Position numbers and translations under genes: made by a program. A stretch of 7,880 nt of DNA, taken from NCBI GenBank assembly GCA_947372405.1, contig CANBTO010000220.1:1-7880 (forward strand), in the 5' to 3' direction. Below are positions 1 through 7,880 of the stretch, piece after piece (position 1 is the stretch's first letter; each line of letters begins with the position of its first letter). The stretch comes from Verrucomicrobiaceae bacterium. Lineage in GTDB: Bacteria > Verrucomicrobiota > Verrucomicrobiae > Verrucomicrobiales > Akkermansiaceae. The notes below the pieces were generated by a model. That model was not told the DNA's origin. It did no database searches and saw nothing but the letters and a program-made list of their open reading frames with translations.

Positions 1-415
1 GATCAAGCGGATTGGCGGCCGTGGCCATGTCGAGCGAGGGGTCGTTCGCCATCGTTTCGGCGAGTTCGTCGATGAGGGCGGGGTCGATGAGTGGTTCGTC
101 ACCCTGGATATTGACGATGTGGGTGGCACCCGGTGAGGATCGAAGCGCCTCGGCGATGCGGTCGGTGCCGGTCGGGTGCTCGGAAGAGGTCATCACGGCC
201 CTGCCTCCGAAGGCCTGGACGGCGGCAAGGATGCGTTCGTCGTCGGTGGCGACAATGATTTCGTCGAGCCGCGAACATTGTTGGCAGCGCTCCCAGACAT
301 GCTGGATGAGGGGTTTCCCGGCGATGAGATGGAGGGGCTTGCCGGGGAAACGGGTGGAGCCCCAGCGGGATGGCAGGACGCCGAAAATGCGGATGTTGGG
401 ATGGGAATGAGGCAC
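1..415 (-). CDS. kdsB: 3-deoxy-manno-octulosonate cytidylyltransferase (CMP-KDO synthetase), 5' part only
   Basis: The enzyme joins CTP and KDO to give CMP-KDO and pyrophosphate in the cytoplasm, activating KDO for LPS inner-core assembly. About 138 codons are visible; family members are usually near 250 residues, so a little over half is present and the C-terminus lies left of the window. Seen in the translation: the N-terminal nucleotide-binding signature around residues 13-28 (VLPSRWGSTRFPGKPL), VATDDERI near 55-62, HPTGTDRIAEA near 80-90, and NIQGDEP at 102-108, whose Asp corresponds to the metal/CTP-binding Asp of the family. The start chosen is GTG at 415-413, which puts the first beta strand at the expected distance; I saw no ATG in this frame at a suitable position. 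No strong Shine-Dalgarno sequence precedes it. The gene is divergent from the pseudopilin gene at 871 and is probably unrelated to it in function. Confidence 0.93.
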   Translation of the reverse strand, partial: MPHSHPNIRIFGVLPSRWGSTRFPGKPLHLIAGKPLIQHVWERCQQCSRLDEIIVATDDERILAAVQAFGGRAVMTSSEHPTGTDRIAEALRSSPGATHIVNIQGDEPLIDPALIDELAETMANDPSLDMATAANPLD

Positions 416-759
416 GCCTGCGGAAGGTTGGGCGAGCGTAGGACACGGACTTGCCAGCGGACAAGAGCGGTTTCGGAAAAAACTTCACTCAGGATAGGAA
501 CGGCCAACAGAAAAGGAGTTTCAGTCCACCATCTTAGCCATTCACATTCAATGCGACACCGTGGCAGAAGCAAAATTCTCGTCGCAGGTCACTCCCGCAC
601 ATGGCCAGCTGCGCGTTTGGCCCGCCATCCACCATGACCCAAAGGAGTCAGTCCCGGTAGTCGCCCCCCTTGGCGGCTAACTTGGTGATCCAGCCGGAGC
701 CAGAACATCACAAAAACCATCGCAGGGCACCGAACGATAGCGTCGCTAAAAAACTGGCT
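416..759. other. Divergent intergenic region, no gene recognised
   Basis: This stretch lies between the kdsB start and the conserved leader block of the plus-strand operon. Open frames crossing it are extensions of frames that are out of phase with kdsB, and none has a recognisable motif or ribosome binding site. No tRNA-like or terminator-like structure stood out. It must hold the kdsB promoter on the minus strand, but I could not pick a convincing -35/-10 pair. A short dyad at 738-748 is listed separately. Confidence 0.6.
738..748. promoter_or_regulatory. 11-base dyad upstream of the leader block
   Basis: TAGCG-T-CGCTA is a perfect 5-base inverted repeat around one central base. It lies 39 bases upstream of the -35 candidate at 788. 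Its position would suit an activator or repressor half-site pair. No counterpart is seen at the equivalent place before the second pseudopilin gene, so it may be chance. Confidence 0.2.
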
Positions 760-842
760 TTTGTCGCAAATGACTCCTCAAAAGTAATTGATCTGGGAAA
801 AATCCGCCATAGGATCGCATTTGTACTCACCAAGTATTGCAA
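760..842 (+). repeat. Conserved 83-base leader block, copy 1
   Basis: This non-coding block matches 6517-6599 at 67 of 83 positions without a gap by hand alignment. It ends 28 bases before the ATG of the first giant pseudopilin gene. The best conserved segments are its left end (TTTGTCGCAAAT), the TCAAAAG segment, ATTGATCT, the A-run followed by CCGC, and its right end (AAGTATTGCAA). The block contains the promoter candidate at 788-815. The second copy has an in-frame TAA (6588-6590) upstream of its own ATG, which argues that the conservation is regulatory and not coding. Confidence 0.8.
788..815 (+). promoter_or_regulatory. Sigma-70-like promoter for the pseudopilin operon
   Basis: TTGATC at 788-793 (-35) and TAGGAT at 810-815 (-10) are separated by 16 bases. 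The same arrangement, TTGATC/16/TAGCAT, recurs at 6545-6572 before the paralogous gene. Transcription would start near 822, giving an untranslated leader of about 50 bases before the ATG at 871. The match between the two copies is the main support; the -10 differs from consensus at TAG(G)AT. Confidence 0.6.
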
Positions 843-870
843 CCCTAATTCGAACCGACGCGTCGAACCC

Positions 871-3800
871 ATGATCCCCTTCTCATGTCCGAAGAACAAA
901 AACCAAGGATTCGCCTTGGTCGTCACTCTTTCGCTCATGGTTTTGCTGACTTTGATAGCGGTGGGATTGCTAGGTCTCTCGACGGTGTCTCTGCGCAGCA
1001 GCTCGCTGGGCACCGACCAGTCTGTAGCCCGTGCGAACGCGCGTCTGGCGCTGTTGCTGGCGATTGGCGAACTCCAGAAAAGCTCCGGCCTGGACACTCG
1101 CGTCACCGCCCCTTCAAGCATTGTCGATCCGAACAGCCCACCCCTCACAGGCGTTTGGAAAAGCTGGGAGGGCTCGGATCACGACAGCCAAGGGCGACCG
1201 ACGGTGCCGGTCTACGCAGCAAAAAAAGAATCTGACAGCAATAGCGGGCGCTTTCTGATGTGGTTGTTTTCAGGGGCCGAGCAAGCAAAAGCGCCGACAA
1301 TTACGGGAAGCCTTGTCTCCAAAACACCCATCTCAGGCAGCGTTCCGTTACTGTCCAAGGGAACTCTCGGCACAAGCAATGACCTTCAAGTTCATCTGGT
1401 TCCGCAACGCGTGAACCCAAATTCCAATGTTTCAGGCACTCAACTGAGCGGCAGCTATGCATGGTGGGTGAGTGGCGAGAATCAGAAGGCACGACTGAAC
1501 CAGCCATACAATCCCCGCACAGACAACGCCGCAGGATGGTCTGAAATGGCCAAAACGCACGCCGGCTCCGATCCCAAGCCCTTCGGCTTGGAATCCCTGC
1601 TCAATGATCCGGAGAACCATACCCCGGACCCGAACAATCCCAAATCCGCGAGCAAGGCGGTCTCCCTACGCACGACGGAACTCCTCGTTAACGCAAACCC
1701 CGCAAAGCCGCAACAGAGTTTCCATGATCTCTCGACATCGTCCGTCGGCCTGCTCACCAACTCCGCCACCGGTGGCTGGCGAAAGGATTTGTCGATTCTC
1801 ACGGAAAGGTGGGACTCCATCAACGCCAGCTATGCGGGCGGCGCACTCCCCCTGTTCCGCCTCAGCCCGAGCGCGGGGGCGACCACCGTAGCGCGCAAGC
1901 CGACCGAAACGAATCCAACTGCGAGCCAGTCCATCTTCTATCCTTGGAGTGCCTATATACCCGCGACGACGAAGAACAAGGCAAGCCCTTTCCCCACTTA
2001 TTATATGGAACAACACGGCGCCGTGACTTCATGGCAGTCGCTCGTGGATTATGCAACAAGTTACAAGATCGTGGACTACAACCCATCCACAGGGGTTGGA
2101 TCAGTTCCGCTGACTTGGTCCAGAACCCACAGGGATCCCTATGGTCCTTCAGGCGGCAACTTTTCGGATAAGGATCTTTACAACTATCTGCACAAAAATC
2201 AGAGATCTCCGGTTCTGGCTCGTGTGCAATGGGTGTTCAAAGTCCGTTCAAGACGTCAAACTCCGGCCGATCCCAATACCAAGTTCTTCATCGACCTGCT
2301 GGTCACTCCGGTATACACATTATGGAACCCCCACAACGTGGCGATCAAAATCGACGAGAATTACGCGGTTGCCATGAACAAGACCATGTCGGTTGCGATT
2401 GCCTTTGCAAAAGGCTCCGAGGCGATCAATTACACCGAGTCACCTGATGTTTCCACCTTGTTCAGAAGGTATATCTGCGGCAGCATTTACGATCTGGAAA
2501 ACAACACCCAGTACGACAATGCGATGCCAGGGAACTACAAACAACACTGGGAACAGTCGAACGGTCAGGCAGCCGGCTTCCCGCAGTCCATTACCCTTGC
2601 TCCCGGGGAAGCGAGACAGTTCAGCCTCGCGGCCAACGCAGCCACTGGAAATACGGGAGTCATGGGTGTTCTCAAGGAGGGTTACGATGGCGCGAACGCA
2701 TTCGGTTTTGCCGGCATCAGCAGTGGACAGGTTAAAGAGATCAGGAATAATTTCCTTAAGAGCGACACGCTGAAAATCGCGATGCGGTTCGACAATATCA
2801 CCCGACTGGGAGCCGATCCCACCAAGCAGGGGCCGGGACTCTATATGTCCTTCGGACGCTGGGCGGGCCCTGACCCGGCAAATCCCACCAGTGCGGGCAA
2901 CAACCGATATCTGGGTGACTCATTTGCCAACTACACGATGCTCACCAATTTGGATTTCTCCAAGGCGTATTGGAATGAGCCCCCGGATTTGCCGCAGTAT
3001 CCGGTCCTCGCGATCGAAGGCAACGGCAGCAATCCTCCATGGACACCGGTCTTTTCAATCATCTTGGGGCCACGGCTGACGGTTGGCGCGGGTGCCGGCA
3101 AACCAGCAAATCGTCCCACCAAAGGATTGCTGCAAAACAGTCCTTTCGCCAGCGGTGTGCTGACCACCTCGCAGAAGTTGTCCACCAATCATCCGGCGAA
3201 TCTTGCCTTCGACTTTTCCTATTTCGGACATCAGCCGAATAGCGACACCCTGCCTGAAGAAGGCATACCGGGCTACATTGCTTCAGGCAATCAGATAGGT
3301 AACGGCCTGTCCCGCCTGATCATGGGGGAAATTCCATTGAGGCCGATTGCGTCGCTCGCTGAGTTGCAAGGATGGGACTTGCGTGCCCGCAACCCGATTC
3401 CGCCCTTCCAATACAACATTATCGGAAACAGCGACGTGAACCCAATGCTTCCGAAAGACGATGTCATTCCGGATCGGAGTGCCGCAGCCGCCACGAACCG
3501 CCAGCACGATGACGCGTATTGCGCCAACCATCTCCTGTTCGATGATTGGTTCTTCTCATCGATCGCTCCCGAGCCGCAGGATTTCGGCAAAGCCGTCAGC
3601 AAGACCGCGGATGAGGTTTACCGGGCATTTCTCAAAGGCGAGCGCGCACTGGCCAACCGCCCCTACCGCGCAATTCTGGAGGACAAGAACTTGACGGATG
3701 CGGTGGCAACCCAGCGAATCGCGCAGAACCTGAACAGCTCCGACGGCTGGCTCAAGATGGCGTCCCGCCTCGAAGTGGACGGCATGTTCAACATCAACTC

Positions 3801-4593
3801 GACCTCGGTGAAGGCTTGGCGGGCGCTGCTTGGCCATGCACGCAAACAGCAGGTTGCGTATCATTCGAATAACGGCATCACCCTTGCCGCCAACCGGGAG
3901 GATTATGTAGTTTCCCGGATGCCAGTCGCATCCGACATCAAGGCGGGACCGGCCGCCGGAATGGGGGGCGCTTTCCCGAACAGCTCGGAATACACCGGGT
4001 TCCGCACGCTGGATGACAGCCAGCTTGACGATTTGGCGGAAAAGGTCGTGGCACAGGTGCGCAAGCGCGGCCCGTTCCTTTCGCTTTCCGAGTTCATTAA
4101 CCGCAGGCTGGATGGCGACGAGGAACTGGCGCTGGCTGGGGCCGTACAGACGGCTTTGAATTCCCTGACGAAAGACCCGCACAAAGTCCTCAAGGACAAG
4201 AACTATTCGAGCAATACCATGGATCCAACGGTTGCTCAGTGGAAAGACAAATTGAATGGCGCGGACTACAGGTTTGAAAAGGCGGCGGTGGGAATGGATA
4301 CGTTCGGCTTACCCGGTTGGATCCGACAGGCCGACGTCCTTCGGCCGCTCGCACCCGTCCTTTCCGCCCGCGACGACACGTTCACGATCCGAGCATATGG
4401 CGATGCCCGCGATGCGGCGGGAAACGTCAAGGCTCGCGCTTGGTGCGAGGCGACCGTCCGTCGCACTCGCGAGTTCGTCGATAGCACTGACGCCGCCGAT
4501 TCCACGAACCCTCCGGTAGCCGAAGCCAACAAACTGTTCGGTCGCCGATATTCCATAGTATCCTTCCGCTGGCTGTCGCCGGACGAGGTCTGA
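871..4593 (+). CDS. Giant PilX/GspK-like pseudopilin (Verru_Chthon cassette protein A-like)
   Basis: This encodes a 1240-residue protein, far longer than ordinary pilins. Residues 1-13 form a short leader with Lys 8 and Lys 10, ending in Gly13. Phe14 begins a hydrophobic helix (about 14-38: FALVVTLSLMVLLTLIAVG), as in type IV prepilin-like proteins. Position +5 is Val, not Glu, as in PilX and GspK. A conserved amphipathic stretch follows (ARANARLALLLAIGELQK), then YAWWV at 196-200, TLWNPHNV at 483-490 and LAPGEARQFSL at 576-586. Near 970-988 is DGMFNINSTSVKAWRALLG, near 1064-1081 RKRGPFLSLSEFINRRL, and near 1168-1179 DTFTIRAYGDA. That order recalls the GspK domain of type II secretion. It is probably inserted in the inner membrane with a large periplasmic or surface part. 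The ATG at 871 is preferred over an upstream TTG at 670 because the paralogue at 6630 has the identical leader length and a stop codon upstream. No Shine-Dalgarno sequence is seen. The assignment to the cassette A type is from memory of the family, not a search. Confidence 0.85.
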   Translation: MIPFSCPKNKNQGFALVVTLSLMVLLTLIAVGLLGLSTVSLRSSSLGTDQSVARANARLALLLAIGELQKSSGLDTRVTAPSSIVDPNSPPLTGVWKSWEGSDHDSQGRPTVPVYAAKKESDSNSGRFLMWLFSGAEQAKAPTITGSLVSKTPISGSVPLLSKGTLGTSNDLQVHLVPQRVNPNSNVSGTQLSGSYAWWVSGENQKARLNQPYNPRTDNAAGWSEMAKTHAGSDPKPFGLESLLNDPENHTPDPNNPKSASKAVSLRTTELLVNANPAKPQQSFHDLSTSSVGLLTNSATGGWRKDLSILTERWDSINASYAGGALPLFRLSPSAGATTVARKPTETNPTASQSIFYPWSAYIPATTKNKASPFPTYYMEQHGAVTSWQSLVDYATSYKIVDYNPSTGVGSVPLTWSRTHRDPYGPSGGNFSDKDLYNYLHKNQRSPVLARVQWVFKVRSRRQTPADPNTKFFIDLLVTPVYTLWNPHNVAIKIDENYAVAMNKTMSVAIAFAKGSEAINYTESPDVSTLFRRYICGSIYDLENNTQYDNAMPGNYKQHWEQSNGQAAGFPQSITLAPGEARQFSLAANAATGNTGVMGVLKEGYDGANAFGFAGISSGQVKEIRNNFLKSDTLKIAMRFDNITRLGADPTKQGPGLYMSFGRWAGPDPANPTSAGNNRYLGDSFANYTMLTNLDFSKAYWNEPPDLPQYPVLAIEGNGSNPPWTPVFSIILGPRLTVGAGAGKPANRPTKGLLQNSPFASGVLTTSQKLSTNHPANLAFDFSYFGHQPNSDTLPEEGIPGYIASGNQIGNGLSRLIMGEIPLRPIASLAELQGWDLRARNPIPPFQYNIIGNSDVNPMLPKDDVIPDRSAAAATNRQHDDAYCANHLLFDDWFFSSIAPEPQDFGKAVSKTADEVYRAFLKGERALANRPYRAILEDKNLTDAVATQRIAQNLNSSDGWLKMASRLEVDGMFNINSTSVKAWRALLGHARKQQVAYHSNNGITLAANREDYVVSRMPVASDIKAGPAAGMGGAFPNSSEYTGFRTLDDSQLDDLAEKVVAQVRKRGPFLSLSEFINRRLDGDEELALAGAVQTALNSLTKDPHKVLKDKNYSSNTMDPTVAQWKDKLNGADYRFEKAAVGMDTFGLPGWIRQADVLRPLAPVLSARDDTFTIRAYGDARDAAGNVKARAWCEATVRRTREFVDSTDAADSTNPPVAEANKLFGRRYSIVSFRWLSPDEV

Positions 4594-4628
4594 TGCGCCC
4601 GGCCGCGCCTGCCCGTAGATCAGTCCCG

Positions 4629-5336
4629 ATGAAATCCTTCACGCTCCTCCTCCTACTCTCCTGCCTTCCCGGCCTCTCTCAAGAAGAGAAAAAGGAGCGG
4701 ACCTGTCGCCTTCTTTTCCTGGAACGCCCGCAGGACGCTCCGGCAGAGGGCCAGCTATTTGACGGGACCTCCTCCCATAAGGTGAGCCTGTCCGGCATGA
4801 ATTTTTCCGAAGTAGTCAAGTTGCCCGATGGTGATCTGGTGCTGGGGATGACCGCCGATCCGGTTGCGACGCCGGAGGAATTCCCCAAGGGTGCCCCCAC
4901 TGTAACGATCCCCGCGCAGATTACCGATCTCTATCTCATTGTAGCCAGTGACCCGGAAAACAAGGTTTTACCAATCCGGATGCTCCCGCTGGACGTAGGT
5001 GGTCAGAAACTCAAGGCCGGGGAGACCCTCTGGATCAACCTCACCGGCCACTCCATAAAGGCAATGCTGGGCCAGGAACCCCTCACTGTCCCCCCCCGCG
5101 GGAAAGTCGTGGGCAGGCCGCCGCTTGCCGCCAGCGGCTATTACAAGGCGGCGTTTCTCTATCAGCCGGACGCGCAGGGCGAGTTTCTCCCCATCATGCG
5201 GAAATCGTGGTGGTTCGATGGGAAGAGCAAAAATCTGGGTTTCATCATTGCTTCCGGCGGGCGTTTGCCCAGTATCTTTACGTTTCGCGATTACCGGGAT
5301 GCGGAGGAACCGAAGAAGCCGGGAAGCCCGGAATGA
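4629..5336 (+). CDS. Secreted protein of unknown function, tandem paralogue 1
   Basis: 235 residues with an N-terminal signal peptide (MKSFTLLLLLSCLPGLSQ). The LLSC segment could be a weak lipobox with Cys12, so a lipoprotein is possible; otherwise signal peptidase I would cut near residue 17-18. The mature part is rich in predicted beta strands and has no further membrane segment. Landmarks are MNFSEV, SDPENKVLP, GETLWINL (131-138), SGYYKAAF, and KSWWFD (192-197) followed by KSKNLGFII. It is about 57% identical to the next protein over about 200 residues without gaps. I do not recognise the family. The gene starts 35 bases after the giant pseudopilin gene, so the two are probably co-transcribed. 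An alternative ATG at 4593-4595 overlaps the upstream stop codon (TGATG) and would add 12 Arg/Pro-rich residues before the signal peptide; coupled translation from there is possible. No Shine-Dalgarno sequence precedes either start. Confidence 0.82.
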   Translation: MKSFTLLLLLSCLPGLSQEEKKERTCRLLFLERPQDAPAEGQLFDGTSSHKVSLSGMNFSEVVKLPDGDLVLGMTADPVATPEEFPKGAPTVTIPAQITDLYLIVASDPENKVLPIRMLPLDVGGQKLKAGETLWINLTGHSIKAMLGQEPLTVPPRGKVVGRPPLAASGYYKAAFLYQPDAQGEFLPIMRKSWWFDGKSKNLGFIIASGGRLPSIFTFRDYRDAEEPKKPGSPE

Positions 5337-5373
5337 CACTACCCCGAAGCCCTCGTTCCAAACCGAACCCGAC

Positions 5374-6075
5374 ATGAGATTTCCGGTCTTCGCAACGCTC
5401 CTGTTATCGTGCCTCCCTGCTTTCTCAGCGGGCGATGGCGGGAAACGCGCATGCAGGATCATCTTCCCGGATCGTCCGCGCGACGCGCCAACGGAAGTCT
5501 ATCTGTTCGATGGAACGGCGTCCCGAAAGGTGGAACTGCCAAACATGAACTTTTCAGAGGTGATCCGTTTGCCTTCCGGCAAGCTGGTGCTTGGCATGGC
5601 GGACGCACCCGTTGCCAAGCCCGACCAGATTCCACCCGGCGCCCCCACTGCGGAAATCGCAAACAACGTCGGCGACTTCTATCTCATTGTGGTGAGCGAT
5701 CCGGATAACAAAGTTCTGCCACTTCGGATTCTACCTGTCGATGCAGGCGACGAGCGCCCCGAACCAGGGCAAACCCTCTGGATCAATCTTTCGGAGCGTG
5801 CCATTTCAGGGACGCTTGGCAACGAATCCATCGATGTTCCCGCAGGAGCAAGGGTTCTCGCCAAGGCACCGCTGCCTGTGAGTGGCTACTACAAGGCGGA
5901 ATTTCTCTTCCGGGCCAAGGACGAGACCAGCTTCCAGCCGGTCATGAACAAGTCATGGTGGTTCGATGCCAAAAGCAAAAACCTCGGATTCATCATCGAC
6001 ACGGGCAGTCGTCTGCCAAAAATCTTTTCTTTCCGTGACTATCGTGTCGCCGAACCTGCCAAGCGCAAGGATTGA
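5374..6075 (+). CDS. Secreted protein of unknown function, tandem paralogue 2
   Basis: 233 residues with a signal peptide (MRFPVFATLLLSCLPAFSA) and a good signal peptidase I site after Phe-Ser-Ala. LLSC is again present as a possible but poor lipobox. The body matches the preceding protein without gaps: MNFSEV, SDPDNKVLP, GQTLWINL, SGYYKAEF, KSWWFD (from Lys193), KSKNLGFII, FRDYR. The charged C-terminal tail differs between the two. The frame stays open far upstream into the first paralogue, but the ATG at 5374 is chosen because it places the signal peptide exactly as in the neighbour. It begins 37 bases after the previous stop, consistent with a three-gene operon from 871. The aromatic and hydrophobic conserved core suggests a binding or structural role outside the cytoplasm, but no catalytic motif is seen and no function is assigned. 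Confidence 0.85.
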   Translation: MRFPVFATLLLSCLPAFSAGDGGKRACRIIFPDRPRDAPTEVYLFDGTASRKVELPNMNFSEVIRLPSGKLVLGMADAPVAKPDQIPPGAPTAEIANNVGDFYLIVVSDPDNKVLPLRILPVDAGDERPEPGQTLWINLSERAISGTLGNESIDVPAGARVLAKAPLPVSGYYKAEFLFRAKDETSFQPVMNKSWWFDAKSKNLGFIIDTGSRLPKIFSFRDYRVAEPAKRKD

Positions 6076-6128
6076 TCATCGGGCTTAAGCACAAAGCTTT
6101 CGGACGCATCATCCACATCATCAGCTTC

Positions 6129-6147
6129 CACCGGCTCTAACCCGGTG
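6129..6147 (+). terminator. Weak terminator-like hairpin after the operon
   Basis: CACCGG and CCGGTG form a perfect 6-base stem around a 7-base loop, 53 bases after the stop of the second secreted protein. Its position suits transcription termination of the operon. No T-run follows on the plus strand, so intrinsic termination would be inefficient; it may instead protect the mRNA 3' end or be chance. Confidence 0.3.
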
Positions 6148-6420
6148 AAATGCGATCCTCCTCGTCAGGCTCGCATAATCCGACCATCAGCATTCCGCCC
6201 GGCTCCGGCCCTTTCCGGTCATCACGTTCAGCTCCGACCATCACTTTTCCCCATAGACCATTCCGCAGCCCCGCGCCGTCGAGGTCTCCCCCAACCGATT
6301 CATACCCGATGCAGCGATGGGAAGCCGCCTGTTGAGGACCTGGCCCGTGCCGCCCCTACGAGCCTCCTCGCTCCGGCCCTTCCGACTTGCCAAATCTTTC
6401 GACCATTGGCAACATGGACA

Positions 6421-6441
6421 CCGCAATCACAGCCATTGCGG
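6421..6441. promoter_or_regulatory. 7-base dyad upstream of the second leader block
   Basis: CCGCAAT and ATTGCGG form a perfect inverted repeat around a 7-base spacer. It lies roughly 104 bases upstream of the -35 candidate at 6545 and is not followed by a T-run. It could be an operator or an mRNA/DNA hairpin. No equivalent was found before the first pseudopilin gene. Confidence 0.3.
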
Positions 6442-6516
6442 CGGATCCTACCCAGTCCAGCACGCACCGCAAACGCCTCTCATTCTTCGCAGGTTGTTGT
6501 CGTGGAATTTCCGCCC

Positions 6517-6599
6517 TTTGTCGCAAATAAGTTCTCAAAAGGCATTGATCTTGCAAAAAACCGCTCTAGCATCACACATGTAATCACTAAGTATTGCAA
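6517..6599 (+). repeat. Conserved 83-base leader block, copy 2
   Basis: This is the partner of 760-842, with 67 of 83 bases identical and no gap. It ends 30 bases before the ATG of the second giant pseudopilin gene, two bases more than in copy 1. Copy 2 contains an in-frame TAA at 6588-6590 relative to that gene, so it is not translated as part of it. Conservation extends both upstream and downstream of the promoter hexamers, suggesting a bound regulator or a functional 5' untranslated region. Confidence 0.8.
6545..6572 (+). promoter_or_regulatory. Sigma-70-like promoter for the second pseudopilin gene
   Basis: TTGATC at 6545-6550 and TAGCAT at 6567-6572 are separated by 16 bases, the same geometry as the promoter at 788-815. 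Initiation would be expected near 6579, leaving about 50 untranslated bases before the ATG at 6630. Confidence 0.6.
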
Positions 6600-6629
6600 A
6601 ACTCGTTTCCTCCAAAACTTGTTGAATCC

Positions 6630-7880
6630 ATGAAGAAACTCTTAAACCCGAAGAAACAAGACCAAGGATTCGCTCTGGTCGTCACTCTCTCGCTCATGGT
6701 GCTGCTGACATTGGTGGCGGTAGGCTTGCTTGGCCTCGCGACGGTGTCGCTTCGTAGCACCACGCAAGGAGCAGCTCGGGCCGAAGCCCGTAGCAACGCA
6801 CGACTGGCACTGATGATGGCACTTGGTGAGCTGCAAAAGGAAATGGGACCCGACCAACGCGTGTCCGCCTCCGGCGACATCACCGACCCGGATGCCACGA
6901 AGGTTAAGAACCCGCACTGGACCGGCGTTTGGAACTCTTGGAAAGCTGGAACCAACGAAGCGAGTCAACACAGTACGATCGGAATCCAGCCGGACGGTGC
7001 CATGCATCCCTCCTATGATACCAATCGCTCGACCAGTTTCCGCTCGTGGCTTGTTTCTCAAAATCCGATCGCCCCATTGGCGGTTGGCACGGCCAAATCG
7101 TCCGATTTGGCAGGCGTTCCCATGCCCGACAAAAATGCCAGCGCGGCACGACTCGTGGGACAGACATCGCTCGGAAGCACGGGCAACGCCGCCGATTTCG
7201 TCAGCGCGCCTCTCCTCAAGGTGCCATCCAGCTCGGCGGCTACCGGTGCCTACGGTCGCTACGCCTGGTGGGTCGGCGACGAAAGCCAGAAAGCCCGCAT
7301 CATCAACGACGCCTATCCGGCAGCCACCACGCTCACATCGGCGGAAAAGATCTTTCGCTCCCAAGCTCCAGGATCGACCGGCACCACCACCGTCAAGGGA
7401 CTCGAAACCATGGCGGATGATACGCAACTTAAGGGAATTCCTTCATTGCGCACCATCGATCTCGTCAAAGGAGCAACAGGCAAACCCGCGGACAATTTCC
7501 ATGCTATCACTCCTTTCTCCTATGGCGTGCTCGCGGACGTGCGCGAGGGCGGTCTCAAGCGCGACCTTTCAACGCTGCTGGAACGCCCGATCAGCACCAG
7601 CGAAACGGGCGACGAGTACATGCTTTATAAGTTCAATACCAAGGATCAGTGGATGGGTCTTACGAATCAAGAATGCGTGCCGATCCAGGACCTTGCCGCT
7701 TACTATCAGCTCTACGACGGTAACCAAACAAATCAATCCGGTATCAATCACTCGGCATGGAATGAAGGTTCCCGCTATTCTTCCAACGTACTGAGCAACG
7801 GCATTCAAATCGTGTCGCCAGACTACGGCTACACAACCGGTCCCGATCCGTTTTTCGCCAAACAAGCCTCCGCACTCTAC
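6630..7880 (+). CDS. Giant PilX/GspK-like pseudopilin paralogue, 5' part only
   Basis: The frame from the ATG at 6630 is open for 417 codons to the last base, so the 3' end is outside the window. The leader (MKKLLNPKKQDQG) is 13 residues, ending in Gly13, with Phe14 starting the hydrophobic helix FALVVTLSLMVLLTLVAVG, the same arrangement as in the protein at 871. Position +5 is again Val, not Glu. The next conserved stretch, ARSNARLALMMALGELQK, and YAWWVGDESQKAR (Ala212-Val215 within it) and GGLKRDLSTLLERP match the first protein; the regions between are more divergent and of different length. The start is fixed by the shared leader length and by the in-frame TAA at 6588-6590. No Shine-Dalgarno sequence is seen. 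By analogy it may encode over a thousand residues and be followed by secreted accessory genes, but this is not visible here. Confidence 0.87.
   Translation, partial: MKKLLNPKKQDQGFALVVTLSLMVLLTLVAVGLLGLATVSLRSTTQGAARAEARSNARLALMMALGELQKEMGPDQRVSASGDITDPDATKVKNPHWTGVWNSWKAGTNEASQHSTIGIQPDGAMHPSYDTNRSTSFRSWLVSQNPIAPLAVGTAKSSDLAGVPMPDKNASAARLVGQTSLGSTGNAADFVSAPLLKVPSSSAATGAYGRYAWWVGDESQKARIINDAYPAATTLTSAEKIFRSQAPGSTGTTTVKGLETMADDTQLKGIPSLRTIDLVKGATGKPADNFHAITPFSYGVLADVREGGLKRDLSTLLERPISTSETGDEYMLYKFNTKDQWMGLTNQECVPIQDLAAYYQLYDGNQTNQSGINHSAWNEGSRYSSNVLSNGIQIVSPDYGYTTGPDPFFAKQASALY

What the first reader, a model, noticed from the sequence alone, without database searches (positions are those of the whole stretch)
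760..842. Non-coding leader conserved between two giant paralogous genes
The block at 760-842 matches 6517-6599 at 67 of 83 positions with no gaps, and both contain TTGATC/16 bp/TAGNAT at the same offset. The non-coding block is about as conserved (81%) as the coding DNA for the hydrophobic helix just downstream (82 of 98 bases at 902-999 versus 6661-6758). Such conservation suggests a shared regulon signal that travels with this gene family.
Basis: seen in the sequence. Interest (0 to 1): 0.7.

Follow-up and report, generated by a model that had tools for sequence, protein, structure and literature searches.

The report
Shared operator of giant pseudopilin genes
The conserved stretch before two giant pilin-like genes carries a protein-binding-site-like DNA signal that recurs in front of related pilin-like genes scattered over the chromosomes of many Verrucomicrobia, so these genes are probably switched on or off together by one regulator that is still unknown.

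Summary
In detail: 760-842 matches 6517-6599 at 67 of 83 positions (at most 44 in 300 shuffles). Four-fold synonymous sites of the two genes match at only 36%, so the leader is constrained. The whole block and its TTGATC/TAGNAT part were not found before relatives' genes. Its 3' end is different: it holds a shared element, TGTAnnTACA, often repeated every 11 bp. A weight matrix trained only on relatives' upstream regions ranks the two leaders as the top three of 15,716 window positions. Upstream of 78 giant paralogs in six genomes it occurs (at most 1 mismatch) in 38, against 15 of 524 other genes. It holds in two unseen genomes (8 of 20, 3 of 11) but not in four small, Akkermansia-sized genomes (0 of 6). 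A strict tandem scan of 260 genomes gave 15 sites: 3 before giant genes, 7 before small prepilin operons resembling Verru_Chthon cassette D-B-C. Best reading: an operator of a pseudopilin regulon joining a minor-pseudopilin operon with 11-20 dispersed giant GspK-like genes. The regulator is unknown; AraR-like GntR proteins fit the site's form, but evidence is mixed.

The parts
760..842 (+). Leader copy A: conserved non-coding block before giant pseudopilin gene 1
   Evidence: 67/83 identical to 6517-6599; four-fold sites of the genes only 36%
6517..6599 (+). Leader copy B: the paralogous block before giant pseudopilin gene 2
821..843 (.). Operator-like element A: TGTACTCACC at 822-831, second weak box GTATTGCA at 834-841 (11 bp on)
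   Evidence: ranks 3 (-) and 10 (+) of 15,716 positions with a matrix trained without the window; EM posterior 0.92 in a run that included the window
6578..6600 (.). Operator-like element B: TGTAATCACT at 6579-6588, second weak box GTATTGCA at 6591-6598
   Evidence: ranks 1 and 2 of 15,716 positions; EM posterior 0.99 in a run that included the window
788..815 (+). Possible weak promoter A: TTGATC-16-TAGGAT; would put the start at about 822, on the operator
   Evidence: sequence only; below tool threshold; ATTGATC not clearly enriched in relatives (8 of 154, shuffles mean 4.6, max 9)
6545..6572 (+). Possible weak promoter B: TTGATC-16-TAGCAT
   Evidence: sequence only; below tool threshold
871..4593 (+). 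Giant pseudopilin-like protein 1 (1240 aa; GFALV hydrophobic N-terminus, GspK-like)
   Evidence: 1318 homologs; weak GspK match to the N-terminus
6630..7880 (+). Giant pseudopilin-like protein 2 (N-terminal 417 aa; runs off the window)
   Evidence: 39% aa identity to protein 1 over 395 aligned codons, 88% in the TM segment; weak Verru_Chthon_A and GspK matches
4629..5336 (+). Small exported partner protein 1
   Evidence: homolog directly downstream of 41 of 67 giant genes with room to show it
5374..6075 (+). Small exported partner protein 2, paralog of the previous one
   Evidence: pairwise alignment

Best explanation
The 3' quarter of each leader (821-842, 6578-6599) is a binding site of a DNA-binding regulator. 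The site is a palindrome, TGTAnnTACA, often in tandem with an 11-bp period, so that dimers would sit side by side on one face of the helix. The same element stands close before many dispersed giant pseudopilin (GspK-like) genes (median 95 nt before the GFAL codons), and before a small operon of minor pseudopilins (Verru_Chthon cassette D-B-C-like, weakly resembling GspH-I-J). The most likely mechanism is common control by one regulator of a shared minor-pseudopilin set and its many alternative giant subunits. In the window the site would lie at or just after the transcription start of the weak TTGATC/TAGNAT promoter, which suits a repressor. Shown by computation: the constraint on the leader, the shared element, and its specificity for pseudopilin genes. 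Inferred: protein binding, repression rather than activation, and a single regulator. Unknown: the regulator and its signal.
For: Leader 81% identical where four-fold sites are 36%. Motif found de novo in 75 family upstream regions: log-likelihood gain 141 against 48 in two Markov shuffles and 99-104 in two sets of control upstreams; leave-one-out score >=9 in 34 of 75 versus 8 of 338. TGTANNTACA, at most 1 mismatch: 38 of 78 versus 15 of 524, p 2e-26; exact 13 of 78 versus 0 of 524; G129 and G098, from which no upstream had been used to find the motif, 5 of 12 and 6 of 12. Eleven permuted palindromes reach at most 13 of 78. Pair spacing peaks at 11 bp: 13 pairs, at most 2 at any other distance up to 40. 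Window not in training, yet its two leaders rank 1-3 of 15,716. Unseen G155 and G179: score >=10 in 8 of 20 and 3 of 11, controls 15 of 458. In two complete genomes the exact site occurs 7 and 2 times, and 3 and 1 of these precede giant genes (gene places). 15 of 19 strong sites in 837 kb precede giant genes (not blind, see Tried and rejected). In 260 genomes, 10 of 15 strict tandem sites precede pseudopilin genes, 7 of them of a second family. RNA folding of the leaders is not significant.
Against: The window's sites are imperfect: 2 mismatches each to TGTANNTACA, and copy A scores only 1.1 in the first leave-one-out. Some 20-40% of family upstreams yield no site (EM fraction with a site 0.59-0.78 over the runs). 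In complete G155 none of the 4 exact sites precedes one of the 20 giant genes. Six upstreams from four small genomes (2.7-3.2 Mb) score 0 of 6 at >=10. The tandem pattern is hardly commoner than its reversed control: 25 against 36 strand hits in 15 genomes at up to 2 mismatches, clearly above it only in G006 (14 against 4), and 19 against 12 strand hits in 260 genomes at up to 1; only its location is special. Four of the seven prepilin-operon sites are the same 21 bases in three genomes, two of them in one genome, so they are not independent. Pilin-like genes outside the giant family carry the element in only 7 of 39. AraR-like regulator genes do not carry the site as a class (3 of 31, p 0.07). 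No binding or expression data exist.
Confidence: 0.77

Rival explanations
1. The regulator is an AraR-type protein (GntR winged helix plus LacI-type sugar-binding domain), so the pseudopilin genes answer to a sugar or polysaccharide signal.
For: B. subtilis AraR sites read At(T/A)tGTaCGTAcaa(A/T)T (PMC4218819, passages), which contains TGTAnnTACA; AraR has this two-domain build (PMC4494728, passages). Proteins with PF00392 and PF13377 stand by giant genes in L016, G129 (L155) and G006 (L276; its PF00392 match is below the cut-off); two distant relatives lie beside giant genes in G003 (places), and a 152-aa stretch with a sub-cut-off GntR match in L026.
Against: Of 31 AraR-like upstreams only 3 carry the site (p 0.07). 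Giant genes beside such regulators often lack a clear site: L016 and, in G003, L234 and L237 are not among the 87 anchored upstreams (L166 in G006 and L178 in G129 are). G098 and G002 have the site but only one distant relative each.
Confidence: 0.2
2. The two leaders are alike only because the locus was duplicated recently or converted; there is no function.
For: The two copies lie 5.8 kb apart in the same orientation, a setting that allows conversion.
Against: Four-fold sites between the genes are near saturation (33 of 92 identical) while the leader is at 67 of 83. A matrix from other genomes picks out the same spots.
Confidence: 0.06
3. The element is part of a promoter for a special sigma factor rather than an operator.
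For: It lies close to the start codons, where -10/-35 boxes would be. A regulon of exported proteins would suit an alternative sigma factor.
Against: The core is palindromic and tandem with an 11-bp period. Both TGTATTTACA and TGTAAATACA stand before genes at like positions (by eye). No column outside the motif exceeds 0.14 bits in 87 anchored sequences.
Confidence: 0.12
4. The leader works as an RNA (5' UTR element).
For: It is conserved and precedes the start codon.
Against: No Rfam family at the gathering threshold. RNA folding z-scores 0.07 and 1.45. The shared element is a DNA-type palindrome.
Confidence: 0.03
5. The element is a recombination or insertion site by which pseudopilin cassettes spread.
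For: The genes are dispersed paralogs, 11-18 per genome in six genomes.
Against: It also precedes D-B-C-like operons of another family. The downstream borders of the cassettes were not examined.
Confidence: 0.04

Closest known systems
AraR (GntR family) ara boxes of Bacillus subtilis
   Same: Operator core tGTaCGTAca has the form TGTAnnTACA; paired boxes bound cooperatively (PMC4218819, passages)
   Different: Here the targets are pseudopilin genes, boxes recur every 11 bp, and the binding protein is not known
Verru_Chthon cassette (TIGR02596/02598/02599/02600, proteins D, B, C, A)
   Same: D-B-C-like pseudopilin operons carry the same element; window protein 2 weakly matches protein A at its N-terminus
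   Different: The matches to these four models are below the curated cut-offs; most giant genes seen are dispersed, not in the operon
Type II secretion minor pseudopilins GspH-I-J-K
   Same: Operon order weakly resembles H-I-J; the giants weakly resemble the GspK N-terminus
   Different: The GspK model has 307 positions; here the proteins have some 1240 aa and 11-20 N-terminal matches per genome in the ten larger genomes searched
PhoB/OmpR-type response-regulator sites (recalled, no call)
   Same: Direct repeats with an 11-bp period
   Different: Units here are themselves palindromic; the known motifs differ

Membership tests
Operator of a regulon shared by the gene family | Motif enriched upstream of members against other genes | tested here: met
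   38 of 78 versus 15 of 524; hold-out 11 of 37 versus 15 of 458
Operator of a regulon shared by the gene family | Site present in the window's own leaders, found without training on them | tested here: met
   ranks 1-3 of 15,716
Operator of a regulon shared by the gene family | Bound by a protein and alters transcription | not testable with these tools
   needs footprinting and reporters
AraR regulon | Site of the form TGTAnnTACA | tested here: met
   against the consensus in PMC4218819
AraR regulon | AraR-like gene linked to targets | tested here: inconclusive
   next to giant genes in several genomes, but sparse in G098 and G002
AraR regulon | Regulator's own promoter carries the site (as for B. 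subtilis araR) | tested here: not met
   3 of 31, p 0.07
Sigma-70 promoter at TTGATC/TAGNAT | At least 9 of 12 consensus bases | tested here: not met
   0 found in both leaders
Structured RNA leader | Rfam match or fold better than shuffles | tested here: not met
Verru_Chthon cassette protein A (TIGR02600) | Score over the curated cut-off 332.3 | tested here: not met
   protein 2 scores 25 bits and is partial; protein 1 not listed
T2SS GspK (NF037980) | Score over the curated cut-off 130 | tested here: not met
   20.2 and 21.4 bits, N-terminal stretch only

The most novel reading that the evidence does not exclude
These bacteria build one pseudopilus with exchangeable giant tips: a D-B-C (GspH-I-J-like) operon supplies the common minor pseudopilins, 11-20 dispersed giant GspK-like proteins, each often paired with a small exported protein, supply alternative tips, and one master regulator binding TGTAnnTACA tandem sites keeps scaffold and tips in step.
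Probability: 0.3. Interest if true: 0.8.

Novelty: new member of a known kind. Interest (0 to 1): 0.6.

Why it matters
Giant pseudopilin-like proteins are numerous in Verrucomicrobiota (1318 homologs in one search; 11-20 N-terminal matches per genome in the ten larger genomes searched), and I met no described function for them. The operator ties them, by a property independent of their protein sequence, to a minor-pseudopilin operon. That points to one shared machine and gives a handle to find its regulator, its inducing condition and the rest of its parts. Six searches of an open-access library on this subject (one search listed 15 of 117 papers; subscription papers not covered) listed no title or abstract beginning on it.

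Tried and rejected
Whole block in relatives: 67 upstream regions scored with a matrix from the two window blocks gave no credible copy; the best, L032, has -4.6 bits, though that is above its own ten shuffles (at most -14.9). 260 genomes by blastn: short matches only. Plasmids, 501-nt query: no match. Phages, 83-nt query: only short weak matches.

Promoter overlap with the operator was counted, but the shuffled control destroys the neighbouring half-site and so is biased; I draw no conclusion from it.

Depletion of TGTANNTACA against its reversed control (7 versus 51, 2 versus 40, 4 versus 25) may only reflect the rarity of TA steps; it is not used as evidence.

TIGR02600 search of 4 genomes at E 1e-10: nothing, and nothing in the tool's controls, so it does not show absence. 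Not used: structure prediction, fold search, two further protein searches.

Training overlap: the matrix was trained on 144 upstreams that include G006 and G129, so the 837-kb scan is not blind for them; the G006 contigs in it were chosen because they hold family genes or earlier hits, and one of its 13 giant genes is a fragment (226 aa open frame). Blind tests are the window, G155 and G179 and, as far as I know, the 13 genomes; the pattern was derived partly from loci of G006, G009, G002 and G003; G129 and G098 had given none. Control genes were called by a simple longest-ORF rule, not by an annotator; a few controls are the other side of the same sites.

Full report
What was claimed and what is there. 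The two blocks are real and ungapped, 67 of 83, well beyond shuffled upstream pairs (at most 44 in 300). They end sharply on both sides. They are not N-terminal coding extensions, since the distance to the start codon is 111 nt in one copy and 113 in the other. They do not fold as RNA better than shuffles (z 0.07 and 1.45), and nothing in Rfam reaches its threshold in the window.

Is the conservation meaningful? The two genes are old paralogs: 39% amino-acid identity over 395 aligned codons, 36% identity at 92 four-fold sites. Against that the leader's 81% is exceptional (p 1.3e-9). So the leader is under constraint of its own, or has been converted.

The gene family. Protein 1 (871-4593) has 1318 homologs at E 1e-3 among 7985 scored candidates; of the 120 listed, those whose name tells an organism are nearly all Verrucomicrobiota (one is filed under Anaerolineales). 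NCBIfam gives only weak N-terminal matches, to GspK (both proteins) and to Verru_Chthon cassette protein A (protein 2). A scan of reference genomes returned 80 loci (153 candidates encoded a relative; the best 80 were kept), all titled as Verrucomicrobiota members. No whole genome is held for the window, and no near relative was found among 260 genomes of one family: the best near-full-length identity is 53%.

The whole block does not travel. Of 67 upstream regions scored with a matrix of the two blocks, none is a credible copy. 260 genomes listed only short pieces by blastn. Sub-motifs TTTGTCGCAAA, CTCAAAAG and CATTGATCT are at chance level in 154 relatives' upstreams.

A shorter element does travel. 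De novo search on 75 non-redundant upstream regions (78 found, 3 near-duplicates dropped) gives tGTAatTACAatGTAaatACA. The gain is 141 against 48 in shuffles and about 100 in two sets of control upstreams (the control sets found other, unrelated patterns). With leave-one-out, 34 of 75 score >=9 against 8 of 338 other ORFs. A first genome scan with the tandem pattern (15 genomes, up to 2 mismatches) gave 20 loci, 8 of them (7 genes) right before giant genes; in number the hits did not exceed the reversed control (25 against 36 strand hits), except in G006. Six genomes hold 11-18 giant paralogs each, 78 in all. TGTANNTACA with at most one mismatch precedes 38 of 78, against 15 of 524 control genes; exact sites 13 of 78 against 0 of 524; eleven permuted palindromes reach at most 13 of 78. 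By genome: 11 of 13, 5 of 12, 6 of 12, 4 of 12, 5 of 11, 7 of 18. Pairs of such boxes are 11 bp apart far more often than at any other distance (13 pairs against at most 2). The core lies at a median of 95 nt before the GFAL codons (10-90%: 165-60).

Does the window carry it? A matrix trained on 144 upstreams with both window copies left out was run over both strands of the window. The three best of 15,716 positions are 6578 (+), 6578 (-) and 821 (-), which are the two leaders and nothing else. A shorter matrix gives the same three at the top of 15,718 (6573 -, 816 -, 6573 +). This is the strongest single result for the finding. The sites are not perfect: TGTACTCACC and TGTAATCACT each miss two of the eight fixed bases, and copy A scored only 1.1 bits in the earlier leave-one-out.

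Does it hold in unseen genomes? In G155 and G179, score >=10 in 8 of 20 and 3 of 11, controls 15 of 458. In four small genomes (six upstreams, Akkermansia-sized, identity not told by the tool) 0 of 6. In complete G155 the exact palindrome occurs four times and never before one of its 20 giant genes, so there the sites are degenerate. In complete G098 and G129 it occurs 7 and 2 times, 3 and 1 of them before giant genes (with places). In 837 kb of G129, G006 and G155, 19 sites score >=13; 15 lie before 13 genes of the family (G006 and G129 were in the training set).

A second gene family. The strict tandem pattern (at most one mismatch) has 15 places in 13 of 260 genomes, 19 strand hits against 12 of its reversed control, but 3 lie before giant genes and 7 before small prepilin operons. 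Four of the seven (L418, L420, L421, L426) are the same 21 bases in three genomes, two in one genome, and so are not independent. The first genes of five of the seven have Verru_Chthon cassette protein D as best match, below its cut-off (E 9e-8 to 3e-12); that of L419 matches it only weakly (4e-4); L420 was not scanned. The other five places lie by unrelated genes, one of them before an exported protein that looks LamG-like by eye. A search for protein D in 12 genomes gave 49 matches, 30 of which came with DNA. Of 39 pilin-like upstreams read from these, 7 reach score 10, against 15 of 458 controls (p 8e-4): D-like first genes in G006, G003 (two loci), G155 and G180 (15.6-21.0), a GspG-like single gene in G009 (15.6) and another pilin gene in G098 (11.0). 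G129 has one at 9.6. In the other five genomes (G002, G179, G095, G020, G016) no gene read here reached 10. Views of 15-19 kb show D-B-C-like operons in G006, G180 and G003 with the element just upstream and no giant gene in the operon (those of G180 and G003 scanned). A second G003 locus is different: there a 1104-aa protein with weak GspK and Verru_Chthon A matches follows some 1.3 kb downstream of the D-like gene (L464). D, B and C weakly resemble GspH, GspI and GspJ, and the giants the N-terminus of GspK.

Mechanism. A palindrome of 10 bp repeated at one helical turn is what cooperative dimers bind. AraR of B. subtilis binds tGTaCGTAca (PMC4218819, passages), and AraR-like GntR/LacI-type proteins stand next to several giant genes. 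Against AraR: such regulators lack the site at their own promoters (3 of 31), and G098 and G002 have very few of them. The regulator is therefore left open. If the weak TTGATC/TAGNAT pair is the promoter, the operator begins at the transcription start, a repressor's place; this rests on sequence alone, below the tool's threshold.

Verdict. The leader is a real, constrained regulatory region. Its family-wide part is a TGTAnnTACA-type operator of a pseudopilin regulon in Verrucomicrobiota, seen before two kinds of pseudopilin genes. The most interesting consequence, a common minor-pseudopilin set with many exchangeable giant tips, is a hypothesis with a clear test.

Noticed in passing
4629-5336 and 5374-6075: Two paralogous exported proteins of some 235 aa lie between the giant genes; homologs follow 41 of 67 giant genes directly, so giant gene plus small partner is a conserved pair.
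   Followed up: partly
L016, L155, L276 and other loci; G006 and G129: AraR-like GntR/LacI-type regulators are very numerous in some of these genomes (26 matches in G006, 17 in G129, 1 in G098) and some stand beside giant genes.
   Followed up: partly
866-873 and relatives: Start codons of the family often stand in AACCCATG: AAACCCAT in 13 of 78 upstreams against 0.6 expected; AACCCATG in 6 of 78 against 1 of 498 control genes. Few show a Shine-Dalgarno-like box (4 of 78; controls 64 of 498).
   Followed up: partly
L178 and L171 (upstream regions in G129 and G006): Two giant-gene upstreams from different genomes share another block, ACTTTATnAGATACAGT with TTGTTGTTCGACA, seen by eye; possibly a second class of leader.
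   Followed up: no
L162, L164, L165, L169 (G006): Four family genes of one genome share AATGTAGGTATATTGTA, a variant of the element.
   Followed up: no
L276:4470 and L278:10033: Strong sites also precede a 621-aa exported protein that looks lyase-like by eye and a 2339-aa exported protein, so the regulon may reach beyond pseudopilins.
   Followed up: no
2-415 (-): The window begins with part of a 3-deoxy-manno-octulosonate cytidylyltransferase (kdsB) gene on the opposite strand.
   Followed up: no
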